From Lachnospiraceae bacterium (GTDB taxonomy: Bacteria; Bacillota; Clostridia; Lachnospirales; Lachnospiraceae): a DNA stretch of 64,000 bases. Both the position numbers and the translations under genes were made by a program. The DNA is taken from NCBI GenBank assembly GCA_017552985.1, contig JAFZNO010000076.1, positions 1 to 64,000 on the forward strand, given 5' to 3'. Below, piece by piece: positions 1 through 64,000 of the stretch; position 1 is the first letter of the stretch; every line of letters begins with the position of its first letter. The notes beneath the pieces are model-generated. The model made no database searches and was not told the origin of the DNA. It saw only the letters and a program-made list of their open reading frames with translations.

Positions 1-64
1 AATCCTTAATTGAAATTTGAAATTATGGTTTTTATGTTAAAACCATAAATTACTCAGACAATGA

Positions 65-70
65 TATAAT
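65..70 (+). promoter_or_regulatory. Probable -10 box of the IS30 transposase
   Basis: A perfect TATAAT lies 31 bp before the transposase start, with an AAGGAGA ribosome site at 89-95. No good -35 box is visible at the usual spacing. Confidence 0.4.
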
Positions 71-100
71 GGGTAGGTATCCTCCTGAGAAGGAGAAAAC

Positions 101-1423
101 ATGCCTGCTGAAGAACGAGAAAAGGGAAAGCATTTAACAAGAGAAGACCGATATGAGATCCAGAAGGGATTAAGGGAACACCGATCGTTTCGGGAGATAT
201 CTGAAATCATTGGGTGTTCGCCGGACACCGTTTCAAAGGAAATACGCAAACACCGTTATCACAAGGTCAGGGAAAACGTAAGGGGACTTTATGTTAAGCC
301 GAATTGCTGCAAGCACAGGGATTCGTGCCGAAGGCGGGATGTGTGCGGAAAGAAAAAGGGACACAAGTGCCGGATTCCCTGCAGGGAATGCCTGAGGTGT
401 AACGAACTGTGTCCGGATTTCGTTGACGCGCCGTGCCCGATTGAAAGGAAGGCGCCGTACGTCTGCAACAATTGCCCGAAATCGTCAAGGTGTCTGTTTG
501 ACAAATATCTGTACAACGCGGACTGCGCGCAGCGGGAGTATGAGGAAACGCTCAGCGACGCGAGACGGGGGATTGACCTGACCAGGGACGAGCTGGCGTC
601 GCTGGACGAGCTTGTAAGCCCGCTGATTCGGAAGGGACAGCCCGTCGCGCACGTCATGGCAAACCACGGGGACGAGATACCCTGCAGCGAAAGGACGCTG
701 TACAGGTACGTTGACGCGGGGGTTCTGACGGTAAAAAACCTTGACATGCGCAGGACGGTGCGTTACCGCAAGAGAAGGCATTACGTGAAGCAGCCCAGGG
801 TGTCGTACAGAAAGAAGGCGGGCCGCCATTATTCGGATTACCTGAAATACCTGGAAGAAAATCCGGGAGTGCGGGTCGTTCAGATGGACACGGTGGAAGG
901 CGTAAAGGGAGGCAAGCTGCTGCACACGCTGCTGTGGCCGGAGAACGGACTGATGCTGGCATTTCTGATCGACGGAAAGGAAATGCGGTGCACCGTCGGG
1001 ACGTTTGACTGGCTTGAGGGGCGGCTTGGGGCAGAGACCTTTCGGGAATGGTTTCCCGCGGTGCTGACGGACAACGGCTGCGAGTTTGCCGATCCGGAAC
1101 CGTTTGAACGGGGGCTGAACGGAAGCCAAAGAACAAAAGTGTTTTACTGCGATCCCAGGCATTCCGAGCAAAAGGGAGAACTGGAGAAGAATCACGAATA
1201 CCTGAGATACGTGCTGCCGAAGGGAACTTCGTTTGACGAACTGACGCCTGAACGGGTGCTGATGACCGTAAATCACGTCAATAACACCGCAAGGCCTAAG
1301 CTTCACGGAATGACGCCCATGAAGAAGGCCCTGCAGACGTTTGACAAAAATGCGATGGAGCGGATCGGGCTGAAGGTCATCCCGCCGGATGACGTCTGCC
1401 TGAAGCCGAGCCTGCTGAAGTAA
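101..1423 (+). CDS. IS30-family transposase
   Basis: This 440-aa DDE transposase would move the element by cut and paste. An N-terminal helix-turn-helix (about residues 12-55, starting LTREDRYEIQ) is typical of IS30 and would bind the element ends. Residues ~68-150 form a cysteine-rich stretch with many CxxC-type pairs, probably a zinc-binding insert. The catalytic core follows: first Asp in VVQMDTVEG (~263), second Asp in LTDNGCEF (~323), and a Glu in the GELEKNHEY region (~360-366), as expected for a DDE core. Length and motifs look intact, so it may be functional. AAGGAGA ends 5 bp before the ATG. A 393-aa open frame on the other strand is a codon shadow. Confidence 0.93.
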   Translation: MPAEEREKGKHLTREDRYEIQKGLREHRSFREISEIIGCSPDTVSKEIRKHRYHKVRENVRGLYVKPNCCKHRDSCRRRDVCGKKKGHKCRIPCRECLRCNELCPDFVDAPCPIERKAPYVCNNCPKSSRCLFDKYLYNADCAQREYEETLSDARRGIDLTRDELASLDELVSPLIRKGQPVAHVMANHGDEIPCSERTLYRYVDAGVLTVKNLDMRRTVRYRKRRHYVKQPRVSYRKKAGRHYSDYLKYLEENPGVRVVQMDTVEGVKGGKLLHTLLWPENGLMLAFLIDGKEMRCTVGTFDWLEGRLGAETFREWFPAVLTDNGCEFADPEPFERGLNGSQRTKVFYCDPRHSEQKGELEKNHEYLRYVLPKGTSFDELTPERVLMTVNHVNNTARPKLHGMTPMKKALQTFDKNAMERIGLKVIPPDDVCLKPSLLK

Positions 1424-1755
1424 AAATACAAACTGGCAGGAGGATACGAAAGGGATAGCCATGCATCCATGCGCCCAGAAGTTACTCTTGCAACCGACTT
1501 CCCGGGGGCTGGCTTTCGCATGCTCAAAAATCCTCGCATTTTCTTTAATTATACGCATGGAAAATGTAAAAAACAACAGCGAAAGTGGCAAAAAATAACA
1601 AAACCAGAAGTTAGTCAGACAAAAATGTCGGGCTGTTTTGAAACCAGAAGTTAGTTTGACATTCAACTTAAAAAATTGAATTCTTTTGATTTTAAATCGT
1701 TAGTCGATTAAAATACGGTATATAGGATACAAGGATTTTGGAAGGAGGTGGGCTT
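1424..1755. other. Spacer between IS30 and the first sigma gene
   Basis: This stretch holds the two right-hand 22-bp repeat copies, an A-rich segment (1560-1600) and an AT-rich region before the sigma gene. I see no supportable gene. A weak -10-like TATAGG lies near 1721. Confidence 0.5.
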
Positions 1756-2322
1756 TTGGAGGATACGGAAATTGTTGACCTGTATTTGGCACGGAATGAA
1801 GATGCCATTGTCAGGACGGAAGAAAAATACGGCAGAGGCCTTCGAAAGATCATCTCGTCCGTGTTGGATGATGAGGCATGTAAGGAATGCGAGAATGACG
1901 TTTATTTGCGCGCCTGGGATTTGATCCCGCCAAATGAGCCAAGAGATCACTTCTTTGCATTTCTTGGGAAGATCGCGAGAAACCTTGCCATTGACGAGTG
2001 GCGAAGGACAAATGCACAAAAAAGAAAAGCGACGATGATCGAACTGTCTGAAGAATTGCAGGAGTGCATGCCGGCAGGAAATAGCGTGGAGGGAGAGGTT
2101 CTGGCAAGTGAATTGAAGAAAGCGATCAATTCCTTCTTGAGTGCGAGGAACCAGACGGAACGCAAGATTTTTCTTCGCAGATATTGGTATTTTGATACTG
2201 TCCCTGAGATCAGCAAGAGATACGGATATACGCAGGGAAAGGTAAAGTCCGTATTGCATCGCATGCGGGAAGAGCTTAAGGAAGTTTTGGAAAAGGAGGG
2301 CTATCTTAATGACGACAAGTGA
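1756..2322 (+). CDS. Sigma-70 family (ECF-like) sigma factor
   Basis: A 188-aa RNA polymerase sigma factor of the two-domain type. Region 2 spans roughly residues 10-80 (AWDLIPP, then FLGKIARNLAIDEWRR). Region 4 lies in the last 60 residues (PEISKRYGYTQGKVKSVLHR), a helix-turn-helix for -35 recognition. I chose the TTG at 1756 because GAAGGAGGT at 1741-1749 sits 6 bp before it; an in-frame TTG at 1738 lies upstream of that ribosome site. The gene overlaps the next one by 14 bp, so the sigma factor and its membrane partner are probably translationally coupled. Which stress it answers cannot be read from the sequence. Confidence 0.85.
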   Translation: MEDTEIVDLYLARNEDAIVRTEEKYGRGLRKIISSVLDDEACKECENDVYLRAWDLIPPNEPRDHFFAFLGKIARNLAIDEWRRTNAQKRKATMIELSEELQECMPAGNSVEGEVLASELKKAINSFLSARNQTERKIFLRRYWYFDTVPEISKRYGYTQGKVKSVLHRMREELKEVLEKEGYLNDDK

Positions 2323-3340
2323 TCTTTTGTATGCCATCGGCGAAGCTGACGAGAGTTTTGTGGACGAGGCCGGAGATTCCGATGCGAAAGTCCGACGATT
2401 TGGGGCATGGGAAGTTGAAAATAGATCTGACAAAAGGTTTGCAACGATCATGAAATGGACCGGCATGGCCGCAACGTTTCTTGTATTGATCGGGGCGGCA
2501 TGGATTTATGCTGATGGCGGGAAGGTATTCCGGAAAGATGGCGACTTGAGAAAGGATGGCGAGATTTTCTCTCAGGAGGCCATTACCGAGGAATGTATTT
2601 CGGAGGTGACCATACAAGAATCAGGGAGCGCCGGTGCGGAAGGTTCAGGAAGCATTGGCGTGGAAAGGGCAGAGAGCCTAAGCGCAGCGGATTTGGAAAG
2701 CATTGGCGCGGAAAGGGCGGAGAGCCTAAGCGCAGTGGATTTGGGAAGCATTGGCGCGGACGAGAGTTTTGGAACGGAAGAGATTGCCGTGGTGGAAGGT
2801 TCCGAGGAAGACGTGTTTGACGCTTACAAGCCTACGGAGGAAGCAATTCAGCAGGGCGAGCACTTGATTTCTTCCTTTGCGGTAGATAGTGATGCGGAAG
2901 CGATTTCGGCCGCGAAAATAAGAGATGGCATGGCTGTGGCAAATGGCAGCGTGTTTTTATCCAGTTCTTTATGCGGAGCAATTGACTACTTCGGCGATCG
3001 CGAGGAATGTCGTTACCGTGTTTACGTGGAGCTGTTTCAGGACGGAGTGCAAATCGCAAATGACAGGGAAGTGGCAAAGAAGGAAGTGCAAAGGCTTGCC
3101 CACCTGGGATACGTGGTAGCGATGGAAACATGTTCGGACGGAAATGCGACGCAGTTATATTTTACGTTGCATGCCACGGCAGACCAGGTAAAAAACTTTG
3201 CGGCGGGTGCTAAGGTTGGATATGCGCTTTGGCTTTATGACGAGAAAGTTGAAGTGGATGAAAACGCAACTGTGCCCTTTGACGTGTGGTATGGAGGCAT
3301 GAATGCCCCGATGGAAAATTTTGACGGAGCGCAGAAATAA
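2309..3340 (+). CDS. Membrane protein, probable anti-sigma partner of the upstream sigma factor
   Basis: A 343-aa single-pass protein: about 50 cytoplasmic residues, a transmembrane helix near 51-70 (MAATFLVLIGAAWIYA), then an extracytoplasmic part. A short N-terminal cytoplasmic region plus one helix directly behind a sigma gene is the usual anti-sigma layout. The sequence gives no recognised zinc anti-sigma (HxxxCxxC) motif. Residues ~114-150 contain a 16-residue repeat (GSIGxERAESLSA-type) made by a 48-bp tandem repeat. The C-terminal 150 residues look like a folded domain I do not recognise. Overlap with the sigma gene is 14 bp. The role is inferred from context. Confidence 0.65.
   Translation: MTTSDLLYAIGEADESFVDEAGDSDAKVRRFGAWEVENRSDKRFATIMKWTGMAATFLVLIGAAWIYADGGKVFRKDGDLRKDGEIFSQEAITEECISEVTIQESGSAGAEGSGSIGVERAESLSAADLESIGAERAESLSAVDLGSIGADESFGTEEIAVVEGSEEDVFDAYKPTEEAIQQGEHLISSFAVDSDAEAISAAKIRDGMAVANGSVFLSSSLCGAIDYFGDREECRYRVYVELFQDGVQIANDREVAKKEVQRLAHLGYVVAMETCSDGNATQLYFTLHATADQVKNFAAGAKVGYALWLYDEKVEVDENATVPFDVWYGGMNAPMENFDGAQK
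2640..2765 (+). repeat. 48-bp in-frame tandem repeat
   Basis: The marker GCATTGGCG recurs at 2652, 2700 and 2748, exactly 48 bp apart, so the repeat encodes 16 residues and keeps frame. It lengthens the extracytoplasmic linker of the putative anti-sigma factor. Such repeats change copy number easily. Confidence 0.85.
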
Positions 3341-3384
3341 ATGGATTAGGGTGGACGGAATCCGTGAAAAGGAGGTGCCGTTTC

Positions 3385-4263
3385 ATGAAGAAAAGGATAT
3401 TGCTGACAGTGTGTTTCATTATGCTCCTTTGCATGGCAGGGTGCGGATCGCCAAGCGCGGACATACCTGACGGAGAAGAATTTCAAACGGTTAGGGCAAT
3501 CGTCACGAAAGTATATGAGAAGTCGATGGAGATACAGGTTGAAAAAGGTACGCTCATGTCGATGCCGGCGGAATGGCTTGAGGGCAAGGCTGAGCCGAAG
3601 GAAGGGCTGATTCTTGAAATCACTGCGACCAATGAGATCCTGGAAGTGTATCCATCGCTTTTTTCCAAGATCATAAGCGTAGAGGTCGTTGGTTTCGAGG
3701 AGCCAGTAAGTGAGAGCGGGGCAATCTCAGCGCGTGGCGATAACGAGGAGCCGGAAGCGGATGACGGGATGATCTCGGCGATTGGCGACAACGCGCAGCA
3801 GGATCAAAAAGCATGGGAAAAGGTGGTGATCGCGCCGCCGGAAGGTGCGTATTGCAACATTTCCTTTAGCCTTCCGGAGGACTGGGACTATAGCTGGGCA
3901 CAGACGGAAGACGTGCCAGTAAGCTGCATTAGCATTGGCATCTACCCAAAGGCAGAGGGGGATGCGAAAGGCTGCATTGCCATCAAATATGCGGAAGGTT
4001 TTGGCGTTTGCGGCACGGGCCTGGAATCCGTGGAGACGACCTTTAACGGGCACGTGGCATATAAGGGAACCTATGATGATCACCCGTATTGGGATTTCAT
4101 CTCCCTGTCAGGTGAATACAGAGGCTGTTCCATTTGGAATTATGCGGGCGAAACCTGGTATGACAAGTATCAGGAGGAGTTGGAAGAGATTTTTGCCACG
4201 GTGAAGTTTGAACTTTTGATACGTGACGGAGTACCGCTGAAGGATTCTTCGTTTGGGGACTGA
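3385..4263 (+). CDS. Lipoprotein of unknown function behind the sigma/anti-sigma pair
   Basis: A 292-aa exported lipoprotein. The signal peptide (MKKRILLTVCFIMLLCMAG) ends in a clear lipobox LCMAGC. I used the ATG at 3385, since AAGGAGGT at 3368-3375 lies before it; an upstream in-frame GTG at 3364 is blocked by that site. Residues ~25-100 resemble the small beta-rich domain of DUF3221-like lipoproteins (RAIVTKVYEKSMEIQVEKG). A separate C-terminal domain (~150-285) holds YCNISFSLPEDWDY. It follows the anti-sigma gene by 44 bp, so it may be part of the same regulon. Function is unknown. Confidence 0.7.
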   Translation: MKKRILLTVCFIMLLCMAGCGSPSADIPDGEEFQTVRAIVTKVYEKSMEIQVEKGTLMSMPAEWLEGKAEPKEGLILEITATNEILEVYPSLFSKIISVEVVGFEEPVSESGAISARGDNEEPEADDGMISAIGDNAQQDQKAWEKVVIAPPEGAYCNISFSLPEDWDYSWAQTEDVPVSCISIGIYPKAEGDAKGCIAIKYAEGFGVCGTGLESVETTFNGHVAYKGTYDDHPYWDFISLSGEYRGCSIWNYAGETWYDKYQEELEEIFATVKFELLIRDGVPLKDSSFGD

Positions 4264-4290
4264 GTTGAAATACATAAGTTGACAGTTTGG

Positions 4291-4325
4291 CACCTTGCGG
4301 TACAATCGTATCGCAAGGTGTTTTT
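4291..4325 (+). terminator. Intrinsic terminator
   Basis: ACCTTGCG and CGCAAGGT form a strong stem around a 12-nt loop, followed by TTTTTC. It closes the first sigma operon. A promoter-like TTGACA (4279-4284), 16 bp, TACAAT (4301-4306) overlaps the hairpin and could start transcription toward the second sigma gene. Confidence 0.8.
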
Positions 4326-4468
4326 CTCGTTTTGGTTTTTGTGATGGATTAAGGCGAGAAAATTCTTTTTGATGGAATCAGAAATGAGCGGGACGTTTTA
4401 CGTGCGTGCTTCGTCTAATGGTTGAAGACGTAATGTCAAAGATGCGCGCACAAAACGAGGTAACGAAG

Positions 4469-4993
4469 ATGAACAGAGATTTGGAACGATTGGTCCGAAG
4501 GGCGAAGGAGCGTGATCCGGACGCCTTTACGGAACTGATGGAATCACAAAAATATGTGTTGTATAAAACGGCAAGAGCCATTCTTGATAACGACGAAGAC
4601 GCTGCGGATGCCATTCAGGACACGATACTGACTTGTTGGGAGAAGCTGGATCTATTAAAAGAGAATCAGTTCTTCCGCGCGTGGATCACAAAGATTCTGA
4701 TCAATAAGTGCACCGATCTTCTCAGAATGAGGAAAAGGGTGGTTTATGTGGAAGAGTATCCAGAGATTCCGGCGAAGGAAGAAGTTTCAGACGCGGAATG
4801 GAAGGAGCTGTTGGCCGTTTTGGATGAGGAACATCGCTTGGTTGTGACGCTTTATTACGCGCAGGGATTCCGAACGAAGGAAATCGCCAGAATCCTTGGG
4901 ATCACGGATTCAGCGGTAAGATCGAGACTTGCCAGGGCAAGGGAACGGGTGAAGAAGTATTGTCAGGAGGCTGAAGCACATGAAAGATTATGA
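4469..4993 (+). CDS. Sigma-70 family (ECF) sigma factor, second module
   Basis: A 174-aa ECF sigma factor. Region 2 covers about residues 10-85 (ARAILDNDEDAADAIQDTILTCWEKL is the classical core, quoted here in part as DAADAIQDTIL). Region 4 lies at ~115-165 with YYAQGFRTKEIARILGI and SAVRSRLARARERVKK. The start ATG at 4469 has CGAGGT 7 bp before it; earlier in-frame starts from 4406 have no ribosome site. It overlaps the next gene by 14 bp, the same overlap as in the first module. The target promoters are not identifiable here. Confidence 0.88.
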   Translation: MNRDLERLVRRAKERDPDAFTELMESQKYVLYKTARAILDNDEDAADAIQDTILTCWEKLDLLKENQFFRAWITKILINKCTDLLRMRKRVVYVEEYPEIPAKEEVSDAEWKELLAVLDEEHRLVVTLYYAQGFRTKEIARILGITDSAVRSRLARARERVKKYCQEAEAHERL

Positions 4994-6047
4994 AAGGAAA
5001 ATGGAATTGGCCTTTTTGGAAGAGGAGCCATTGCCGGAGATTGTTGAAAAAGGGATGCAGGATGCGTATGACCTTATTTATTCCCAGTTTGGAACGGGAA
5101 GACGTGACCGGAAAGAGGAAGAGAAGAAAACAAGCAGACCTTCCGGAGCGAGCCTTCTGAAGGTCGCGGGATTCCTGGCAGTTTGCTTTGTTGCTTTGGG
5201 AACGACGGCTTTTGCCGTGCAGGCTCTCCTTGGCAGGTATGAGCGCATGCGGACCATGGATGAGGAAGAAAAAACGCAAATATACGAGGAACTCCAGAAG
5301 TCGGGACATCTTCTTTATTTATCCAACCGAAAGTGGACGGAAGCGGAACAAAAACGTTATGAGGAATTAGAACAGGCGTATAAAAACAATGAGGTACTTC
5401 CAGAGAGAGGTTTAAGGAGGCTTACGGACGGGGAGGAGTATTTCGGGGTCGGCGTTTGTCTTTTGGCGACGGAACAGGGAGAGGAAAACCTTTTGTATCT
5501 TCCCGAGCGAGACATGACGGATGAAGAGATTTTGGAGATTATCGAGTATTGCGAAAAGGTTCATTACGTGCTTCGGGAACAGAATCAAAAGCGGCAATTT
5601 GGGCAAGAAGTGTGGGAAGAACGGTTGTCCAAAATGACGGATGAAGAGGTGGATCATTATTATCTGGCATGCTTTGGCGCAACAAGATCAGAGCTCTTTG
5701 GAGGTTTTTGCAGGGACGGTCAGTGTTCGAGAACGGGTGCAAAGGTGCTGAGCGAGACGGAGGAAAAAAGATATCAGGAGATGAACGCCGCATATCGGGA
5801 GAATAACCGCATCCCCGAAAAGGAAATCACCCTGATCGAAAAGCCGGAAGATTATGACGGAAAGAGCGTGGCGTATTGCAGGTTGGATTCCGTTTATTAC
5901 GTTCCGCTTGGAGAGCTTACGGAAGAAGATTTTCTGGAGATCATTGATTTTGAGGCGCGGGCAAATTATAGCTGTCAGCGCATTCTGGAAGACGTTAATT
6001 ACGGGAAGCGCAGTGAATTTCCTGTGGAAGAAACTGGCAAAGATTGA
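4980..6047 (+). CDS. Membrane anti-sigma-like protein with duplicated outer domain
   Basis: A 355-aa protein with ~55 cytoplasmic residues, one transmembrane helix at ~59-80 (KVAGFLAVCFVALGTTAFAV) and a large extracytoplasmic part. The latter holds two related domains. The first begins with EAEQKRYEELEQAYKNN (~120) and ends with DEEILEIIEY. The second begins with ETEEKRYQEMNAAYREN (~258) and ends with EEDFLEIIDF. The duplicated domain may be the sensor. The 14-bp overlap with the sigma gene supports coupled synthesis and an anti-sigma role, but this is inference; no enzyme motif is visible. Confidence 0.65.
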   Translation: MKDYERKMELAFLEEEPLPEIVEKGMQDAYDLIYSQFGTGRRDRKEEEKKTSRPSGASLLKVAGFLAVCFVALGTTAFAVQALLGRYERMRTMDEEEKTQIYEELQKSGHLLYLSNRKWTEAEQKRYEELEQAYKNNEVLPERGLRRLTDGEEYFGVGVCLLATEQGEENLLYLPERDMTDEEILEIIEYCEKVHYVLREQNQKRQFGQEVWEERLSKMTDEEVDHYYLACFGATRSELFGGFCRDGQCSRTGAKVLSETEEKRYQEMNAAYRENNRIPEKEITLIEKPEDYDGKSVAYCRLDSVYYVPLGELTEEDFLEIIDFEARANYSCQRILEDVNYGKRSEFPVEETGKD

Positions 6048-6110
6048 AACTTTTTCTTTTTTTTCTCGTCATATAGGGTGAAGCCAAGTGACGACAAGGA
6101 GGAGAATGCC

Positions 6111-6665
6111 ATGAGAGGTCTTATCTTTGCAATGATGTTTTTTGCACTATACAATTTCAGTGCGATCAGCGAATCAAAATACAATAACCCGGTATCCCGT
6201 TATGACATGGAAGTTGGAATGATGGATAAAGACAGTACGGGCAAATGGAGAATATATAAAAATGACTGGTATGGCCCGGAGTATCTGCAGCTGAGAACGC
6301 ATGATGATGACGAAAAAAGAGACCAGGTGACGTATTATATTTTTGATAATGACGCCATAGCCAAAAAGGCTTTTGAGAACATGCCGGGAAACATGTACGG
6401 CATCAGCGTAAACGAAGAGAATTACGTTGTTGGATATGATGAAGGCGTGTGTGATGCTGAAATTGAGAGCCTGCGGTATCTGGACGGAAACGTGATCATC
6501 TATGCAGAGCTTGGAGTTTACGGTACCTGGGGATGCGATACGGACGATTACGTTCCGCCCGTGAGAGACACTGAGATCATGGATTACGTTCTTAAGAATC
6601 ACGAGTACCTTAGGGACTATGCGAACCAGACGATCCAGTGGATTCTCGAGTGCAAGAATTATTGA
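6111..6665 (+). CDS. Exported or membrane-anchored protein of unknown function
   Basis: A 184-aa protein starting with a hydrophobic segment (MRGLIFAMMFFALYNFSAIS) that may be a signal peptide or anchor. I chose the ATG at 6111 because AAGGAGGAG at 6096-6104 precedes it; the upstream in-frame GTG at 6078 lies before that site. The rest is acidic and aromatic, with no motif I recognise. It follows the second anti-sigma gene by 63 bp and may be the target or extra sensor of that module. Confidence 0.6.
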   Translation: MRGLIFAMMFFALYNFSAISESKYNNPVSRYDMEVGMMDKDSTGKWRIYKNDWYGPEYLQLRTHDDDEKRDQVTYYIFDNDAIAKKAFENMPGNMYGISVNEENYVVGYDEGVCDAEIESLRYLDGNVIIYAELGVYGTWGCDTDDYVPPVRDTEIMDYVLKNHEYLRDYANQTIQWILECKNY

Positions 6666-6727
6666 GTTAAGCGGATGCATTTTGTTATGTACAATTTTGT
6701 CATTTCACGTTAGTATGGTGATAAGGG

Positions 6728-6768
6728 CAAGGAGGTCTGGGAAAGACTTCCTTGTCCTTTTTTGATCA
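6728..6768 (+). terminator. Intrinsic terminator
   Basis: CAAGGAGGTCT pairs with AGACTTCCTTG (one G-U pair) around a 5-nt loop, followed by a T-rich tract. It ends the second sigma operon. The 45 bp before it match the layout of the hairpin near 10.6 kb. Confidence 0.85.
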
Positions 6769-6797
6769 AACGTGATTTACGTTTCGGGAGGGTTCTT

Positions 6798-6845
6798 ATG
6801 ATATCGATCAATGATTACTTGTACTGCGCATCACCGGGGATATGA
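6798..6845 (+). CDS. Possible 15-codon leader peptide
   Basis: ATG at 6798 follows GGGAGGG by 7 bp and opens a frame of 15 codons (MISINDYLYCASPGI) that ends 21 bp before the PadR gene. The good ribosome site is the only support; it may be chance. Confidence 0.2.
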   Translation: MISINDYLYCASPGI

Positions 6846-6866
6846 AAAGCGACAGGAGAAGCAAGG

Positions 6867-7367
6867 ATGTTGTCAAAAACCTCGATCGTTATATTGGGAA
6901 TGCTGCTTAAGGGAGACAAAAATGCATATGACATGCTCAAGATGATCGATCTGATGAACATGAAGTACTGGTTTCCCATTGGGGCGACTACGCTTTATGA
7001 GACCTGCATCCGGCTTGAGAAAAAGGGATTTATCGAAAACACGGGGGAATCTGATGCGAAGGCGATCTACCGCGTTACCGAAAAAGGGAAGGACGAGCTG
7101 AAATCAACGATCTGCGGTCTCTTTGAACGCATTGATTATGACACGGTGTGGTTTTGCCTGGCCGTGATGTATTCGGACGTTCTGTCAAAAAAGGAACTGG
7201 AATCGGAAAAGAAGAAGCGGGCGGCATTGCTTGAGGAATATGAAAAAGGGACGAAGGAAAACCGGGAGAAGATGCTTCGGGGGAAGTCCACGTACGTTCA
7301 GTTATGCGCGATCGACCGGATGATCCGGGTGATCGAACTGGAGAAAGAGACGCTAAGCAATCTTTGA
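6867..7367 (+). CDS. PadR-family transcriptional regulator
   Basis: A 166-aa regulator. The N-terminal winged helix (about residues 3-85) has the PadR pattern: ILGMLLKGDKNAYDMLKMI, then TTLYETCIRLEKKGFIE and YRVTEKGKDEL. The C-terminal half is helical and probably mediates dimerisation. PadR proteins usually repress a neighbouring membrane or export gene, and here the next gene (44 bp on) encodes a membrane protein. AGGAG at 6854-6858 fits the ATG at 6867. Confidence 0.88.
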   Translation: MLSKTSIVILGMLLKGDKNAYDMLKMIDLMNMKYWFPIGATTLYETCIRLEKKGFIENTGESDAKAIYRVTEKGKDELKSTICGLFERIDYDTVWFCLAVMYSDVLSKKELESEKKKRAALLEEYEKGTKENREKMLRGKSTYVQLCAIDRMIRVIELEKETLSNL

Positions 7368-7410
7368 ACTTCGGGAAAGCTTCGATGCTAATTCATTTAT
7401 GGAGAATGAA

Positions 7411-7968
7411 ATGGTGAACGTGATCATAAAACATGGTTGGATTTTTATCATCATCGCCGTCTTGGGGGAACTTCTGGTTCCCTTTCTTCTTGCGCCGTTT
7501 TACAAGGGTTATGATCATTCGGCCATGGCCATCAGCGCGCTGGGAAGTAAGGGAAGTCCCGTGCGCAAAGTTTCAAAGCCGCTAAGCGTCGTCACGGCGC
7601 TGTTCCTGGCGGTTTTTGCGATTGGGGCCTGCATATTCACCTGTTTCTTTAGCGTAAATGATTCCAAAGACGTTGTAACGACGGCGTCCCGGATCCATGG
7701 CGCCGGTTCGGCAATCGGGTTTATGCTGATGCTGTTTGTACCGCTTCTTTTGGCGATACTGTCGTTCAAGACGGGAGAGAAGGCATCGGGGATCATGGGG
7801 ATTGTTTCCTTTGTTCTGGCACTTACGTTTTTTGTGTTGTTTGTGATGGCGGATAAGCCGGAATTTCAAAACACGGTAATCGCGAAGGAAGGGTTGTGGC
7901 AAAGGCTGAATTTGCTGTGCATGTATTTACCGTTATTTTACGTTGCTATCATGAAGAGCAGATCATGA
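7411..7968 (+). CDS. DUF998-like membrane protein
   Basis: A 185-aa integral membrane protein with about six hydrophobic helices. The arrangement resembles the DUF998 family, whose function is unknown. I prefer the ATG at 7411, which has GGAGA 5 bp upstream; an in-frame ATG at 7399 has no site. It is probably co-transcribed with the PadR gene and controlled by it. The C-terminal codons (MKSRS) are part of a 14-bp tandem repeat that continues past the stop. Confidence 0.7.
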   Translation: MVNVIIKHGWIFIIIAVLGELLVPFLLAPFYKGYDHSAMAISALGSKGSPVRKVSKPLSVVTALFLAVFAIGACIFTCFFSVNDSKDVVTTASRIHGAGSAIGFMLMLFVPLLLAILSFKTGEKASGIMGIVSFVLALTFFVLFVMADKPEFQNTVIAKEGLWQRLNLLCMYLPLFYVAIMKSRS

Positions 7969-8000
7969 AGAGCAGATCATAAACAGCAGGTCATAAACAG
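7953..8000 (+). repeat. 14-bp tandem repeat across a stop codon
   Basis: GAAGAGCAGATCAT occurs at 7953-7966 and again at 7967-7980. A third, diverged copy is at 7981-7994 and a partial one at 7995-8000. It spans the stop of the DUF998-like gene and the spacer to the HEAT gene, a likely slippage duplication. Confidence 0.85.
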
Positions 8001-8018
8001 TATAGGGGAGACAAAGAA

Positions 8019-8618
8019 TTGAGCGAATCAGAGATTTATAAAGAGCTTGGCGCATTGACAAAGGACAAGAGCAAGTGGGAAGAAAACATGACGTACGTTT
8101 CATCGCTCCTCAGTCATGAATCAGGAAAAATAAAGGCGAAGGCGCTTTGGCTGCTTGGTGAGATGGGGCTTCTCCATCCCATGCAGGTGAAAGGCGCGGT
8201 GCCAGTCATTGCAACGTTTCTTGACAGCCGGGATCCGCTTTTGCGTGAACGCGCGGTGAATGCACTCGGCAGAATTGGGCGGGGAGATTATCACTTGATC
8301 GAGCCGTATTGGAGGAGCTTGTTCCGTTTTGCCTTGGATGAGGAGCCCAAGGTCAGATTGAGTTTTATCTGGGCATCAGAAAACATTGCCACGAACACGC
8401 CCGACGTATATGAGAACGATATGCCGGTATTTGAGAAGCTTTTGCATGACAAGGAGGATAAGGTGCGGATGGAGGCACCGGAAATCTTTCGCGTTCTTGG
8501 GAAGCGCAGACCGGAATTTGTCAGGCCGTTTGTGGAGCAGTTGCAGGCAATATCCGAAAACGATAGTAATCGGGTTGTGAGAATTCATTGCCTGGGGGCG
8601 ATCAAGGCGACAAAGTAA
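8019..8618 (+). CDS. HEAT-repeat protein
   Basis: A 199-aa soluble protein made of HEAT/PBS-lyase-like helical repeats ([61 protein letters not shown]). Such proteins are usually scaffolds or DNA-glycosylase relatives; I see no AlkD-type catalytic signature. The start is TTG at 8019 with GGGGAG 8 bp upstream. The open frame of the enolase remnant overlaps its last 31 bp in another frame, which suggests a recombination joint directly behind this gene. Confidence 0.75.
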
Positions 8619-8645
8619 AGATTGAGACATTTTCTCATTTGCGAG

Positions 8646-9343
8646 TATTGACCTCCGTTGGTGACGAAGGCGGCTTTGCTCCGAACCTTTCCAGCGACGA
8701 GGAGACCATTGAAACGATTCTTGAAGCAATCCGGAAGGCAGGATACGAGCCTGGCAAGGATTTTATGATCGCCATGGATGCGGCGTCCTCTGAGTGGAAG
8801 AGTGAGAAAGGCAAGGGCTTCTATAAGCTTCCCAAGGCCGGCACCGAGTATACGACGGATGAACTGATCGAGCATTGGGCCGCGCTTTGTGAAAAGTATC
8901 CCATCATTTCCATCGAGGATGGTTTGGATGAAGAAGACTGGGAAGGCTGGCAAAAGCTCACAAAGAGATTGGGAGACAAGGTTCAGCTCGTTGGCGACGA
9001 TCTCTTTGTAACGAATACCGAAAGATTATCCAAAGGCATTGAGATGGGAGCAGGTAATGCAATCCTGATCAAGCTGAATCAGATTGGTTCGGTTTCAGAA
9101 ACATTGGAAGCGATCAAGATGGCACACAAGGCAGGCTATACCGCCATTTCCTCTCATCGTTCCGGTGAGACGGCAGACACCACGATTGCGGATTTGGCAG
9201 TTGCATTGAACACTTGCCAAATTAAGACGGGAGCGCCTTCGAGGTCTGAGCGCGTGGCGAAGTATAATCAGCTGCTCCGCATTGAGGAGGAATTGGGTGA
9301 CGGCGCGGTTTACCCGGGAAGAAAGGCTTTCAACGTAAAGTAG
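8646..9343 (+). pseudogene. eno: Enolase, 3' fragment only
   Basis: The frame encodes the C-terminal half of enolase (2-phosphoglycerate dehydratase), from the [10 protein letters not shown] motif to the end [13 protein letters not shown]. Family landmarks are present: [22 protein letters not shown], the catalytic-lysine motif [29 protein letters not shown] and [15 protein letters not shown]. Enolases are ~430 aa; about the first 200 residues, with the N-terminal lid and part of the barrel, are absent. Upstream lies the end of the HEAT gene in another frame. The open frame begins at 8588 but its first ~20 codons are not enolase-like. The remaining frame has no stop, so the truncation is recent or the fragment is retained. 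A complete eno is expected elsewhere. Confidence 0.85.
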
Positions 9344-9682
9344 AATTAACCAAAGCATTTTTTTGTTTTGGCGACGAATGGAATTGCGGGTTTCCTTGTG
9401 CGGGTTTCTATGATAAAATAGATGAAAAATAGGCAGGATAACTAGAAAAAAGGGGCTAGACGCATACTATTATAATCCCTTGGATGCGTACGCGGGCTTC
9501 TATTCGGTGGAGGGGGAGCCGGTGGGATATGACTTGCTTGCGATGCGGTCGGATGATTAATCTTTTGGAAGGATTTGATGCATCGTCTGGGAATCCTTAC
9601 AAGAGAATGAAGGAGAAGGAAATGGATCATAACCAATAGACGTTACCCGAAATATGAATGACAAGCGGAAAGGAGAAATGCT
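9344..9682. other. Spacer with a probable gene remnant
   Basis: In this 340-bp spacer, 9453-9560 reads as a short coding remnant (GLDAYYYNPLDAYAGFYSV and on) that ends in TAA without a start or ribosome site. A -10-like TAAAAT lies near 9413. The rest shows nothing I can support. Confidence 0.35.
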
Positions 9683-10546
9683 ATGGAGATCAGGAAGCCC
9701 GTCACCTCATTGGATAGTGCGAAAAAGGAAATCAGGACGAACGTCATCGGCGGCAGTATATGGATGGCGGCAAGCATTGTATTGCTTATCATTGTTCCGC
9801 TTGCCGTGGGAGCGAAGCATTTGACAGCCTTTCTGGTCTTCGGGGTAATCCATGCGTTGTTGGGGCTTTGGTGCCTGCTGCTTGGAATTAAGAAAGCAAG
9901 GGAGCTTAGCCAAAAGGAGCGGAATCAGGCGGGGCAGGATTCCAACGGGCAAACCTTGAAGGGACAGGCAACAAAAGCGCAGTCTCCGGCAGGAAGGACT
10001 ATGTCGGGACAGGCTCTGGCAGGACAGTCTGCAAAGGAGCAGGCGCCCAAGGGCAGGATGGATCGTTACAAAGTCGAGTGGCTTTGGGAGAATGCCTGTG
10101 AGGTTTATTGTAAGAATCATGGCAAGGATCCGGCGGAACTATCGGATGAGGAAAATGAAGAGATCTATGATCTGGCTGGAAATGACGTGGCGCTGTTGGT
10201 GACGTGGGTGATTCTTCATGATTTTTTTGTGGCGGAAGACGAAGACATGGAGAAGAGCTTTGAAGAGGTGAAGAATAAAGAGCTTACCGGCATTGATTTC
10301 TTGGGCGGCGAGTGCGATTACAAATTGTCGCGCAGCGATTTCTCTGAGGAGATCATTGGGTTTATTGATGATTATTTTGCATATGACGGAGCGCACGGCT
10401 GCGGGGATTTTGAGGAGGACTACAAGACGTTTGTCACGGAAGATCTGAAGAAAGAGCTTTATGCCGTTAGATACGACTGGGAAGAATATGAAGCGTTCAA
10501 AGACTATATTGACAGGGCTTACCAGAAGTATCTGACGAGTAACTGA
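9683..10546 (+). CDS. Membrane protein of unknown function with QA-rich linker
   Basis: A 287-aa protein. Two hydrophobic helices lie at ~25-45 and ~50-72 with little between them. A linker of degenerate GQ/AQ repeats (~85-128: GQTLKGQATKAQ, SGQALAGQSAKEQ) follows. The C-terminal domain (~130-287) is acidic and aromatic, probably cytoplasmic, and unknown to me (NDVALLVTWVILHDFFVAED). AAGGAGA fits the ATG. A hairpin terminator follows, so it is probably monocistronic. Confidence 0.7.
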   Translation: MEIRKPVTSLDSAKKEIRTNVIGGSIWMAASIVLLIIVPLAVGAKHLTAFLVFGVIHALLGLWCLLLGIKKARELSQKERNQAGQDSNGQTLKGQATKAQSPAGRTMSGQALAGQSAKEQAPKGRMDRYKVEWLWENACEVYCKNHGKDPAELSDEENEEIYDLAGNDVALLVTWVILHDFFVAEDEDMEKSFEEVKNKELTGIDFLGGECDYKLSRSDFSEEIIGFIDDYFAYDGAHGCGDFEEDYKTFVTEDLKKELYAVRYDWEEYEAFKDYIDRAYQKYLTSN

Positions 10547-10617
10547 CAGGCAAAATCGCGTAGATGATTTTGTGCTATACAATTTTATTATAACGTGCTA
10601 TTATTTGTACAAGGGCG

Positions 10618-10655
10618 AAGGGGTCTGAAATAGATCTCTTCGCTTATTTTATTTC
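10618..10655 (+). terminator. Intrinsic terminator
   Basis: GCGAAGGGGTCT pairs with AGATCTCTTCGC around GAAAT, followed by TTATTTTATTT. It ends the gene at 9683-10546. Upstream, TACAATTTT, ACGT and a TATTAT box repeat the layout of the terminator at 6.7 kb. Confidence 0.75.
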
Positions 10656-10712
10656 TCTTATACGTTTGTATGGCTGAAATTTGGATTTGTGGGGTTGATT
10701 TGTTCTTTTGCA

Positions 10713-10726
10713 CGGGATTAATCCCG
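10713..10726. repeat. 14-bp perfect palindrome
   Basis: CGGGATTAATCCCG is a perfect palindrome just before the hairpin array. It could be a protein binding site; no promoter is evident next to it. Confidence 0.5.
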
Positions 10727-10753
10727 GCATAATGCCATCAAAAAAGAAGCATG

Positions 10754-11058
10754 TGTGCCCGAGCTGGAGATTTCTTGCGTGCAGGGCACAAACTCTTTGG
10801 CTTGCTGAGGCGTTGATGGATGGCAGAGTCAAGAAGAAAAGAAGCTTTTGTGCCCTAGAAAGCGCTTTTCTTCGACCAGGGCACAAAATAATTTGTTTGT
10901 ACTGACGCTAGTGCTGCTGCGGTCAGAAAATGAAAAAATTTTTGTGCCCTGGAGGGCGTTTTTATGCATCTCGGGCACAAAGTAGTTGATTTTCGGAAAA
11001 GGCTTTGGACGAAAAAGCAGGAAACTAAGAAGTCTTTGTGCCCGAGCAGGCAGGGCAC
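10754..11058. repeat. Array of four evenly spaced TGTGCCC/GGGCACA hairpins
   Basis: The arm TGTGCCC starts at 10754, 10849, 10943 and 11037 (steps 95, 94, 94). In the first three units the complementary GGGCACA follows after exactly 23 nt (10784, 10879, 10973). The fourth unit has a shorter 9-nt loop and an incomplete arm. Stems extend to 11 bp in unit 2 and 9 bp in unit 3. Loops and the ~58-nt segments between units differ in sequence, so spacing and arms are conserved, not the rest. It lies between a membrane-protein gene and nadE. Short open frames over it on both strands are by-products of the repeat. Confidence 0.85.
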
Positions 11059-11194
11059 TGAGGCGACAAATCGAGGGTTATCGATTGGAAGCATAGAAGT
11101 CGATAGCTTCCGGTTTATAGATTAGAAACGTCATTTGTAAAAAGGGAGTATTTTTCGAGTAAAAGAAGACAGAGTTTTCATGGAGGAAGGGTTT

Positions 11195-13138
11195 ATGAAA
11201 AATCATTTGATTCAGGTTGTAACCGTGGCGCCCGCGTTAAAGGTCGGGGATGTTTGGCATAATGCGGATCAGATCATCTCGGTCATCCGGGAGCAGGCGG
11301 AGGCGGGACTGATCGTGTTTCCGGAGCTCTCCGTGACGGGATATACGTGCGCGGACCTGTTTTTGAGTGATCTATTGTTAAATGAGGCGGAGCAGGCGCT
11401 GCTTCGGATTGCAGAAGCCACGGAGGGCTTGGGCCTGTCTGTGGTGGTCGGGGTGCCCATCCGCTATGAAAATCATCTTTACAACTGCGGCGCGGTTCTT
11501 TCGCAAGGGGCCGTAAAGGCGCTGATCCCCAAGAGTTATCTCCCGAATTACTCGGAGTTCTATGAATGCCGCTGGTTCGCGTCCGGCAAAGGCCTGACGG
11601 GGAGGACCATTTGCATTGGCGGGGAAGAGATTCCCTTTGGAACGGACGTGCTTGCCGAAGATCCAGAGACGGGAGCCGTGCTTGGCGTGGAACTCTGCGA
11701 GGATCTCTGGGTACCGGACAAGCCCAGTACGCACGCCGCCTTGGCGGGAGCCAACATTATTGCGAATCCCTCCGCTTCAGACGAACTGATCGGAAAGGAA
11801 GAGTATCGAAGGAACCTTGTGGCGCAGCAGAGCGGAGCATGTTATTGTGCGTATGCATATGCCTCAGCGGGCACCTGTGAAAGCAGCACGGACCTGGTGT
11901 TTTCCGGGCACTGCCTCATCGCGCAAAACGGCAGCGTCTTCGTGGAAGGCATCTTTCCGGAAGAGAATGGCGTGGTAAAGGCGCTGATTGACCTTGGTTG
12001 CATCATGCATGACAGGAGGCGCCAGAATACGTTCGAGAACGGGAGCAATGCGTCTTACCGGAGAGTGTCCGTCAGCATGCAGGCGATCGGCGCGAATGAG
12101 GCGGGGATCGAGGAGTTGGCGGAGATCTTAAAGAAACAGGAGTATCCCGTTGCAAGGAATCCCTTTGTCCCGAATGAGACGAGTGCAAGGGATGCGCGTT
12201 GCCGCAGGATCCTGCAGATCCAGGCCAGCGGGCTCGCCACGAGGGTGCGCGCTTCCGGCATTTCTAATCTCGTCATCGGAATTTCCGGCGGACTGGATTC
12301 GACGCTGGCCCTTTTGGTGTGCGCGGAAGCAAAAAAGATGGTGCCGGGGATCCGGATTATTGCGTATACGATGCCGAATGAGGGAAACACGACGAAGCTC
12401 ACTCATGATAACGCGGACAGGCTGATGGAGCTGCTGGCGGACGAGGCGCACGAGGCGCCGATCCGGGAGGGCGTTGAGCTTCACCTGGCGCAGCTGGGAC
12501 ATGCGGCAGGATATCAGGGAGAGGGTGACGTCACTTATGAGAACGCGCAGGCGAGGATGAGGACTTACATTCTGATGGATGCCGCGAACATGAAAAACGG
12601 TTTGGTGGTGGGGACGGGGGACCTGTCGGAGCTGGCCCTTGGATGGTGCACTTACAATGGCGATCACATGTCCATGTATGCGGTGAACGCATCCGTTCCC
12701 AAGACCTTGGTGAGATTTATCTGCAAGGCATACGCGGATTATTGCGGAGATGATGCGCTGAGGGAGACGCTTCTTTCCATCTGCGACACGCCGATTTCTC
12801 CGGAGCTTACGCCGAATAAAGGCGGAGAGATTGCCCAAAAGACGGAAGAAAAAATTGGGAAGTATGATTTGAATGATTTCTTCCTGTTTTACGTGCTGCG
12901 TTACGGGTTTGAACCTTCAAGAGCGGCTGCTTACGCCCTTAGGGCATATCCCGAGCTTTCAGGAGAAGAGGTGCGGGATGCGGCAAAGAAGTTCTTCCGA
13001 CGCTTCTTTACCCAGCAGTTCAAGAGAAGCTGTCTGCCGGACGGCCCCAAGGTGGGTTCCGTCACGTTATCGCCAAGGGGAGACTGGCGCATGCCAAGCG
13101 ATGCGTCTGTTGAACTTTGGCTAAAAGATCTGGCGTAA
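11195..13138 (+). CDS. nadE: NAD(+) synthase, glutamine-hydrolysing
   Basis: A 647-aa two-domain enzyme for the last step of NAD synthesis: it amidates deamido-NAD using ammonia from glutamine and ATP. The N-terminal nitrilase-type glutaminase domain (~1-290) has the catalytic triad Glu44 (VFPELS), Lys113 (LIPKSYLPNYSEF) and Cys168 (VELCEDLW). The synthetase domain (~330-640) has the ATP loop ISGGLDST (~365) and GTGDLSELALGWCTYNGDH. Length fits the bacterial fused type. I chose the ATG at 11195, with GGAGG 7 bp upstream; the in-frame ATG at 11180 lies before that site. The gene stands alone between the hairpin array and a sensor kinase. Confidence 0.95.
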   Translation: MKNHLIQVVTVAPALKVGDVWHNADQIISVIREQAEAGLIVFPELSVTGYTCADLFLSDLLLNEAEQALLRIAEATEGLGLSVVVGVPIRYENHLYNCGAVLSQGAVKALIPKSYLPNYSEFYECRWFASGKGLTGRTICIGGEEIPFGTDVLAEDPETGAVLGVELCEDLWVPDKPSTHAALAGANIIANPSASDELIGKEEYRRNLVAQQSGACYCAYAYASAGTCESSTDLVFSGHCLIAQNGSVFVEGIFPEENGVVKALIDLGCIMHDRRRQNTFENGSNASYRRVSVSMQAIGANEAGIEELAEILKKQEYPVARNPFVPNETSARDARCRRILQIQASGLATRVRASGISNLVIGISGGLDSTLALLVCAEAKKMVPGIRIIAYTMPNEGNTTKLTHDNADRLMELLADEAHEAPIREGVELHLAQLGHAAGYQGEGDVTYENAQARMRTYILMDAANMKNGLVVGTGDLSELALGWCTYNGDHMSMYAVNASVPKTLVRFICKAYADYCGDDALRETLLSICDTPISPELTPNKGGEIAQKTEEKIGKYDLNDFFLFYVLRYGFEPSRAAAYALRAYPELSGEEVRDAAKKFFRRFFTQQFKRSCLPDGPKVGSVTLSPRGDWRMPSDASVELWLKDLA

Positions 13139-13201
13139 ATTGATTCCCCATTTTTTTACGTAAAGCGTGATAAAATGCCCAAATTCTAACCAAAATACGT
13201 A

Positions 13202-13230
13202 TTGTTACGTAAGAAAAGTTTTAATATAAT
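13202..13230 (+). promoter_or_regulatory. Promoter of the sensor kinase gene
   Basis: TTGTTA (13202-13207) and TATAAT (13225-13230) are 17 bp apart, a good sigma-A promoter 55 bp before the kinase start. Confidence 0.7.
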
Positions 13231-13285
13231 GATATGAGAGAGGTTGCAAGAAGGGGGTTTTTCGTTTTCATTTGGGGTGGATGCC

Positions 13286-14566
13286 ATGGCAGATAATCAA
13301 GTTTTACTGCAATATGAAAGTGGTCTTTTGATTCCTTTCAATTTTGCATTATTTCTGATCCTTTGGGGATTAGTTTTTGCGATCGTAATGGATCCGTATC
13401 TAAAGAAATGGCAGCGCAGCATACTGTTGGCCGTATCCGTTGTCGTTGCCAGTCTTATCCTGCAGGGACAACTGGACACCTATTTTGGAATTTTCAAGAT
13501 ATCGCGATTAGGGCGGATCTTGTTGGCCGCATACGGCTATCAGATGCGACCCTTGGTGGTTGCGATGTTTATCCGGCTTTTGGATCAGGAGAATAAGAAA
13601 AAGTGGATTTGGGTGCTTGTGATCATCAACGCCCTTCTCTATGCGACGGCGCCCTTTTCCGGAATCACTTTTTCGTTTACGGAGGATCTGCATTTTGTTC
13701 GCGGACCGTTGGGATATAGTTGTTACGTGATCAGTCTGGCATTATTGCTCTGTCTTTTAGGATTGTCGATCTTTAAGTTTGGCCGTACCAAAAGATGGGA
13801 GACCGTGACGCCGATCGGGATTGTCGTTTTGATTCTTGGAGCGGTCGCCATGGACTATATAGTGTCTGACGCACAGTGGATCAGTTATCTGACCATTTCC
13901 ATGGTCTGCAGTTGTGTGTTCTTTTATATTTGGATTCACGTGCAGTTCGCCAGGGAGCATGACCGGGCCCTCAGGGCGGAGCAGGAGGTGCAGTTCAAGA
14001 TTGCGCAGGTGCAGCCCCATTTCTTGTACAGTGTGTTATCCACGATCCAGTCGCTGTGCATGACGAATCCGGATAAGGCGCGTGAAGTGACGGAGCGGTT
14101 TGGCACGTATCTGCAGCAGAATAATGACTCGCTGAACGTTGACCAGCTGATCCCGTTCAGCAAGGAGCTGGAACATACGAAGACCTACGTAGAGTTGGAG
14201 ATGGAGCGTTTTCCGAATTTCCGCATCGAGTACGACGTGAAGGAAGAAGATTTCCTGGTGCCGGCGCTGTCGCTCCAACCGCTTGTTGAAAATGCGATCC
14301 GGCAGGACGAGCGCGTGCGCGAGGCAGGCCTCATCAGAGTGAGCGCCAGCAGGGAAGGGGATAATTACGAAATCATCGTTTGGGATAACGGTACGGGCTT
14401 CCAGAACGGATCCGCTCACGTAAGTGATCCGCTGCACATCGACGTGAAGAACGTGCGGGAGAGGATCGTGAACATGTGCGGAGGCACGATGGTGATGGAG
14501 ACGTTCCCGACGGACGGCACGATCGTAACGATCAAGATTCCGGTAAAGCAATCGAAGACGTCATAA
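13286..14566 (+). CDS. LytS/YesM-type sensor histidine kinase (orphan)
   Basis: A 426-aa membrane kinase. The first ~220 residues hold about seven hydrophobic helices, the likely sensor. The dimerisation/phosphoacceptor segment has QVQPHFLYSVLSTIQS; the family usually has Asn where this protein has Ser after PHFLY. The ATPase domain shows the N box (LVENAI), G1 (DNGTGF) and a G2-like GGTMVMETFPTDGT. GGGGTGG precedes the ATG at 13286; an in-frame start at 13244 is unlikely. No response regulator gene is adjacent, so its partner must be encoded elsewhere. It is monocistronic with a terminator. Confidence 0.85.
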   Translation: MADNQVLLQYESGLLIPFNFALFLILWGLVFAIVMDPYLKKWQRSILLAVSVVVASLILQGQLDTYFGIFKISRLGRILLAAYGYQMRPLVVAMFIRLLDQENKKKWIWVLVIINALLYATAPFSGITFSFTEDLHFVRGPLGYSCYVISLALLLCLLGLSIFKFGRTKRWETVTPIGIVVLILGAVAMDYIVSDAQWISYLTISMVCSCVFFYIWIHVQFAREHDRALRAEQEVQFKIAQVQPHFLYSVLSTIQSLCMTNPDKAREVTERFGTYLQQNNDSLNVDQLIPFSKELEHTKTYVELEMERFPNFRIEYDVKEEDFLVPALSLQPLVENAIRQDERVREAGLIRVSASREGDNYEIIVWDNGTGFQNGSAHVSDPLHIDVKNVRERIVNMCGGTMVMETFPTDGTIVTIKIPVKQSKTS

Positions 14567-14589
14567 AAAATGCATATTTATGGTATGGA

Positions 14590-14620
14590 AACGGGTGGCA
14601 ACGTGCCGCCCGTTTTTGTT
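14590..14620 (+). terminator. Intrinsic terminator
   Basis: AACGGGTGGCA pairs with TGCCGCCCGTT around ACG, followed by TTTGTT. It closes the kinase gene. Confidence 0.85.
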
Positions 14621-14683
14621 ACAATAAAACCAGTAAGGCATATCAGTTGACAGAAGATGATCATTGGAATCGGAGGGATAAGG

Positions 14684-15313
14684 ATGGATAAGAAATTGAA
14701 GGTCTTGATGCTGAACGGAAGTCCGAGGGAGAATGGCAACATTGCCTTGGCATTCCGGGAGATGGAGCAGGTCTTTGAGGAAAATGGCGTTGAGTATGAG
14801 AATATTTTGCTTGGAAGAATGGACGTACGCGGATGCATTGCCTGCGAGACGTGCCGGAAGAATGGGAAATGCGTGTTTAATGACGTCGTAAACGAGCTGG
14901 CCGTGAAGTTTGAGGCGGCGGACGGGCTTGTCATTGGCTCCCCCGTATATTATGGTTCCGCCAACGGCACGATCATGTCTGCCCTGCAGAGACTCTTTTA
15001 CAGCACGCATTTTGACAAGAGCCTAAAGGTTGGGGCGAGCGTTGTCAGCGCCCGCCGCTCGGGATGTACCGCAACCTTTGACGAACTCAATAAATTCTTT
15101 ACGCTCTGTAACATGCCCGTCGCCACCAGCCAGTATTGGAACAACATTTACGGCTGGGAGCCTGGAGAGGGCAGCGTTGATGACGAGGGCAGGCAGGTGA
15201 TGCGCGTTCTTGCGAGAAACATGACCTTCCTCATGAAGAGCATCGCCCTTGGGAAACAGGAGATCGGCCTGCCGGCGACGGAGAATCGCGTCTGGACAAA
15301 CTTTACGCGATAA
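14684..15313 (+). CDS. Flavodoxin-like NADPH-dependent FMN reductase family protein
   Basis: A 209-aa flavodoxin-fold protein. The FMN-phosphate loop LNGSPRENGNIA is at the N terminus, and GSPVYYGSANGTIMSALQR binds the isoalloxazine side. A CIACETCRKNGKC segment (~48-60) matches the cysteine-rich insert of iron-sulfur flavoprotein-like NAD(P)H oxidoreductases. It probably transfers electrons to an unknown acceptor. I used the ATG at 14684, with GGAGGG about 7 bp before it. Its 3' end overlaps the end of the convergent ABC permease gene by 11 bp. Confidence 0.88.
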   Translation: MDKKLKVLMLNGSPRENGNIALAFREMEQVFEENGVEYENILLGRMDVRGCIACETCRKNGKCVFNDVVNELAVKFEAADGLVIGSPVYYGSANGTIMSALQRLFYSTHFDKSLKVGASVVSARRSGCTATFDELNKFFTLCNMPVATSQYWNNIYGWEPGEGSVDDEGRQVMRVLARNMTFLMKSIALGKQEIGLPATENRVWTNFTR

Positions 15314-16916
15314 CTTTCCGGTAGATCAGGAACGTAGCGGCGCCGATTACCGCGATAAAGCCAAGGGTAGCCAGATGGATCAAGCTGCCCTTGAGGAGCA
15401 TTGCGCCCACGCCGGGCAAAAGGATCACAAAGAGTGAGAGCATGCTTATGCCAGTGGCAGCACTCTGCTTTACCACTTCCGTGGCGGATTCCCATTGGAA
15501 TTTCGGAAGCTTTTTGTTGATCAACAGCCCGAAGGTCACGGAAAACAGGATCGCTGCGGCAGGTACCAGGAGGAGCCAGAGGCGCGCTAACAGGTCAGCC
15601 TGCACGGTAAAGAGCAAAATGATCTCCGTGAGCACGTAGAAGGGTGCAAGGAAGAGGAAGTTAAATAACAGTTTGGCATGCATCACGTCTTTGGCGGAAA
15701 CGGGAAGGCTCTGCAGGATCCACCAATTCTTTCCCTCCATGGAGATGGAGGAAGCCGTGAGCGTCATGAGGCTAAAGAACATGCCAAGGAGGAAGGGAAT
15801 GCCTGCCTGTGGATTCAGTTCCAGGGGCAGGTTTTCTGCGCCGGGAAAAAGCGTCATGGGATCAAAGAACCCGAGGGAAATAGCGAAAACTACGCCTAGA
15901 ACGGGACCAAAGATCGTGTTGGTCACGTAGATCCCGCAGGAAAAATATCTGCGGGCTTCCTTTTGGATCAGGGCCGTCAGTACCGTCCTGGATTGAATTT
16001 CCGTTATGTGGAACGCTCTGTGCTCCGTCTGGGGAAAGAGCTTCGCCGAGATGGCGAAGAAATTCTTTCCGATGACAAGCGCCGTGAGAAGGAACAGGAT
16101 CAGGGATGCCAGCCCGTACAGGAGAAATCCTCCGAGGTTTTCGCCGAGAAACAGGGATCCCCAATGTTTTGCGAGCGGGAAGTCTGCCTCAAAATCTTCA
16201 AAGGCCTTGGTTACCTGAAGTGACAATTCCCGGGTCACCTCCGCCGAGGTCGCGTTGCCGGAAAAAATAAGCTGAAGGTCATCCGAGGAGCCATGCGGCA
16301 AAAAGAATATTGGCAAGATCATGGCTCCTACGCCAAGGATCAGCGCTAAGGCCGTCTCCGTCAGGACCTTATGGCGATTGCGCGCGGTCACGGCAGAGAT
16401 CAGGATGCCGAACCAGGCCGTCAGGGCGGTGGGGAAGACGGGCAGGATCAAAAGGGCAAGAGCGAGATTTAGGAAAAAGGCGATGCCATGGTTCCCCAGG
16501 ATGCCGGAGAGTAAAAAGGCCGGAAGGATCAAGAGGACATTGAGCAGGGCATTTTCCGCGTAGGACCGGATGAGCCTTGCGGTGACGATGGGAAGGCTTT
16601 TTACCGGAAGGGAGGCAAGGAATGCCAAGTCCTTTTCGCGGTACAGGTTTGCCTTTGCCTTAAACGCGCCAAACATGAGGATGAAGATGCAAGAGAGCAG
16701 GGAATAAAGCATGGGAATTTTATCGCCTGCCCCCAGTATGGTCAGCGCGTAGGCTCCGCTTGCAAGGTATCCGCCCAGGATGAGCGCCACGATTAAGAGG
16801 GTCACGCCGAGAAACGTCTTGCGCTTTTTCTCTGCGGGATCCTTTACGTGCTTATATACGTTAATGCCGAAAAGATTCAGCAATTCTAATTTTGTAAAAG
16901 TGATCAAATGTTTCAT
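15303..16916 (-). CDS. ABC-2 type transporter permease
   Basis: A 537-aa membrane protein with about 12 hydrophobic helices, the permease partner of the ATPase gene just upstream. Architecture fits large ABC-2 exporters of Firmicutes; the substrate is unknown. I chose the ATG at 16916 because AAAGGAG precedes it by 6 bp. An alternative ATG at 16946 overlaps the ATPase stop by 4 bp but has a weaker site. The 3' end overlaps the convergent flavoprotein gene by 11 bp. Confidence 0.85.
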   Translation of the reverse strand: MKHLITFTKLELLNLFGINVYKHVKDPAEKKRKTFLGVTLLIVALILGGYLASGAYALTILGAGDKIPMLYSLLSCIFILMFGAFKAKANLYREKDLAFLASLPVKSLPIVTARLIRSYAENALLNVLLILPAFLLSGILGNHGIAFFLNLALALLILPVFPTALTAWFGILISAVTARNRHKVLTETALALILGVGAMILPIFFLPHGSSDDLQLIFSGNATSAEVTRELSLQVTKAFEDFEADFPLAKHWGSLFLGENLGGFLLYGLASLILFLLTALVIGKNFFAISAKLFPQTEHRAFHITEIQSRTVLTALIQKEARRYFSCGIYVTNTIFGPVLGVVFAISLGFFDPMTLFPGAENLPLELNPQAGIPFLLGMFFSLMTLTASSISMEGKNWWILQSLPVSAKDVMHAKLLFNFLFLAPFYVLTEIILLFTVQADLLARLWLLLVPAAAILFSVTFGLLINKKLPKFQWESATEVVKQSAATGISMLSLFVILLPGVGAMLLKGSLIHLATLGFIAVIGAATFLIYRKVIA

Positions 16917-16942
16917 GTCATACTCCTTTGCGCGCAACCGCG

Positions 16943-17656
16943 TCATTCCTTCACCGTTTCCATAAAAATGGCTTCCAGGGAGGATTGGTCCTTTATGACC
17001 TCGCTCATGAGGCCGCTTGTCACAAGCCGTCCTTCCTTGATGATCGCAACCTTGTTACATAGCTTTTCCGCAACGTCGAGCACGTGGGTTGAGAAGAAGA
17101 TGGCGCCGCCGCGCTCCGTGAGCTCTTTCATCATCTCCTTTAGCAAAAAGGCAGCCTTCGGGTCGAGTCCAACGAAGGGCTCATCCATGATGAGGAGCTT
17201 TGGGTCATGCAGAAAGGCTGAGATCAGCACGAGTTTTTGCTTCATGCCGTGGGAATAGCTTGAAATCAGGTCCCCAAGGGAGGACGTAATCTCAAAGCGC
17301 TCTGCGTAATCCGCTATTTTTTCCTTGCGCTCCGCGGCGGGGACGCCAAAGACGTCGGCGATGAAATTCAGGTACTGTATGCCCGTCATGAACTCATATA
17401 TGTCCGGGTTGTCGGGGACGTAGGCGATGCGGCGCTTTATCTCCAGCGGATTCTTTTGCACGTCGATCCCGTCAATCAAAACCTCACCCTTGTCATAAGG
17501 GTGGATTCCCGTGATGGCTTTGAGCAGCGTCGTCTTGCCTGCGCCGTTATGTCCGATGAAGGCATAAACGTCGCCCTTTTCTACGTGGAGGGAAACGCCG
17601 GAGATTCCCTTGGTCGTTCCTTTGTAAAATTTTTCCAGATCCTTTATCACTAACAT
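16943..17656 (-). CDS. ABC transporter ATP-binding protein
   Basis: A 237-aa ATPase. Walker A is GHNGAGKTTLL (~34-44), the signature is the degenerate SYSHGMKQKL, and Walker B is LLIMDEPFVGLD, followed by the switch His in FFSTHVLD. The SHGMKQ signature is typical of bacitracin/Na+-type ABC-2 exporters. It is the first gene of the two-gene exporter operon, with AAAGGAG at its start. Two short palindromes lie upstream and may bind a regulator. Confidence 0.92.
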   Translation of the reverse strand: MLVIKDLEKFYKGTTKGISGVSLHVEKGDVYAFIGHNGAGKTTLLKAITGIHPYDKGEVLIDGIDVQKNPLEIKRRIAYVPDNPDIYEFMTGIQYLNFIADVFGVPAAERKEKIADYAERFEITSSLGDLISSYSHGMKQKLVLISAFLHDPKLLIMDEPFVGLDPKAAFLLKEMMKELTERGGAIFFSTHVLDVAEKLCNKVAIIKEGRLVTSGLMSEVIKDQSSLEAIFMETVKE

Positions 17657-17683
17657 GGTTAGACACTCCTTTTGTTATATAAG

Positions 17684-17720
17684 AAACAATGTATTGTTTG
17701 TATTACTTGTATCTATACAA
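17684..17720 (-). promoter_or_regulatory. Palindromes in the ABC operon promoter region
   Basis: AAACAATGTATTGTTT (17684-17699) and TTGTATCTATACAA (17707-17720) are near-palindromes in the AT-rich DNA directly upstream of the exporter operon. They look like operators of a GntR/MerR-type repressor. A clear -10 could not be fixed. Confidence 0.4.
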
Positions 17721-17857
17721 ATAATAATGCATAAAATAAAAAACGTCAAGAGGCATCCCGGAGGATTTCGCGTTCCCTTGGCGTTGCTTTTTCCCGCGGG
17801 TTCTCATATAATGAATATAAGGTCCGTTAATCGAAGCGAATAGGGTGGTAGTGAAGG

Positions 17858-18715
17858 ATGAGTGAAGATAAGGAAATGGTTTCCAAAAGAATAGAAGAGT
17901 TTTTATCCTGTCTCTTGATCTCGGTGGGAGCGTTGCTTGCGAGTTTTTCCGTAGTCTGCATCCTGATCCCGAATGATGCGATCGATTACGGAACGGCGGG
18001 CATTGCGATCATTTTAAGCAAGCTGACGCACTGGAACCTTTCGGCGTGCGTTGCCGGCGTATTCCTGCCCTTTATCATCGCGGGCTTTTTGATCCTGGGA
18101 AAAAGATTTGGCGTAAAGGCACTGCTCGGCTCGGCAGTATACACCGTGGGCATTGCCGTATTTGAACAAATTCCTTTTGAACTCAATACGGAACATTTCC
18201 TGGCGGTCGTGTTTGGAGGCGCCATCCTTGGCGCGGGACTTTCCCTCATCCTAAAGAACGGCGGATGCATTGACGGCTCGGAAATCTTTGCCAACATTGT
18301 CGTGAAGAAAATCTCCGACAAGACGGGGAAAAACTTTAGCATGACCTACCTGCTCATCGGTTTTAACGCCTGTGTTTACGCGGCGGTATTCCTTTTGATC
18401 AACCGTAACGCAGCCCTGATGAGCCTTCTTGTTTACGTTGTTGCGACCTCCATCATCAATCACTTTACGGATCATTACGAGGCGATCAAGCAGGTTACCA
18501 TCATCACGAAGGATCCCGACAAGCTCGTGAAGGCCATCAAGGAGGAGCTCAACAAGACCTGTACCATCATGAATTCCTACGGCGCCATCGCCGGAGAAAA
18601 CAAAACGCTCATCTGTTACGTCAACTATTTTGAATTACCGAAAATGAAGGAGATCATTGCGAAAAACAAAGGAACCTTTAGCACCGTATCCACGATCGAT
18701 GAAATTTTAAGATAA
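17858..18715 (+). CDS. YitT-family membrane protein (DUF161 + DUF2179)
   Basis: A 285-aa protein with about five to six membrane helices (~15-190) carrying the DUF161 pattern (NDAIDYGTAGIAIILS, NGGCIDGSEIFANI) and a soluble C-terminal DUF2179 domain (~220-285: QVTIITKDPDKLVKAIKEEL). Family members are common in Firmicutes and may be transporters with a regulatory ligand domain; the substrate is not established. It stands alone, divergent from the ABC exporter. Confidence 0.88.
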   Translation: MSEDKEMVSKRIEEFLSCLLISVGALLASFSVVCILIPNDAIDYGTAGIAIILSKLTHWNLSACVAGVFLPFIIAGFLILGKRFGVKALLGSAVYTVGIAVFEQIPFELNTEHFLAVVFGGAILGAGLSLILKNGGCIDGSEIFANIVVKKISDKTGKNFSMTYLLIGFNACVYAAVFLLINRNAALMSLLVYVVATSIINHFTDHYEAIKQVTIITKDPDKLVKAIKEELNKTCTIMNSYGAIAGENKTLICYVNYFELPKMKEIIAKNKGTFSTVSTIDEILR

Positions 18716-18732
18716 AAATTTAAAATAAGGCA

Positions 18733-18790
18733 TTGACAAATATCCGTAAACTTGGTAATATGTCCGTAAAGACATCCGCAAACTTGGTAA
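18733..18790 (+). promoter_or_regulatory. Promoter with 32-bp spaced direct repeats
   Basis: TTGACA (18733-18738), 17 bp, TAATAT (18756-18761) form a strong promoter. The 17-mer ATCCGTAAACTTGGTAA at 18742-18758 recurs with one change at 18774-18790, 32 bp on. The first copy covers the spacer and -10; the second reaches the ribosome site. This fits control by the XRE-type protein encoded in the same operon. Confidence 0.7.
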
Positions 18791-18801
18791 AGGAGGCAAC
18801 C

Positions 18802-19125
18802 ATGGGAGAGCAAGACATTTTAAAAGCAGCCCAGGCGCAGGCGTCGAAATCGGGCGAATTTGAAAAAGAAACGGCTAACAAAGCAATGGCAAGTGCAATC
18901 TGTGCATCCGTAGTGGCGATGATCGTGATGGTCGTGGCAGAGCTGCTGGTGTATCGCAAGATCGATCTGGGGAAGCCAGCGCTTCTTCTCATTGTAACTT
19001 GCGTCGTGGAATTGTGTCAGGGTCGTAAGCTTCAAAACAAGAAACAAGTTGTCAGAGGCGTTGTGGAAGCAATTGTCGCAGCCTTATTTTTGATTTTATA
19101 CGTGGGGGCGTTTTTCAGAAGATGA
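18802..19125 (+). CDS. Small membrane protein, DUF6442-like
   Basis: A 107-aa protein with an amphipathic N terminus (~1-28) and three hydrophobic helices (~30-50, ~58-72, ~84-105). The layout matches DUF6442 proteins, which in Clostridia are usually paired with a small XRE regulator, as here. Start: ATG at 18802 behind AAAGGAGG. The stop overlaps the next start as ATGA. Function is unknown. Confidence 0.75.
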   Translation: MGEQDILKAAQAQASKSGEFEKETANKAMASAICASVVAMIVMVVAELLVYRKIDLGKPALLLIVTCVVELCQGRKLQNKKQVVRGVVEAIVAALFLILYVGAFFRR

Positions 19126-19337
19126 ATTCACATTTACAATTAAAAAATAAGATTAAAGAACTGAGACAGGCCAAGGGTTATTCCCAGACGAAGCTGGCGG
19201 AGGAAGTCGGTACGACGCAGAATACCATTAGCTCGCTGGAAACGGGGCAGTATTCCCCTTCCGCATATCTGTCGGGCCTGATCTGCATTGCACTCGGATG
19301 CAAATGGGAAGAGTGCTTTTATTACGAGGTAAGCTAA
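19122..19337 (+). CDS. XRE-family helix-turn-helix regulator
   Basis: A 71-aa DNA-binding protein consisting almost only of an HTH_3 domain (IKELRQAKGYSQTKLAEEVG, quoted to 20 residues, then TTQNTISSLETGQY). It overlaps the DUF6442-like gene by 4 bp. It probably controls its own operon through the direct repeats at 18742-18790. Confidence 0.9.
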   Translation: MNSHLQLKNKIKELRQAKGYSQTKLAEEVGTTQNTISSLETGQYSPSAYLSGLICIALGCKWEECFYYEVS

Positions 19338-19373
19338 GGCTTATAAAAATTTCATATTAAAGGAGTACTAAAC

Positions 19374-19640
19374 ATGGCAGGATTTGGATTTGATTCCGAA
19401 ACGCTGAGGGCAGCAGGAGCAGCGGACGAAGCCTACGTCGTTATTCAGGTTGTGCTGACGGAGAAACTGTTTGGTGCAGGCTCTGGGGTGTCTAGCCTCA
19501 CCAATCTCCAAAGGGCAATCAATGAGCAGGTGGCAAAGGGCTACCGGCTGCACACGATCTCAACGACCTCGTCCGGAACCAAGGGATTTCTCGGCGGCGA
19601 CAAAATCCAGGCGACCATGGTGTTTGAGAAGCTTTATTGA
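19374..19640 (+). CDS. DUF4177-like small protein
   Basis: An 88-aa soluble protein. The segment INEQVAKGYRLHTIST followed by QATMVFEK resembles DUF4177, a small beta-rich family of unknown function. AAAGGAG precedes the ATG. It follows the XRE gene by 36 bp and could be in the same transcript. Confidence 0.65.
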   Translation: MAGFGFDSETLRAAGAADEAYVVIQVVLTEKLFGAGSGVSSLTNLQRAINEQVAKGYRLHTISTTSSGTKGFLGGDKIQATMVFEKLY

Positions 19641-19674
19641 TCAGCCATGAGAACTGTCATATCGTAAAGCAATT

Positions 19675-19702
19675 ACGGCAGGAAGCATATTTCTGCCGTT
19701 GT
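19675..19702 (+). terminator. Possible weak terminator
   Basis: ACGGCAG (19675-19681) pairs with CTGCCGT (19693-19699) and is followed by TGTTGTGG, which is only weakly T-rich. Confidence 0.4.
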
Positions 19703-19746
19703 TGTGGTTCCTGTCATTTTCAAATATAGAGAAATGAGATATCATA

Positions 19747-20208
19747 ATGAAGACAATCAGAGTTGTGGCAGCAGTCATAAAATCCGTCGATCCTGACGGA
19801 AGGCCCGTGATCTTTGCAACCCAGCGGGGATATGGGGAGTTTAAGGACGGATGGGAATTCCCGGGCGGGAAGATCGAACCGGGCGAGACGCCCGGGGAGG
19901 CGCTGGTCAGGGAGATCAGGGAAGAACTGGGAACGGAGATCACCGTGGGTGAGAAGATCATGACGGTAGAACATGATTATCCGGAATTTCATTTGTCCAT
20001 GGACTGCTTTTGGTGTGAGGTGCAGAAGGGAAACCTGGAACTGCGTGAGCATGAGGCGGCGCGGTGGCTGACGGCGGAGACGCTGGAGGACGTAGACTGG
20101 CTTCCCGCGGACGTGGAATTGATAAGGCAGCTGCGCGATGAACTGGTGGCTGGCGGACGGAAAGAGGAAAAAACGCCATTGGAAAGGCAAGTGGAGGGCG
20201 AAAGATGA
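19747..20208 (+). CDS. NUDIX pyrophosphohydrolase, MutT/8-oxo-dGTPase type
   Basis: A 153-aa NUDIX hydrolase. The full Nudix box is present (GGKIEPGETPGEALVREIRE, then ELG, ~37-59), preceded by WEFPGGK. Close relatives of this shape hydrolyse oxidised or deoxy NTPs, so nucleotide-pool cleaning is likely. The gene ends in ATGA shared with the next gene, which suggests coupled expression with a large membrane protein. Confidence 0.88.
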   Translation: MKTIRVVAAVIKSVDPDGRPVIFATQRGYGEFKDGWEFPGGKIEPGETPGEALVREIREELGTEITVGEKIMTVEHDYPEFHLSMDCFWCEVQKGNLELREHEAARWLTAETLEDVDWLPADVELIRQLRDELVAGGRKEEKTPLERQVEGER

Positions 20209-21599
20209 CGCATCGACAGCTTTTTAAGGAAATATACGGAGACAACAAGAGGTATCTGTTTGCCTGCCTGACGGCATTCATTTTCTTTTCCGTGCTTGCA
20301 TTTGGCGGGGGAGGCGTAGCCCAGGCTGAGGCATTGGATGCGCAAGGAACGGCGACCGCCCTTGGAGGAAGCTTTGGAAAGACTATGGCGCCGGTGATCG
20401 GGACGGGGTATTTCGCAGGCATTGACATGTCCTGGGTTATGGTGATCCTAAGTGCTGTTTCGCTCAGCGTCTCGGCTGGGAAGGGCCTTGGACTTGCAGG
20501 ATTTGACAAGCTGTCGGGCTTTTCCTTTGGAATCTTTGAGAACACCTACGTCAGCACGTTCCTGTTGGTCTGGTACGGTTTGCCCCTGCTTCTCAAGGCA
20601 TTTAGCAAGACGTATGCGGCTGGACTGGCTTTGGAAAACCTGTTGAAGAAATGGAATGGCGTGGTGATGGCGGTGATCACCTCTTCGCAGATGGTCGCGA
20701 ACGTATCACCGAAGGCAACGGTCAATGCCGCGTCATTAAGTGAAGCGGCGACCTCAGTCAAGGGAGCTTTACCGCAGTGGGTCATGGTTCTGGGTTGCTT
20801 TTTCGTTCTGGTGATCACCATGTCACTGTATTTCTTAATGCGTTATCTCTTCGCGTTGATCGACATTGTGGCCGTTCCGGTCTGTACGTTTGTGCCTTTT
20901 GTTTCCTTCTTTCTGGGTTTCGGAAAGTTGATCCTCGTGATCGTGACGTTCTTAACGGCCATGTTTATGCCGGCGTTATTTTTCGTTTTCTTCCTGTTCA
21001 CGGTGGCGGTGGCGCTTCTTTTGTTCCGCCAGGCTTACCTTGCGAGCAGGTACTTTAACAACGTATTCGCCAAACCCCTCTTCCGGAAGATTTTCGGTGG
21101 TTACAAAACGGATTACCCATTGGTCGCAAAGAGGATTCCCGCCAAGATCAGAAAGCAATTGGATGGCGTAAACGTTGAGCTGGCAATCCCGGTATATCTC
21201 CAGAAGAAGCTTAACGGAACGAAGAAGATGCCCCTGTTTGACCGCTGGTGGATGATCACGTCCGGCGGACGCACGCTTCTCATGAAGCCCATGTTTGGAA
21301 AGAAGGATTGCTGGCGGATCCCGCTGGTGAACGTTCCTGAGCGTAAGGTCTTTATTAATCAGTTCATTTTCTACTATGAGGTATTTAACCTAAGCGGGCC
21401 GGAAACAAATCTGACCAACGTGTTCAAGCGCGTGCCAAAGCAGTATCACGTGGTGTTTAGCAAGGAATATTTCCATCGTTATCAAGACATTAAGCGTCTC
21501 ACCGGCTTTACGGATTTTGCGGAGTACCGCACTTCCCTGATGCAAAAAAAGCCCCAGGCGCAGCAGGCCGGGGGCTGGGGACAGCAAGTGAGGTATTAG
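20205..21599 (+). CDS. Large membrane protein of unknown function
   Basis: A 464-aa protein with about seven hydrophobic segments: one near 20-40, others at ~75-95 and ~115-135, and a group at ~190-285. A cytoplasmic tail of ~170 residues follows (YFNNVFAKPLFRKIFGGYK and on) and ends in a Q/G-rich stretch. I recognise no family. It overlaps the NUDIX gene by 4 bp and the convergent PTS gene by 4 bp. The tight coupling to a nucleotide hydrolase is unusual but gives no clear function. Confidence 0.75.
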   Translation: MTHRQLFKEIYGDNKRYLFACLTAFIFFSVLAFGGGGVAQAEALDAQGTATALGGSFGKTMAPVIGTGYFAGIDMSWVMVILSAVSLSVSAGKGLGLAGFDKLSGFSFGIFENTYVSTFLLVWYGLPLLLKAFSKTYAAGLALENLLKKWNGVVMAVITSSQMVANVSPKATVNAASLSEAATSVKGALPQWVMVLGCFFVLVITMSLYFLMRYLFALIDIVAVPVCTFVPFVSFFLGFGKLILVIVTFLTAMFMPALFFVFFLFTVAVALLLFRQAYLASRYFNNVFAKPLFRKIFGGYKTDYPLVAKRIPAKIRKQLDGVNVELAIPVYLQKKLNGTKKMPLFDRWWMITSGGRTLLMKPMFGKKDCWRIPLVNVPERKVFINQFIFYYEVFNLSGPETNLTNVFKRVPKQYHVVFSKEYFHRYQDIKRLTGFTDFAEYRTSLMQKKPQAQQAGGWGQQVRY

Positions 21600-22702
21600 G
21601 ATAGCTGTTTTTTCTGGGCCATGGTCAGAAGGAATGCGATCGGGAAAGCAATGACCATGGACAGAAGGAATGCGGCAAAGCCGGGACCCACGTAGGCGAC
21701 GCAGGTGACAAAGCTCGGGAATGCAAAGGAACTGCACTGCGCACCCGCGAAACCTGCGATGCCGCCGCCAACGGCACCTGCAATGCAGGCAGAGAGCATG
21801 GCGCGCGGCTTGCTGACGGTTACGCCAAACAGAGCTGGTTCCGTGACGCCCAGGGCGCAGGAGAAGGCTGCCTGGAAGCAGATGCTTTTCTGTTTCTTGT
21901 CTTTGGCGATCAACGCGAGGGCAAGGGATGCGCCGCATTGCCCGTAGACGGCGCCGCCTAGCAGAGGCAAGATGGTGTCGAAACCGTTTGCCGCGATCGC
22001 GTTGATGCAGACGGGCACGATGCTCCAGTGAGCGCCAAGGAAGACCATGGGCTGGATGAAGAAGCCCATAAATACGCCGGCAACGGTTGGATTCCAATAG
22101 TATAATACGTAAAAGATTTTCGTTAGGAGATCTCCGATCCAGCCACCCATGGGACCAAAGAGCAGGAAGGTGACGGGTAACACGATCAGAGCACAGATTA
22201 ACGGTTTTAGGAAGCCCTTGAGAGATTCCGGAAGGAATTTTTCACAGGGCTTTTCTACAAAGTACAAAAGACCGACGGCGAGGATCACCGGGATCACGCT
22301 GGAATGGTAGATCGCCGGCTGGATCGGGAGACCCAGAAAGCTTAATCCCTGGTTGTTTTCCAAAACGGCGACAATGTCGGGATAGAGCATGGCCACGGGG
22401 ATCAGCAGCGAGATGAAAGGATCCGTGTTCCATTGCTTCGATGCCGTTAAGGCCAGAAAGAAGGGCAGAAAGTAGAAGAATCCGTCAGATGGGGCGTAGA
22501 AGACGGCATATAGGCCGCTTTGGGTGGAGAGTACGCCGAAATTGACCAGCAAAATAAGGATGCTCTTTAGAATGCTGGCGGCAGTAAGGCAGCCGATGAT
22601 GGGCAGAAATAAGCCCGTGATCTGGCTGATGACTTTTTTATATCCTGATTCTTTTGTGGCTTCTGCGGAGTTCGCGGAAGCACTGTTGGTTGATTTCTTC
22701 AC
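21596..22702 (-). CDS. PTS EIIC domain protein, beta-glucoside/sucrose type, stand-alone
   Basis: A 368-aa membrane permease domain of the glucose/beta-glucoside PTS family. Signatures are YAPSDGFFYFLPFFLALTAS, the WNTDPFISLLIP region and SCALGVTEPALFGV. BglP/SacP-type enzymes normally carry fused IIB and IIA domains. Here only IIC is present, with an S/N-rich N terminus instead of IIB, and no IIA/IIB gene lies nearby. It may use IIA and IIB from another system or act as a sensor. The start is GTG at 22702. It lies 46 bp behind the reverse transcriptase gene on the same strand. Confidence 0.85.
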   Translation of the reverse strand: MKKSTNSASANSAEATKESGYKKVISQITGLFLPIIGCLTAASILKSILILLVNFGVLSTQSGLYAVFYAPSDGFFYFLPFFLALTASKQWNTDPFISLLIPVAMLYPDIVAVLENNQGLSFLGLPIQPAIYHSSVIPVILAVGLLYFVEKPCEKFLPESLKGFLKPLICALIVLPVTFLLFGPMGGWIGDLLTKIFYVLYYWNPTVAGVFMGFFIQPMVFLGAHWSIVPVCINAIAANGFDTILPLLGGAVYGQCGASLALALIAKDKKQKSICFQAAFSCALGVTEPALFGVTVSKPRAMLSACIAGAVGGGIAGFAGAQCSSFAFPSFVTCVAYVGPGFAAFLLSMVIAFPIAFLLTMAQKKQLS

Positions 22703-22748
22703 GGTTTGTAATCCTATTCTTTTTATATTTTTGTCGTGATGCGGTCCG

Positions 22749-24038
22749 TTACGGACGGCCGGACGAATGCTCTTTTAAAAATTGATGGTAGGCATTTACC
22801 AGGGTTTGGTATCCCAGGGCCTTTAGGTCTTCATAGCGCGCGTTGTATTTGGCTTTTGTGTGCTTTCCCGTGAGCAAGGTGCGGATGCACTCCTGTGCGT
22901 AAAGGTCGATGACATGGAGGCTGTCCGTGACGGTGAGCGTCGGGAAATACCAATAGCTCCAGGAGAGATCATTCTCCACGGGGCTTTCCAAAAGCTTGCG
23001 GTGAAAGGTGCGGATAAAAGCCTTTGCCGGCTTTTCACCCAAAAGGTCGTTTCGTTTTTGCCAGCGCTGCAGGGCCCTCACCTTGCGGCGCATTTTTTTC
23101 TTGATCTTTTGGACGGAGACGGGGGATACGTCCACCTGACCGTCCCGTACGTAAAAGCCAAGGAAGAGAAAACCTTCTTCCGGCGTGCGGAATTCTTCCT
23201 TCGCCGGATTGACGGCAAGACCCTTTTCCGAAAGAAAACTCCGGATGGCATCGGCATGGCGCTGGACTTCTTCCATGGAATCACCGAAGACGATGACGTC
23301 ATCGCTGTAACGGGCGTAGGGAATGTCCTGGTCATAAAAGAACTGATCCATGTCGCGGAGGTACAGGTTCGCGTAAAAGCATGCCAGCGGCGTGCCCGCC
23401 ATGATGCCCTTTTGTTCCCGGATCAGATTGCCTTCAGGTGACTGGCCGCCCCTCACGCAGGGCTCCGTTAAAAGAGACTTTAGGAAGAAAAACAGCGTCG
23501 GATCGTCCTTTGTCACGGCTTCCAGTTCCGGAAGGAGTCTATCGATGGGGATGGAGTTAAAGTAATTGCTGACGTCGACTTTATAAGTGTATTTCCGTCG
23601 TAAGTCTGGAATCTTATGGAGCCGCCGGATGGCGTCCTTGGCACTCCTGTTTGGGCGAAACGAAAAAAGGTTGTCGCAAAACAGTCCGTCATACTTTCGA
23701 AGAAGCAGATAGGTCAAAAGCTTTAGGACCAAGTTCTCCGCTTCCGGATAGGTATAGACCACGCGCTTTTTCTGGGAGCTTTGCTTGCTGATGACGGATT
23801 TCCGGGGCAGGGGGAACTGTACGCCGGAGGCCGTTTCCCTGGAAACAGGAAAATGTTCGGCGGAAGCGGTCTGCCGGGAAGTGATTTGCCGGATCTCCTC
23901 GCAGACGGGAAGGTACCCCTGCACGTCAATAAACTCCCGCAGGCTCCGGGCAGCAGCCCCTTGGCAGGCGAGAGACGTCTTATATGCATAAAATTTTTCC
24001 CAGACTTCCTGCTGGGAGAGGCTATCCAATAAAGACAT
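22749..24038 (-). CDS. Reverse transcriptase (RVT_1), not part of a group II intron
   Basis: A 429-aa RNA-directed DNA polymerase. The fingers/palm segment FSFRPNRSAKDAI (~126-137) is group II-like. Catalytic Asp residues are seen in KVDVSNYFNSI (Asp155) and YARYSDDVIVF (Asp246, Asp247); the usual YADD is YSDD. KGIMAGTPLACFYANLYL (~210-227) is the RT template-grip region. FLFLGFYV and the basic helix KIKKKMRRKVRALQRW form the thumb. A C-terminal region (~350-429) has no endonuclease. The canonical retron NAxxH and VTG motifs are not seen, nor a group II domain V downstream. ATG at 24038 has GAGGG 7 bp upstream. It sits 64 nt after the inverted-repeat RNA element and probably shares a transcript with it. 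Confidence 0.88.
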   Translation of the reverse strand: MSLLDSLSQQEVWEKFYAYKTSLACQGAAARSLREFIDVQGYLPVCEEIRQITSRQTASAEHFPVSRETASGVQFPLPRKSVISKQSSQKKRVVYTYPEAENLVLKLLTYLLLRKYDGLFCDNLFSFRPNRSAKDAIRRLHKIPDLRRKYTYKVDVSNYFNSIPIDRLLPELEAVTKDDPTLFFFLKSLLTEPCVRGGQSPEGNLIREQKGIMAGTPLACFYANLYLRDMDQFFYDQDIPYARYSDDVIVFGDSMEEVQRHADAIRSFLSEKGLAVNPAKEEFRTPEEGFLFLGFYVRDGQVDVSPVSVQKIKKKMRRKVRALQRWQKRNDLLGEKPAKAFIRTFHRKLLESPVENDLSWSYWYFPTLTVTDSLHVIDLYAQECIRTLLTGKHTKAKYNARYEDLKALGYQTLVNAYHQFLKEHSSGRP

Positions 24039-24102
24039 TTCGGGACCCTCGGACGGCGTTTGCCAAATCACTTGCACGCGTGGATTAGATTGGTTACATA
24101 TA

Positions 24103-24243
24103 AAAAACAGGAAGAGAAAAGGGTTAAAATTCAAGGAAATTCCTTGAATTCTACGGGATCGTACGTGAAACGGCTGCCTGCGAAACCATAAATTGTTTCA
24201 CGCCGGACCCGCCACAGGCGCTAAGCGTTCTCTTCCTGTTTTT
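24103..24243 (-). ncRNA. Candidate structured RNA upstream of the reverse transcriptase
   Basis: Read on the minus strand, AAAAACAGGAAGAGAA (24243-24228) opens and TTCTCTTCCTGTTTTT (24118-24103) closes a 141-nt segment: a perfect 16-bp inverted repeat. Inside are CGTGAAAC/GTTTCACG (plus-strand 24164-24171 and 24195-24202, 23-nt loop) and AATTCAAGGAA/TTCCTTGAATT (24128-24138 and 24140-24150). A short CGCC/GGCG pairing is also possible. The 3' end runs into T6. The position just before an RT gene and terminal inverted repeats recall retron or DRT-type RNAs. A long terminator for the upstream gene is the main alternative. Confidence 0.55.
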
Positions 24244-24275
24244 GGCGTTGAGCGTATGTAGTTGCTTGGTAGCGA

Positions 24276-24797
24276 TCACTGGTTCAAGGCTTTCTTGGTG
24301 CGCTCGATGACGTAAGCCTTCGTGTTCCACCAGCCTGGATGGTTGTAGTAGAACCTAAGATAGGGTACGTGCTCCTTGTGGCAGTTGTAGCGGACGCTAT
24401 CGGCAGAACTGGTATCGGACATCAGTTCCACCACCAAAGCCCTTGCGTCGCCGTTCCAAAAAGTGATCTTGGTCGCGCGGCCCTTGCGGATGGAATCCGA
24501 CGTCAGGCGGTACGCGGGAAAATTCTTGGAATATACGTAAAGGAAGTACTGATCATAGGTGCCGGGATAATTAAACTGATTCTCCTCATCGGGCATCGTG
24601 GGGCCCCAGGAGAATCCAGACTCCGCACCGGAAGAAGAGGGTGCGGGTGCAGCGGATGCAGGCCGTGCGTTAGACGCGGCAGAATTGGGATTTGCTGCGG
24701 CATTTACGGCATTGGTAGCTTCTTTTGCCACGGTCTCAGCGGCATTTTTAATCTTGTCAGCGACGTTGGAACCAAACAGTTTGTCTAGAAAGCCCAT
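24276..24797 (-). CDS. Small protein of unknown function, first gene of the RT unit
   Basis: A 173-aa protein. The N terminus (MGFLDKLFGSNVADKIKNA) is amphipathic, followed by an A/S/P-rich linker (~28-62). The C-terminal domain (~65-173) contains ALVVELMSDTSSADSVRYN, VPYLRFYYNHPGWWNTKAYV and ends KKALNQ. The beta-alpha-beta pattern around VVEL and VPYLRFY vaguely recalls restriction-endonuclease-like folds, but I cannot point to a complete catalytic set, so no function is assigned. Start: ATG at 24797 behind AGGGGGA. A strong promoter lies upstream, and the stop is 33 bp before the structured RNA element. Confidence 0.65.
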   Translation of the reverse strand: MGFLDKLFGSNVADKIKNAAETVAKEATNAVNAAANPNSAASNARPASAAPAPSSSGAESGFSWGPTMPDEENQFNYPGTYDQYFLYVYSKNFPAYRLTSDSIRKGRATKITFWNGDARALVVELMSDTSSADSVRYNCHKEHVPYLRFYYNHPGWWNTKAYVIERTKKALNQ

Positions 24798-24840
24798 GTG
24801 TATTCCCCCTTTATTTTTCGATGGAAGTATGCTAATGTTT

Positions 24841-24869
24841 ATTATAATCAAAGAAATGATGCGTGACAA
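24841..24869 (-). promoter_or_regulatory. Promoter of the small protein / RNA / RT unit
   Basis: On the minus strand TTGTCA (24869-24864) and a perfect TATAAT (24846-24841) are 17 bp apart, 43 bp before the start at 24797. No equally good promoter is seen between this gene and the RT. Confidence 0.75.
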
Positions 24870-24902
24870 GCATTTTCTTTTTGTCCATTGGAGCGTTACA
24901 AA

Positions 24903-26696
24903 ATGAAAAACCTGATCAAAACCTTAGACCGGTGCTTGCGCTGGATCGATCATAAGCCGTTATGGCTATTTGGCTTTCTTCTGTTTGCCGTCGCGTTTGC
25001 TCCCATCGCCATGCTGGGGGAGGGATGCGTGTTTACGTGGCATGATCAGTTGGATGAGTCCATGATGAACTACGTGTTGACCGCCAGGCACTTGGGGCAA
25101 AGCGAGATCCCGGAAATGATGGGAGGCATCCGAGCCAGCGGAATAACGCCTTCGGCCATTCTGTTTCTGCCGCTGTTCTTGCTTCTTTCGCCGTTCAAAG
25201 CATTTTTGACGGCTTACGTGTTTATCTTCTTTTGCGCCTTTTTGGGAACGTATTTTCTTGTGAAGGAGCTGACGGAGAGTAATCTTCTGGCGGTTGCGAC
25301 CGCCTCATGCTTTGCGATGCTGCCGTATTACGTGATCTACGGCCTGTCACAGATGGGGATTCCGATGGTGATCCTTGGTTTTCTGTATCTGTGCAGGAAA
25401 AAAAGAATCCTTCCGGCCCTTGGCATGATCGCGCTGTTTGGTTTTTGCAGTCATCTGGTACTCACGGGATACTGCGTTCTCGGCTTTGCCGTGCTTCTGA
25501 TCCTGTACCGCTTGATACGCAAGGAAGAGATCAAGCATTGTCTGATCGGATTCTTTGTATTGCTGGGTACCTACGTGATCTCGTGCTTTCGCCTCTTTCA
25601 GGAGATATTATTTGGCACGGGGGATTTTGTCAGTCACCGGGTGGAGACGGTGAGTGGCAGTCAGCCCTTTTTTGAAACGGTTTGGAGCGTGTTGAAGGAA
25701 GGCTCCCAGCACATGTATGGCTATCAGGGAACGCTGATCCTTCCCATGATCCTGCTACTGGCCGTGGGCGCATTTTTCCTGCGCGGGTGGGAGAAGGAGC
25801 GTAGGACCAGATATTGGATCGCCTTGGGCGGTTTCGTTGTTTTGATTGGGATCGCCGTTTTCTTCGGCATTTGCAAGTCGGAGCCCGTGGTGCAGTGGAA
25901 GAACGGTCAGGCAGGGTTCCTACGGTATTTCCAGATGGAACGTTTTTACTGGCTGTATCCAGCGGGGTGGCTTCTGGAGCTGGCCGTGATCATTTCCTGC
26001 TGGTGGCCGGTCCGCAAGGAAGACGATGAAGAGAAAGCGTCTTACGGTAAAGCCGATGCCGGGCAGGGGAAGCTTTGGCAGAGCGAGACGATCCTTTGCG
26101 TGATCTTCGCGGGAATCCTGCTGCCGGTGGTCATAAAGATCGCGGCGAATTCCTTTTTCTACCAGAACGTCAATCAGTATAACAACAGGACCAGGCCGGA
26201 GATCACGGGTTATATTACTTGGGAAGGTTATTACTCCGAGGACGTCATGAAGCAGATTGATGAAAAGATCGGCAAGGATAAGAAAACCTATCGCGTTGCG
26301 CATCTTGGCATGAATCCCGGCGTTTCCCTCATGCACGGATTCTATACGGTTGACGGCTATTCCAACAATTATTCCCTGGAGTATAAGCATAAATTCCGCA
26401 AGGTCATTGCGAAGGAATTGGAAAAGGTGCCGGCGACGGCAAGCTATTTTGATGATTGGGGAAGCAGGTGCTACCTGTTCAATTCCCAGTCGGGCACGGC
26501 ATACATGTTGTCGAAGCGGGATCAGGTCAAGTATCAGGGCTTGGAATTTGACCTGGATGCCTTGAAGGATCTGGGATGTGAATATATTTTCTCCGCGGGG
26601 GAGATCCGGGACGCAGAGCAGACGGGACTAAAGCCTCTGGGCTATTATGAGTCGGATACCTCTTATTGGGGAATCTGGTTATATGAATTGAATTAG
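24903..26696 (+). CDS. Multi-pass membrane protein, DUF6044/YfhO-like
   Basis: A 597-aa protein with about 11 hydrophobic helices in the first ~415 residues and a long extracytoplasmic C-terminal domain (~415-597). The early loop FTWHDQLDESMMNYVL with acidic residues is the position where GT-C glycosyltransferases carry catalytic Asp. The arrangement resembles the DUF6044 family, possibly cell-envelope glycosylation. I used the ATG at 24903 (GGAG upstream); the frame is open from a TTG at 24888. It ends at a hairpin shared with the convergent ABC-F gene. Confidence 0.7.
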   Translation: MKNLIKTLDRCLRWIDHKPLWLFGFLLFAVAFAPIAMLGEGCVFTWHDQLDESMMNYVLTARHLGQSEIPEMMGGIRASGITPSAILFLPLFLLLSPFKAFLTAYVFIFFCAFLGTYFLVKELTESNLLAVATASCFAMLPYYVIYGLSQMGIPMVILGFLYLCRKKRILPALGMIALFGFCSHLVLTGYCVLGFAVLLILYRLIRKEEIKHCLIGFFVLLGTYVISCFRLFQEILFGTGDFVSHRVETVSGSQPFFETVWSVLKEGSQHMYGYQGTLILPMILLLAVGAFFLRGWEKERRTRYWIALGGFVVLIGIAVFFGICKSEPVVQWKNGQAGFLRYFQMERFYWLYPAGWLLELAVIISCWWPVRKEDDEEKASYGKADAGQGKLWQSETILCVIFAGILLPVVIKIAANSFFYQNVNQYNNRTRPEITGYITWEGYYSEDVMKQIDEKIGKDKKTYRVAHLGMNPGVSLMHGFYTVDGYSNNYSLEYKHKFRKVIAKELEKVPATASYFDDWGSRCYLFNSQSGTAYMLSKRDQVKYQGLEFDLDALKDLGCEYIFSAGEIRDAEQTGLKPLGYYESDTSYWGIWLYELN

Positions 26697-26700
26697 TGAA

Positions 26701-26738
26701 AAAACGGAGAGCCGTCAGTTAGACGTACTCTCCGTTTT
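26701..26738. terminator. Bidirectional terminator overlapping a coding end
   Basis: AAAACGGAGAG (26701-26711) pairs with CTCTCCGTTTT (26728-26738). It serves the plus-strand gene ending at 26696. Its right arm encodes the last residues (ENGEYV) and contains the stop region of the minus-strand ABC-F gene. Confidence 0.8.
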
Positions 26739-28566
26739 CTATTCTGATCGCCAGGTCTTCCAAATATGCCCAACGGTCCATTTTCTGCTCCAGAAGGGCC
26801 TCGGCTTCTTCCTTTTCCTTGGCGATCTGGCCAAGCTTGATGAAGTCGCTGGAATGCTTTAGGTAATCCTGATCCAGCTTGGCGATCTTTTCTTCAATTG
26901 CCTCGATCTCGCTTTCGATCGTCTCGTAATCCTTTTGTTCCTGATAGGAGAATTTTAGCTTGCGCTTCCGGTCGGACCGCCAGTTGGCACTGGAAGAGCC
27001 TTCGGCATTCTTATCGGCATCACTGCGGGAAGGGACAGCGGAGCCCTCCGGGTGATTTGCCGCGGCGGCAAGAATCTCGTCCCTGCGGATCGCGTAGTCC
27101 GTGTATCCGCCTTCATATTGCTTTAGAACGCCGCCCTTTTCAAAGGCGAAGATCCGGCGGACAATGCGGTCGAGGAAGTAACGGTCGTGACTTACGGTGA
27201 TGACAATCCCGGGAAATCCATCGAGGTAATCCTCGAGAATCTGCAGGGTGGTCACGTCCAGGTCATTCGTAGGCTCATCCAGGATCAGGATGTTAGGGGC
27301 GCTCATGAGTACCTTGCACAGGTGCAGGCGCCTTCGCTCGCCGCCGGAGAGCTTTCCGAGGAGACCATACTGATCCTCGCCCTCGAAGAGGAATTTCTCC
27401 AACATTTTGGCGGCGCTGATCTTACCTTCCGGGGTTTCCACGAATTCGGCTTCGTCGCGGATATAATCAATGACGCGCTGGCTTGGATTCATGACGGTGG
27501 TGTCAGTTTCTTGGGCATAGTAGCTGATCTTGACGGTCTGGCCAATTTCCACGGTCCCCGCATCCTGTTTCTCCAAACCAAGGATGATCTTCATGAGGGT
27601 TGATTTTCCGCAGCCGTTTGGCCCAATGAAGCCCACGCGGTCGTCCCGCAGGAAATTGTAGGAAAAGTCCTTGATCAAAACCTGATCGCCATAGGATTTG
27701 CTGACGTTACTGAGTTCAACGGTGGTCCTTCCAAGGCGCGAGGAGAGGGATGAGATCTCCACGCGACCGTCTTCCACGGGACCCTTGGCATTCTTTAATT
27801 CCTCAAAACGCTCCAGACGGGCTTTTTGCTTGGTGGTGCGGGCCCTGGCTCCTCTCTGTACCCAGGCGAGCTCTGTTCTCAAAATGGACGCACGCTTTCT
27901 TGCGCTGGCGCGCTCCATGTCCTCGCGCTGCATCTTGAGTTCCAGATAGCCTGCGTAATTGGCCTCATAGGAATAAAGGGAACCCTTGTCGACCTCGACG
28001 ATGCGGTTACATACGCTGTTAAGGAAATAGCGGTCATGGGTTACCATGCATAAGGTTCCGCGGTAGTTCCGCAGCGTTTTTTCCAACCAGTCGGACATTT
28101 CGCCGTCGAGGTGGTTGGTTGGCTCGTCCAACACCAGGATTTCCGCGGGAGACAATAGGACGCTCACAAGGGCAAGGCGCTTACGCTGCCCGCCGGAGAG
28201 CTCGCCGCAGGGCTGGGAAAAGTCCGTGACGCCCAGTCTCGTCAGCATGCTTTTGGCATCGCCCTCGAGGGTCGTGGCATTATCCTCCCTGCGATTGTCC
28301 TTCATCACGGCCTCGAGAACGGTCTCCTCCGGAGGAAACGTGGGAGATTGGGGAAGGAAGCGGACCAAATGGTTATTTGCCAGGGTGCGTTTTCCCTCGT
28401 CGGGCTCCTCTAATCCGGCAATGAGCTTAAGCAGCGTGGACTTGCCGGTTCCGTTGATGCCGATGATCCCCACCTTTTCGCCCTCCTGCAAAAAGAAGGA
28501 ACAATGATCAAATATTTTTCTTTGGCCAAAGGCCAAACTAACGTCATCTAAAGACAAAACATTCAC
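26719..28566 (-). CDS. ABC-F family ATPase, Uup-like
   Basis: A 615-aa soluble protein with two ABC domains and no membrane segment. First domain: Walker A GINGTGKSTLL, signature LSGGQRKRLAL, Walker B ILVLDEPTNHLD. Second: GPNGCGKSTLM, LSGGERRRLHL, ILILDEPTNDLD. The linker RGARARTTKQKARLERF is typical of Uup, as is the C-terminal coiled coil (~535-610). ABC-F proteins act on the ribosome; Uup members also affect DNA-element excision in E. coli. The start appears to be GTG at 28566 behind GAGGA. No attenuator typical of antibiotic-resistance ABC-F genes was seen. Confidence 0.9.
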   Translation of the reverse strand: MNVLSLDDVSLAFGQRKIFDHCSFFLQEGEKVGIIGINGTGKSTLLKLIAGLEEPDEGKRTLANNHLVRFLPQSPTFPPEETVLEAVMKDNRREDNATTLEGDAKSMLTRLGVTDFSQPCGELSGGQRKRLALVSVLLSPAEILVLDEPTNHLDGEMSDWLEKTLRNYRGTLCMVTHDRYFLNSVCNRIVEVDKGSLYSYEANYAGYLELKMQREDMERASARKRASILRTELAWVQRGARARTTKQKARLERFEELKNAKGPVEDGRVEISSLSSRLGRTTVELSNVSKSYGDQVLIKDFSYNFLRDDRVGFIGPNGCGKSTLMKIILGLEKQDAGTVEIGQTVKISYYAQETDTTVMNPSQRVIDYIRDEAEFVETPEGKISAAKMLEKFLFEGEDQYGLLGKLSGGERRRLHLCKVLMSAPNILILDEPTNDLDVTTLQILEDYLDGFPGIVITVSHDRYFLDRIVRRIFAFEKGGVLKQYEGGYTDYAIRRDEILAAAANHPEGSAVPSRSDADKNAEGSSSANWRSDRKRKLKFSYQEQKDYETIESEIEAIEEKIAKLDQDYLKHSSDFIKLGQIAKEKEEAEALLEQKMDRWAYLEDLAIRIENGEYV

Positions 28567-28615
28567 AAACGTGTCCTCACTTATCAGTTTTTGGCATTAA
28601 ATTCTGTCTACTACG

Positions 28616-29482
28616 TCATTCCTTTATGATCTTGGCAGCCTTATGCGTACGGTGAAGAAGAAAGATGCCTGCAGCTATCATGGGAATGCTAATGAGCAGG
28701 AAAAGATTCATTTCGAAACGGTCAATATCCGGGTAATAATATGCTAAAATGGTGCCAATTCCATTGAACGCGCAATGCATCAAATAAGTGCTGAAAATGG
28801 ATTCCGTCAGTTCTGCGACAACACAGAAGATGCAGCCCAAGACGGCAGCATACGCAAACCATATGGAATCACCGTGGGCTATGCCAAAGAGCAGGGAAGA
28901 GATCAGAATGCCGATCCATTTTGGAAGGGCCCTGTCAAAGCGGCTAAGCATGAGACCGCGGAAGATCAGTTCCTCCGTGAGGGGAGCGACGAGACCTTGC
29001 GCGATCATGGAAAAGACAAAAGAGCCTTCAATGATAAAGTTTGAGGACTCAGAATAGCTTTCCATGAATGAATCGGGCAGGAGATTCAGTATGGCGGTGA
29101 CTAAAAAGTAGAAACCGAACGTAAGCAGAGCCATGGCCGGAAGGTATTTAACGGAGAATTTCTTGAACCGCGTTTCTTCCCGGAAGTTTTTTTTGCGCAG
29201 GGCAAAAAAGAGGAACAGAACGATAATAAGAATGAAAGCGTAGATGATCAACCGTGCATTGACGTTCGCAAGTGCAACTTCGAGTGCGTCAGCAGAAATC
29301 TGCGCGAAATTGGTCTCCGTCCCGGAAGGGGGGTTTTTGGTCATCCGGAAGGCGTAATAAATCGCCAAGACGTTGACGGCAGCAACCTCTGTCACAATAA
29401 GAAGCAGAAAGTAAGCAAGGCCTTTGATCAACTGAAAATAGACGTCAGGTTTTGGCGATATGGCTGAATGGACGTCAGACAT
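28616..29482 (-). CDS. CPBP-family intramembrane metalloprotease
   Basis: A 288-aa membrane protein with about eight helices. The Abi/CPBP motifs are present: EELIFRG (Glu-Glu and Arg), SSLLFGIAHGD (His) and the later MHCAFNG (His and Asn). These residues bind metal in the type II CAAX protease family. In Firmicutes, such proteins process or protect against peptides, but the substrate is unknown here. AAAGGAG precedes the ATG. Confidence 0.88.
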   Translation of the reverse strand: MSDVHSAISPKPDVYFQLIKGLAYFLLLIVTEVAAVNVLAIYYAFRMTKNPPSGTETNFAQISADALEVALANVNARLIIYAFILIIVLFLFFALRKKNFREETRFKKFSVKYLPAMALLTFGFYFLVTAILNLLPDSFMESYSESSNFIIEGSFVFSMIAQGLVAPLTEELIFRGLMLSRFDRALPKWIGILISSLLFGIAHGDSIWFAYAAVLGCIFCVVAELTESIFSTYLMHCAFNGIGTILAYYYPDIDRFEMNLFLLISIPMIAAGIFLLHRTHKAAKIIKE

Positions 29483-29519
29483 GGGTTTCTCCTTTCGATG
29501 AATCCTTATGACGCATGTG

Positions 29520-30485
29520 TCATAAAGCAGGATCCGTTGGGAAAAAGTATGGGCGAAGCGATGATTCCTGGAGATCTTGTCCGATGACGATCAGAATCTC
29601 CTGGCCCAGGGGAACGCGTTTGCACAGGGTCTCCGAGGGAGTGGCATTGATCTGGAGCCAATCCCCTTCGGGAAGAGGCAGATAGCCTTTTATGCGAAAG
29701 ATGGTCCCCAAGTCATCCTTTTGGAATAGTTGTTGCAGTGTTTGTTCCAACGCTTCCTGCGGGAGTCTTACGTGCATGAAAAACAGGGAAGAGAAAGCTT
29801 TCTTTGGATCAAACCAAAGCTTCTCGTGATCCGCGCGCACCCAGCCGCAGCTGGAAATCAGGGTGAAATCCTCATCCGTGAGACAGTCCCAGGGCTTGCA
29901 CAGGGGATTGGCCTGCGGACCGCTTATTTCAAAACGGCGCGGGCATTTGAATTCTTCCATGGCGTGATTCAGTCGGGAGAGCGTGCCGGCGATCCTGTCC
30001 GGGGATGCATCCTGCACCTTGCTCAATATGAGCATGCCGGCGTTGGCGGACTGGGATACCATTAGGTATTCTTCCTGGCGGGACATATGCTCGTCCATGC
30101 AGGCATCCACAATGGTGATGACATTGCCGGCCTCATACCAGGAATCAATGGGTTCGTCGTGAAGAACGTCAAAGAAGGCGTCCACGTCGTAAATGCCGGA
30201 GGGCTCCACGAGAATGCGGTTAAAACCGCGCATGGCCATGGAGATCAGCTTGGTGCGAAAGCGTCTTTTCCAATCCGTCACGACGCTGCCGCCGACGATC
30301 TGCTCCACGTCGATCCTGTCGCCGAGGAGATCCTGCAGCATGAGCATGTCCACGTTGACGGCGCCGAAATCATTCTCGATAATGCCAACGTGGTAACCCT
30401 GAGACACCAGCCATTCGGCATATTTTTTGATAAAGGTGGTTTTGCCGGAACCTAAGAATCCGGTGATCAGATCAATTTGGATCAT
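29520..30485 (-). CDS. CobW/G3E-family GTPase without the CxCC metal motif
   Basis: A 321-aa protein. The P-loop GFLGSGKTT (~8-16) and IENDFGAVNVD, then VEPSGIYD and a later SKVQD in the NKxD position, mark the G3E GTPase family of metal chaperones (CobW, YjiA, ZNG1). The family usually has a CxCC metal site right after the strand carrying the glycines; here it reads IVGGSVVTDWKRR with no cysteine. A CobW_C-like domain follows (~220-321). Metal handling may thus differ or be lost. ATG at 30485 follows AAAGGAGC; an upstream in-frame ATG at 30584 is unlikely. Confidence 0.85.
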   Translation of the reverse strand: MIQIDLITGFLGSGKTTFIKKYAEWLVSQGYHVGIIENDFGAVNVDMLMLQDLLGDRIDVEQIVGGSVVTDWKRRFRTKLISMAMRGFNRILVEPSGIYDVDAFFDVLHDEPIDSWYEAGNVITIVDACMDEHMSRQEEYLMVSQSANAGMLILSKVQDASPDRIAGTLSRLNHAMEEFKCPRRFEISGPQANPLCKPWDCLTDEDFTLISSCGWVRADHEKLWFDPKKAFSSLFFMHVRLPQEALEQTLQQLFQKDDLGTIFRIKGYLPLPEGDWLQINATPSETLCKRVPLGQEILIVIGQDLQESSLRPYFFPTDPAL

Positions 30486-30671
30486 GCGTTTAGCTCCTTT
30501 TCTTTCCATGGTGATTGTAGCATGGGGGAGAGGTTTGCGCAACATTCTTTCGCGTCTGTAGTTTATGATTTCTTTTGTTTTCATTTTGGTGCCAGTTTGC
30601 TATAATGAAGGGGATTTACGGGGGCAGCCTTTATCATGGGCTTGCTCGGGAAAGGAAATGGTCGTTTGGTT

Positions 30672-31658
30672 ATGCAAAAAGGAAGATTATTCTTAGAAAT
30701 AAAGAAATGCATGTTGCTGATATGCCTTTGCGTGGGCCTGGCGGCATGTTCCGATAACGCGGAATCGCTGGAAGGATTCCCGTCAGGGGTGCCGATCGAA
30801 TCCTGGGAGGATACGGCAGAAGGAAAAAAGGAAGTAACGGAGAGTGAGGAAAGCGCGGCGCGGGAAGAAAGCAAAACTGCAGAGAGCGAGGGAAGCGAAG
30901 TAACGGAGAGCAAGGAAAGCACGGCGCGGGAAGAAAGCAAAGCTGCAGAGAGTAAGGAGAGCGCGGCGTCTGAGAAAAGCAAAAGTGCGGAGAGTGCCCC
31001 GCAAGGCGGAAATAACGTGAGAACTGGCGGTAAACTGATCGTGATCGATGCCGGTCATCAGAAAAAGGGAAATTCGGAAAAAGAGCCTGACGGGCCAGGT
31101 TCATCGACCATGAAGGCAAAGGTTTCCGCCGGAACGAGGGGGAAATTTACGGGGCAGGCGGAATATGAACTGAACCTGATCGTGGCGAAGAAACTGCAGA
31201 CGATCCTGTTGGATCGGGGTTATGACGTGATCATGGTGCGGGAGACGCACGACGTCAACATTAGCAACAGCGAGCGTGCGGCCGTGGCCAATGACGCGAA
31301 TGCTGATGCCTTTATCAGGATTCACGCGAACGGGTCTGATGACAGCTCCGTAAACGGCGCTGAGACCATCTGCCAGACGAAAAAGAATCCTTACAACAGC
31401 GCGTTGTATGAGCAGAGCAGGGCTTTGTCGGATGCCGTCTTGGACGGGCTGTGCGCTGAATGCGGCTGTAAGAAGCGCAAGGTCTGGGAGACGGACACCA
31501 TGAGTGGCGTCAACTGGTGCCAGGTTCCCGTCACCATCGTGGAGATGGGATACTTGAGCAATGAGCAGGAAGACAGACTCATGGCCACGGAGGAATATCA
31601 GGATAAGCTGGCGAAGGGAATCGCCGACGGAATCGACGCCTATTTTCTCGGTCGTTAA
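30672..31658 (+). CDS. N-acetylmuramoyl-L-alanine amidase (Amidase_3), lipoprotein
   Basis: A 328-aa cell-wall hydrolase. The signal peptide ends in VGLAAC, a lipobox. A low-complexity linker of ESK/AES repeats (~50-115) is followed by the zinc amidase domain (~130-328): ligand His in VIDAGHQ, Glu in QAEYELN, His in FIRIHANGS, and catalytic Glu in [10 protein letters not shown]. It cuts between MurNAc and the stem peptide, probably in wall remodelling or spore-related lysis. The start is uncertain: an in-frame ATG at 30636 follows GGGGG, but 30672 gives a normal signal peptide. A TATAAT lies at 30601-30606. Confidence 0.9.
30833..30995 (+). repeat. Degenerate ESK/AES-encoding tandem repeats
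   Basis: Short GAGAGC and GGAAAGC motifs recur across the linker of the amidase lipoprotein, with segments such as CGGCGCGGGAAGAAAGCAAA found twice ~66 bp apart. They encode a flexible acidic spacer. Confidence 0.7.
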
Positions 31659-31718
31659 ATACCATCAAGCCTTAGCCATGGGTTTTGCGGGTTTGCTAAG
31701 GTGGTCAGCTTGACTCAG

Positions 31719-33260
31719 TCAGCGCTTCCAGACCTTGCTGGGTTGGGCCTTGGCGGTGGGAGTGCGCAGGATGAGGTTGACGAGCGCTTTTCCGTTCCAG
31801 GGAATGAGAGGCCAGAAATAGCTGTAGCCCCCAAAGGTCGGGGTGGTGAGGATGGACAGGAGCACGAGTCCCAGACCGATCCAAAAGCCGGGAACGCCGG
31901 CGAAGAACGTACAAAGCAATAAAAACATGCGGTAGAGGCGCAGCGCGTCAGAAAGCTCGACACACGAGACGGAGATGGTCGCCAGGAGCGTGATGCCGCC
32001 GTAAAATAAAACTTCTGAAGTACTCCAATGCAAACTGACGGCAATGTCACCTATCAGCAGACCGCCCACGATGGACAATGCACCGGAAAAACGGTCTGAG
32101 CTTAAGGATGCGGAGTACTGGAACATCGCAAGAAAGAATTCAACAACGAGCACGTAAAAGAAAAGACGTCCCTTGGAGGGGATTTCCGTTGAGATCAGCT
32201 GGAGCTTTTCCGCCAGCTGTGGATAATAAGCCGTGATGAGCAGGAACAGTGGCAAAAACAAAAGGGCCACGGGCATGCACAGGAACCGGATGAATCTCAG
32301 GTAAGTCCCCACCAGGGGATTTTTGTAATAATCCTCCGCCGTCTGCGTAAAATGGAAGATGGTACAGGGCAGAACGAGAGCCATGGGAGTATTGTCCACC
32401 AGCACGAGGACGTAGCCTTCTGCCAGATAGCTTGCGGCCACGTCCGGGCGCTCGGTCATTTGCAGGCTCGGCAGCGGATTGAAAAAGCGCCGCTTTACCA
32501 GAAGTTCCTCCAAGCTCTTTGCTCCCATGGTGAGGGCAGTGATCTTTAACTCATCTATTTTTTGGGAAATTTTCCGGACAAGCTCCGGGTCACAGCGGTC
32601 CTCAAGATATGCGACACATACGTCAGTTTTGCCGATCTCACCCACTTCGTGCATTTCGAAGACGAGATGCGGGGAGCGGATCCGTCGCCGGATCAGATTG
32701 GCATTGGTCAGGAGAATTTCGATGAATCCGTCTCTGGCGCCGCGGGTCATCTTTTCGAGCTCTGGCTCATCGACACTGCGGGAGTGATAGGCCCGCGTGT
32801 CCAATATGACGGCCTGCGCGAAGCCGTCGACAAAGAGGACGGAATTACCGCTGGTGAGCTTGTCAAGAACGACGGTAAAATCAAAGGCGTAGCTAATCTG
32901 CGCAATGCCGACGCGGGCTTCTATGAAGGCGTGAAGCGAATTGTCATTATCGGCGGGAGCATTTGAACCTTGCCCTGAGGCAGAAAGCTGCGGCAGGTTA
33001 GCCTGCTCCCCCTCCGTCCCTTGCAGCGCGCCAAACATTTTTTCCAATAATTCTGAGACGCAAAACCCGTTGAGGCCGATCCAGAAAGCCTTGGTTTCAC
33101 CGAGAAGGAGATCTCTCGTCATCAGGTCAAAGCTTTTTCCAAGGGGCAGGAGTTTGTGAAGCTTGGCAACGTTCTCCTGCAGACTGGCATTGATTGGGGC
33201 GTTGTCTTCCGGGTTGTCGTTTTGGCTGTAACTGCACGCGTCATTCTTGTTTTCCGTCAT
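31719..33260 (-). CDS. Spore germination protein, GerA/SpoVAF family
   Basis: A 513-aa protein. A soluble N-terminal domain (~30-300) includes RRRIRSPHLVFEMHEVGEIG and ERPDVAASYLAEGYVLVLVDN-type GerA motifs, followed by about five membrane helices (~320-490). The family forms the A subunit of nutrient germinant receptors or SpoVAF, which aids ion release. Single copy without gerB/gerC neighbours favours SpoVAF-like or an orphan receptor subunit. It is direct evidence for a spore-forming lineage. AAGGAAG precedes the ATG. It is divergent from the CitMHS gene. Confidence 0.85.
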   Translation of the reverse strand: MTENKNDACSYSQNDNPEDNAPINASLQENVAKLHKLLPLGKSFDLMTRDLLLGETKAFWIGLNGFCVSELLEKMFGALQGTEGEQANLPQLSASGQGSNAPADNDNSLHAFIEARVGIAQISYAFDFTVVLDKLTSGNSVLFVDGFAQAVILDTRAYHSRSVDEPELEKMTRGARDGFIEILLTNANLIRRRIRSPHLVFEMHEVGEIGKTDVCVAYLEDRCDPELVRKISQKIDELKITALTMGAKSLEELLVKRRFFNPLPSLQMTERPDVAASYLAEGYVLVLVDNTPMALVLPCTIFHFTQTAEDYYKNPLVGTYLRFIRFLCMPVALLFLPLFLLITAYYPQLAEKLQLISTEIPSKGRLFFYVLVVEFFLAMFQYSASLSSDRFSGALSIVGGLLIGDIAVSLHWSTSEVLFYGGITLLATISVSCVELSDALRLYRMFLLLCTFFAGVPGFWIGLGLVLLSILTTPTFGGYSYFWPLIPWNGKALVNLILRTPTAKAQPSKVWKR

Positions 33261-33344
33261 AAGTCTTCCTTTCTTTTTATTCCGTTTTTCATTCCGTTTT
33301 CTTCCGTCATAGTTTTCCCAGGATCACAAATGCTATGCGTCTTG

Positions 33345-33373
33345 TTTACAAAGCACTCCGCCCATGCTAAAAT
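33345..33373 (+). promoter_or_regulatory. Promoter of the CitMHS permease gene
   Basis: TTTACA (33345-33350), 17 bp, TAAAAT (33368-33373), 47 bp before the start. Confidence 0.65.
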
Positions 33374-33420
33374 GAGGTGAAAAATGATATTATAAGCAAA
33401 GGAACGTACGTAATAAGACC

Positions 33421-34656
33421 ATGAGAAGTTTTCTTTTGTTTTTGAAGAACGAGATTGTATTGACGGCAGCAACGGTTCTGGCCATTGTGTCAGCGTTTTT
33501 GATCCATCCGGACAAGGAATACTTGGGTTACGTGGATTTTCGGACGCTGGCCCTGCTCTTTTGCCTGATGGCGGTCATGGGAGGGTTCCAGCGACTGGGA
33601 TTCTTTAGGAAGATCGCCCAAGGCCTTTTGAAAAAGGTGGGGACCGACAGCGTGCGCGTGATCTTGGTTCTGGTATTACTGGCATTTTTCTTTAGCATGC
33701 TGATCACAAACGACGTAGGACTGATCACGTTTGTGCCCTTTACGTTTACGGTATTAGAGCTTCTCGGGGAGGAGACGAGAAATCGTCTGGTCATTCCCGT
33801 GGTCGTGCTGGAGACCCTTGGCGCGAACCTCGGAAGCATGATGACGCCGATCGGAAATCCCCAGAACCTTTATTTATATGGCAAGGCGGGACTGACCGTG
33901 GGACAATTCTTGTTGCACATGCTGCCCCTCACAAGTCTTGCGGGCATCATGCTCATCATCTGGTCCATCTGCGTTGGTAAGACGAAGGGTGCGCCGAAGG
34001 CGCAAGGGAGCGCGGGAAAACCAAATGAAGATTCCCGGGATGGTGCTGACGGGGCAGGAAAGCTTGAGATGGCGTTTGCGGAACGGGATGCGGATGCCGC
34101 AACCGTAACCGGCGCGAAAAAGACGTTTCTGCTTTCTGTTTACGGCGTATTGTTTTTATTAAGCCTCCTGACGGTGGCAAACGTGCTGGAATATCCGGTG
34201 ACGCTTTGCGTCACGCTCGCATGCGTTTGCATTTTTGACTGGAAGACGTTAAAGAAAGTCGATTATTTCTTGCTTCTTACGTTCATTGCGTTTTTCGTGT
34301 TTATCGGGAACATGGGCAGGATCCCGGCGTTTGCGGATTTTCTCGCCGGCATTGTGAAAGACAGGGAAGTCATAGTGGGAATTCTTTCGAGCCAGGTCAT
34401 CAGTAACGTGCCGGCAGCCCTTTTGCTTTCCGGCTTTTCGGATAATTACAAGGCGCTGCTCATCGGCGTGAATCTTGGCGGCATGGGAACGCTGATCGCA
34501 TCCATGGCGAGCCTGATCTCGTACAAGTACGTGGCGAGACTGGTGCCGGACAAGAAGGGAAAATACTTCGGATATTTTACGGTGGCAAACCTTTGCTTCT
34601 TGGCAGTGTTGTTGATGGGATATTTTGGATTGAAAATGCTTGGCGCGTGGGGATAA
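33421..34656 (+). CDS. CitMHS/ArsB-type (IT superfamily) permease
   Basis: A 411-aa membrane protein with about 10-11 helices. ITNDVGLITFVPFT and LGANLGSMMTPIGNPQNLYLY (quoted in part: GSMMTPIGNPQNLYLY) carry the two conserved NxG/TPxGN hairpins of ion transporters such as ArsB, citrate and SLC13-like carriers. A hydrophilic loop (~180-225) separates the halves, and a second VISNVPAALLLSG motif lies near 340. The ion is not predictable. The ribosome site is poor (AAAGGAA ~18 bp away), so translation may be weak or the start different. Confidence 0.85.
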   Translation: MRSFLLFLKNEIVLTAATVLAIVSAFLIHPDKEYLGYVDFRTLALLFCLMAVMGGFQRLGFFRKIAQGLLKKVGTDSVRVILVLVLLAFFFSMLITNDVGLITFVPFTFTVLELLGEETRNRLVIPVVVLETLGANLGSMMTPIGNPQNLYLYGKAGLTVGQFLLHMLPLTSLAGIMLIIWSICVGKTKGAPKAQGSAGKPNEDSRDGADGAGKLEMAFAERDADAATVTGAKKTFLLSVYGVLFLLSLLTVANVLEYPVTLCVTLACVCIFDWKTLKKVDYFLLLTFIAFFVFIGNMGRIPAFADFLAGIVKDREVIVGILSSQVISNVPAALLLSGFSDNYKALLIGVNLGGMGTLIASMASLISYKYVARLVPDKKGKYFGYFTVANLCFLAVLLMGYFGLKMLGAWG

Positions 34657-34704
34657 GCTTCGGGGATTTGCCTTGCGCGTGGGGATAACGGGGAGGAAAA
34701 AAAC

Positions 34705-35508
34705 ATGCAGTATGCGTATCCGGAAGGAAAACACCTGGCACTGACTTTCAGCTATGATGACGGTCAGATCTTTGACCGGCGGCTCGCGGCTTTATTCGAC
34801 AAGTACGGGATGAAGGCGACGTTTCACCTGAATTCCGGAAGGATTGGCACGAAGGAGCACGGGCGAACCTTTATTGGGGAAGAGGATCTAAGAACCATTT
34901 ACGCTAACCATGAAATTGCGTGTCACGGCGTGGAACATAAGGATCCCCTGCTTCTTACGGAGCAGCAGCTTTTGATGGAGTTTGGGGAGGACAGGAGAAC
35001 GCTGGAGGCGTTGACGGGGAGAATGATCCAGGGATTGTCCTATGCGTACGGCCGCTACGGTGACGTGGTGAAGCGGGTCGCAAGGACCGTGGGCCTTAAG
35101 TATTCCCGCACCGTAAACAGTACGCATGATTTTATGGTGCCTGCGGATTTTATGGAATGGAATCCGACGTGCCATCATGCGGACGAGAGGCTTATGGAGA
35201 TTGGCAGGAATCTTTTGAATTCGCCGGAGTATCGCGTGATGCCGCTCATGTACGTCTGGGGACACAGCTATGAGTTTGACAGGGATGACACGTGGAACGT
35301 GATGGAGGAGTTCTGCGAGCTCATGCAGGGGCACGATGACGTATGGTACGCAACGAATCTGGAGATTTGTGATTACGTAAATGCCGTACGGGGACTGACG
35401 TATTCCATGGACGGAAAGAAGATCTACAATCCTTCCGTGATAAGCGTCTGGATCAAGGATGGCGAGAAGCTGCTGGAATGTAAGCCTGGAGAGACGGTCT
35501 GCCTGTGA
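34705..35508 (+). CDS. Polysaccharide deacetylase (NodB-fold) family protein
   Basis: A 267-aa protein without signal peptide. LTFSYDDGQ (Asp-Asp, motif 1) and IACHGVEH (two His, motif 2) fit the metal site of carbohydrate esterase family 4-like deacetylases; YAYGRYGD would be motif 3 and VWGHSYEFD motif 5. It lies in the cytoplasm as predicted, so the substrate may be a small sugar rather than wall polymer. It follows the CitMHS gene by 48 bp and may be in its operon. Confidence 0.85.
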   Translation: MQYAYPEGKHLALTFSYDDGQIFDRRLAALFDKYGMKATFHLNSGRIGTKEHGRTFIGEEDLRTIYANHEIACHGVEHKDPLLLTEQQLLMEFGEDRRTLEALTGRMIQGLSYAYGRYGDVVKRVARTVGLKYSRTVNSTHDFMVPADFMEWNPTCHHADERLMEIGRNLLNSPEYRVMPLMYVWGHSYEFDRDDTWNVMEEFCELMQGHDDVWYATNLEICDYVNAVRGLTYSMDGKKIYNPSVISVWIKDGEKLLECKPGETVCL

Positions 35509-35585
35509 GATTGGCATGAAATAGTGGCGAAAGCCCGGACCAGGGGCTGAGTGGCGTTTTGGAGAATATTGGGAGGGAAGGCGAG

Positions 35586-36143
35586 ATGGTAATGAATGAC
35601 GTGGTGGCAATGGGTGATGAAGCTTATAAGGCAGCGAAAGAGCTTTTGGAAGAGGCAAAGCTGAAGAAGGGTGACCTGCTTGTCGTTGGATGTTCGACCA
35701 GCGAGGTGGGCGGTGCGACCATCGGGACGTTCTCCAGCCCGGAGCTCGCGGAGATGGTATTTGGGGGAATTTACCAGGCCACGGAAGAGGCGGGCGTCTT
35801 TCTGGTGGCGCAGTGCTGTGAGCACTTAAACCGCGCATTGATCCTGGAGAGGGAAGCAGCGGAAAAATATGGATATGAGATCGTAAACGTGGTTCCCCAG
35901 CCGAAGGCAGGCGGTTCCTTTGCAACCGCGGCCTACAATTCCTTCGAAGATCCCGTGGCGGTGGAGCACGTGAAGGCCCACGCCGGAATGGATATCGGTG
36001 ACACTCTGATCGGCATGCATCTGCGGGACGTGGCCGTGCCCGTGCGCATTCGCACGACCGGGATCGGGGACGCCCACGTGGTCTGTGCCCGCACCCGCGC
36101 AAAATATATCGGCGGCTCCCGCGCCATTTACGTTGAGGAGTAA
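35586..36143 (+). CDS. TIGR01440 family protein (UPF0340, YwlG-like)
   Basis: A 185-aa soluble protein. GDLLVVGCSTSEVGGATIG and VAQCCEHLNRALILE are the family signatures, and the C terminus has RIRTTGIGDAHVVCARTRAK with IGGSRAIY. Function is unestablished; the gene is widespread in Firmicutes. I used the ATG at 35586 behind GGAGGGA; in-frame ATGs at 35559 and 35592 are alternatives. The fold-back element begins 12 bp after its stop. Confidence 0.88.
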   Translation: MVMNDVVAMGDEAYKAAKELLEEAKLKKGDLLVVGCSTSEVGGATIGTFSSPELAEMVFGGIYQATEEAGVFLVAQCCEHLNRALILEREAAEKYGYEIVNVVPQPKAGGSFATAAYNSFEDPVAVEHVKAHAGMDIGDTLIGMHLRDVAVPVRIRTTGIGDAHVVCARTRAKYIGGSRAIYVEE

Positions 36144-36154
36144 ACCTACTAAAA

Positions 36155-36430
36155 TGGGTCACAGGGACATATTTACTGACACATAAATTTCTAAAACTTG
36201 CAACATACTCGAGGGGATGGCTTGATAGTATCCCTCAGGCATGTGTGCCAAGCGTCGGTACTTAGGTGGCGTATACGAGCGAATTTGTCACGTGTGATGG
36301 ATTCGCTCGTGACACCTTAGCACCGATACGCTGCACTCATAGTGCGAACGTGCCTGAGGGATACTATCAAGCCTCGGCCCCGAGTTTTTCAGTTTTGAAA
36401 ATGTGTCAGTAGATATGTCCCCGTGACCCA
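36155..36430. repeat. 276-nt fold-back (inverted repeat) element
   Basis: The segment begins TGGGTCACAGGGACATAT and ends with the imperfect complement ATATGTCCCCGTGACCCA. Arms of ~130 nt pair along their length: GGCTTGATAGTATCCCTCAG (from ~36219) with CTGAGGGATACTATCAAGCC (to ~36375), and CGAGCGAAT with ATTCGCTCG at the tip. It lies between two convergent genes. No gene fits inside. It may be a non-autonomous mobile element, a structured RNA or a double terminator. The hairpin at 46039-46066 shares the end motif GGGTCA-GGGAC-RT. Confidence 0.85.
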
Positions 36431-36444
36431 ATTATATTAAAAAC

Positions 36445-37521
36445 TTATTTTTTCAGTGCTTTCACGACTTGCTTGGCAAGTGCGACGGAGAGAAGCGGCG
36501 GTACTGCGTTGCCGATCTCTAAGTTCTTTCTGGAGCGGCTCCCGTAGAATTTGTAATCGTCGGGGAAGCTTTGAAGTCTTGCGCCTTCGCGCGTCGTCAG
36601 GGATCTGGAATCCCTAGGATGAATGCAGCGGGAAGAAGACGGTGTTGCAAAATTCCGCGTCATGGTGGGCGCCGGCTTTTTCCACCACATCTTTGCATAG
36701 GTGTTGCCGTAACCGCTGGTTGGCCGGAGCTCTTCGGGGAGATCCTCCTTGGAACCGCCGTCCGGCAATGCTTCCATGATGGCACGGATGCGCTCGCCGT
36801 TTTTTGGCGCTTCAAACTCTTCTAATGAGGTGCTGTTTTTACGCAGCCATTCCTGATAAGCGTTCTTGGGTTTCGTCTTATATTTTGTGGCGCATCCGCC
36901 GCTTTTGATCGAGGGAAGGTCCGAAAGGGCGTCCTCCAGCGTTACGTAAGGGAGAAGACCCTTGCCGTCGCCGTGCGTCGGAGCGGGATATTTGAAACAA
37001 TTTGTGCCTCTCATGCCAACCAGGATCACGCGCTCACGGTACTGGGGAACGCCGTAATCAACGGCATTTAGGAGCTGGATCTGCACTTCATATCCTAATT
37101 TCAGGAATCTTTCCTTGATCACGTCGATCAGCTTTCCGCCCTGCATGCTAAGAAGACCGGACACGTTCTCGAACAGGAAGAGTCTGGGCTTCACAAAAGA
37201 GAGAATGCGACAGTACTCCTCGAAGAGCCATGCCCTGTCATCCATCTGGCGCTTGCCGAGGGTGGAATAGGATTGGCAGGGCGGGCCGCCGACGAGCACG
37301 TCGATGGTCTTGCCCTCCGTTGCTTCAAGAATCCGCTTTTTGGTTAAGTTCCGAATGTCTTCATTGATCATGTTGACGCCGGGGTGGTTTAACGTATAAG
37401 CCTTTGCAATGTCCTTTTCATATTCATTCGCAAAGATGATATTGAAATTGGGATTGTGCGCAAAGCCATAGCTTAAGCCGCCAACGCCAGCGAAGAGATC
37501 GATCACGTTATATTTTGCCAT
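36445..37521 (-). CDS. DNA (cytosine-5) methyltransferase, orphan
   Basis: A 358-aa C5 methyltransferase. Motif I DLFAGVGGLSYGF binds AdoMet; the catalytic Cys82 is in GGPPCQSYS; motif VI ENV contains Glu118; QYRERV is motif VIII; RLQSFPDDY and GNAVPPLL are motifs IX-X. All key residues are present, so it should be active. The target-recognition region is ~200-290; the site cannot be read from sequence. No restriction endonuclease gene is nearby. Its ATG follows the murG stop by 3 bp and its ribosome site lies inside murG, so it appears co-expressed with a housekeeping gene. Confidence 0.93.
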   Translation of the reverse strand: MAKYNVIDLFAGVGGLSYGFAHNPNFNIIFANEYEKDIAKAYTLNHPGVNMINEDIRNLTKKRILEATEGKTIDVLVGGPPCQSYSTLGKRQMDDRAWLFEEYCRILSFVKPRLFLFENVSGLLSMQGGKLIDVIKERFLKLGYEVQIQLLNAVDYGVPQYRERVILVGMRGTNCFKYPAPTHGDGKGLLPYVTLEDALSDLPSIKSGGCATKYKTKPKNAYQEWLRKNSTSLEEFEAPKNGERIRAIMEALPDGGSKEDLPEELRPTSGYGNTYAKMWWKKPAPTMTRNFATPSSSRCIHPRDSRSLTTREGARLQSFPDDYKFYGSRSRKNLEIGNAVPPLLSVALAKQVVKALKK

Positions 37522-37524
37522 GGA

Positions 37525-38607
37525 CTAATTCTCCGTTCCGTTCATGCCTGCCGCTTCCTTGATGAGTCCCATAATGGTTGCAACGGAGTCCATCTGACTG
37601 CTGGCGGACATGGTCTGAATGTATGCCTGACGATTCCTGTATAGATTTTGTACGGCTTCCGTCAGAGACTTGGTCGTTAGGTCATCCTCCTCGATCACCA
37701 CGGAGAAGCCCTGTTCCTTGAAGGATGCGGCGTTTAAGAGCTGGTCGCCGCGGCTGACCTCTGCGGGAAGCGGGATCAGAATGTTAGGTTTCTTTAATGC
37801 AAGGATCTCGCAGATGGCATTCGCGCCGGCTCTTGAGATCACAAGATCGGTGGCTGCAAAGATGTCCTTTAACTCAGCCTTCACGTATTCGAATTGTTTA
37901 TACCCCACTTGATCCAAAAGGAGATTGTCGACTTTGTCCTTACCGCACAGGTGAACGATCTGGAAATCCTTTAGGAGTTCGGGAAGCGCGGCGCGCACTG
38001 CCTGATTCACGTTTGCGGAGCCAAGGCTTCCGCCCATGACGAGAATGACAGGCTTATTTGCAGTAAATCCGCAAAGGTTAAGACCTGCGACGGCATTACC
38101 CTCTGCCAGCTCCTTACGGATCGGTGAGCCAGTCAGAACTGCTTTTCCGGCAGGCAGCGTCTTTAGCGTTTCAGGGAAATTACAGCAGACCTTTTTTGCC
38201 ACGGGAATGCAGAGCTTGTTGGCGAGACCGGGCGTTACGTCGCTCTCGTGAATGATGCAGGGAATCTTTAAGGACGCAGCGGCCCGGACAACGGGAACGC
38301 TGACAAAACCGCCCTTGGAGAACACCACGTCGGGCTGGAATTCCTTGAGATATTTCTTGGCTTCAAAGAAGCCCTTCATCACGCGGAACGGATCGGAGAA
38401 ATTCTTGGGATCCAAATATCTCCGGAATTTACCCGTGGCGATGCCGTGATAGGGAATGCCAAAATCTGCGATGAGCTTTTTCTCAATGCCCTCGTAGGAA
38501 CCAACGTATTCAATCTCAAAGCCGGCTTCCCGCAAGGAGGGAAGCAACGCAAGATTTGGCGTCACGTGACCTGCCGTGCCGCCGCCCGTAAGAACAATTC
38601 GTTTCAT
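37525..38607 (-). CDS. murG: UDP-GlcNAc:lipid I N-acetylglucosaminyltransferase
   Basis: A 360-aa peripheral membrane enzyme that adds GlcNAc to lipid I to make lipid II in peptidoglycan synthesis. The N-terminal loop TGGGTAGHVTPNLAL is the family hallmark, with SKGGFVSVPVV and IIHESDVTPGLANK. The C-terminal donor-binding half has VMGGSLGSANVNQAV and SRAGANAICEILALKKP. Length is standard. GAGGA precedes the ATG. The gene is outside a dcw cluster and is followed by the methyltransferase gene. Confidence 0.95.
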   Translation of the reverse strand: MKRIVLTGGGTAGHVTPNLALLPSLREAGFEIEYVGSYEGIEKKLIADFGIPYHGIATGKFRRYLDPKNFSDPFRVMKGFFEAKKYLKEFQPDVVFSKGGFVSVPVVRAAASLKIPCIIHESDVTPGLANKLCIPVAKKVCCNFPETLKTLPAGKAVLTGSPIRKELAEGNAVAGLNLCGFTANKPVILVMGGSLGSANVNQAVRAALPELLKDFQIVHLCGKDKVDNLLLDQVGYKQFEYVKAELKDIFAATDLVISRAGANAICEILALKKPNILIPLPAEVSRGDQLLNAASFKEQGFSVVIEEDDLTTKSLTEAVQNLYRNRQAYIQTMSASSQMDSVATIMGLIKEAAGMNGTEN

Positions 38608-38676
38608 GAATTTATCCTCGAATCATTTTCTTATTATAAATTTCGCCAGCGTTGTATTCCGTCAACGCCCGCAAGC

Positions 38677-38913
38677 CTATTGCAGCTGCTCCAGGGCCTG
38701 TGCCAGCTGATCCGGGCAGGAGGTGGACTTAAAACCGCACTTAATGCCCTTCAGGCGGCTGATGGCTTCTTCCACGGGCATGCCCTTTACGAGAGCGCTG
38801 ATACCTTTGGTGTTACCGTTGCAACCACCGACAAACTGTACGGATTCTATGATTCCATCCTTTACCTCCACGTCGATCGCCGTGGAGCAAGTTCCGTGAG
38901 TTACGTATCTCAT
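38677..38913 (-). CDS. TIGR03905 family TSCPD domain protein
   Basis: A 78-aa protein with FVGGCNGNTKGISALVKGM and the name-giving TSCPDQLAQAL; two conserved cysteines in HGTCST and GGCNGN. The TSCPD domain also occurs at the end of ribonucleotide reductases and may bind metal; the stand-alone form is uncharacterised. I used the ATG at 38913 with AAAGGA upstream. Confidence 0.9.
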   Translation of the reverse strand: MRYVTHGTCSTAIDVEVKDGIIESVQFVGGCNGNTKGISALVKGMPVEEAISRLKGIKCGFKSTSCPDQLAQALEQLQ

Positions 38914-39075
38914 AATGATTCTTCCTTTCGTCAAAGATCATGGGGCAAACTACCCCTCATCATTATATGCGAAAGCACGGGAAAAAGCAATCGAAAGAAG
39001 TTTCAATTGTAATTGGCAGACGCATCGATTATACTTAGAGACAAAGAATACAATGACGATGGGACGGGTGAGAAA

Positions 39076-40038
39076 ATGAAAATCGTTTTACTCGAGAGAA
39101 ACAGTGCAGGCACGGACATTTCCGTGGATTGCTTTAGTGAACTGGGTGAGGTGACGGCCTACGCTAATACGGTGACGGAGCAGGAGGTTGCCGAGAGGGT
39201 GGGGGACGCGGACATTATTGTCTGCAACAAATCGCCCATGCGGGAGGGTACCCTGAAGGATTGCCCGAACGTGAAGCTGATCTGCGAATTGGCAACGGGA
39301 TTTGACAATTGTGACCTCGCATACTGTAAGTCCAGGGGGATCCAGGTGCGCAACGTCGTGGATTATTCCACGGGAATGGTCGCGCAACACACGCTTACGC
39401 TGGCGCTGGCGTTGTCGCAGAAACTGATGCATTATGACATGTATGTCAAGTCTGGCGCGTATTCGGCGCAGGATCGTTTTTCGAATTTTGACGTTCCTTT
39501 TTATGAACTGGAAGGAAAGACCTGGGGCATTGTCGGCATGGGCAATATCGGCAGGCGCGTGGCGAAGCTGGCGACGGCCTTTGGATGTAAGGTGATCTTT
39601 ACCTCCGTCACTGGGAAGAGCACCTGCACGGATTATCCGCAGGTGGACAAGGATACTCTTCTTGCAGAGAGCGATTTCCTTTCGCTGCACTGCCCGCTGA
39701 GTGATCTGTCGCGCAATTATATTGATGCCGAAGCCCTTCGGAAGATGAAGAAGACGGCGTATCTGATCAACGTGGCGCGCGGCCCGGTAGTCAACAATCC
39801 TGATCTTTATGATGCCCTGATGAGTGGTGAGATCGCGGCAGCGGGCTTGGACGTGCTTGAGAAGGAGCCGCTTCAGGAATCAAATCCTTTGTCAAAGATC
39901 AAAGACAGCACGAAGCTGATCATCACGCCGCACCTGGCTTGGGCGAGCGTCGAGGCGAGAAAGCGTTGCGTGCAAGGCGTGTACGACAATATTGCTTCTT
40001 TTTTACGAGGCGAGTGCCGCAACGTCGTTAACCCCTAA
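39076..40038 (+). CDS. NAD-dependent D-2-hydroxyacid dehydrogenase
   Basis: A 320-aa dehydrogenase. The Rossmann motif is GIVGMGNIGRRVAKLA (~157-172); INVARGPVVNNPDLYDAL contains the substrate Arg region; LDVLEKEP has the acid and TPHLAWASVEAR the catalytic His. Family members reduce 2-keto acids such as hydroxypyruvate or glyoxylate; specificity is not resolvable. I used the ATG at 39076 rather than the upstream in-frame start at 39013, since the N terminus MKIVLLERN begins a normal first strand. Confidence 0.9.
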   Translation: MKIVLLERNSAGTDISVDCFSELGEVTAYANTVTEQEVAERVGDADIIVCNKSPMREGTLKDCPNVKLICELATGFDNCDLAYCKSRGIQVRNVVDYSTGMVAQHTLTLALALSQKLMHYDMYVKSGAYSAQDRFSNFDVPFYELEGKTWGIVGMGNIGRRVAKLATAFGCKVIFTSVTGKSTCTDYPQVDKDTLLAESDFLSLHCPLSDLSRNYIDAEALRKMKKTAYLINVARGPVVNNPDLYDALMSGEIAAAGLDVLEKEPLQESNPLSKIKDSTKLIITPHLAWASVEARKRCVQGVYDNIASFLRGECRNVVNP

Positions 40039-40072
40039 CGTTTCCCATGGAAATAGTTGATTTGTAAAACAA

Positions 40073-40101
40073 TTGACATTCTTGCTTTAATGGAATAAGA
40101 T
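40073..40101 (+). promoter_or_regulatory. Promoter of the two small membrane-protein genes
   Basis: TTGACA (40073-40078), 17 bp, TAAGAT (40096-40101); the next start is at 40142 behind AAGGGGG. Confidence 0.7.
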
Positions 40102-40141
40102 AATAGCAGGGATAAAAACGATTTACTAAGGGGGTATTGCC

Positions 40142-40546
40142 ATGGCGATGACGAATAATTGGGGTGACGACATCGATGACGAACTTAAGAAAAAAGAGAA
40201 ACTGAGAGCTGGATTTACCTGGAATTTCATCAGCACCAACGTATTGATTACCAGATTTGATCAGGAAGTTGGCGAGTCAGATGAGAATTATCCGAAATAT
40301 GAGCTTTCGAAGATGTGGTATTCCACGCTGGTGGTCATGCTTTTTTTTGAAATCATATTCCACAGCGTAATCTGCATCGTGGCATTGCCATTTTTCTTCC
40401 TGTATGGCATGATCTTGATCAAGATCGCCAGGCTGTTTAAGAGATTTGGATATTCTACCTTAAAGCATTGGATCGTTACGATCATTGCACTGATCGCTGG
40501 TGCAGCCGCAAACTATCTGATCTGGTTTGTGCTTCCCGGCATGTGA
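40142..40546 (+). CDS. Small membrane protein of unknown function
   Basis: A 134-aa protein with a charged N-terminal half (DDIDDELKKKEKLRAG) and two to three hydrophobic helices in ~60-130. No family recognised. It precedes the GtrA gene by 33 bp and has its own strong promoter, so the two are probably an operon. Confidence 0.7.
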   Translation: MAMTNNWGDDIDDELKKKEKLRAGFTWNFISTNVLITRFDQEVGESDENYPKYELSKMWYSTLVVMLFFEIIFHSVICIVALPFFFLYGMILIKIARLFKRFGYSTLKHWIVTIIALIAGAAANYLIWFVLPGM

Positions 40547-40579
40547 TCCAATGGCGAAATGGAATTGGAGCATTGATAG

Positions 40580-41023
40580 ATGTTTAATAAGATCAAAGAA
40601 CTGATGATAAAGTACCGTGAGCTCATCGTTTACGTGATCGTAGGCTTCATGGTAACGTTTTTTTGCTGGGGCGTGGCCGGCATTGGTAAACTGTTTTTGG
40701 ACGTGGAGAATTCCTCCTTCCAGAACTTTTTGAACAATACGCTGAACTGGATCGCCGGCGTGTGCTTTGCATATCCGCTCAACAGAAAATGGGTATTTAA
40801 AAGCACGAATCCCCAGATATTCAAAGAATTTCTGGGGTTCGCTTCTTCCAGATTGTCCACGTGGGTGTTAGACGTCTTCATTATGTGGCTGACGGTCAAT
40901 ATCTTCCACTGGAATTACTGGATCAGTAAAATATTTATTTCTTCCGTGCTAGTCATGGTCGTAAATTATATTTTTAGCAAGTTTCTTATCTTTCGGAAAA
41001 AGAAGAAAGAAGAGGAACGTTAG
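40580..41023 (+). CDS. GtrA-like membrane protein
   Basis: A 147-aa protein with four helices. YVIVGFMVTFFCW, NWIAGVCFAYPLNRKWVF and SKFLIFRKKKK match the GtrA family, thought to move polyprenyl-linked sugars across the membrane for wall or O-antigen glycosylation. It overlaps the convergent ABC permease gene by 4 bp. Confidence 0.85.
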   Translation: MFNKIKELMIKYRELIVYVIVGFMVTFFCWGVAGIGKLFLDVENSSFQNFLNNTLNWIAGVCFAYPLNRKWVFKSTNPQIFKEFLGFASSRLSTWVLDVFIMWLTVNIFHWNYWISKIFISSVLVMVVNYIFSKFLIFRKKKKEEER

Positions 41024-41685
41024 AATTCTTTCTTTTTCATAATGCCAATGCTGATCATCATGGAGATCACGAATGCCAGGATGCCAAGCCCAGCCAGGGA
41101 GAGTGCCACGACCTGCTGCGGCATGGCATCTAATTTTTTTACGATCGCAGCTAAGTCAATGTGATAATCCCTTACTGTGGTCTCCAGTACTTTTTTGCCC
41201 ATAAGGCCTACAACAAAGACAATGCCAAAGATCACCATGAGAACGATGCGGGCTTTCTCGGCCCCAAACTTAATGGTAATGGGGAGCATCAAGCCAATGA
41301 TGAACAGGAACGCGGGGAAAAAGACAAGGTCCATGCTCAGAGTATCCAAAACTTCAAAAGACTCTTTCTGGAAGATCAGGCTGGCGAACTGAAGGATCAC
41401 TCCGGCAATCCAGAAGAAAAGGAGGCCCAAGAACGAGAAGACGTATTTTGCGTATACGTAGGTCTTGGCGTCAACGGGCAGAGTCATCAGGAACGGATAA
41501 CCGTTATCATAAGCGTCATAAGAAAGAGTCGTCAATACGATCAGGGACCCGATCAGGGAAAAATAGCTTAGGATGAAGGTCGAATCCATTGAAAGACTGA
41601 GAAAGAATGCTACAAATACGTACATAATCGCCAATTTCTTTTGCTTTGCAATCAGTAAAAAATCTTTTAACACTAAACCTTTCAT
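41020..41685 (-). CDS. ABC-2 type permease of the YtrA-regulated operon
   Basis: A 221-aa membrane protein with six helices (first near 15-40, last at ~190-215). The start KGLVLKDFLLIAKQKK and NGYPFLMTLPVDAKTYVYAKY are typical of the small ABC2_membrane_5 permeases found behind YtrB-like ATPases. It follows the ATPase by 1 bp. Such exporters answer cell-envelope antibiotics, but the substrate here is unknown. Confidence 0.85.
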   Translation of the reverse strand: MKGLVLKDFLLIAKQKKLAIMYVFVAFFLSLSMDSTFILSYFSLIGSLIVLTTLSYDAYDNGYPFLMTLPVDAKTYVYAKYVFSFLGLLFFWIAGVILQFASLIFQKESFEVLDTLSMDLVFFPAFLFIIGLMLPITIKFGAEKARIVLMVIFGIVFVVGLMGKKVLETTVRDYHIDLAAIVKKLDAMPQQVVALSLAGLGILAFVISMMISIGIMKKKEF

Positions 41686-41686
41686 G

Positions 41687-42532
41687 TTATTTTCCTCCCA
41701 GTAAAATCATGATCATGTCGTCGATGTTGCCGTTCTCAACGACGATGTTAGGATAATTGTCCAAGTAGAATTGCTTTTCGTTGGTAAGGCAGGAGTATCC
41801 GAAGGATTCCTTCTTCGTCGCCTTCAAATATTGCTTATCCAGCTTTGCGTATTCGTCTTCGCTGACTTTCAGGATGCCGTACTGTCCAAGGATGGCGTCG
41901 GTGTCCTCGCGTAAAATGATCTTGCCCTTGTGGATCATGTAAACGTTGTCGCAAAGGCCTTCCAGGTCTGAAGAGATGTGGGAACTGATCAGGATGGAAC
42001 GCTCACTGTCCTGTGCAAGGTAATCGCGAAGCATGTCGAGGATGTCGTTTCGCGCCAGAACGTCGAGACCGGACGTGGGCTCGTCGAGGATCAGAAGCTT
42101 GGCAGCGTGGCTGATGGCAACCAGAACGCGAAGCTTCGCCTTCATGCCGGTGGAGAAATCCTTGAGCGTCTTGTCGAAGGGAAGTCCCTGCTCCTTGCAC
42201 TGCTCGCGGAAGAACTTTTCGTCAAAGCTGCGATACATGCTCTTTAGGATCTTTACGATATCCTCAAGGTTCAGCATCATGCTGAAACCGGAATCGGAGA
42301 GGGCAACGCCAAGCTGCTCCTTGTCCTTGGAGGTGAAATCTTTGGGATCCTTGCCCAGGACCTCCAGGGTTCCTCCGTCGGGTTTGATCAGGCCGAGAAT
42401 GGCCTTGATGGTGGTGCTTTTTCCGGCGCCGTTCTTGCCGATGAGGCCAGTCACGGTTCCAGCCGGGATTTCAAGCGAAACGTCCAGTGAAAAATCCTTA
42501 TAGTTTTTCTGAAGATTATCTATCTTGATCAT
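41687..42532 (-). CDS. ABC transporter ATP-binding protein, YtrB-like
   Basis: A 281-aa ATPase. Walker A GKNGAGKSTTIKAI, signature DFSTGMKAKLRVL, Walker B LLILDEPTSGLD and switch His in ISSHISSDLEGL. The last ~65 residues form an extra C-terminal domain usual in this subfamily. It is the middle gene of gntR-ATPase-permease. Confidence 0.92.
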   Translation of the reverse strand: MIKIDNLQKNYKDFSLDVSLEIPAGTVTGLIGKNGAGKSTTIKAILGLIKPDGGTLEVLGKDPKDFTSKDKEQLGVALSDSGFSMMLNLEDIVKILKSMYRSFDEKFFREQCKEQGLPFDKTLKDFSTGMKAKLRVLVAISHAAKLLILDEPTSGLDVLARNDILDMLRDYLAQDSERSILISSHISSDLEGLCDNVYMIHKGKIILREDTDAILGQYGILKVSEDEYAKLDKQYLKATKKESFGYSCLTNEKQFYLDNYPNIVVENGNIDDMIMILLGGK

Positions 42533-42591
42533 ATTTTTTTCCCAATCCTTTTATTTCTAATGTTTTGGCGTCGCCGGGACGACGGGGAAGC

Positions 42592-42966
42592 TTAGGATTC
42601 CGAAAGGAGAATCTCTAAGATTTCCCGGATCTCGTCATCGGTGAGACCAACGGTTTTTGCCTTGGAGACCGCGAGGGAGAAGTCCTCCTCAACGGCTTTC
42701 CGGCGTGCTTCTACTGCAAGTTGCCTGTCCATGGCCGCCACGTAGGTACCTTTCCCGTGTACGGTGACCACGAATCCTTCCTCTTCCAGCTTATCGTAAG
42801 CCTTCTTGATGGTCAGGGCACTGATCCTGAGCTCATTGGAGAAGCTGCGCACGGAGGGAAGTGCTTCCCCCTCAGCGAGGCCACCTTGAATGATCTCTTG
42901 CTTGATCTGTGCCATCAGCTGTTCGTAAACTGGTATCATGGATGAGTTATTCAATATAATATGCAT
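42592..42966 (-). CDS. GntR-family regulator, YtrA subfamily
   Basis: A 124-aa repressor. The winged helix (~10-75) shows PVYEQLMAQIKQEI, LPSVRSFSNELRIS and YDKLEEEGFVVTVHGKGTYV. The short C-terminal tail without an effector domain marks the YtrA subfamily, which controls adjacent ABC genes. The operator at 43064-43108 lies ~100 bp upstream and overlaps the operon promoter, so autoregulation is likely. Confidence 0.92.
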   Translation of the reverse strand: MHIILNNSSMIPVYEQLMAQIKQEIIQGGLAEGEALPSVRSFSNELRISALTIKKAYDKLEEEGFVVTVHGKGTYVAAMDRQLAVEARRKAVEEDFSLAVSKAKTVGLTDDEIREILEILLSES

Positions 42967-43063
42967 ATTATGGTTTTACCTTTCTTGTAAGCAGTGACCT
43001 TGTACGCGCCATACAAAGCTATGGAAGACGTTTGCGCGATTGCCCTCCCGCTGTCTACAGTTA

Positions 43064-43108
43064 ACAGTATATAACAGTTTGTAACAGTTGTCAACTGTTA
43101 TATACTGT
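43064..43108 (-). promoter_or_regulatory. Promoter and nested palindromic operator of the GntR operon
   Basis: ACAGTATATAACAGTT (43064-43079) and AACTGTTATATACTGT (43093-43108) form a perfect 16-bp inverted repeat. A second palindrome, AACAGTTG-T-CAACTGTT, lies at 43083-43099 within it. On the minus strand TTGACA (43094-43089), 17 bp, TATACT (43071-43066) is a consensus promoter that lies fully inside the operator. Bound GntR would block polymerase. Confidence 0.85.
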
Positions 43109-43130
43109 TTATTTTAAAATTTTTTAAAAT

Positions 43131-43159
43131 AAGTCAGGGTTTGATTCAAACCCTGACTT
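43131..43159 (-). terminator. Intrinsic terminator of mtnN
   Basis: AAGTCAGGGTTT and AAACCCTGACTT form a 12-bp stem with a 5-nt loop; on the minus strand ATTTTAAAAAATTTT follows. Confidence 0.8.
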
Positions 43160-43187
43160 AAACGTAAATATTTCTTATATAAACAGA

Positions 43188-43886
43188 TTAAATGGAGGGA
43201 ACTAAGTTCTCCACTAATTTTGCGCAATGCTTTGCGGCAGCCTTCTCGAAAGTGGGATAGTCCATCTCGGCACTGTCGTCCGCCTTGTCGGAGATGGCGC
43301 GGATGATCACGAAGGGGATCTGGTTTAAATAGCAGCCATGTGCAATGGCAGCGCCCTCCATCTCTGCACAGTCACCGTGAAAGGTGTTGATCAGGCGCTC
43401 CTTGACTTCTTTCTTTGCGATAAACTGATCGCCGCTGACTACGCGTCCCTTCAGGACGCTAACGTCGGGATTTACTTCCTGACAAACGTCCCAGGCCAAG
43501 TTGACAAGACGCTCGTCTGCCTTAAAGAAGCTCTCTGCCATCTGCGGAACAATGCCGGGGGCATATCCTAAGGGAGATACGTCCATGTCATGATGAACGG
43601 CGTCCACGGAGATGAGAATGTCGCCAATGTCGAGCACGGCATTTAGAGAACCTGCCACGCCGGTGTTGATAACGTGAGTGACGTGGAAGACGTCAGCGAG
43701 AATCTGCACGCAAAGTGCGGCATTCACCTTGCCAATACCGCAACGGACGATCACGACCTGTGCGCCGCTAAGGCTCCCCTGATAAAAATCCATGCCTGCC
43801 CGGCTGGTTACTTTTACGTCCTGGAGCAAAGACTTCAGCTCCTCCACTTCCAATTCCATTGCGCCAATGATTCCAATCATTTTCAC
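43188..43886 (-). CDS. mtnN: 5'-methylthioadenosine/S-adenosylhomocysteine nucleosidase
   Basis: A 232-aa enzyme that cleaves adenine from MTA and SAH. The start IGIIGAMELEVEEL carries the conserved Glu; VINTGVAGSL, the loop SGDQFIAKKE, CAEMEGAAIAH (ribose-binding Met-Glu) and IRAISDKAD with the catalytic Asp are all present. The start is GTG at 43886, placed 7 bp after GAAAGGA; the ATG six bases later has poor spacing. It follows luxS by 44 bp on the same strand, so SAH goes to S-ribosylhomocysteine and then to homocysteine. Confidence 0.95.
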   Translation of the reverse strand: MKMIGIIGAMELEVEELKSLLQDVKVTSRAGMDFYQGSLSGAQVVIVRCGIGKVNAALCVQILADVFHVTHVINTGVAGSLNAVLDIGDILISVDAVHHDMDVSPLGYAPGIVPQMAESFFKADERLVNLAWDVCQEVNPDVSVLKGRVVSGDQFIAKKEVKERLINTFHGDCAEMEGAAIAHGCYLNQIPFVIIRAISDKADDSAEMDYPTFEKAAAKHCAKLVENLVPSI

Positions 43887-43930
43887 GTAACAATCCTTTC
43901 TTAATAAATTAAATTGAGAATTTTATATGA

Positions 43931-44410
43931 TCAAACGGGATAGACAAGGCGATCCTCGGTGATGCCATAGAGCACGTTCTCCAGATAGCGCTTTGCGAGG
44001 AAATTCGCCATGCCCAAATTCATGTCCAGATAATTGCCGCAGTCCATGGGGGACGCGCCGGGAACCTCGCCTTGGAAGTCGCGGATGAACTCGAAGGTCT
44101 CCGTGATCAGGGGAACGATCTCTTTGGAATCCAGGTCACCTGCCAGCAGGAGATAAAACCCCGTGCGGCAACCCATGGGACCGAAATAGATGATCTTGTC
44201 CTTGTAAGTGGGATGGTTTCTCAAGAAAGTAGCGCCCAGGTGCTCGATGGTATGGATCTCGGCGGTATTCATGACGGGCTCTTCGTTGGGGCTGGTCATT
44301 CTCAGGTCAAACGTGGTGATGGTCTCCGCACCCACCTTATCCTTGCGGGATACGTAAATGCCGGGCTGGAGTTTGATATGATTAACGGTAAAGCTGGCGA
44401 TTTTTTCCAT
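43931..44410 (-). CDS. luxS: S-ribosylhomocysteine lyase
   Basis: A 159-aa metalloenzyme that splits S-ribosylhomocysteine to homocysteine and DPD, the precursor of autoinducer-2. The metal site His53-x-x-x-His57 is in HTIEHLGA and the third ligand Cys in MDCGNYLDMNLG; the catalytic Cys81 is in GPMGCRTGFYL. Start ATG at 44410 with AAGGAGA 8 bp before; an upstream in-frame start at 44503 is not used. A minus-strand promoter TTGCAA (44503-44498), 16 bp, TATACT (44481-44476) drives luxS-mtnN. Confidence 0.96.
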   Translation of the reverse strand: MEKIASFTVNHIKLQPGIYVSRKDKVGAETITTFDLRMTSPNEEPVMNTAEIHTIEHLGATFLRNHPTYKDKIIYFGPMGCRTGFYLLLAGDLDSKEIVPLITETFEFIRDFQGEVPGASPMDCGNYLDMNLGMANFLAKRYLENVLYGITEDRLVYPV

Positions 44411-44475
44411 GGCTTTTGTCTCCTTATTAAAGATTGTGCATTTATTTTTATACGTCTGTTGCATCATTAAAATAC

Positions 44476-44503
44476 AGTATACACAATTTGAAGGATTTTG
44501 CAA
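44476..44503 (-). promoter_or_regulatory. Promoter of luxS-mtnN
   Basis: TTGCAA and TATACT, 16 bp apart on the minus strand, end 65 bp before the luxS start. Confidence 0.6.
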
Positions 44504-44525
44504 AGGAGAAAAAATATCGGAAAAT

Positions 44526-44555
44526 TTGACAATTCCCGCCCTTTGGTGCTAATGT
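44526..44555 (+). promoter_or_regulatory. Promoter of the DUF3048 lipoprotein gene
   Basis: TTGACA (44526-44531), 18 bp, TAATGT (44550-44555), followed by TATATATG. It is back to back with the luxS promoter. Confidence 0.55.
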
Positions 44556-44612
44556 ATATATGATGTGTTACTATGCGCAATTGCTTTTATTATGAAAAGA
44601 GGGTATATATTC

Positions 44613-46034
44613 ATGAAAAAAGGCGTGATTTTGCTGGCGCTGGTATTGATCCTCTGCCTTGCCGGATGTAGTATTTTGCCGGAAGGTTCCCCCATTCTGA
44701 TGGATGGTGAGGAGACAGAAACAAAAGGGCCGGCAAAAAACAAAGATACCACGGAGGAGTCGTCCGGCTCGGAAGAAGAGCCGACGGATGAGGCGACTCC
44801 GGAACCGACTCCGGCGCCTACACCGAGAGAGCCCCAAAAAGCAAAGTTCTTTGGTGAAGCGGAAGGCAGTTGGGTAGAATTGCCAGAGGGCGGCGAAGCG
44901 GAACCTATCCGGGAGCGAGTTGTCAAGGACAAAGAGATCGAACCAGATGACGAAGATCCGGAATTGGCAACGGAAGAACCGGTTGATCAGAGGGTGCTCG
45001 AGGACGGAGAGGGAACCCCTAAGGTGATGCAGAGTTATCTCACGGGCGAATGGAAGGACGTAGACATTGTCAATCGCAGAAGCCTTGCGGTGATGTTTCC
45101 CAATGCCTATCGCGCGGGCGGAAGCAACAATTCCCCCATCTTGCAGTTGTACGGAATATCCAGGGCCGGCATCATTTATGAGGCTCCCGTCGAGGGAAGA
45201 ATCACGGCGCTGATGGGAATTTTCGAGGAGTATGACCAGCTGGAGAGACTCGGACCCATCGCAAATGCCCGGGACTATTTCATCTATGACGCCATGTCCT
45301 TTGATTCCATTTACGTGAGCTGGGGAATGGCGAGAGCCTTTACGGAAGCATTGATCAATTCCGACAGAATTGATGACGTAAGTGCACCTACGGCTGGAAT
45401 CGCAAAGGGATACGATGACGCATTCTTTAGGGATGAAGACATTATTCCTGACGCGAGCAAGGATTATAATGGATACTTCGACTTGACGATACTGAAGGAA
45501 GCGCTTGAAGATTACGGGTACGCCACGGAATATCGTGACACCTTTGAGCAGGGCTTCCTCTTCGCGAATGATAAGCTTGCAACCTATAAGGATTATCCCA
45601 GCGTGACCAAGATCTGGCCCGGAGGAAAGGGCAAGAATGCCGGCGGATACGGCAATTATGCAGACAAGAATCCTCACTTTGAGTATGACGAGGAGAGACA
45701 TCTGTATTACCGTTACCAGTATGGTGAGCCGCTGTCAGATTCCATGAATAACAAAAAGATCGCCGTGACCAACGTGGTGTTTAAGATCTGTCATGGTGAG
45801 GAGAGAACGCCCGATCAGCCGAAACTGGATTACCTGGCATACAGAGTTCACGGACAGGACGAGTGCATCGTCTTTACGAACGGTAAGATGATCAGGGGAA
45901 CCTGGGTGAAATCCAGCGACCAAAGCGCGGATTACCTCTATGATGAAAATGGTAATGAGATCGTACTGAACCAGGGAAAGACCTGGGTATGCCTGATCTG
46001 GCAGGAATTTAGCCAGTACATGACGTTTGAATAA
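44613..46034 (+). CDS. DUF3048 domain lipoprotein (YerB-like)
   Basis: A 473-aa exported lipoprotein. Signal peptide with lipobox LCLAGC; then an acidic P/E/T-rich linker (~25-85). The DUF3048 N-terminal domain (~150-290) has VMFPNAYRAGGSNNSPILQL and ARDYFIYDAMSFDSIYVSW-type motifs, and the C-terminal domain (~330-470) ends in WVCLIWQEFSQYM. The function is unknown, but it is probably cell-surface. I used the ATG at 44613 (AGAGGG upstream); starts at 44565 and 44592 would spoil the signal peptide. Confidence 0.85.
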   Translation: MKKGVILLALVLILCLAGCSILPEGSPILMDGEETETKGPAKNKDTTEESSGSEEEPTDEATPEPTPAPTPREPQKAKFFGEAEGSWVELPEGGEAEPIRERVVKDKEIEPDDEDPELATEEPVDQRVLEDGEGTPKVMQSYLTGEWKDVDIVNRRSLAVMFPNAYRAGGSNNSPILQLYGISRAGIIYEAPVEGRITALMGIFEEYDQLERLGPIANARDYFIYDAMSFDSIYVSWGMARAFTEALINSDRIDDVSAPTAGIAKGYDDAFFRDEDIIPDASKDYNGYFDLTILKEALEDYGYATEYRDTFEQGFLFANDKLATYKDYPSVTKIWPGGKGKNAGGYGNYADKNPHFEYDEERHLYYRYQYGEPLSDSMNNKKIAVTNVVFKICHGEERTPDQPKLDYLAYRVHGQDECIVFTNGKMIRGTWVKSSDQSADYLYDENGNEIVLNQGKTWVCLIWQEFSQYMTFE

Positions 46035-46038
46035 AAAA

Positions 46039-46066
46039 TTGGGTCAGGGGACGTCTCCTGACCCAA
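46039..46066. terminator. Palindromic hairpin between convergent genes
   Basis: TTGGGTCAGG pairs with CCTGACCCAA, extended through the GGACGTCT centre. On the minus strand a T6 run follows, so it terminates the GGDEF gene; it may also stop the DUF3048 gene. Its arm resembles the tips of the 276-nt fold-back element. Confidence 0.75.
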
Positions 46067-46070
46067 AACT

Positions 46071-47969
46071 TTACCGGAGGCTTTCGCCTCTGTTTTTTTT
46101 GTTCTCAAGCTTGTTATGATACATGAAGCTGTCTGCAACCTTGACAAAGTCATCCAGGGTTTCCGCGTCCTTGGGAACGTCGAAATAATAACCTTGGCTG
46201 GCGTGAATCTCATAAGGCTTTTTCTTTGAAGCGTTAAAGGTTTCCAGTTCCTTCTCGATCGCGGCCATGCATTTTGCGCCTGTCTTTTCGTCCAAATCCT
46301 TCGCCACGACGTAATATTCATCACCGCCGGTGCGGGCATAGACGTATTGATCGCCGCAACAGCTGGAAATGATGGAGGCAACGCGCTTGAGGGCATAGTC
46401 GCCTTCCACGTGCCCGAATTCATCATTGATCAGCTTTAGGTTGTCCATGTCCATGACGGCAACAAATACAGGCTTGTGAACGGCCTTAGCCGCGTCAAAG
46501 GTCTGACCGCCATAGTTTGTAAAGGCAGTCCGGTTATAAAGACCCGTCAGGGAGTCATGCATGGATGCGGCCTTAAGCTCGTCGATCATGCTTTGCATCT
46601 TTGCGTGCGTCAAGGTCTTGTATATGTTGTTTCCAACGATGACGTCGAACTGAAAGTACGTTATGCCGGCCGAATGATCCTCCTCAAACCGGAAGGCTTC
46701 GTATCCAAGGCAATAATCCATAAAATGCAGCGGAATAAAAAACCATGCCTGCGGCTCAGGTCCCGTAAGCTCCTGGGGAAGTAAATCCTTTTTGTTATAC
46801 GGCAGGCGGGCGTCCGGGATCATTTGTCCATCCTTGTATGCAACCCGCACCTCCATGTTGTTGGCATAGTCGAGCATCTTGTGATCGCTGGACATGTCCT
46901 TATTGAGGCAGATCGCATAGCTGCGCAGATGCGAAAAATGATTCAAATATTCGGATAGTACGCTGGAGATGCCTTCCATGTCAGAGAATTCCGTCAGCTG
47001 AGCCGACATGTAACTGAATACGACGCTCAGGTGACTGCCGTTTTGAAGATTTTCATATTCATCGCGTCGGGTCGTCATCAGCTTTAAGTTGTGTCCCTTT
47101 AGGCACCCGCAGGATTCCCTGAGGCAAAGCCGTGACTTCAAGTGGAGAATTTCCGGCTTGGAATAATCGTCTTGCTGTTCATCGATCAGTTCAATGCTTT
47201 TCTTGCCCATCTCTTCCAGCTGCGCTTCCGCGGTCGTGATGGAAGGGGAGAAGGAGAGGGCAAAATCCAATCCGTCATATCCGCAGACGATCACGTCATT
47301 CGGAACGCGATATCCGCGATGGATCAACTCACTGGCCACTGCCAGCGCCATGTGATCGTTGGCGCAAATGATGGCGTCAGGCTTTTCGGGCCCGGCCAGG
47401 AACTGATCGCAGGCGGCAGGCCCCATAAACTTCCAAAAGTCCCCGTAAAAGATCTGATCATCCTCCACGGGAAGCTGATACTCCTTCATGATGGCCAGAA
47501 AACCGTTCAGGCGCTCTACGGCATCAAAGTGATCCTTGGGTCCCGTCATAAAACAGATCCGTTTTGCCTTGTGATGATCGATCACGTGGCGGATCACGTT
47601 CTCCATGCAGGTGGCATTATCCACCAAAATGGTGTTGACGCCGGGAATGGTCATGCGGATGCTCACGATGGGACAATGGCTGCGACTCTTCACGATGTCG
47701 ACAACCTTCTGGATGTTTTCCTTCCGGTCCATCGTGTCCAGGATCAGAATGGCGCCGGCCAGCTCTTCATAGGGAGGAAGATGAAAGATCTGCATGTCGC
47801 CCGTGCAGAAAAGTTCGCTCTGGCCATAGCTTCCCTGAGACGAAAAAAGGGCAACGTTATACCCCTTTGCCCTGGCCTCACGGATGATGCCATCGCAAAC
47901 CTTGTGCTGAACTTCATTTGACATGTTTTCGGCGAATACGCCGATGGTCTTTCTGCCGTTATGAAACAT
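46071..47969 (-). CDS. Periplasmic-binding-fold sensor fused to GGDEF diguanylate cyclase
   Basis: A 632-aa cytoplasmic protein. Residues ~1-290 are a LacI-type ligand-binding domain (TIGVFAENMSNEVQHKVCDG, quoted in part, and VIVCGYDGLDFALSFSPSITT) without the usual DNA-binding helix-turn-helix. A linker domain (~300-460) follows. The GGDEF domain (~465-620) has SLTGLYNRTAF, DMDNLKLINDEFGH and the active-site variant GGDEY (~546-550). It probably makes cyclic di-GMP in response to a sugar or nucleoside ligand. No RxxD inhibitory site precedes GGDEY. No membrane helix is seen. Confidence 0.88.
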   Translation of the reverse strand: MFHNGRKTIGVFAENMSNEVQHKVCDGIIREARAKGYNVALFSSQGSYGQSELFCTGDMQIFHLPPYEELAGAILILDTMDRKENIQKVVDIVKSRSHCPIVSIRMTIPGVNTILVDNATCMENVIRHVIDHHKAKRICFMTGPKDHFDAVERLNGFLAIMKEYQLPVEDDQIFYGDFWKFMGPAACDQFLAGPEKPDAIICANDHMALAVASELIHRGYRVPNDVIVCGYDGLDFALSFSPSITTAEAQLEEMGKKSIELIDEQQDDYSKPEILHLKSRLCLRESCGCLKGHNLKLMTTRRDEYENLQNGSHLSVVFSYMSAQLTEFSDMEGISSVLSEYLNHFSHLRSYAICLNKDMSSDHKMLDYANNMEVRVAYKDGQMIPDARLPYNKKDLLPQELTGPEPQAWFFIPLHFMDYCLGYEAFRFEEDHSAGITYFQFDVIVGNNIYKTLTHAKMQSMIDELKAASMHDSLTGLYNRTAFTNYGGQTFDAAKAVHKPVFVAVMDMDNLKLINDEFGHVEGDYALKRVASIISSCCGDQYVYARTGGDEYYVVAKDLDEKTGAKCMAAIEKELETFNASKKKPYEIHASQGYYFDVPKDAETLDDFVKVADSFMYHNKLENKKNRGESLR

Positions 47970-47990
47970 GGCGCTCCTCCTGCCACGCTA

Positions 47991-48338
47991 TTATTTCTCT
48001 TCTTTTGGCGCGAGTGCCTTCTTCTCGTTTTTGATCTCCCAGTGGATCAAGAACGTGAGGGCGGCCCTCAAGGTGATGATGGCTCCAAGGATTCCCAATT
48101 CAGCCCATTCCCTGACGACCACGGTTCGGAGAACCTCGCCGCCAAGCTTGAATTCCAAGGCAAGGGCGATGCCCTGTGCAAGGCGGAGCCTGATGGAATC
48201 ATCTTTTTTGATCCAAAAAATAAAGCATTTGACTGCCGTAAACACGAGAATGCAAATGCCAAAAAATTCAAGCAGCAAAGTGGAAAACTCCACCACGTAA
48301 CGCAGCACGCATTCAGCATTTTGATACAGATCCTCCAT
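47991..48338 (-). CDS. DUF1622-like membrane protein
   Basis: A 115-aa protein with three hydrophobic helices (~15-45, ~55-80 partly amphipathic, ~80-100). The motif RLRLAQGIALALEFKLGGE is characteristic of DUF1622, function unknown. AAGGAGGT precedes the ATG. It lies 21 bp before the GGDEF gene on the same strand and is likely co-transcribed with it. Confidence 0.85.
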   Translation of the reverse strand: MEDLYQNAECVLRYVVEFSTLLLEFFGICILVFTAVKCFIFWIKKDDSIRLRLAQGIALALEFKLGGEVLRTVVVREWAELGILGAIITLRAALTFLIHWEIKNEKKALAPKEEK

Positions 48339-48503
48339 GGGCTACACCTCCTTCTCTTCTAGTATTATATATGGATTGACGGAAAATTTCAATCCAGACG
48401 GGGAAGAAACCTCTTTTTTCCTTAGCGGAATCATGTTAAAATGGTTTCACGAGATCGGATCACCTTGGCATCCGTAATGACGGAGCGGAAAGGCGCGAAC
48501 GAC

Positions 48504-49700
48504 ATGTATAAGATCAAGAGCGATCAGGAAGAAAACACCATACTGTTACCGGCGACGCTGGACGCACATTTTCCTTTGCTGAAGTACATGTTTTGGAGCA
48601 AGGGCTATTGCGTCGTGCCTTTGGATGAGAGCGATGAATTTGAGATCAAGTCGGAGGGCATGAAATATGCGAATCATGACATCTGTTTCCCGTTCATCTT
48701 AATGACGGGACAGGTGGTCAGGGCGCTCAAGACGGGTAAGTATGATCCCAAGAAGACTTTTATCCTGATGCCTACGGCGGGAGACGCGTGCAGGGGAGCG
48801 TGCTACATCGGTTTGATGAGGCGATCCCTAATGAAGGCGGGTTACGACGACGTAAGGGTTCTGACCATCAACGTCAGGCACGTGGAGGACGAGATTTCCC
48901 TCAAGATCAATTTCGATACCGCCATCCGGGGCCTGTTTGGCCTGTTCTACGGAGACATTCTCATGCTGCTCTCGAATCAGGTCCGGCCATATGAAGTGAA
49001 TAAGGGCGAGACGGACGCGCTGTATCAAAAATGGGTGGAGGAACTTTCCCGGGATCTGCGGCTCGGTAAGAATCTCACCCTCGGAAAGATGAAGAAGAAT
49101 TTCGAGAGGATTGCCGAGTCCTTTGAGAAGATCGAGAGAGACGGCAAGCAGCGAAAGGTCGTGGGGATCGTGGCGGAGTTCTACGTAAAATACTGCGCGC
49201 TGGGAAACTGGGACGTCATCAAGTATCTGGAGGAGAATGGCTGCGAGGCTTTTGTGAACGGCGCTTCCTGGTATGCGCTTTACTACGTCGACTCCCACAA
49301 GCCGGATAAGTTCAATCTGGAGAGGGCGGGCTTCGAAGTCGTTAAAAAGATTTTAGTTCACGCCCAGGAGACCATGAGAAGCGTGATGGCGCGTCATGGG
49401 TTCAAGACCCTTAGCGCATATGACGTCATGGACAAGAACTCCCGGGAGCAGATCTCCCACAATTTCCTGATCGGAGATGGATGGCTCCTTGGCGCTGAGG
49501 TGGTGGATTACGTTCATAATGGCGTAAATAAGGTCCTCTGCATTGCGCCCTTCGGGTGCATGCCGAACGTCTGCGAGGGAAGGGGGCTGTACCCTTACCT
49601 GAAACGCCAATATCCGGAGGCTTCCATCGTGGTGGTGGAGACTGACATGAGTGGATCGAAATTAAATTATTATAACCGGATACAGTTGCTGATAAATTAG
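48504..49700 (+). CDS. 2-hydroxyacyl-CoA dehydratase-like (HgdB/C family) protein
   Basis: A 398-aa protein. NHDICFPFILMTGQVVRALK and GDACRGACYIGLMRRS carry cysteines in the positions seen in 2-hydroxyglutaryl-CoA dehydratase subunits and their activator relatives; APFGCMPNVCEGRGL near the end supplies further cysteines for an iron-sulfur cluster. Stand-alone members are common in anaerobic Clostridia and mostly uncharacterised. The start is uncertain: 48504 gives the best N terminus, but the frame is open from 48441 and the ribosome site is weak. Confidence 0.8.
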   Translation: MYKIKSDQEENTILLPATLDAHFPLLKYMFWSKGYCVVPLDESDEFEIKSEGMKYANHDICFPFILMTGQVVRALKTGKYDPKKTFILMPTAGDACRGACYIGLMRRSLMKAGYDDVRVLTINVRHVEDEISLKINFDTAIRGLFGLFYGDILMLLSNQVRPYEVNKGETDALYQKWVEELSRDLRLGKNLTLGKMKKNFERIAESFEKIERDGKQRKVVGIVAEFYVKYCALGNWDVIKYLEENGCEAFVNGASWYALYYVDSHKPDKFNLERAGFEVVKKILVHAQETMRSVMARHGFKTLSAYDVMDKNSREQISHNFLIGDGWLLGAEVVDYVHNGVNKVLCIAPFGCMPNVCEGRGLYPYLKRQYPEASIVVVETDMSGSKLNYYNRIQLLIN

Positions 49701-49737
49701 AACGTAAATATAGACTTATTAGTTACGGAGGATTGCT

Positions 49738-50520
49738 TTGAACGGGGAAAATGCCATGACGCAGGGGATCAGCAGAAATTTGCTAAAGCTGATCGCCATC
49801 ATAACCATCACGATCGGACATTTCTTTTTGTATACGTTTACGACCTTTCGGGCATTCGGTTTGGGCAAGCCCTGGATTGGGATTGCGTGCTACGTTTGCT
49901 TTGTTGGACCGCCGATTTTTATGTTTTTTATTTCGGAAGGGTTTCAGTACACAAGCTCAAAAATAAGATACGGAAAGCGCCTTTTGATCTTTGCACTCAT
50001 TACGCAGGTTGCGCATGCCGTCACGGCGGATTCCCAATTGGGTTTTAGCTTCAAGACCTTCTTTTTTGAGTGGAACGTTTTCTTTACCCTGCTGTTTGGA
50101 TTTATTGACTTGTGCATTTTGACGTCGGAGAAAAAGTGGATCGTCAAGATCACGGGCGTGCTTGCGGTGCTGACGCTTTCTTATCTGATGAACACGGAAT
50201 GGTGGGTGTTTGGACAACTGATCATCATCGCTTACTATTATCTTAGGAAGAACCGCGTATTGAAATTTATTGTCGTGTCGCTGCTGATATACTTTATGTT
50301 CGTTTTCAGCGACTGCAATTTTGGGGGAGACTTCGTCGTTTGTTTTTATACCCGCGGCATGCGTTATTACATGCCCTTCTCCGTGATCGGCGTCGCCCTG
50401 CCGTCCTTCTTTTATAAGGGAAGAAACGGCAAAAAGAGCAAATTCCTGCAGTACTTCTTCTATGTCTTTTATCCCTTGCACCTCCTGCTGATCGATGCGT
50501 CGATGTTGCTGGCGGGCTAA
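49738..50520 (+). CDS. TraX-family membrane protein
   Basis: A 260-aa protein with about eight helices. ITITIGHFFLYTF, GPPIFMFFISEGFQYTSS, TEWWVFGQLIIIAYYYLRK and YPLHLLLID match TraX, which acetylates pilin in F plasmids. Chromosomal copies in Firmicutes have no pilus genes and probably acylate another envelope substrate. The start is TTG at 49738 with CGGAGGA 6-7 bp upstream. Confidence 0.85.
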   Translation: MNGENAMTQGISRNLLKLIAIITITIGHFFLYTFTTFRAFGLGKPWIGIACYVCFVGPPIFMFFISEGFQYTSSKIRYGKRLLIFALITQVAHAVTADSQLGFSFKTFFFEWNVFFTLLFGFIDLCILTSEKKWIVKITGVLAVLTLSYLMNTEWWVFGQLIIIAYYYLRKNRVLKFIVVSLLIYFMFVFSDCNFGGDFVVCFYTRGMRYYMPFSVIGVALPSFFYKGRNGKKSKFLQYFFYVFYPLHLLLIDASMLLAG

Positions 50521-50547
50521 AGAAAATAAGAATTCCAAACGTCAGGC

Positions 50548-50578
50548 TGTCAGCCCATTTCGGGCTGGCAGTTTTTTA
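50548..50578 (+). terminator. Intrinsic terminator
   Basis: CTGTCAGCCC and GGGCTGGCAG form a 10-bp stem with a 5-nt loop, followed by TTTTTTAT. Confidence 0.9.
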
Positions 50579-50668
50579 TAAAAAAATAAATTAAGGATAC
50601 GTTAAGGAAAACGTAAAACATGGGAAAGAATCGGGCGGTATCATGTTGTCAAAAGGAGGCGAAAGAAT

Positions 50669-51586
50669 ATGTCTGAATACATACTGGAAACTTTTGGCCT
50701 GACAAAGCAATATGGTTCATTTACCGCTGTCAGGGACGTTAACCTTCACGTTGAAAAGAAGGATATTTATGGATTTGTAGGAAAGAACGGAGCCGGAAAG
50801 AGTACTTGCATGAAAATGATCTCCGGACTTAGTCATCCAACGGCAGGACAGATTTCCATGTTTGGTTGCCGCGGCAGTGAAAAGGAATTAAATCAAAAAG
50901 GTGCATTTGCGAGAGTGGGCGCTCTGATCGAGTCGCCGGCGTTTTATCCGAATTTGTCTGGTTACGATAACGTAGAGTTGATCGCCAAGGGCATCGGCGG
51001 CGTGACAAAAAAAGATATTGACGAAACACTTGAGATCGTTGGGCTGACGCAGGCGGCCAAGCGCAAGACCAAGGGATATTCCTTTGGCATGAAGCAAAGG
51101 CTTGGGATTGGCATTGCACTATTGACGCATCCGGAGTTCCTGATTTTGGATGAACCGATCAATGGTTTGGATCCACAGGGAATCGCAGAGATCAGGGAGC
51201 TTGTCCACAGACTCGTGGATGAGAAGAACGTAAGCGTCATGATATCATCCCACATCCTTGGGGAACTCGAAAAGATCGCAAAGAGAATCGGAATCATTCA
51301 CAAAGGCAAGCTTCTTTGCGAGTTTAACAAGGAAGATTTCCTAAGAGAACACAACGGCAGTATCGTATTGGAAACACCGGATGCCAAGAAGGCAATCGAC
51401 TACGTGCGGGAACAGCCGGGAAGCGGGTACGTCGTAAACGAAGAAAGGCAGATCATCATTTCAAACTGTCAGCTTCCCATGGGATCCCTGATCCGCGAGT
51501 TGGTACTCCGCGACGTCTATATTCATCGGATTACGGAAAAGCAGCTTTCGCTGGAACAATACTATTTTGAATTGACAAACGGTTGA
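50669..51586 (+). CDS. ABC transporter ATP-binding protein, BcrA-like
   Basis: A 305-aa ATPase. Walker A GKNGAGKSTCM, signature GYSFGMKQRLGIG, Walker B FLILDEPINGLDP and switch His SSHILGELEKIA. The FGMKQRL signature and an ~85-residue C-terminal extension are typical of bacitracin/lantibiotic self-protection ATPases (BcrA). It overlaps the permease gene region by 4 bp of open frame and starts a three-gene run. AAAGGAGG precedes the ATG. Confidence 0.9.
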   Translation: MSEYILETFGLTKQYGSFTAVRDVNLHVEKKDIYGFVGKNGAGKSTCMKMISGLSHPTAGQISMFGCRGSEKELNQKGAFARVGALIESPAFYPNLSGYDNVELIAKGIGGVTKKDIDETLEIVGLTQAAKRKTKGYSFGMKQRLGIGIALLTHPEFLILDEPINGLDPQGIAEIRELVHRLVDEKNVSVMISSHILGELEKIAKRIGIIHKGKLLCEFNKEDFLREHNGSIVLETPDAKKAIDYVREQPGSGYVVNEERQIIISNCQLPMGSLIRELVLRDVYIHRITEKQLSLEQYYFELTNG

Positions 51587-51600
51587 TCGGAGGTATGAAT

Positions 51601-52383
51601 ATGTTAGCTAAATTGATAAACATGAACCTGTTTCGGATGCGCCGTTCCGCTTCGACTTACGTAACCATTGGCGCATATGCCGCATTTCTTGTCATGGTAT
51701 TTACGGTTATGCTTGGTTCACGGATGATCTCAAGCGGGAATGCCGAGTTCGCGGAGGTTTCTCAAAACGTAACGACCGGCGGATTGTTTCAATACGTGAT
51801 CGGAGGTGACGTGCTCTGCATGTTTGTGGCGATTGCCACGACCGTGTTCCTGCACGGGGAAATCTCAAATGGCAATCTGAAGAATATTTATGGCAAGGTT
51901 TCACGGAAATACTTGTTGGTACTATCTAAGACCGCAGTCATCCTTCCGGTCATTCTGGCCTTTACGGGGATTGCTTTGGGTGCTTCCGTGATCGCAGGTC
52001 TGATCTATTCTCCGCATTGCATCAGTTTTGGAGATCAAGGCTGGAACTTGACGTGTTTTACGCTTACGCACGTTGTTCTGCTGCTGGCTGCAGCTTCTCT
52101 TGCGGTTTGCGTGAACGTAATCACGAACAGTACGATGGTAACGCTGATCGCGAGCTTTTTGTTCTGCCAATTCGGCATTGCCGTCACGGGTACCGTTACT
52201 GAGTGGATTCACGGATTCAGCAAATTTACGCTCTCGGATTACACGTTGCTTGGAAACTTATATGCCATCACGCCGGATTCCACCGGCATGGAGTGCTTAC
52301 GTGCTTCGATTGTGGCGATTGCCGTTATCGCAGTAACCACGTTCATAAGCACTTGCGTTCTTGAGCGCCGTGACGTCAAGTGA
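51601..52383 (+). CDS. ABC-2 family permease, BcrB-like
   Basis: A 260-aa membrane protein with six helices (~18-40, ~62-85, ~100-130, ~148-170, ~175-200, ~235-255), the partner of the preceding ATPase. I chose ATG 51601, 7 bp behind GGAGGT; the in-frame ATG at 51595 is too close to that site. Probably exports a peptide or lipid-linked agent; the substrate is unknown. Confidence 0.82.
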   Translation: MLAKLINMNLFRMRRSASTYVTIGAYAAFLVMVFTVMLGSRMISSGNAEFAEVSQNVTTGGLFQYVIGGDVLCMFVAIATTVFLHGEISNGNLKNIYGKVSRKYLLVLSKTAVILPVILAFTGIALGASVIAGLIYSPHCISFGDQGWNLTCFTLTHVVLLLAAASLAVCVNVITNSTMVTLIASFLFCQFGIAVTGTVTEWIHGFSKFTLSDYTLLGNLYAITPDSTGMECLRASIVAIAVIAVTTFISTCVLERRDVK

Positions 52384-52421
52384 TTCAAAATTGGAGAAAT
52401 AAGCGAAAGGAAAGGATTACA

Positions 52422-53645
52422 ATGAATTACAAGGTTTTGGGACTTACGTTATTGACCGTAAGTTTTCTGTTCCGACAGGGCATAAAGTTTCTGGATTGGA
52501 AGTCAATGAAAAACCCCATACCGGCAAACGTTGATGACATATTTGATGCAGAGACGTACCGGAAGTGGAAGGGGTACCATACGGAAAAAGCCAAAGTTGG
52601 ACTTATTTCCGCTGTATGTGAATTCGTGGTGGCACTGCTTGCATTTGGATTTGATTGGTATGCAAGTTTTGCGGGATTATTTCCTGACCATCCCGTCTGG
52701 GGAATCTTTGCAGTCTTGCTGTTTGATTCTCTGATCCATTTGATCGAGTTGCCGTTTACCTATTATGACGATATTAAGATCGAGGGGAAATATGGATTTA
52801 ACCGTTCTACGAAGAAAACCTTTTGGGTGGATCAGGCGAAAAGTTTTATCATCGAACTGATCGTGATGACGCTTATAGGAATGCTGCTCATGGCGATCCA
52901 TAGGTGGCTGGGCGATTGGCTGATCCCGGTGATGGCAGCGACATTCACTCTCATCCTTCTCGCCATTACCTTCCTGTATCCCTTTTTTAGCAAGATATTC
53001 AATCATTTTGTGGATTTGGAGGACGGTGAACTAAAAGAGAAGCTGACTGCGCTACTTCAAAAGAACGGATACCACGTACGCGCAATCCGGGTGATGGACG
53101 CTTCAAGGCGTACCACGAAGATGAATGCATATTTTACCGGATTTGGAAAGATGAAGACCATTGTGCTTTACGATACGTTGAAGGAGGCCATGAGCGCGGA
53201 TGAAATTTGCGCCGTGTTTGCGCATGAGATGGGTCATGGCTTGCATAAGGATACGCTGAAGAGTAAGATTTTTACGTTCTTCCAAATGCTGATGCTGGCT
53301 TTCATGGCATGGTTTACGTTCCGGACGCCGGAGTTATTTACTGAATTTGGATTTCAGAACGTCAATTACGGATTTGCCATGATTCTCATCATGATCATTG
53401 AATTCCCTGTTATTTCGCCGCTTTATGACCTGATTGCAAACGTATTCTCCCGCAAGGCGGAATATCGTGCGGACGCACAGGCGGTAAAAGAAGGATATGC
53501 CGATGAGCTGGTCAGCGCGTTAAAGTTTCTTGCCAAGAGCAATTACGCGAATTTAAGCCCGGATCCCTTGGTCGTAAAGCTTCAGTATTCTCACCCCACG
53601 CTTAGCCAGAGAATTGATGCCATTGAAAAGAAGAATTTAAAGTGA
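52422..53645 (+). CDS. M48-family metallopeptidase, Ste24/CAAX type
   Basis: A 407-aa membrane zinc protease. Active site FAHEMGHGLHKD (HExxH) and third ligand Glu in KAEYRADAQAV. About six helices surround it, and the N-terminal half (~60-200) with LPFTYYDDIKIEGKYGFNRS (quoted in part) matches Ste24-like CAAX proteases. In bacteria it may act in membrane protein quality control. ATG 52422 follows GGAAAGGA. It follows the ABC permease by 38 bp and may be in its operon. Confidence 0.92.
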   Translation: MNYKVLGLTLLTVSFLFRQGIKFLDWKSMKNPIPANVDDIFDAETYRKWKGYHTEKAKVGLISAVCEFVVALLAFGFDWYASFAGLFPDHPVWGIFAVLLFDSLIHLIELPFTYYDDIKIEGKYGFNRSTKKTFWVDQAKSFIIELIVMTLIGMLLMAIHRWLGDWLIPVMAATFTLILLAITFLYPFFSKIFNHFVDLEDGELKEKLTALLQKNGYHVRAIRVMDASRRTTKMNAYFTGFGKMKTIVLYDTLKEAMSADEICAVFAHEMGHGLHKDTLKSKIFTFFQMLMLAFMAWFTFRTPELFTEFGFQNVNYGFAMILIMIIEFPVISPLYDLIANVFSRKAEYRADAQAVKEGYADELVSALKFLAKSNYANLSPDPLVVKLQYSHPTLSQRIDAIEKKNLK

Positions 53646-53653
53646 CGTCCCAC

Positions 53654-53706
53654 TTGCATTATTGGTCAGAGTCTGCTATATTCTAATTAGGCGCAACCGT
53701 TTGCGC
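53654..53706 (+). promoter_or_regulatory. Promoter and LacI-type operator of the galactan regulator
   Basis: TTGCAT (53654-53659), 17 bp, TATATT (53677-53682), then the palindrome GCGCAACCGTTTGCGC at 53691-53706, a LacI-family half-site pair. A related site is in front of the binding-protein gene, so the regulator probably controls both. Confidence 0.75.
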
Positions 53707-53729
53707 AAATAAACCCAAAGGGTGGAAAA

Positions 53730-54713
53730 ATGGACAACGAAAAGACAACGATCGACGACGTGGCAAAGGCCCTCGGCCTGTCAAAATCAACGGTATCCAG
53801 ATCCATATCCGGCAAGGGGAGGATCAGTGCCGACACGAGACAAAAGGTGCTCGATTACATCGAGGAGCGCAACTACAGGCCCAATCCGCTTGCCAAGGGC
53901 TTAAGTGAATCCAAGACTTATAACGTTGGCTGGGTGATCCCGGGAGATGACCATCTGACGTCGCTGTATTTCTATCAGCGATGCCTGCAGGGAGTGATAG
54001 GTGCCGCGGCAAAGGCCGACTATGACGTGCTGATCACCACCATCGGAAAGGATGACATTTCCGGCCTGAAGCGGATCACGGAAAATCACAAGGTTGACGG
54101 CGTGATCCTCGGGCGTACGCTCCGCAAGGACAAAGCCATCCGTTATCTCAAGGAGAAGGGAATTCCTTTTGTGGTAGTGGGATCCACGGAGGAAAAGGGC
54201 GTGATCCAGGTGGATAATGACCACGTGGCAGCCTGCAGGGAACTCACCTCCATACTCAGGATGAAGGGAGTAAAGCGCGCCGTTTTCATCGGCGGGGACA
54301 CCGGGCAGGTGGTTACCAACAGCCGTCTGCAGGGATTTCAGGAGGGGATGGAGGACGCCAGAACGCAGATCTACCTGGACTGTGTAAACAAGGACCGGGT
54401 GGACAGGGCCGTCGAGGCGGCCATCGCCTATGGAACGGACTGCATCGCATGCGAGGATGACAGAATCTGCCAGATGGTGATGGAAAAGTTGAAGGAGATG
54501 GAGCTGGAGGTACCCGCGGACCTAAAGGTGGCAAGCTTTTACGACAGTAAGTTGCTGGGAAATTATAAGCCGCAGATCACCGCCCTGAAGTATGACCCCA
54601 CGGAGCTTGGGAAAAAAGCCTGTGAAACTTTGATGGCCGTCATCAACGGGGAGAAGGTGGAAAACCGGCAGCTGCTCAGCTATGAAGTGCTGCTCAAGGG
54701 CTCAACCCAATAA
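53730..54713 (+). CDS. LacI-family regulator of the galactan locus
   Basis: A 327-aa regulator. The N-terminal helix-turn-helix (~6-55: TIDDVAKALGLSKSTVSRS, quoted to 19, then NYRPNPLAKGL as the hinge) is followed by a sugar-binding domain (~60-320). It stands first in the locus and has a LacI palindrome in its promoter, repeated before the binding-protein gene. The natural inducer is probably a galacto-oligosaccharide (inference from neighbours). Confidence 0.92.
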   Translation: MDNEKTTIDDVAKALGLSKSTVSRSISGKGRISADTRQKVLDYIEERNYRPNPLAKGLSESKTYNVGWVIPGDDHLTSLYFYQRCLQGVIGAAAKADYDVLITTIGKDDISGLKRITENHKVDGVILGRTLRKDKAIRYLKEKGIPFVVVGSTEEKGVIQVDNDHVAACRELTSILRMKGVKRAVFIGGDTGQVVTNSRLQGFQEGMEDARTQIYLDCVNKDRVDRAVEAAIAYGTDCIACEDDRICQMVMEKLKEMELEVPADLKVASFYDSKLLGNYKPQITALKYDPTELGKKACETLMAVINGEKVENRQLLSYEVLLKGSTQ

Positions 54714-54762
54714 AAATATGGCTTGGTAAAACCTTTTACGTCGGGAAATTTTGAATATCGTA

Positions 54763-54815
54763 TTGACAAGACGCCATATAATTGGTAAAATTTCACATAG
54801 AGCAACCGATTGCGC
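54763..54815 (+). promoter_or_regulatory. Promoter and LacI-type operator of the sugar transport operon
   Basis: TTGACA (54763-54768), 17 bp, TAAAAT (54786-54791). GAGCAACCGATTGCGC at 54800-54815 overlaps the expected transcription start and matches the operator at 53691-53706. Confidence 0.82.
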
Positions 54816-54870
54816 AAAACCGCAATTGAATAATTTTTACAAGGATTGCTATAAGGGAGGATAAGAGGAC

Positions 54871-56193
54871 ATGAGAAAAAGAGCATTAGCACTGTTAATG
54901 ACGTGTGTTTTGTCCATGACGGCTCTTGCGGGCTGCGGCGGCAATACGGGAGGTAGCAGCGAGGCCGGAGTTCAATCTACGGCGAGCAGCGAATCCGGCG
55001 CGGGAGAGATCCAGAAGCTGGATGAGAAAACTGCGGCGAGCGCAATTGACAATCTGGTGGCAAACACCAAGGATACCGTACAGCTTACCGTTTGGGCATC
55101 TGAGATGGATCAGGATTTCACCCAGACGCTCCTGGATCAGTTCAAGGCAAAGTACCCTAGCGTTAAGTTTGATTTCCAGTTGGGCATTCAGTCAGAGGCT
55201 GGCGCAAAGGACGCGGTAATGGCGGATCCCACCGCTGCTGCTGACGTATATGCGTTTGCAGACGACCAGCTCATCGAGCTCATCAACGTAAAGGGTCTTA
55301 CGGAAGTAAGCACCGCTTACACCTACGACGTGGCTTCCGAGAATTCCGCAAGTTCCATCGCGGCAGCTACCTATAACGGAAAAGTATACGCATACCCCAT
55401 GACGGGTGACAACGGCTACTTCATGTATTACAACAGCAGCATCTTCTCCGCTGAAGACATGGTAAGCTTCGACAAGATGGTAGAAGTTGCTAAGCAGAAG
55501 GGCGTGACCATCGGTTATCAGAAGGGCGGCTGGTATCTCCACGGTTTCTTCGATGCAGAAGGCACTGGACACTATGCAGACCTTCAGAGCGACGGCAGCA
55601 CCACTTGTAACTGGAACGACCAGGTTGGCGTTGACATTGCAAACGCGATCATCCAGTATGCAAAGGACGGCGTTCTGGTAATGGCAGACGACAGCACCGC
55701 AGCTGAAGCCTTCAAGGCAGGCACCATGGGTGCGGTAGTCAGCGGTACCTGGGCAGCACAGACCTTCTCCGATGCACTTGGTTCCAACTACGCAGCTTGC
55801 ATCATGCCGAAGTTCAAGGCAGGCGGCAAAGAGTATCAGATGACCGCATACCTCGGCTTCAAGCTGATCGGCGTTAACCCTAACAGCGCATATCTGCCTT
55901 GGGCAATGCTTCTGGCTGAGTACTTAACCTGTGAAGAGAGCCAGATCGCAAGATTCCAGGCTAGACAGTTAGGACCCTCCAACGTTAAGGCAGCTTCTTC
56001 TGACGCAGTACTCTCAGACGTGGCAATCGCAGCCATCTCCGCACAGGGCGCTCACGGAACGCTTCAGAGAGTGGGCGGTAACTACTGGGCATCCAGCGAA
56101 TCACTTTCAGACATTCTGATCAGCGGCAATCCTGACGGACAGGATATTCAGAAGCTTCTGGATGACGCGGTGAGCGGAATTACTGCAAAATAA
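54871..56193 (+). CDS. Sugar ABC transporter substrate-binding lipoprotein
   Basis: A 440-aa binding protein (MalE-type, family 1). Signal peptide with lipobox ALAGCGG; a short S/G/E-rich linker; then the binding fold beginning VQLTVWASEMDQDF (~70). YPMTGDNGYFMYYNSSIF is the hinge region typical of oligosaccharide binders. In this locus it probably binds galacto-oligosaccharides, like GanS of Bacillus subtilis. Codon choice is more biased than in neighbours, as expected for a highly expressed gene. The terminator behind it would lower permease expression. Confidence 0.9.
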   Translation: MRKRALALLMTCVLSMTALAGCGGNTGGSSEAGVQSTASSESGAGEIQKLDEKTAASAIDNLVANTKDTVQLTVWASEMDQDFTQTLLDQFKAKYPSVKFDFQLGIQSEAGAKDAVMADPTAAADVYAFADDQLIELINVKGLTEVSTAYTYDVASENSASSIAAATYNGKVYAYPMTGDNGYFMYYNSSIFSAEDMVSFDKMVEVAKQKGVTIGYQKGGWYLHGFFDAEGTGHYADLQSDGSTTCNWNDQVGVDIANAIIQYAKDGVLVMADDSTAAEAFKAGTMGAVVSGTWAAQTFSDALGSNYAACIMPKFKAGGKEYQMTAYLGFKLIGVNPNSAYLPWAMLLAEYLTCEESQIARFQARQLGPSNVKAASSDAVLSDVAIAAISAQGAHGTLQRVGGNYWASSESLSDILISGNPDGQDIQKLLDDAVSGITAK

Positions 56194-56209
56194 ATTGGAT
56201 CCTTAGTAA

Positions 56210-56247
56210 CCCCATATGAGAGCGGTGGCAATCATATGGGGTTTTTT
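56210..56247 (+). terminator. Hairpin between binding-protein and permease genes
   Basis: CCCCATATGA and TCATATGGGG form a 10-bp stem followed by T6. Placed after the binding-protein gene, it probably lets only part of the transcripts continue, giving excess binding protein. Confidence 0.85.
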
Positions 56248-56277
56248 CTATCAAAAATAGTGTGAAAAGGAGAAAAA

Positions 56278-57738
56278 ATGGCTACGGAAAAAGCAAAACA
56301 AAAAAAGTTATTCGCACAAACTGCCTTTGCACGATATTTTCTGGATTTCGGAGAGGCAATTGCCAAAGGAGACTGGGCTGTAAAGGCCTCTTTGGGCGTG
56401 ATGGGCATGAGTTTCTTTAAGAGAAAGCAGATTGCAAAAGGCGTTCTGGTCACTTTGGTGCAGCTGGCCTACCTTCTTTGCCTTATTCTTTTTTCCATTC
56501 CAAATCTTGCAAAGTTCTCTACCCTGGGAACGGTGCAGTATCAGGATCCGAAGATCAACCCCCTCACCTTTGAGGTGGAGCAGTTCCCTTACGACAATTC
56601 TTTCCTGATCCTGATCTATGGCATTGCGTCGCTGTTCCTGCTCTTTGTATTTCTGCTGTATTACGTTCATAACGTTAAGCGGGCATACGCAGTGATGCTT
56701 GACGAAAAGAATGGAAAGCATGTCAATTCCTTTAAGGAAGACCTGAAGCAGATGCTGGGAAAGAAGTTCCACGTAACCTTGATGAGCATCCCCGCCATCG
56801 GCGTGGTCCTGATGAACATCCTTCCGCTGCTTGTGCTGATTGCCATAGCGTTCACCAACTATGACAAAAACCACATGCCTCCCGGAACCCTCTTTACCTG
56901 GGTCGGCTTCGAAAACTTTACGGACCTCTTTGGCGGAAAGTTGAGCCTTACCTTTGGATACGCATTCAAAAAGGTTCTTGCCTGGACTCTGACGTGGGCG
57001 TTCCTTGCAACCTTTACCTGCTTTATCGGCGGTATTTTACTGGCACTGCTCATCAACTCCGAGGGCGTAAAACTCCCTAAGATGTGGAGAACCCTCTTCG
57101 TTATCGCCATCGCAGTTCCGCAGTTCGTAACGCTGATCCTGGTGAGAAACTTCTTCGCGGATCAGGGTATCTTTAATCAGATCTGTCAGAACCTGGGAAT
57201 CCTGGATCTCTGTAAGAACCTGGGACTCGTGAACAAAAACGCGGTGTTTATCCCGTTCCTGACGGATAAGAACTGGACCAAGGTCATGATCATACTGATC
57301 AACATCTGGGTAGGTATCCCTTACCAAATGCTGATCGCAACCGGCGTGCTGATGAACGCACCCAAGGATCAGCTGGAGAGCGCAAGGATCGACGGCGCAA
57401 ACAAGTGGAAGATCTTCTGGAGGATCATCATCCCTTACATCCTGGTGGTGCAGGGACCTGCATTGATCACGGACTTTGTACGAAACATCAACAACTTCAA
57501 CGTAATCTATCTGCTCACGCAGGACGTATACATCACCCAGGATGCGGGACTCTACAAGTCCAATGCAAAGGAAGTCGACCTGCTGGTAACCTGGCTCTTT
57601 AGACTGACGCAGGAAGAGCAGAACTATAAGATGGCATCCGTTATCGGTATCATAGTATTTGTGATCAGCGTGGTATTTACCCTGATTTCCTACTCAAGAC
57701 TGATGAAGGGCGGAAGAGAGGAGGATTACCAGATATGA
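56278..57738 (+). CDS. Sugar ABC transporter permease, MalF-like
   Basis: A 486-aa permease. After an N-terminal extension of ~180 residues with three helices, the transport domain (~185-480) contains the EAA loop GVLMNAPKDQLESARIDGAN with ATPase contact, then FWRIIIPYILVVQGPALI. The long N-terminal part is usual for MalF of maltodextrin/galactan systems. AAAGGAG fits the ATG. It overlaps the next permease by 4 bp. Confidence 0.92.
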   Translation: MATEKAKQKKLFAQTAFARYFLDFGEAIAKGDWAVKASLGVMGMSFFKRKQIAKGVLVTLVQLAYLLCLILFSIPNLAKFSTLGTVQYQDPKINPLTFEVEQFPYDNSFLILIYGIASLFLLFVFLLYYVHNVKRAYAVMLDEKNGKHVNSFKEDLKQMLGKKFHVTLMSIPAIGVVLMNILPLLVLIAIAFTNYDKNHMPPGTLFTWVGFENFTDLFGGKLSLTFGYAFKKVLAWTLTWAFLATFTCFIGGILLALLINSEGVKLPKMWRTLFVIAIAVPQFVTLILVRNFFADQGIFNQICQNLGILDLCKNLGLVNKNAVFIPFLTDKNWTKVMIILINIWVGIPYQMLIATGVLMNAPKDQLESARIDGANKWKIFWRIIIPYILVVQGPALITDFVRNINNFNVIYLLTQDVYITQDAGLYKSNAKEVDLLVTWLFRLTQEEQNYKMASVIGIIVFVISVVFTLISYSRLMKGGREEDYQI

Positions 57739-58640
57739 TGAGTCAAATGGATAAGTCAGGCGATGGCATTCTCATAAGGCAAAAGATGGGCATGTCCCAA
57801 AAAAGAAGGATTGGCGGCGCCTTTAAGACCGTATTGCTGTTCATTTTGGCCTGCATATGGCTGATTCCCATCCTGTGGCTTCTTGTCACGGCTTTCAGCG
57901 CATATCCCGGCATGAGCAGAACGAGATTTTTCCCGGAAAAGTGGACGCTGGATAATTTCAACAGATTGTTCTTCCATCCGGATTCGATCCTGCAGTATGG
58001 AAGATGGTTTTTTAACACCCTTGTCATTGCGCTCTTTACCTGTATCGTATCCAGTATTTTCGTGCTGATGGTGAGCTATTCGCTGAGCTGCATGCGTTTC
58101 CCGGGCAGACAGGGAATCATTCGTTTCTCGATGATACTGGGCATGTTCCCCGGCGCCCTGTCAATGATCGCAGTGTACTTCATCATGAAGTCCATCGGTC
58201 TTACCAATTCCCATATCGGAATGGTGGTGGTATATTCCGCCGGATCGGGCTTGGGATATCTGATCGTGAAAGGTTTTATGGACACCGTACCGGCGTCCAT
58301 GCGAGAGGCTGCCAAGATAGAAGGGGCGAACGAATTCATGATCTTCACTAAGGTAATGCTCCCGCTTTGCCGTCCGATCATTGTTTACACCGTGATCAGT
58401 ACGTTCCTGGGACCTTGGTCGGATTTCATGTTTGCAAGACTGATGCTCAATTCCGGTCTTTCGAAGGACTGGACGGTTGCCATCGGTTTGTACAATATGC
58501 TGGATAAATCCCTGATCGGCCAGAACTTCTCTGCTTTCTGTGCAGGCGGTCTGGTGATCTCCATCCCCATCGCAATCCTCTTTGCCATCATGCAGAAGTA
58601 TTACGTTGAGGGCGTGACCAGCGGTTCAACGAAGGGTTAA
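57735..58640 (+). CDS. Sugar ABC transporter permease, MalG-like
   Basis: A 301-aa permease with six helices. The EAA loop is DTVPASMREAAKIEGANEF, followed by FTKVMLPLCRPIIVY. It pairs with the MalF-like protein. No ATPase gene is in the locus, so energy probably comes from a shared MsmX/MsmK-type ATPase, as in the ganSPQ system. Confidence 0.92.
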   Translation: MMSQMDKSGDGILIRQKMGMSQKRRIGGAFKTVLLFILACIWLIPILWLLVTAFSAYPGMSRTRFFPEKWTLDNFNRLFFHPDSILQYGRWFFNTLVIALFTCIVSSIFVLMVSYSLSCMRFPGRQGIIRFSMILGMFPGALSMIAVYFIMKSIGLTNSHIGMVVVYSAGSGLGYLIVKGFMDTVPASMREAAKIEGANEFMIFTKVMLPLCRPIIVYTVISTFLGPWSDFMFARLMLNSGLSKDWTVAIGLYNMLDKSLIGQNFSAFCAGGLVISIPIAILFAIMQKYYVEGVTSGSTKG

Positions 58641-58688
58641 AACCCATAGAAATAAAAGAAACGGATCGGATTTTAGAAAGGACGGAAA

Positions 58689-60530
58689 ATGGAAAATACG
58701 TTTGTGGTTAACGTCATCCACAGGCCGGAGATGGTGCCTGAATATGCTGAGAAGGTGACGGGACAGGGAAAGGCTGAGGACATCGGAAGAAAGGCACTTT
58801 TGACCGAATCCCTGGACATCTTCAAGTTTCAGCAAAAGACCGCACATGACAACGGTTTGAAGTGCACCATTCAGATGACCTATGCTTCCTTGTTTAACGA
58901 GGAGGCGGTTCAGCTGGCCAAGGATGATCATGAAAAATATGGGGATGAGATCGCATTGACCCTGCTTGGGCTCCCCTGCAAGGAGTTTCGCGAGAAGTAC
59001 AAGACAAAGGATTTCTGCATCTGGATGTTCTCCATGGAAGACAAGAAGAACATCGTGGATGATGTGTTTGGAAAGTTTTATGAGTGCTTTGGCTTTTATC
59101 CCGAGTCCACCGGTTCTTATTACATGGACGCGGAGCTGACGAACTATATCAAGGAAAAGTACCCTTCCATCAAGTGCGCAGTGGCCACCTGCTGGGAGGA
59201 GGGTCCGAAGGCATATCATACCACCAACAATTCCTGGTATACCCTGTTTGACGGTGGCCCCTGGAACCCCTGGATCCCGTCGAAGCAGAACACGCATGCG
59301 CCTGCCGCGAACGAGGCTGAGGATTCCGGCATCGTGGCGATCCCGCATCTTTCGAGAGACCTTTTGGCGTGCTATGACGGTAACGGCTCCAATTTTGGAA
59401 CCCATCCCCAGAACGTGCTGAGAGGCATGATCTATGACACGAAGACCTGGGAGTATCCCTATCTTTACAATCTGATCGACCAGTACCGGCACCTTGCGAA
59501 GTACAATAACGGCTATTCCTACAACATGATGTTTGTGGGACCCGGCTGGCTGAACAAGATGGGCCGTTGGGAGCAACCCTATGAGCTCCTGAAGAAATCC
59601 TATGAGGACGGCATGCGCTATTACGGCGAGCTCAAGAAAGAGGGCAAGCTGATTGACCTTACCATGGCGGAGTTTGCTGACTTCTACAGGGCAAACAAGA
59701 CCTATACGGAGCCGGAGTGCGCGCTTTGGAAAGACATTCTCTATGGCTCGAACAAGCAGTTATTCTGGTACGTGGATCCCTTTATGAGAGCCTGCGTGAA
59801 CATGGACCAGGGCGGCGCCATCGTTGACCTGCGTCCTTACGTTGCCAAGCTTAAATGGGAGGTTGGCATTGGAACGCCGCACGTGCAGGATGCTTCCTAC
59901 CCGTTCCTGATCCAGGAAAAGTACAGGGCCGGATATTTCACCCATTATGCCGGAGAGGGCACGGTGCGCAGCGCGAAGATCTGCTGCGGCGCGGAGGAAG
60001 TGGACCTGTGTCTTTGCAGGACGCACGCAACCTTCTCTCAGGAAGGGAAGAACAGGGTTCTGACCCTGGATCCCGTAGACATTGAGTTTGCAGAGGTGAG
60101 CGTAAAGCTTCAGACGAAGGTGATCTTCCCCGAGGGTGAGAGCAGGATCCAGATCAGCAGGGAAATCCTCGAAGTCAGTGATCCGGCGGCCGAGATCAGT
60201 ATCAACGAATACATGGTAGCCTGCTACGGTACCACGGAGTATCCGGAGGACATGACCTCCATCAAGCTCTCCGTAGGTGATGGCGCAGACGCGAAAAAGA
60301 TCGAATATGCCTACAAATGCAGGGAAGCTGCCGTGGAAGGAGCTAAGGTGGCGGAGGCCATCATCCCGCCCGTGCAGACAAAGGTGACGCTCACGACGGA
60401 TGCGGATGACGCTACGAGCTACGTCAAGGAAGGCTATGCGTTTTCACCGATGTTCACGCTGGGTATGACAAAGAAGATCAGAAAGGGAGAGGTGATCAAC
60501 ACGTGGCTCAATCTGGAAAAGGCAAACTAA
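58689..60530 (+). CDS. 613-aa protein of unknown function in the galactan locus
   Basis: A soluble 613-aa protein without signal peptide. The first ~400 residues look like an alpha/beta barrel of the glycoside hydrolase/deacetylase kind (GFYPESTGSYYMDAELTNYI, quoted to 20; WEEGPKAYHTTNN; FDGGPWNPW; IPHLSRDLLACYD), rich in Trp, Tyr, Asp and Glu suited to sugar binding. The C-terminal ~200 residues are beta-rich. I cannot assign a family. Its position between the permeases and GH53 suggests a cytoplasmic enzyme that acts on imported galacto-oligosaccharides, a place often held by a beta-galactosidase. AAAGGACGG precedes the ATG. Confidence 0.7.
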   Translation: MENTFVVNVIHRPEMVPEYAEKVTGQGKAEDIGRKALLTESLDIFKFQQKTAHDNGLKCTIQMTYASLFNEEAVQLAKDDHEKYGDEIALTLLGLPCKEFREKYKTKDFCIWMFSMEDKKNIVDDVFGKFYECFGFYPESTGSYYMDAELTNYIKEKYPSIKCAVATCWEEGPKAYHTTNNSWYTLFDGGPWNPWIPSKQNTHAPAANEAEDSGIVAIPHLSRDLLACYDGNGSNFGTHPQNVLRGMIYDTKTWEYPYLYNLIDQYRHLAKYNNGYSYNMMFVGPGWLNKMGRWEQPYELLKKSYEDGMRYYGELKKEGKLIDLTMAEFADFYRANKTYTEPECALWKDILYGSNKQLFWYVDPFMRACVNMDQGGAIVDLRPYVAKLKWEVGIGTPHVQDASYPFLIQEKYRAGYFTHYAGEGTVRSAKICCGAEEVDLCLCRTHATFSQEGKNRVLTLDPVDIEFAEVSVKLQTKVIFPEGESRIQISREILEVSDPAAEISINEYMVACYGTTEYPEDMTSIKLSVGDGADAKKIEYAYKCREAAVEGAKVAEAIIPPVQTKVTLTTDADDATSYVKEGYAFSPMFTLGMTKKIRKGEVINTWLNLEKAN

Positions 60531-60715
60531 ATTACAGATGTCCCTCCTGCTTTATGCGGGATCTGGACATTGACATGTTCTATGACAAGGACAAGAAAGA
60601 GTACTACTGCCTGCGCTGCCAGTATACCGGCTCGGAGGAGGACGTGCTTGAAAAGAATGAGATGATCCGTTTCCGTTACCGGAAGATGATGGAACGCATC
60701 ACGGATTTTGATTAA
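60503..60715 (+). CDS. Small zinc-ribbon protein
   Basis: A 70-aa protein with CPSC at 13-16 and CLRC at 36-39, the two knuckles of a zinc ribbon, followed by a charged helix. The start is GTG at 60503, inside the end of the preceding gene (28-bp overlap), with GGGAGAGGT 9 bp before. Similar mini-proteins occur in Lachnospiraceae; the function is unknown. Confidence 0.65.
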   Translation: MAQSGKGKLNYRCPSCFMRDLDIDMFYDKDKKEYYCLRCQYTGSEEDVLEKNEMIRFRYRKMMERITDFD

Positions 60716-60767
60716 AAACGTGGCGCATGGTAAGTTTTGGCTGCGGACGAAATGAAGGAGTACAACG

Positions 60768-61862
60768 TTGGACTTTATCAAAGGAATGGACGTCTCTACG
60801 CTTTTGGAAGAAGAGCGTTGTGGAGCAAAGTATTATGATCATGGCGTACGAAAAGAGCTTTTGGATATCCTGAAAAGCTACGGGTGTAACTACGTAAGGC
60901 TTCGTCTTTGGAATGATCCCTATGCCGAGGACGGCAGGCCCTATGGTGCCGGGACCAATGACCTTGAGACGACCATGGAGTTGGCAAAGCGCGCCCTGGG
61001 AAAGGGAATGGGATTTCTTCTCGATTTCCACTACAGTGATTTCTGGGCAGATCCCGGAAAGCAAAACGTTCCCAAGGCGTGGCGCGGCCACGACGCGGAA
61101 GAGCTTTCGAAGGACGTATACGCCTACACAAAAGAAGTGATGGAGACTCTGAAGAGGGAAAACGCCATGCCGACCATGGTGCAGATCGGGAATGAGATCA
61201 CCAACGGGCTTCTCTGGCCCTATGGCAAAAAGCCGGAGTTTGACAACATTGCAAAGCTTGTCAGCGCCGGGATCAAGGCCGTCAGAGAGGTTGACGAAAA
61301 GCTTCCCGTGATGATCCATCTGGATAACGGTGGCAATAACGAAATGTACGTCGAGTGGTTCGAAAATTACGTTAAGAGGGGCCTCGACTTTGACATTCTC
61401 GGGCTTTCCTACTATCCGTTCTGGCACGGCACGCTGGACGCACTGTCCTATAACATGAAGGACATGGCGTGCAGGTATGGCAAGAAGATCGTGGTGGCGG
61501 AAGTGTCCATGGGCTTTAGCACTGAGGATTACAGGCGCTATGAAGGGATCGACGAAAGTGAACTCAAAGGGATGGCGACCAAGGAAGAATTGACAAAATC
61601 CCTGGAATATCCCATGACGCCCATGGGACAGGCAGATTTCATGAAGGACGTGATGCGCCGGATCAAGGAAGTGCCAGGCGGCCTTGGCTTCTTCTACTGG
61701 GAACCCGCTTGGGTGCCAGTTCCGGGATGCGGCTGGGCAACGGAGGCTGCGCTGGAGTATACGGGAGAGCAGGGACCGGGAGGAAACGAGTGGGCAAACC
61801 AGGCGCTGTTCGACTACGAAGGCAACGCATTGCCCGCGCTTACCGCCATTAGAGATGCGTAA
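60768..61862 (+). CDS. Arabinogalactan endo-beta-1,4-galactanase, GH53, intracellular
   Basis: A 364-aa glycoside hydrolase family 53 enzyme, consisting of the catalytic barrel only and lacking a signal peptide. FIKGMDVSTLL, YVRLRLWNDPY, LLDFHYSDFWADP, the acid/base Glu143 (QIGNEITNG), LSYYPFWHG and the nucleophile Glu245 (VVAEVSMG) are all present. It would cut imported beta-1,4-galactan oligosaccharides. The start is TTG at 60768 behind AAGGAG. Confidence 0.92.
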   Translation: MDFIKGMDVSTLLEEERCGAKYYDHGVRKELLDILKSYGCNYVRLRLWNDPYAEDGRPYGAGTNDLETTMELAKRALGKGMGFLLDFHYSDFWADPGKQNVPKAWRGHDAEELSKDVYAYTKEVMETLKRENAMPTMVQIGNEITNGLLWPYGKKPEFDNIAKLVSAGIKAVREVDEKLPVMIHLDNGGNNEMYVEWFENYVKRGLDFDILGLSYYPFWHGTLDALSYNMKDMACRYGKKIVVAEVSMGFSTEDYRRYEGIDESELKGMATKEELTKSLEYPMTPMGQADFMKDVMRRIKEVPGGLGFFYWEPAWVPVPGCGWATEAALEYTGEQGPGGNEWANQALFDYEGNALPALTAIRDA

Positions 61863-61933
61863 GTGACCTAGAGCAAATGAAAGACCTAACTGATTATCTC
61901 AAATTTTGAAGATACCATGGAATAACATTTGAA

Positions 61934-62237
61934 CTACGGGTGGAAAGTCAAAAGAAGAAAGATGACCCGTAGGAAAAAGGAAAAAACTACGGGTGGAAAG
62001 GCAAAAAAAGAGAAATGACCCGTAGGAAAAAGGAAAAAACTACGGGTGGAAAGGCAAAAGAAGAGAAAAGACCCGTAGGAAAAAGGAAAGAACTACGGGT
62101 GGAAAGGCAAAAGAAGAGAAATGACCCGTAGGAAAAAGGAAAAAACTACGGGTGGAAAGGCAAAAGAAGAGAAACGGCCCGTAGGAAAGAGGAAAAGGCT
62201 ACGGGTGAAATAACGGAAAACCAAGTTTTACCCGTAA
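61934..62237. repeat. Six-unit 53-bp tandem hairpin array
   Basis: CTACGGG starts at 61934, 61987, 62040, 62093, 62146 and 62199, each exactly 53 bp apart. Each arm CTACGGGT is matched by ACCCGTAG after a 23-nt loop, giving 39-nt hairpins (last: 62199-62237, ending ACCCGTAA). Loops are purine-rich (GGAAAGGCAAAAGAAGAGAA) and nearly identical between units 2-5; spacers are A-rich 14-mers. The array fills the 440-bp gap between the two GH53 genes. No promoter could be fixed within it. Confidence 0.92.
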
Positions 62238-62306
62238 GATGGAGGAGCAGGTTCATTTTGGTAATAAAGTGAAACCTATGACATGAAGGATGAGGACAGG
62301 GATGGC

Positions 62307-64000
62307 ATGAAAAAGAGATTCATTACTTTGATGTTGCTGTTATCGATGGCCATGGCGGGATGTGCCGGGAAGGGCGGGGACGCTACGGGCGCCGCGGAGG
62401 TTCCGGGCCAGTCCAGTGAGACGGAGGTACAGACCGTATCGGAGGAAAGCACGGCAGCGCCGGAGGAGGCGATTGCGGTAACGTGGAATGGCTGCGAGGT
62501 GGCGAAGCAGGTATATTCGGCGCAGCTGCCGACTGCGAAGGAAAAAGCGGAGATCTACGTTGAGCCGATCGCGGGACTTTCTGATGATTTTATCAGGGGC
62601 ATGGACGTCTCCACGGTAATCGTGGAGGAAGAAAGTGGCGTTACGTACCGCGACGAGAACGGTAACGTGCGGGATCTGTTTGAGATCCTCGCGGATGCCG
62701 GCGTGAACTATATCAGAGTCAGGGTTTGGAATAATCCCTATGATGCCGACGGCAATGGATACGGCGGCGGAAACTGTGACATGGAAAAGGCGGCTGAGAT
62801 AGGCCGCAGGGCTGCGGAGCACGGAATGAAGCTCTTGGTGGATTTCCATTACAGTGATTTCTGGGCAGATCCGAACAAGCAGTTTGCGCCAAAGGCCTGG
62901 GCCAGAAAGCGCATAGGCGACAAGGAGACCGCGATCGCGCAGTTCACGGAGGAATCCTTGTATACCATTCTGAATGCCGGTGCGGACGTGGGCATGGTTC
63001 AGATTGGCAATGAGATCAATAAGGGTGTTTGCGGAACCTATGAAGAGGCTGACGTCATGAAGCTGTTATCCTCCGCTTCCGGGGTCGTGAGAAAGGTTTC
63101 TTCGGTTACTGGCAGGGAGATGCAGGTGGCAGTGCATTATACCGCGGTGGATGACTCGGCGATGACCCTGAAAAGGGCAGAAATCCTGCAAAACTATGGC
63201 GTGGATTATGATATCTTTGGCATATCCTATTACAGCTACTGGCATGGCAGCTTTGAGAACATGTGTAACGTTCTGGGGGAAATCAGCTCCAAGTACGGAA
63301 AGAAGACTTGCATCATGGAGACCGCGTATCCCTTTACCTCGGATGACGGCGACATGAACGGCAACAGCGTGGGCAGCGGCGGCGTGGAGGGATATCCCGA
63401 CAGCGTGCAGGCCCAGGCGAAGAACTTCCGGGACGTTGCATATTATGCCAACGAAGCCGGAGCGCTCGGGGCATTCTACTGGGAAGGTGCTTGGGTTCCC
63501 GTAGGTTCGCTTCGTGAGAGCAACGAAAAGATCTGGGAGAAATACGGATCGGGCTGGGCTTCCAGCTATTCGGTTGATTATGATCCCCAGGATGCCGGTC
63601 AGTATTACGGCGGCTGCGCATGGGACAATCAGGCCATGTTTGATTTCTCGGCGAAGGCCCTGCCTTCCCTGAACGTATTCAAGTGGCTGAAATACGGCAC
63701 CGATGCGCCGCTTCAAGTGATGGAATTCAAGGAAGTGTATATCGAAAGCGGGATCGGCGTGCCTCTGGACATGCCAAAGACCGTTGACGTATACTACAAT
63801 GACCCTTCCGTCAAGGATGGCATGGAAGTCACCTGGGATGCAGATTCACTTGCGGCCGTGAACGTAAATGCCGCGGATACCTATGAGGTTAAGGGCAAGG
63901 CGGCAGACGGCAGCAGCGTTACGGCCACCGTCAAGGTGATGAACATCAATTACGTGCAAAATCCTGGCTTTGATGAAGCGGATATGAGCATGTGGACCGT
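62307..64000 (+). CDS. Exported endo-beta-1,4-galactanase, GH53, partial at window end
   Basis: The frame is open to the window end (564 codons). A lipobox MAMAGC ends the signal peptide, then an acidic linker (~20-60). The GH53 barrel (~95-460) has FIRGMDVSTVI, YIRVRVWNNPY, VDFHYSDFWADP, the acid/base Glu in QIGNEINKG (~236) and the nucleophile in CIMETAYPF (~338). Next comes an Ig-like BIG_4-type domain (~485-550, VDVYYNDP and VTWDADSL). NPGFDEADMSMW at the cut end looks like the start of a carbohydrate-binding module. It would degrade galactan at the cell surface and feed the transporter. An in-frame ATG at 62283 is an alternative start. Confidence 0.9.
   Translation, partial: MKKRFITLMLLLSMAMAGCAGKGGDATGAAEVPGQSSETEVQTVSEESTAAPEEAIAVTWNGCEVAKQVYSAQLPTAKEKAEIYVEPIAGLSDDFIRGMDVSTVIVEEESGVTYRDENGNVRDLFEILADAGVNYIRVRVWNNPYDADGNGYGGGNCDMEKAAEIGRRAAEHGMKLLVDFHYSDFWADPNKQFAPKAWARKRIGDKETAIAQFTEESLYTILNAGADVGMVQIGNEINKGVCGTYEEADVMKLLSSASGVVRKVSSVTGREMQVAVHYTAVDDSAMTLKRAEILQNYGVDYDIFGISYYSYWHGSFENMCNVLGEISSKYGKKTCIMETAYPFTSDDGDMNGNSVGSGGVEGYPDSVQAQAKNFRDVAYYANEAGALGAFYWEGAWVPVGSLRESNEKIWEKYGSGWASSYSVDYDPQDAGQYYGGCAWDNQAMFDFSAKALPSLNVFKWLKYGTDAPLQVMEFKEVYIESGIGVPLDMPKTVDVYYNDPSVKDGMEVTWDADSLAAVNVNAADTYEVKGKAADGSSVTATVKVMNINYVQNPGFDEADMSMWT

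What the first reader, a model, noticed from the sequence alone, without database searches (positions are those of the whole stretch)
22749..24243. Reverse transcriptase with an adjacent RNA element closed by a perfect 16-bp inverted repeat
Seen directly: an RT with all three catalytic Asp residues (YSDD box) lies 64 nt after a 141-nt segment whose ends pair perfectly over 16 bp and which contains two clear internal hairpins. Known: retrons and several defence RTs (DRT classes) pair the RT with a structured RNA directly upstream that serves as template or primer. Inference: this may be an undescribed RT/RNA pair. It is not a group II intron (no domain V after the RT), and it lacks the canonical retron NAxxH/VTG motifs. 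The 16-bp arms could correspond to a1/a2, with branch and template regions between.
Basis: partly seen in the sequence, partly recalled or inferred. Interest (0 to 1): 0.78.

Follow-up and report, generated by a model that had tools for sequence, protein, structure and literature searches.

The report
UG26 reverse transcriptase with RT-5 RNA
A gut bacterium carries a catalogued but unstudied reverse transcriptase together with its own small folded RNA and a helper protein, and the RNA looks built to make the enzyme write one short DNA word over and over, as telomerase does.

Summary
In detail: perfect 16-bp arms, 141 nt, 64 nt before the start codon of an intact RT. "Undescribed" does not: the RT is PADLOC group UG26 (544 bits), the RNA is Rfam RF03026 "RT-5" (86 bits), the upstream gene is PADLOC's RTasCOG2852 (198 bits). 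(2) The arms are a conserved 14-bp closing stem (13 of 14 pairs change on both sides) and there is a 7-bp pseudoknot; neither is in the Rfam covariance model. (3) The loop between last hairpin and 3' arm carries an A-B-A' repeat like the template of the telomerase-like DRT10; in the window UUUU-AACCC-UUUU, predicting (GGGTTAAAA)n DNA. (4) RNA, with or without the partner gene, can sit away from the RT. It is not a retron or intron. Most likely: RNA-templated, probably protein-primed tandem-repeat DNA synthesis for phage defence. The unit is shown by comparison; template, product and defence are inferred.

The parts
24841..24869 (-). sigma-70-type promoter TTGTCA-17-TATAAT (11 of 12) in front of the partner gene
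   Evidence: 1 found in 2.4 kb, 1.9 expected by chance in shuffles; homologous position: 39 of 75 partner genes have at least 10 of 12 within 120 nt, against 3 of 75 shuffled and 1 of 75 in the partner-end/RNA stretch
24276..24797 (-). partner gene, 173 aa, PADLOC RTasCOG2852; N-terminal MGFLDKLFG, C-terminal YLRFYYNHPGWWNT
   Evidence: PADLOC 198 bits; found in 74 of 80 relatives' loci; no Pfam match over cut-off, no NCBIfam match, no PDB match
24103..24243 (-). ncRNA, RT-5 (RF03026) with closing stem
   Evidence: Rfam 86.3 bits at 24223-24116; own model R1 134 bits at 24251-24097
24228..24243 (-). 5' strand of the closing stem
   Evidence: covariation helix 1
24103..24118 (-). 3' strand of the closing stem, followed by a U run
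   Evidence: covariation; T4 or longer in the last 18 nt of 75 of 90 model hits
24213..24219 (-). pseudoknot 5' strand GCCUGUG
   Evidence: pairs with 24176-24182; 7 pairs, all cells paired in 60 sequences (helix 2)
24176..24182 (-). pseudoknot 3' strand CGCAGGC, in a hairpin loop
   Evidence: helix 2
24128..24150 (-). hairpin just 5' of the template loop (candidate template boundary)
   Evidence: helix 6, 92.5% of cells paired
24117..24129 (-). candidate template, A-B-A' = UUUU-AACCC-UUUU (A 24126-24129, B 24121-24125, A' 24117-24120; the first two U lie in the hairpin stem, the last two in the closing stem); predicted cDNA unit GGGTTAAAA
   Evidence: sequence; A/A' repeat statistics; by analogy with DRT10 (PMC12632851)
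22749..24038 (-). UG26 reverse transcriptase, 429 aa
   Evidence: PADLOC RT_UG26 544 bits, next best UG17 101; Pfam RVT_1 90 bits
23298..23309 (-). catalytic YSDD, residues 244-247
22785..22811 (-). C-terminal motif YQTLVNAYH (family: RSLVHEYY), candidate site of protein priming
   Evidence: alignment; tally

Best explanation
A three-part, chromosomal, UG26-type defence reverse-transcriptase operon: partner gene, ncRNA, RT. The RT binds the RT-5 RNA. The RNA's closing stem, stem-loops and pseudoknot hold an unpaired loop, flanked on its 5' side by a stable hairpin, in the active site. The enzyme copies the loop up to the hairpin (A-B), the new DNA end slips back and re-pairs with A', and the cycle repeats, giving tandem-repeat DNA, in this genome predicted to be (GGGTTAAAA)n. 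Priming is probably from a hydroxyl residue of the RT's C-terminal tail. The partner is taken to sense or execute the response. Shown by comparison: the RT/RNA unit, its fold, its stand-alone nature, the partner's linkage in most lineages. Inferred: template position, repeat synthesis, priming, defence role.
For: RT family: UG26 544 bits, then UG17 (the group named DRT10 in PMC12632851) 101.4, UG27 101.1, UG4 91.9, Drt9 91.5. One-to-one co-occurrence of RNA and RT. Where RT and RNA are apart, the genome still has both. RNA fold and pseudoknot by covariation. RNA as its own unit: in 8 partner-less loci, 7 have TATAAT and 1 TATATT 6-12 nt before the 5' arm. Template loop: an A/A' repeat of at least 2 nt in 88 of 88 clade I loops and 21 of 21 others, at least 3 nt in 62 and 17; mean 3.36 against 1.93 in shuffled loops (0 of 300 as high) and 3.11 with halves swapped between RNAs (0 of 300) in clade I. 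The position, a loop after a stable stem-loop, is that of DRT10 and DRT9 and of DRT3a's ACACAC (PMC12632851 parts 1-3, PMC13174585 passages). C-terminal RSLVHEYY recalls the DRT9 priming peptide IMNPQSLNYDYE (PMC12483538 passage); at least one Tyr in 106 of 111 parsed tails.
Against: No expression, cDNA or defence data. The U's of A and A' are invariant in clade I, so they test nothing by themselves, and A' overlaps the closing stem while A overlaps the hairpin stem in the window. The base before UUU matches loop position N3 in 37 of 80 RNAs against 25.5 expected (0 of 1000 permutations), but on the RT tree only 1-2 informative independent pairs exist, p at least 0.5. In the other clades swapping halves gives no significant loss (25 of 300 as high), and those loops were cut out by eye. 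The C-terminal Ser is Asn or Cys in 15 of 111, so Ser cannot be the universal primer. The partner was not found in 9 genomes examined, 8 of them among the 15 UG26 genomes of the class sample. No defence island was seen around the window (one search tested 10 genes).
Confidence: 0.58

Rival explanations
1. DRT2-like: the RNA is copied over a long stretch and by rolling round, so that the concatemer encodes a peptide; the short A-B-A' loop is not the template unit.
For: DRT2 is also a Class 2 RT with an upstream ncRNA (PMC12632851 part 1); the closing stem could bring two ends together.
Against: The RNA is only about 141 nt and its interior is one continuous set of conserved stems and a pseudoknot, leaving little unpaired template; DRT2 copies a ~120-nt template (PMC12483538 passage). 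Profile score to Drt2 is low (51.9 bits PADLOC; 56.7 against a cut-off of 390 in NCBIfam).
Confidence: 0.1
2. DRT9-like homopolymer maker: the U's of the loop template poly-dA.
For: Loop ends are U-rich; Drt9 profile 91.5 bits, solved DRT9 81.7 bits (9ioa); the C-terminal tail looks alike.
Against: The loop always holds AA and non-U letters between the U's (72 clade I loops); the DRT9 template is a conserved U tract (PMC12483538 passage).
Confidence: 0.1
3. Retron-like: the RNA is copied once into a short branched DNA (arms = a1/a2) that holds the partner protein in check.
For: RNA upstream of RT, a partner protein in the operon, long terminal stem.
Against: RT falls in UG26, not in a retron family (retron St85 model 47.8 bits against a cut-off of 235); NAxxH in 2 and VTG in 16 of 116 RTs; no reverse-transcribed hairpin-plus-branch anatomy is evident.
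Confidence: 0.06
4. The RNA is a cis-acting leader that regulates the RT gene (riboswitch or attenuator).
For: It lies in the 5' region of the RT gene and ends in a U run.
Against: The RNA lies 7.3 kb from the RT in G229, 1.2 kb in G343, behind two other genes in G002, and on another contig with the partner in G532; partner-less RNAs have their own -10 box.
Confidence: 0.04
5. The system makes templated repeats but not for phage defence (housekeeping or selfish element).
For: It is a chromosomal single copy in changing surroundings; the viral, phage and plasmid searches gave no full-length relative; UG26 has no published defence test in the papers searched.
Against: Patchy occurrence within a genus (24 of the genus-rich 146 relatives) and kinship to UG17/UG28 fit defence; PADLOC lists UG26 and its partner as DRT on association alone.
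Confidence: 0.12

Closest known systems
DRT10 (UG17 RT + SLATT protein + ncRNA; PMC12632851, parts 1-3 of 8 and passages seen)
   Same: Tripartite operon; ncRNA of 137 nt against 141 nt; large central stem with smaller stem-loops; candidate template in a loop after a stable stem-loop with A-B-A' pattern (A of 2-4 nt); nearest other PADLOC profile (UG17, 101 bits).
   Different: RT is UG26 (544 bits); partner is RTasCOG2852, not SLATT; RNA lies between partner and RT rather than upstream of the accessory gene; here a 7-bp pseudoknot is shown (the DRT10 text uses the word once, for telomerase); no experiment yet.
Rfam RF03026 RT-5 RNA
   Same: 86.3 bits, gathering score 45.7; this is the same RNA.
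   Different: The Rfam covariance model has 104 positions and leaves its first 12 and last 13 unpaired, so the closing stem and the pseudoknot are additions.
PADLOC RT_UG26 and RTasCOG2852
   Same: 544 and 198 bits; the RT/partner link is thus already catalogued (PADLOC's groups come, as recalled, from Mestre et al. 2022, not held).
   Different: The catalogue entry is protein only; the RNA, and a diverged partner in the second clade (hhalign probability 99.1%; PADLOC 22.7 bits or less in 10 tested), are not part of it as far as seen here.
DRT9 (UG28)
   Same: ncRNA-templated, protein-primed Class 2 RT; C-terminal tyrosines; loop position.
   Different: DRT9 template is poly-U and RNA 188 nt (PMC12489045 passages); UG26 loop is mixed.
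DRT3a
   Same: Short template motif in a loop at the analogous place (PMC13174585 passages).
   Different: Works with a second RT, Drt3b; the UG26 operon has one RT.

Membership tests
UG26 RT (PADLOC PDLC03764) | full-length match to the UG26 profile, well above other groups | tested here: met
   544 bits, profile 1-397 of 398; next 123 bits (general RT), then UG17 101
RT-5 RNA (RF03026) | score over gathering threshold, full model | tested here: met
   86.3 against 45.7 bits, model 1-104
DRT10 | RT of group UG17 | tested here: not met
   UG26 544 bits against UG17 101 bits
DRT10 | SLATT partner gene | tested here: not met
   partner is RTasCOG2852; no Pfam SLATT match in 69 partners
DRT10 | A-B-A' template loop after a stable stem-loop | tested here: met
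   A/A' of 2 nt or more in 109 of 109 loops examined; chance and ancestry only partly excluded
DRT10 | tandem-repeat, protein-linked cDNA and phage defence | not testable with these tools
   needs experiment
Class 2 DRT in general | RT nearest to DRT2/9/10/3a and an in-cis ncRNA | tested here: met
   profile ranking; RNA; class assignment itself rests on profile scores, no tree with named classes was built
DRT9 | conserved poly-U template | tested here: not met
   loops UUUAA-N3-5-UUC in 72 of 72 clade I RNAs
Retron | NAxxH and VTG motifs, retron-family RT | tested here: not met
   NAxxH 2 of 116, VTG 16 of 116; retron St85 model under cut-off
Retron | 2'-5' branched msDNA | not testable with these tools
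   -
Group II intron | intron RNA (domain V) by the RT; maturase model | tested here: not met
   no intron model in 4 kb at E up to 5; TIGR04416 113 against a cut-off of 300 bits

The most novel reading that the evidence does not exclude
UG26/RT-5 is a second, independent bacterial lineage of telomerase-like repeat makers: an RNA of about 140 nt with a pseudoknot and a hairpin boundary directs an RT to add a defined 8-11 nt word (here GGGTTAAAA, close to telomeric repeats by coincidence or not) without end, with a COG2852-type partner in place of SLATT, and the RNA acts in trans.
Probability: 0.45. Interest if true: 0.72.

Novelty: new member of a known kind. Interest (0 to 1): 0.5.

Why it matters
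Class 2 defence RTs write unusual DNA from small RNA templates and include the nearest bacterial kin of telomerase (PMC12632851). UG26 and RT-5 have lain in separate catalogues without a function; joining them, with a closing stem, a pseudoknot, a named template loop and a named product for each of about a hundred systems, makes the idea that all Class 2 groups make templated repeats testable with one sequencing run. The pseudoknot beside a telomerase-like template would bear on where telomerase RNA came from.

Tried and rejected
Retron, group II intron, DRT2-like, DRT9-like and cis-leader readings: see rivals. Partner as PD-(D/E)XK nuclease: suggested only by the PADLOC name and by my reading of the sequence (Glu124 invariant in 69 clade I partners; no matching Glu seen in the clade II sequences); not tested. 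Membrane helix in the partner: 68 of 69 have no 19-residue window near 2 on the Kyte-Doolittle scale; the first 11 residues are mildly amphipathic (moment 0.37 against 0.27, sd 0.13, shuffled), not conclusive. A named UG17 RNA for a direct structural comparison was sought in 391 class genomes and not found (controls silent too). A-to-A' covariation by tree: too few independent pairs. A first count of Y.DD took the first match in the protein and was replaced. Searches for print on UG26, RT-5 or COG2852 with RTs; the only RT paper naming UG26 was PMC10504277 (passages), a virus survey. Weinberg 2017 and Mestre 2022 are not held and are cited from recall.

Full report
What is there. On the minus strand, in order: a promoter-like site (24869-24841), a 173-aa gene (24797-24276), an RNA of 141 nt closed by a perfect 16-bp stem (24243-24103), 64 nt, and a 429-aa RT (24038-22749). 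The fold of the RNA strand is far better than shuffles (z -7.2).

Names. The RT is PADLOC RT_UG26 at 544 bits; the next named groups are UG17 101.4, UG27 101.1, UG4 91.9 and Drt9 91.5. The RNA is Rfam RT-5 at 86.3 bits. The upstream protein is PADLOC RTasCOG2852 at 198 bits; it has no Pfam match over cut-off and no NCBIfam match. So all three parts are catalogued. That UG26 is an association-only group, and that RT-5 came from a 2017 motif survey, are recalled; those papers are not held. In the full-text library UG26 occurs with reverse transcriptases only in a virus survey, and RT-5 not at all.

RT and RNA belong together. In a class sample, UG26 RTs of at least 460 bits occur in 15 of 391 genomes (4 more genomes have weaker hits of 139-284 bits), and RT-5 in 15 of 351 (14 over the gathering score, G440 under it at 36 bits): the same 15. 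Among 146 relatives, 24 have a clear UG26 RT (E 5.9e-57 or better); the strict genome scan finds the RNA in 18, all among the 24, and the locus scan adds G005, G040, G068 and G073. G024 and G027 stay without (70% and 83% complete, G027's contig starts at the RT). G078 has only RT fragments and no RNA. The viral scan gave one 23% relative; phage and plasmid searches gave no match covering 80% of the RT.

RNA fold. On 60 RNAs (A2), 42 pairs: 95.5% of cells paired, 30 pairs with change on both sides and 298 such cells against 82 in shuffles; sliding partners drops pairing to 40-49%. The closing stem, 14 pairs in the alignment, has change on both sides in 13 and 94.4% of cells paired. The pseudoknot between GCCUGYG and CGCAGGC has 7 pairs, all 420 cells paired, 6 cells changed on both sides and 21 on one. 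A stricter pattern finds it in 86 of 90 clade I RNAs; of the other four, three pair over 7 bp by eye with G-U and one is masked with N. In the second clade that pattern finds 14 of 21; several misses pair over 5-6 bp by eye. The Rfam model pairs neither region. RT-5 model or R1 hits were found next to UG26 RTs down to about 40% RT identity.

RNA as a separate unit. In G229 the single RNA lies 7.3 kb from the RT, in G343 1.2 kb; in G002 partner and RNA are followed by two unrelated genes and then the RT; in G532 (locus L068) the RT stands alone on one contig and partner plus RNA on another. G532 is a metagenome bin, so contamination cannot be excluded. In 8 loci without a partner, a -10 box (7 TATAAT, 1 TATATT) ends 6-12 nt before the 5' arm; singly these promoter scores are weak (2 to 31 of 200 shuffles as good). 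With a partner, the promoter precedes the partner (39 of 75 at 10 of 12 or more, shuffled 3 of 75).

Partner. Found in 74 of 80 loci; L073, L083, L094 and L119 are cut by contig ends, L064 has none, L068 is the split case. Searched alone it is found in 7 of 146 relatives and 6 of 391 class genomes, by position always beside UG26 or its RNA. In the second clade a diverged homologue sits in the same place (16 of 19 loci L006-L024 with the clade II profile, 11 of whose own seeds come from them; L015 has one further upstream, in L156); the two profiles match with 99.1% probability. It was not found in 9 genomes, so the partner is common, not universal.

Template loop. Clade I reads UUUAA-N-UUC with 4 middle letters in 67, 5 in 4 and 3 in 1 of 72. 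All 109 loops examined hold an A/A' direct repeat of 2 nt or more, 79 of 109 of 3 or more. In the window the repeat is UUUU, period 9, so copying AACCC between them predicts GGGTTAAAA repeats. Against chance: 3.36 nt mean in clade I, shuffled loops 1.93, swapped halves 3.11 (0 of 300 each); other clades 3.19, shuffled 1.86 (0 of 300), swapped 3.03 (25 of 300). The letter before UUU matches the third middle letter in 37 of 80, 25.5 expected, but the tree allows only 1-2 informative independent contrasts, so ancestry is not excluded. In DRT10, A of 2-4 nt suffices, the template follows a stable stem-loop that sets its 5' boundary, and mutating it stops repeats (PMC12632851 parts 2-3); DRT3a's ACACAC sits at the analogous place (PMC13174585 passages). 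This is why the loop is proposed as template.

Priming. UG26 tails end in RSLVHEYY-like motifs; of 111 parsed, 106 have Tyr at one or both last positions and 96 Ser or Thr at the first; Tyr402 is invariant in 49 aligned RTs. DRT9 primes from tyrosines in a C-terminal peptide IMNPQSLNYDYE and DRT10 from a C-terminal Ser or Tyr. Protein priming is thus likely by analogy, untested here.

Verdict. A real, well conserved RT/RNA/partner system; parts known, link and working model new to the searches made. Works most like DRT10; is not a DRT10 member (RT group and partner differ). Interest 0.5.

Noticed in passing
window 19747-20208 (+): NUDIX-like protein matching PADLOC candidate PDC-S07 at 162.5 bits; probably an ordinary MutT-type enzyme.
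   Followed up: no
L066 5771-5995, L107 5784-5990, L018 2710-2905, L020 1253-1457: RT-5 RNAs with long insertions in the apical part of the pseudoknot stem-loop; the rest of the fold is kept.
   Followed up: no
L156 2885-5038: An oxidoreductase-like gene and a second gene with an HELIH-like motif lie between RNA and RT in G002.
   Followed up: partly
L151 (G440), RT ORF 3910-5145 (-): A diverged UG26 whose RNA scores only 36 bits with RT-5 and is missed by R1; perhaps a third RNA type.
   Followed up: partly
L011 1480-2748 (-): UG26 RT reading frame broken by a TAG (two ORFs), with partner and RNA present: decay or assembly error.
   Followed up: no
L149 and L150: UG26 RT and RNA without a partner inside a run of genes that look like radical-SAM/cobalamin enzymes in two genomes of one genus code (gene types from my reading of the sequence).
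   Followed up: no
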